Shown here: piece by piece, positions 1-5,263 of the stretch
How positions within the stretch are numbered: position 1 is the first letter of the stretch
Layout of the letters: every line of letters begins with the position of its first letter
DNA from: Candidatus Desantisbacteria bacterium CG1_02_49_89
GTDB taxonomy: Bacteria; Desantisbacteria; UBA1551
Assembly: GCA_001871075.1 (NCBI GenBank)
Contig: MNUP01000108.1
Location: 1 to 5,263 of the forward strand
Length of the DNA: 5,263 nt
Direction: 5' to 3'
Notes under the pieces: generated by a model
Seen by the model: the letters and a program-made list of their open reading frames with translations, nothing else
Databases searched by the model: none
What the model was told of the DNA's origin: nothing
Made by a program: the position numbers and the translations under genes

Positions 1-284
1 TTTATCTTATACTGCCCGTATATCCTGTACCCGGTAAAACTTGCAAATGCTATACAGCCCGCGATCACAATAAATTTAAAGTGCTTAGAAAAAAAGTTTT
101 TTATCCCTTTCCAAAAAGCGACAAAAGCAGGCGCAAGGAAGGCGTAAAGGAACCAGCCGGACTGAGCCGCGGCAACTCTCTGGCAGGGATAAACGATCCT
201 TGTCGGCCTTGCGCCAACGCGCAGGATAAACCACGCGAGGCACGCCAGGCTGAACCAAATGTATTTTCCGGGCTTGTGTTTCAT
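1..284 (-). CDS. N-terminal fragment of a membrane-anchored, DUF362-like protein (runs off left edge)
   Basis: An open frame starts with ATG at 284-282 and continues without a stop to the window edge, giving 94 residues with no C-terminus. The protein has a hydrophobic segment at about residues 9-21, the motif RVGARPTRIVYPCQ at 22-35, a second hydrophobic stretch at about 43-58 and a third at about 71-84. From memory, a basic residue followed by KPSR/RPTR and YPCQRxAA just after a first membrane helix is typical of the N-terminus of DUF362 proteins, whose iron-sulfur-type domain would lie beyond the edge. That identification is moderate because the diagnostic domain is not in view. A weak GGAAA sits about 7 bases before the ATG, right next to the heptamer repeats at 294-321, so the repeats replace the normal upstream region. 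It lies 100 bases downstream of the four-helix-bundle gene on the same strand. The overlapping frames on both strands at 81-326 are shadows. Confidence 0.68.
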   Translation of the reverse strand, partial: MKHKPGKYIWFSLACLAWFILRVGARPTRIVYPCQRVAAAQSGWFLYAFLAPAFVAFWKGIKNFFSKHFKFIVIAGCIAFASFTGYRIYGQYKI

Positions 285-293
285 GCTGTTTCC

Positions 294-376
294 GTCGTAA
301 GTCGTACGTCATACGTCGTACGTTAAAAACTAAAATACCGTCGGACGTCGTAAGTCGAACGTCGGACGTTAAGAAC
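294..376. repeat. Two-copy heptamer array (GTCGTAC-like), left flank of the four-helix-bundle gene
   Basis: Read on the plus strand, 294-321 is four tandem heptamers (GTCGTAA, GTCGTAC, GTCATAC, GTCGTAC) followed by GTTAAAAAC at 322-330. After a 9-base spacer the pattern recurs: 340-367 is four heptamers (GTCGGAC, GTCGTAA, GTCGAAC, GTCGGAC) followed by GTTAAGAAC at 368-376. The module is therefore duplicated with a 46-base period. The heptamers vary at internal positions while GTC and a final AC (AA in two copies) are kept. The array ends 9 bases before the stop codon of the four-helix-bundle gene and begins 9 bases upstream of the DUF362-like start codon. Confidence 0.9.
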
Positions 377-384
377 TATACTCC

Positions 385-750
385 TTAAAAACTTTCTTTC
401 AGTTTCTTGGTCAGGTTTATTATCATTCTTGAAGTGTGGTTTAATTCTTCGAGGAGGTTCTTTTCGGTTTCTTCCGGAATGTACCCAAAATTCTTAGCAA
501 GGCTTACCTGGGTTTCCAATTCTGCTGCTGAACCTAACGCTATAAACAGAAATTGTTTGTATTCGTTTCTGTGGGACCTGCGAAAACCTTCAGCGATATT
601 TGACGGTATGGATGTGGCAGACCTATTCATCTGCAAGGTGAGATTAAAATTCTCTATCGAAGGAAAACCGCAGGTCAGTTTGTGGACTTCGCCGGCTATC
701 TTCATCCCTTTTTGCCAGATATCCAGATCTCTGTAACTTTTTATTTCCAT
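385..750 (-). CDS. Four helix bundle protein (23S rRNA intervening-sequence / S23 family)
   Basis: The 121-residue product matches the usual family length of about 115-125. Recognisable family landmarks are the N-terminal YRDLDIWQK (6-14), QMNRSATSIPSNIAEG (40-55), the basic segment FRRSHRNEYKQF (56-67), and IALGSAAELETQV (70-82) before a final helical stretch to residue 121. This is the classic pattern of the family found in 23S rRNA intervening sequences and related to the accessory protein Avd of diversity-generating retroelements. Known members form small helical oligomers and may bind nucleic acid; no enzymatic activity is established. No reverse transcriptase or variable repeat is visible nearby, so a retroelement role is not supported here. 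The start at 750 is the only sensible ATG, since the family motif begins at residue 6, but the Shine-Dalgarno is poor (AAAAG just before ATG). The gene sits inside inverted heptamer arrays, which suggests that it belongs to a small cassette. Confidence 0.92.
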   Translation of the reverse strand: MEIKSYRDLDIWQKGMKIAGEVHKLTCGFPSIENFNLTLQMNRSATSIPSNIAEGFRRSHRNEYKQFLFIALGSAAELETQVSLAKNFGYIPEETEKNLLEELNHTSRMIINLTKKLKESF

Positions 751-774
751 CTTTTATGTCCGTTCGATCATTCG

Positions 775-810
775 CGTATGACGTACGACGTAAGACGCTC
801 GACGGTATTT
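775..810. repeat. Heptamer array, right flank (inverted copy)
   Basis: Read on the minus strand from 810: AAATACC (810-804), then GTCGAGC, GTCTTAC, GTCGTAC and GTCATAC down to 776. It is the inverted counterpart of the arrays at 294-376. It lies 25 bases upstream of the start codon of the four-helix-bundle gene, so it occupies the promoter position of that gene. Its outer end runs into the DUF1854 gene: the last two bases of the repeat (809-810) are part of that gene's TAA stop codon (811-809). Confidence 0.85.
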
Positions 811-1309
811 AAAGCACTTTATCGAGTTCTATGAGGGAGCGGTGGGGGAGCCTGGCGTAGTCCGGGATCTCGTAGCGGCATTCTTCTATGTCGGTTATAA
901 GCAGCCTGGTTTTCCCGCGCATCAGTATGTTGTCGTTCCTGCCCCTCACGTAAAACGATTTCCTTCCCCTGTCTGTTTTCGTCTCCCAGTTGTATATGCC
1001 GAACTCTTCCGTTATTTTGTATATCTCCCTTATCACGGGCACAAAATAGCGCAGCTTGATCTCTTTCCTTATGAGCGCCTGCTGGTCAGCGGGAAAATCC
1101 CCGAGGTTATTTATCACCCCGATCTCCTTGTTCTCGATGTTCCTTATTGAAATGAACTTGTCGGGATTCGCCACGGGGAACGAGCATATGGGATAGATCC
1201 TGGGGTGCACGGTCCCGTCCGCCAGGGTCATTTTCAGGACGCCGGTTTCGCTCCTCTCGAATTTCGTGCCTTTGGGCTCAATATTTGTGATGCCTATTAT
1301 CTCTTCCAT
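809..1309 (-). CDS. DUF1854 family protein, partner of the upstream ABC transporter
   Basis: The 166-residue protein fits the DUF1854 family. Recognisable parts are ADGTVHPRIYPICSFP (30-45), the region around ISIRNIENKEIGVI (53-66), YFVPVIREIYKI (88-99), FYVRGRNDNI (119-128), and the C-terminal core RLLITDIEECRYEIPD (135-150). It has no signal peptide or membrane helix and is probably cytoplasmic. The biochemical role of DUF1854 is not known to me. Members are typically encoded next to an ABC exporter of the type found at 1606-3825, and in some proteobacteria the pair is annotated as associated with cyanophycin metabolism. An accessory or regulatory subunit of that transporter is a reasonable inference. 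A good ribosome-binding site, TGAGGG (1318-1313), precedes the ATG by 3 bases. The stop codon overlaps the outer edge of the heptamer repeat at 810, so the cassette abuts the gene exactly without disrupting its conserved part. Confidence 0.9.
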   Translation of the reverse strand: MEEIIGITNIEPKGTKFERSETGVLKMTLADGTVHPRIYPICSFPVANPDKFISIRNIENKEIGVINNLGDFPADQQALIRKEIKLRYFVPVIREIYKITEEFGIYNWETKTDRGRKSFYVRGRNDNILMRGKTRLLITDIEECRYEIPDYARLPHRSLIELDKVL

Positions 1310-1331
1310 TTTCCCTCAATAACTACATTTA

Positions 1332-1364
1332 ACCACGAATTTCCACTAATTTCCACGAATTTTT
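1332..1364. repeat. CCACGAATTTCCAC-type direct repeats
   Basis: CCACGAATTT is followed by a variant CCACTAATTT and a third copy CCACGAATTT, each 10 bases long and in register. Related motifs occur at 1452-1470 (CCACGGATATACACGGATT), at 4767-4800, and at 5001-5020 (CCACGGATTT twice). This is a dispersed low-complexity family confined to gaps between genes in this window. I know similar motifs from environmental genomes but can assign no function. Confidence 0.75.
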
Positions 1365-1475
1365 ACAGGGAACCCTCCACCAAGATTTCCACCTTAAGAA
1401 TTGGCGGACAAGGGCGGGCGGGCAGGCTTACGAGAACTTAAAAATATTCAGCCACGGATATACACGGATTAAACT
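1365..1475. repeat. Dispersed repeat, copy A (related to 4891-5034)
   Basis: It begins ACAGGGAACCC (1365-1375) and contains GGCGGGCAGGCTTACG (1417-1432), GAACTTAAAAA (1434-1444) and ATTCAGCCACGGAT (1446-1459), ending near AAACT at 1475. Copy B at 4891-5034 has the same blocks in the same order and orientation; the 16-base central block is identical. The copies differ most in the middle, where B carries a strong hairpin and A does not. No open reading frame is carried. Confidence 0.75.
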
Positions 1476-1481
1476 CTTGAT

Positions 1482-1546
1482 GTCATTGCGAACGGAGTGA
1501 AGCAATCCGGCATTTAGGTTGCCGCGCCCTTCGGGCTCGCAATGAC
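1482..1546. repeat. 65-base MITE-like palindromic element (GTCATTGCGA ends)
   Basis: The ends are perfect 10-base inverted repeats: GTCATTGCGA at 1482-1491 and TCGCAATGAC at 1537-1546. Internal hairpins are ATTGC/GCAAT (1485-1489 with 1502-1506) and GCCC-TTC-GGGC (1525-1535). From general knowledge, this TCATTGCGA...TCGCAATGA element is widespread between genes in many environmental bacterial genomes. It lies between the ABC transporter gene and the DUF1854 gene, so it would be in the mRNA if the two are co-transcribed. Confidence 0.85.
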
Positions 1547-1605
1547 CGATAAACGGCCATCTAGTGGAAATCGAGTGTAATCGCGTGGTTAATGATTTTT
1601 CATTC

Positions 1606-3825
1606 CTAAATAAAAATACGGGACTTGGCGATCTCGCTCTGAATCTGCACAAGCTTGTAATACACGCCCTGCATAGCCATAAGCTCATCGTGGCTGCCCT
1701 GCTCAGCAAGCTTCCCTTCCTCCAGCACCACTATCCTGTCAGAATTGCGCAGGGTCGAAAGCCTGTGCGCGATGGCAATGGTTGTCCTTCCCTTTATCAG
1801 CCTGTAGAGCGCGTCCTGTATCTCTTTTTCCGTTTCGGTGTCCACCGACGAAGTAGCTTCGTCCAGGATCAGGATCCTGGGATCGTGCAGGATCGCCCTT
1901 GCTATTGACACGCGCTGCCGCTCCCCAAGCGATAGCCTTCCGCCCCTTTCCCCTACGTACGTATCGTACCCGTCAGGTTTCGTGACGATCATGAAGTCAT
2001 GCGCATTTGCAGCCTTCGCTGCCCGGACAATGTCCAGCAGTTCCGCGCCCGGCTTTGAATAGGCGATGTTCTCCGCGATCGTGCCGCTGAAAAGGAAGGG
2101 TTCCTGGAGCACAACACCTATCTGCCTGCGCAGGTCATCGTATCTTATTTTTTTTATATTTATGCCGTCGATAAGTATCTCACCCTCGTCCACGTCGTAC
2201 AGCCTGCTGAGCAGGCTTATCAGGGTCGTCTTACCCGAGCCGCTCTTGCCCACTATGCCGATCGTCTCGTTCTCTTTTATCACAAGCGAAAAATTCTTAA
2301 GCACCGGCCTGAGCTTGTTGTACCCGAAGGTCACGTTGCGGAATTCTATCCCGCCTTTTATGCGCGGCACTGAAACCGAATCGGGCGCGTCCTCCACTTC
2401 CGATTTCGCGTCCAGCACCTCCAGTATCCTTTCCCCGGCGCTGAGCGAGTGGGTCACCACGCGCGCCATATCCGTAAGCATGAATATGGGCCCGTAGAAC
2501 ATTTCAAGGTAGCTGGCATAGGCAACTATGCTTCCCAGCGTCATCATCTTTTTTGGATCGGCATCAAACACATACTTGCCCCCGACGTACCACACGACAA
2601 TAACCCCCACGATCCTTGTTATGCTCATGATCGGGTTGTAAATAGTCCATTTCCGTTCAAGGGTAATGGCAGCGTCGCACAGATCCTGGCTTTTCTCGTT
2701 GAACCTGTTTGTTTCCTTTTCTTCCTGGCCGAACGCCTTAACAACCCTGATGCCGGTAAGCGTGTCGCTGACAGTCGCGCTCATCCTCGAACGTTTCTCG
2801 TAGAAGCGGTGGAAATATACCCAAACCCTTGGGTAAACGACCCTTACGAACCACACCGTGAAGAAAACGGGCATTATTATGTAAAGGGTCAGCTTCCAGG
2901 AAAGCACGAAAAGCAGCACGCCTATCCCGATTATCTGGAACGAGCTCTGCAAAAGCGCTGGCAGCCACGATACCATGAAGTTCTGCGCTTCGCCGGTGTC
3001 AGAATTCACCCTTGTCATCAGCGCGCCTGTGTGGCGCTTGTCATAGTATGAAATGGAAAGGTTCTGCAGCTTCTTGTAAAGCGCGGCCCTTATGTCGTAA
3101 ACCGTGCTGCTTCCCACAAGCGCTGATTCACGCGCCTGCAATGCCCCCAGAATGACCGACGCGGCCCTGGCGGCAAACATTGAAAGCGCGAGCGGCGCCA
3201 GCCTCCACATATCCCTTTTGGGCGTCAGCACGTCGTCTATCAGCACCTTGCTGATATACGGGATGATCAGCCCGGCAAAGGTAGCTGAAACCATTACGAA
3301 GAATATCCACATTATCTGGTGCAGGTAGGGTTTCGTGAACTGGAAAAGGCGGAAAAACGTCTGCCTTTTTTTAACGCACCTGGGGCAGACATCCGAGCTC
3401 CACGCGATCGGTTTTCCGCATTTCGGGCAGTATCTTCTTTTTCTTTCTTCCGTGGTTTCCCTGAACCTGTGCTCTTTTACAAGTTCATTTACAATTCGCG
3501 CGGCGTTCGTGAATTCATGCGCCCTTGCGTTGGAATAAAGCAGTATCCTGTGGACCTTGCTGTCATATTCTATCTCGAGCGCCCCGCCTCCAACCATGTT
3601 AACCGCGCGGGCGTCCTTTACCTGGTTCAGGGTGATTTGCTCGACAAGCTGCGCGCTTCCGCCTGATTCCTTCGCAACCGCAAGGTCCTCATTATTAATA
3701 AAAAGCCATTCCTCGCCGAACGCGCCCGTTGAGGTCACATCGGTCTGTAGGGCACTAAGCCATTCCTTCCCCGGGAACTTGCTTTCCAGTAATTCCTTGA
3801 TTTTGTCAGGTATTTTTGTTTCCAT
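1606..3825 (-). CDS. ABC half-transporter (permease plus ATPase) with N-terminal extension and zinc ribbon, DUF1854-associated type
   Basis: The 739-residue protein has four parts. Residues 1-130 form a soluble domain. Residues 133-150 carry a zinc ribbon, CPKCG then CPRC (C133, C136, C147, C150). An exporter-type membrane domain of about six helices spans roughly 165-460. The ATPase domain is at about 490-739. ATPase motifs: aromatic Y502, Walker A GKSGSGKT (526-533), Q-loop Q574, VGERGG (624-629), Walker B ILILDE (651-656), D-loop SSVD (659-662) and switch histidine H687. The signature motif is LSLGE (631-635) instead of canonical LSGGQ. One membrane and one ATPase domain imply a homodimer in the inner membrane, driving export or lipid/metabolite translocation; the substrate is unknown. 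The extra N-terminal domain and the DUF1854 neighbour point to the cyanophycin-associated ABC family, though no cyanophycin gene is visible. The ATG at 3825 has only weak GAGCG/GAAGCG upstream; the amphipathic, charged N-terminus supports it. DUF1854 follows after 296 bases. Confidence 0.95.
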   Translation of the reverse strand: METKIPDKIKELLESKFPGKEWLSALQTDVTSTGAFGEEWLFINNEDLAVAKESGGSAQLVEQITLNQVKDARAVNMVGGGALEIEYDSKVHRILLYSNARAHEFTNAARIVNELVKEHRFRETTEERKRRYCPKCGKPIAWSSDVCPRCVKKRQTFFRLFQFTKPYLHQIMWIFFVMVSATFAGLIIPYISKVLIDDVLTPKRDMWRLAPLALSMFAARAASVILGALQARESALVGSSTVYDIRAALYKKLQNLSISYYDKRHTGALMTRVNSDTGEAQNFMVSWLPALLQSSFQIIGIGVLLFVLSWKLTLYIIMPVFFTVWFVRVVYPRVWVYFHRFYEKRSRMSATVSDTLTGIRVVKAFGQEEKETNRFNEKSQDLCDAAITLERKWTIYNPIMSITRIVGVIVVWYVGGKYVFDADPKKMMTLGSIVAYASYLEMFYGPIFMLTDMARVVTHSLSAGERILEVLDAKSEVEDAPDSVSVPRIKGGIEFRNVTFGYNKLRPVLKNFSLVIKENETIGIVGKSGSGKTTLISLLSRLYDVDEGEILIDGINIKKIRYDDLRRQIGVVLQEPFLFSGTIAENIAYSKPGAELLDIVRAAKAANAHDFMIVTKPDGYDTYVGERGGRLSLGERQRVSIARAILHDPRILILDEATSSVDTETEKEIQDALYRLIKGRTTIAIAHRLSTLRNSDRIVVLEEGKLAEQGSHDELMAMQGVYYKLVQIQSEIAKSRIFI

Positions 3826-3840
3826 TTCGCTTCGCTCATT

Positions 3841-3948
3841 GATTACACAGATTAGAAATTATGATTACTTCGATTAAAGATATTATTAATCTGTATAATC
3901 AGTTTTATATAATCACCGTAATCATCTTCGAAAAATCACTGTAATCAT
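3841..3948. repeat. GATTAC-type inverted and direct repeats in the ABC transporter leader
   Basis: GATTACACAGATTA at 3841-3854 is inverted at 3887-3900 with 13 of 14 positions matching, giving a potential 14-base stem with a 32-base loop. To the right, TAATCACCGTAATCAT (3910-3925) is repeated directly as AAATCACTGTAATCAT (3933-3948) with 14 of 16 matches and a 23-base period. The whole block lies between the terminator at 3957-4000 and the ABC start codon. It could be a dispersed repeat or part of the control region; no convincing -35/-10 pair was found in it. Confidence 0.65.
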
Positions 3949-3956
3949 TTTCTAAC

Positions 3957-4000
3957 AGAAAAGACCGGGGGCTTTCCGTCGCCGCGGATCCCGCCCCCGG
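3957..4000 (-). terminator. Rho-independent terminator after the secreted-protein gene
   Basis: On the minus strand, CCGGGGGC (4000-3993) pairs perfectly with GCCCCCGG (3972-3965) and is followed directly by TCTTTTCT (3964-3957). The 20-base loop contains a further small stem (TCCG/CGGA). It lies 83 bases past the stop codon of the gene at 4083-4733 and upstream of the ABC gene, so it separates the two transcription units. The plus-strand side also has a T-rich run (4007-4017), so it might work in both directions. Confidence 0.75.
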
Positions 4001-4017
4001 CCCTGAATTTTTCTTTT

Positions 4018-4079
4018 AAATCCCCCTCTCTTTCTTATATTTATCTCCCCCTTTACAAAAGGGGGAAGAAGGGGGATTT
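4018..4079. repeat. Palindromic C5/G5 element downstream of the secreted-protein gene
   Basis: Outer arms AAATCCCCC (4018-4026) and GGGGGATTT (4071-4079) are perfect inverted repeats. An inner hairpin TCCCCCTTT (4046-4054) / AAAGGGGGA (4058-4066) has a 3-base loop. The element starts 3 bases after the stop codon at 4083. Similar AAATCCCCC...GGGGGATTT palindromes are known to me as common intergenic repeats. As RNA it would form a strong 3' structure that might protect the mRNA end, but no T-run follows it directly, so I do not call it a terminator. Confidence 0.8.
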
Positions 4080-4082
4080 TGA

Positions 4083-4733
4083 CTATTTCTGCAGGGTTAT
4101 CGCGAAAATATGTATATCTTTCTGCTCAGGCAGCCTGATCGAGGCAAGTTCTTTCTTCCCGTCTATCTTAACTGTCTGCAGGAAAAGATAGCACGGGATC
4201 TCGTGATGCCCGCCCTCTGTCCCGGTGCTCATGCGGTAGGTGAAGGAATAAGCCTTCTTCTCGCCTTCCTTCGGCTCAACGCACCAGTCAGTGAGCTTGA
4301 AATTCACGGCTGACTTTGTGCCGTCCTTATACACGAGCGTTAAAGCGTCTTCCATCGAGCCTTCCGGAACGTTCGTCGCTGACGCAAGCATAAGTATCGC
4401 CTTGTAGCTGCCTGCCGGGACCTGCACTGCTTCCCCTTCACAGGCAATGTTATTGACTTTCTTGTCAGCGCCTGCGACAAGGAACGGAACCCCGTTCACG
4501 GTGACACCGGTCTTCCCGACCTTAGGCCAGGCCTTGGCGGTATAGCTTGCGCCGCCCGCGTCAAAATCCCCGCCTGTGGCATCGTCATCCGGCGCTATCC
4601 CGTCGTTGTTGCAGAGCTTCGATATGTCCACCGGAACGCAGCCTGCCCCGCCACCGGCGCCCTTTTCCGCGGCGAACGCAACCCCTGCAAACCCGATTAC
4701 AACTGCCAGTAAAACCACTACATACTTTTTCAT
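4083..4733 (-). CDS. Secreted beta-sandwich-like protein of unknown function
   Basis: The 216-residue product starts with a clear signal peptide: MKKY, a hydrophobic core (5-18) and an AFA cleavage site after residue 21. A glycine-rich linker (25-31) follows. The mature part resembles a galactose-binding-like jelly-roll domain seen attached to secreted glycoside hydrolases. Supporting motifs are CNNDGIAPDDD (41-51), FDAGGASYTAKAWP (57-70), VTVNGVPF (77-84), NNIACEGEAVQVPAG (94-108), LMLASATNVPEG (114-125), YKDGT (135-139), LTDWC (147-151) and the ending IRLPEQKDIHIFAITL (199-214). This is my recognition of a pattern, without a search, so sugar binding is only a suggestion. No catalytic domain is present. 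The mature chain has five cysteines (32, 41, 98, 151, 181), allowing disulfides. The start is well supported by GGGAGG (4743-4738) four bases before the ATG. A consensus promoter lies far upstream at 5120-5148 and a terminator lies downstream, so this is probably a single-gene unit. Confidence 0.9.
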   Translation of the reverse strand: MKKYVVVLLAVVIGFAGVAFAAEKGAGGGAGCVPVDISKLCNNDGIAPDDDATGGDFDAGGASYTAKAWPKVGKTGVTVNGVPFLVAGADKKVNNIACEGEAVQVPAGSYKAILMLASATNVPEGSMEDALTLVYKDGTKSAVNFKLTDWCVEPKEGEKKAYSFTYRMSTGTEGGHHEIPCYLFLQTVKIDGKKELASIRLPEQKDIHIFAITLQK

Positions 4734-4766
4734 GCTGCCTCCCTTTTAACATTAAACAAAAATTTC

Positions 4767-4800
4767 CACGAAATCACGAAAGTATCACGAAACCACGAAA
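4767..4800. repeat. Four CACGAAA copies in the leader
   Basis: CACGAAA occurs at 4767-4773, 4775-4781, 4786-4792 and 4794-4800, with start spacings of 8, 11 and 8. On the transcribed strand this reads TTTCGTG four times, 34 to 67 bases upstream of the secreted-protein start codon. It is related to the CCACGAATTT family seen at 1332. Confidence 0.7.
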
Positions 4801-4805
4801 TAAGC

Positions 4806-4878
4806 TTTTTACAGGGATTTATGGAGATTTAAAAAATAAAATTATAGTAGTTTAAATCCCGTTAAATCCCTGTTAAAA
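4806..4878. repeat. Imperfect 73-base palindrome in the leader
   Basis: ACAGGGATTTA at 4811-4821 is perfectly inverted at 4863-4873 (TAAATCCCTGT), and the similarity continues outward through T/A runs. An inner pair, GGAGATTTAAA (4823-4833) with TTTAAATCCC (4851-4860), nests inside. The centre is AT-rich. As RNA it would form a long weak hairpin in the 5' leader of the secreted-protein gene. Confidence 0.7.
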
Positions 4879-4890
4879 GATATGTTTTTC

Positions 4891-5034
4891 ACAGGGAACC
4901 CGCCTACGCAGATACTCCTTCAACCTTAGCTTCCCGCTATTCGCGGGAAGGTTACGGATGCTACGGCGGGCAGGCTTACGGGAACTTAAAAAACATTCAG
5001 CCACGGATTTCCACGGATTTAAACTGTGTAAGCT
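4891..5034. repeat. Dispersed repeat, copy B with a strong internal hairpin
   Basis: It starts ACAGGGAACCC (4891-4901), holds GGCGGGCAGGCTTACG (4965-4980, identical to copy A), GGAACTTAAAAA, ATTCAGCCACGGAT, and ends near AAACT at 5034. Its centre carries a perfect 8-base stem CTTCCCGC (4930-4937) / GCGGGAAG (4943-4950) with a 5-base loop. CCCGCC (4899-4904) can pair with GGCGGG (4965-4970) to close a larger imperfect cruciform. It is longer than copy A mainly because of this central hairpin. Confidence 0.78.
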
Positions 5035-5119
5035 CTATAAACTATGTAAACTTATTCAAAAGTACCCCCTTGCCCCCTTGTTAATAATATATTAGACTCT
5101 GTTATATATATTTCAATAT

Positions 5120-5148
5120 ATTATATGCTATTTGAGCAGGTTTGTCAA
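5120..5148 (-). promoter_or_regulatory. Consensus sigma70-type promoter
   Basis: On the minus strand TTGACA (5148-5143) is followed after exactly 17 bases by TATAAT (5125-5120); all 12 hexamer positions match consensus. Transcription would begin near 5113 and run left toward the secreted-protein gene, with a leader of about 380 bases. The location just downstream of the terminator at 5199-5223 fits the start of a new unit. A small unrecognised RNA in the leader is another possible product. Confidence 0.8.
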
Positions 5149-5198
5149 GTTATCATAAATTTTTACGCTGAAATCCGCTTTGCGAAAAATTCTTAAAT

Positions 5199-5223
5199 AA
5201 AAAAGGCCCTCGTTTTGAGGACC
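5199..5223 (-). terminator. Rho-independent terminator of a unit entering from the right
   Basis: On the minus strand GGTCCTC (5223-5217), loop AAAAC, GAGGGCC (5211-5205) is followed by six T (5204-5199). The third pair is T-G: this is a G-U wobble in minus-strand RNA but a C-A mismatch in plus-strand RNA. Together with the T-run, this fixes the orientation. No stop codon occurs in any minus frame between the right edge and the hairpin, so the gene or RNA it serves ends beyond the window or is non-coding. Confidence 0.8.
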
Positions 5224-5263
5224 CGATTCCTCCCTGTCCGACGTAAAATAATTTCTCTGCTGA

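Follow-up and report, generated by a model that had tools for sequence, protein, structure and literature searches.

The stretch of DNA analysed here (the window, 5,263 nucleotides) is the entire contig MNUP01000108.1, and its source genome comprises 2.48 Mb in 150 contigs. Near its left end lies a gene on the minus strand (385..750) for a four-helix-bundle (4HB) protein of 121 aa, a member of the 23S rRNA IVP / TIGR02436 family (PF05635, E 2.9e-36; TIGR02436, 8.4e-35); the profile matches bear out the original prediction, which had named a four-helix-bundle protein from the letters of the sequence. The nearest solved structure is 2gsc (XCC0516; E 2.7e-20), and the protein gave no match against phage records. 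The host neighbour, also on the minus strand, is a DUF1854 gene of a cyanophycin-associated family (809..1309; PF08909, 3e-34). A DUF362 gene, also expected here, was matched in the window by none of the searches run, and no rRNA match was found in it; the element adjoins DUF1854, outside any 23S rRNA gene.

Inverted arrays of a GTC-type heptamer had been predicted around the 4HB gene, and the array scan detected three of them (plus strand, 293-323 and 339-369; minus strand, 775-804) and none in shuffled sequence, where 305 kb gave zero arrays. The outer left array (291..323, plus strand; GTCGTAA GTCGTAC GTCATAC GTCGTAC GT), which has a scan score of 45.7 within the bounds 293-323, forms a direct repeat (D1, 83%) with the inner left array (339..369, plus strand; GTCGGAC GTCGTAA GTCGAAC GTCGGAC GT), and between the two runs an A+T-rich spacer (324..338) with the cap AAATAC(C) at its end. 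The inner left array is the element's downstream arm relative to the gene; the upstream arm is the right array (775..804, minus strand; GTCGAGC GTCTTAC GTCGTAC GTCATAC G on the gene strand), whose 30 bases are found identically at G000:C107 (L002). By sequence comparison, the stretch at 370..384 (TTAAGAACTATAC...) appears to resemble the loop start of gene-less hairpins elsewhere in the genome (TTAAGAATTTAT in L037), and 757..774 on the minus strand (GTCCGTTCGATCATTCG) may be a degenerate continuation of the right array, the 7-bp register being kept as judged by eye.

The pairing of the ends is as first described: positions 333-343 (AAATACCGTCG) are the exact reverse complement of 800-810, positions 301-315 (GTCGTACGTCATACG) are that of 775-789, and longer inverted arms (333-368 against 775-810) extend over 36 nt at 81%. 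The predicted right end also stands, since the cap GGTATTT (804..810, minus strand) shares two bases with the DUF1854 stop codon (809-811, minus strand). The left end, placed at 333, is refined: the additional array lies outside it, and the unit is better drawn at about 291-810. In the predicted RNA fold of 291-812 the arms are paired, at -141 kcal/mol (a raw energy, without a shuffle control). The gene-bearing copy codes solely for the 4HB protein, in agreement with the claim that the unit holds no transposase; no recombinase-like gene was seen within the element, and no reverse transcriptase gene was found in the window.

The GTC-type pattern is widely dispersed in the window's genome (224 matches, against 6 for the reversed control pattern), and the matches listed include arrays at 63 or more distinct places, spread over 44 contigs. 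The pattern is absent from the only phylum relative compared and gives just a few chance-like matches in 39 further, distant genomes. The same relative lacks DUF1854, and hence offers no locus orthologous to that of the window. In most facing pairs at the sampled loci, the arrays are separated by 11-14 nt with an A+T-rich loop, and arrays in the same direction are mostly joined by 6 nt (AAATAC). Only in the window unit does a facing pair enclose a gap as long as a gene (405 nt). The caps AAATACC/GGTATTT are found on gene-less hairpins as well (L024, L041, L007 and L035) and, in the same genome, on other heptamer families (AAATACa in L012, GGTATTT in L014). Loop, cap and arm order are common to the sampled gene-less copies, and the two arms of a copy differ in heptamer order. 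As distinct arm orders recur together with a common loop, the GTC copies look related by descent rather than like independently slipped repeats. Arms are less similar within hairpins than between hairpins, a comparison that is ill-posed in that the arms differ in heptamer order and copies lie in both orientations. The original prediction had held that arrays as frequent away from 4HB genes as near them would speak against it; GTCGTAC arrays do occur at the at least 63 gene-less places, which look like gene-less hairpin copies, and the decisive comparison is therefore one across heptamers.

Such a comparison can begin within the same genome, where nearly all of the other PF05635 genes are flanked by arrays of different 7- or 8-mers: the words AGTGGTC, GTCATGG, GCTCATA, GTGTAAC, AAATTGT and GGTTAAA, and 8-mers at L011 and L016. 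A second heptamer, GCTCATR, is likewise dispersed (25 matches, against 0 for the control). Two copies, L016 and L018, are cut or broken, the latter being interrupted, and L015 has no clear array pattern around its 4HB gene. At L011 the array just downstream of the gene is direct and the inverted partner lies further on. Between these two arrays, at L011:1938-2112, are the inverted ends AGTGTGGTGTC / GACACCACACT, and the stretch has the look of a further element inserted among the arrays.

Across genomes, PF05635 is present in 36 of 98, nearly all of other phyla. For 80 4HB loci we scored the best 28-nt window of each flank, with a threshold of at least 21 matches at a given lag. At lag 7 the share that passes is 33% both upstream and downstream; the corresponding values are 18% and 11% at lag 8 and 19% and 14% at lag 14, against 0-3% at other lags, in gene interiors and in distant stretches. 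The result was reproduced in 80 named loci, collected by a different search and ranging from Xanthomonas and Flavobacterium through Clostridia and candidate phyla to ANME-1 archaea: 32% of upstream and 38% of downstream flanks pass, as compared with 0% within genes and 4% at a distance. Flanks of control families, taken from the same genomes, seldom pass: ParE in 1 of 60 flanks and Y1 transposases in 0 of 58, the sampled Y1 flanks being inverted but without heptamers. The two flanks of a 4HB gene are inverted partners of one another in many cases, exceeding the 99th percentile of mismatched pairs at 45 of 77 loci, with the gene's own partner as the best inverted match at 43 of 77 (29 and 33 of 77 in the replicate). 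Judged across heptamers, inverted 7/8-mer flanks are thus far commoner for 4HB genes than for control genes, in support of the original prediction. By this strict criterion about 40-60% of sampled 4HB genes have no clear inverted partner; these may be decayed or domesticated, or their array escaped detection. Location in rRNA was found for 0 of the 19 array-poor loci tested. In one genome, G009, there are nineteen short PF05635 matches, many of them in divergent close pairs (for example C7:104028-104225(-) / C7:104402-104554(+)), which sets it apart from the other genomes.

The arrays obey common rules. Of 89 upstream arrays, 83 have more G than C on the coding strand (p 2e-18), and of 88 downstream arrays, 79 have more C than G (p 4e-15); the commonest number of units is four, with some arrays running to dozens, and arrays of period 7 outnumber those of period 8 by about 4:1. 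A very long upstream array, at L150:1030-1460 of Anabaena 90, has more than 50 units, a mix of GGTGACA and GGGAACA, and is a strong candidate for a recent expansion. The heptamer also follows the protein: heptamer similarity rises with 4HB protein similarity, and in pairs from different genomes only, with pairs that have a detected shared neighbouring gene removed, 9 of the 22 pairs with a protein similarity of at least 0.6 have matching arrays, against 0.5-0.8% of those below 0.4. As some pairs share a locus and so are not independent, the 9 of 22 is a strong count rather than a p-value. L013 and L130, from different genomes, both carry AGCTCAT.

These rules bear on two rival explanations. 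The first casts the 4HB protein as a regulator that binds RNA or DNA, controls its own gene through the flanking arrays and has its targets marked by the dispersed ones. Co-variation between protein and heptamer is equally expected of a regulator and its sites, the arrays are intergenic, and heptamer arrays in Beggiatoaceae have been proposed as translational signals (PMC4679880); yet a regulon would hardly lead one to expect that the two arrays of a gene are inverted partners of each other, that broken copies persist (as in the interrupted L018), that several 4HB/heptamer pairs lie side by side in one genome, or that 4HB genes sit in unrelated operons at sites that are empty in orthologous loci. 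We regard it as improbable as a general account, though some array-rich loci could in part have been selected as expression or RNA-processing signals. The second rival is passive: arrays would form through slippage during replication and template switching at hairpins, and the 4HB genes would have been captured between them. Arrays do expand, clearly so at the more than 50 units of L150, and a duplicated stretch with a captured gene end is seen at L152; what slippage leaves unexplained is the capture of 4HB but not control genes, the strand rule and the protein-heptamer co-variation, and the loop and cap common to gene-less copies, and we consider this reading highly improbable.

Filled and empty sites can be compared directly in cyanobacterial plasmids, where elements separate cas6 from cas4 (two species), cas10 from cmr3, and ribonucleotide reductase genes from each other. 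The order cas10-4HB-cmr3 of Picosynechococcus 7003 corresponds to an empty cas10-cmr3 spacer in Picosynechococcus 7002, and the 4HB gene between the ribonucleotide reductase genes of Nostoc to an empty spacer in Calothrix NIES-4105. At the cas6-cas4 spot, which is possibly an insertion hot spot, Anabaena 90 has cas6-4HB-cas4, Dolichospermum (99.3% identical) has a different hairpin insert (L156:735-1000, with GTAGGTTGGGTTG ... CAACCCAACCTAC-type ends), and Nostoc UHCC 0302 has a short gap only. Orthologous sites that are empty or differently filled, which the original prediction had called for, therefore exist. At filled sites the element takes the place of a short spacer and abuts the stop and start codons of its neighbours, as in the window, and no clean target duplication was seen in the empty/filled pairs. 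In Xanthomonas, Luteimonas and Dokdonella, a 4HB element lies between accB and accC (identified from flanking translations) and its arrays are of the GGGAATC type, an outcome predicted beforehand for Xanthomonas; a Solimonas relative has a GGGAATC-type word at an unrelated locus.

We hypothesize, and consider it probable, that the unit at about 291-810 is a copy of a widespread minimal mobile element, that its 4HB protein forms a ring that recognises its own heptamer arrays, and that the gene-less hairpins are derivatives. This agrees with the small mobile element of the original prediction, mobility being deduced from comparison among genomes. Such an element would consist of one 4HB gene with an array of some four tandem 7-mers, or at times 8-mers, on each side; the two arrays, being inverted, could pair to form a long stem that leaves the gene in its loop. 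The 4HB protein is most likely a ring, 2gsc (XCC0516) being a homopentameric one (PMC4990558), and may bind its own array with about one heptamer per subunit, the predicted target being single-stranded or stem DNA or RNA. If each subunit of the ring reads roughly one 7-nt word, both the co-variation and the usual array of about four tandem units would be accounted for. The 4HB protein would thereby let full and gene-less hairpin copies of its heptamer enter intergenic spacers, and the enzyme that places them would presumably act in trans and belong to the host's replication/repair or be an HUH (Y1) transposase. Once transcribed, the stem would lend itself to cleavage by RNase III, as in the 23S IVS, and a stem removable in this way would make insertion inside operons tolerable.

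If an enzyme acts in trans, the 4HB protein might be a passenger or accessory of hairpins moved by an HUH transposase of the Y1, REP-associated type. There is precedent for mobilisation in trans in REP hairpins, and Y1_Tnp is found in 30 of the 36 4HB-bearing genomes as compared with 30 of the 62 others (p 6e-4), an association that may reflect genome plasticity only. Y1 is absent, however, from six 4HB-bearing genomes (including G094, with its ten 4HB matches), the heptamers missing from the sampled Y1 flanks count against it, and co-variation would be unexpected of a mere passenger; this explanation has a real but small chance of being correct. A partnership with a reverse transcriptase, like that of Avd in diversity-generating retroelements, is scarcely credible: Avd is a four-helix-bundle ring too, but reverse transcriptases are about as frequent in genomes with 4HB genes (11 of 36) as in those without (17 of 62; p 0.82), and none was detected in the 4HB-rich genomes G061, G094 and G054. 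Dependence on reverse transcriptase was accordingly rejected for want of co-occurrence with 4HB in the 98 genomes. The likeness to Avd lies in the ring-forming four-helix-bundle protein, and the Avd system differs from the locus in the window, where no reverse transcriptase, template or variable repeat stands beside the 4HB gene.

Among known systems, the mobile element proposed here comes closest to the intervening sequences (IVS) of 23S rRNA genes (S23/IVP; Leptospira, Coxiella), which share with it PF05635, a length of about 400-500 bp, a single ORF, complementary ends and the absence of a transposase; the link drawn in the original prediction thus holds for both the protein family and the inverted ends. 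The mobility of these IVS has been proposed before, and removal of their stem from transcripts by RNase III has been demonstrated (PMC4990558). The window-type element differs in lying outside rRNA genes, in its lineage-matched tandem 7-mer ends and in its many dispersed gene-less copies. With REPIN/RAYT systems and MITEs it has in common small dispersed hairpins alongside a separate full-length copy or protein gene, as well as many gene-less copies with common ends in one genome; those systems have a related autonomous element with a transposase, whereas the gene-bearing copy here has a 4HB protein only, with no HUH or DDE transposase, and the word varies by protein lineage. A third resemblance is to heptanucleotide repeats. 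In the sections of the two studies used here, GGGAATC (Xanthomonas), GGGGA(C/T)T (Nostoc), cyanobacterial STRR and TAACTGA (Beggiatoaceae) are, like the 4HB arrays, intergenic tandem arrays of 7 bp (PMC4692102, PMC4679880). The Xanthomonas repeats are described there as abundant, dispersed and unexplained in role, with four units preferred and often convergent (about 70 convergent pairs per genome), and such repeats as generally not tied to mobile elements (PMC4692102). The 7-bp units, the mode of four and the convergent pairs are also those of the 4HB arrays, and the same sections of PMC4692102 and PMC4679880 report no link to a 4HB gene.

A wider reading, which we offer tentatively as plausible rather than probable, is that there exists a class of transposase-free elements in which a ring-forming 4HB protein reads a lineage-specific 7-nt word per subunit and spreads itself together with gene-less hairpins; it would be the source of many bacterial and archaeal heptanucleotide repeats, and 23S IVS would be copies that landed in rRNA. 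What would make it new is that the heptamer ends match the protein and that no recombinase is present; if 23S IVS are already counted as the same kind, the element is a variant of them. No link between 4HB genes and heptamers was found in open-access PMC papers, which is weak evidence of absence. If the reading is true, a commonly annotated protein (four helix bundle protein, S23) gains a concrete role with a sequence code, the unexplained heptanucleotide repeats of cyanobacteria and Xanthomonas are offered an origin, and a kind of mobile element without recognisable transposase, integrase or reverse transcriptase is added to those known. Matched protein-heptamer pairs make the specificity directly testable.

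Other repeats were also observed in the window's genome. A further 7-bp family, (ACTTTTG)n, occurs at L041:2954-2992, away from any 4HB gene seen. A dispersed repeat with GGCGGGCAGGCTTACG...GAACTTA is present in the window at 1405-1445 and 4950-4995 and elsewhere at L015:3000-3030 and L028:1580-1600, and its L028 variant abuts a GTC array directly.
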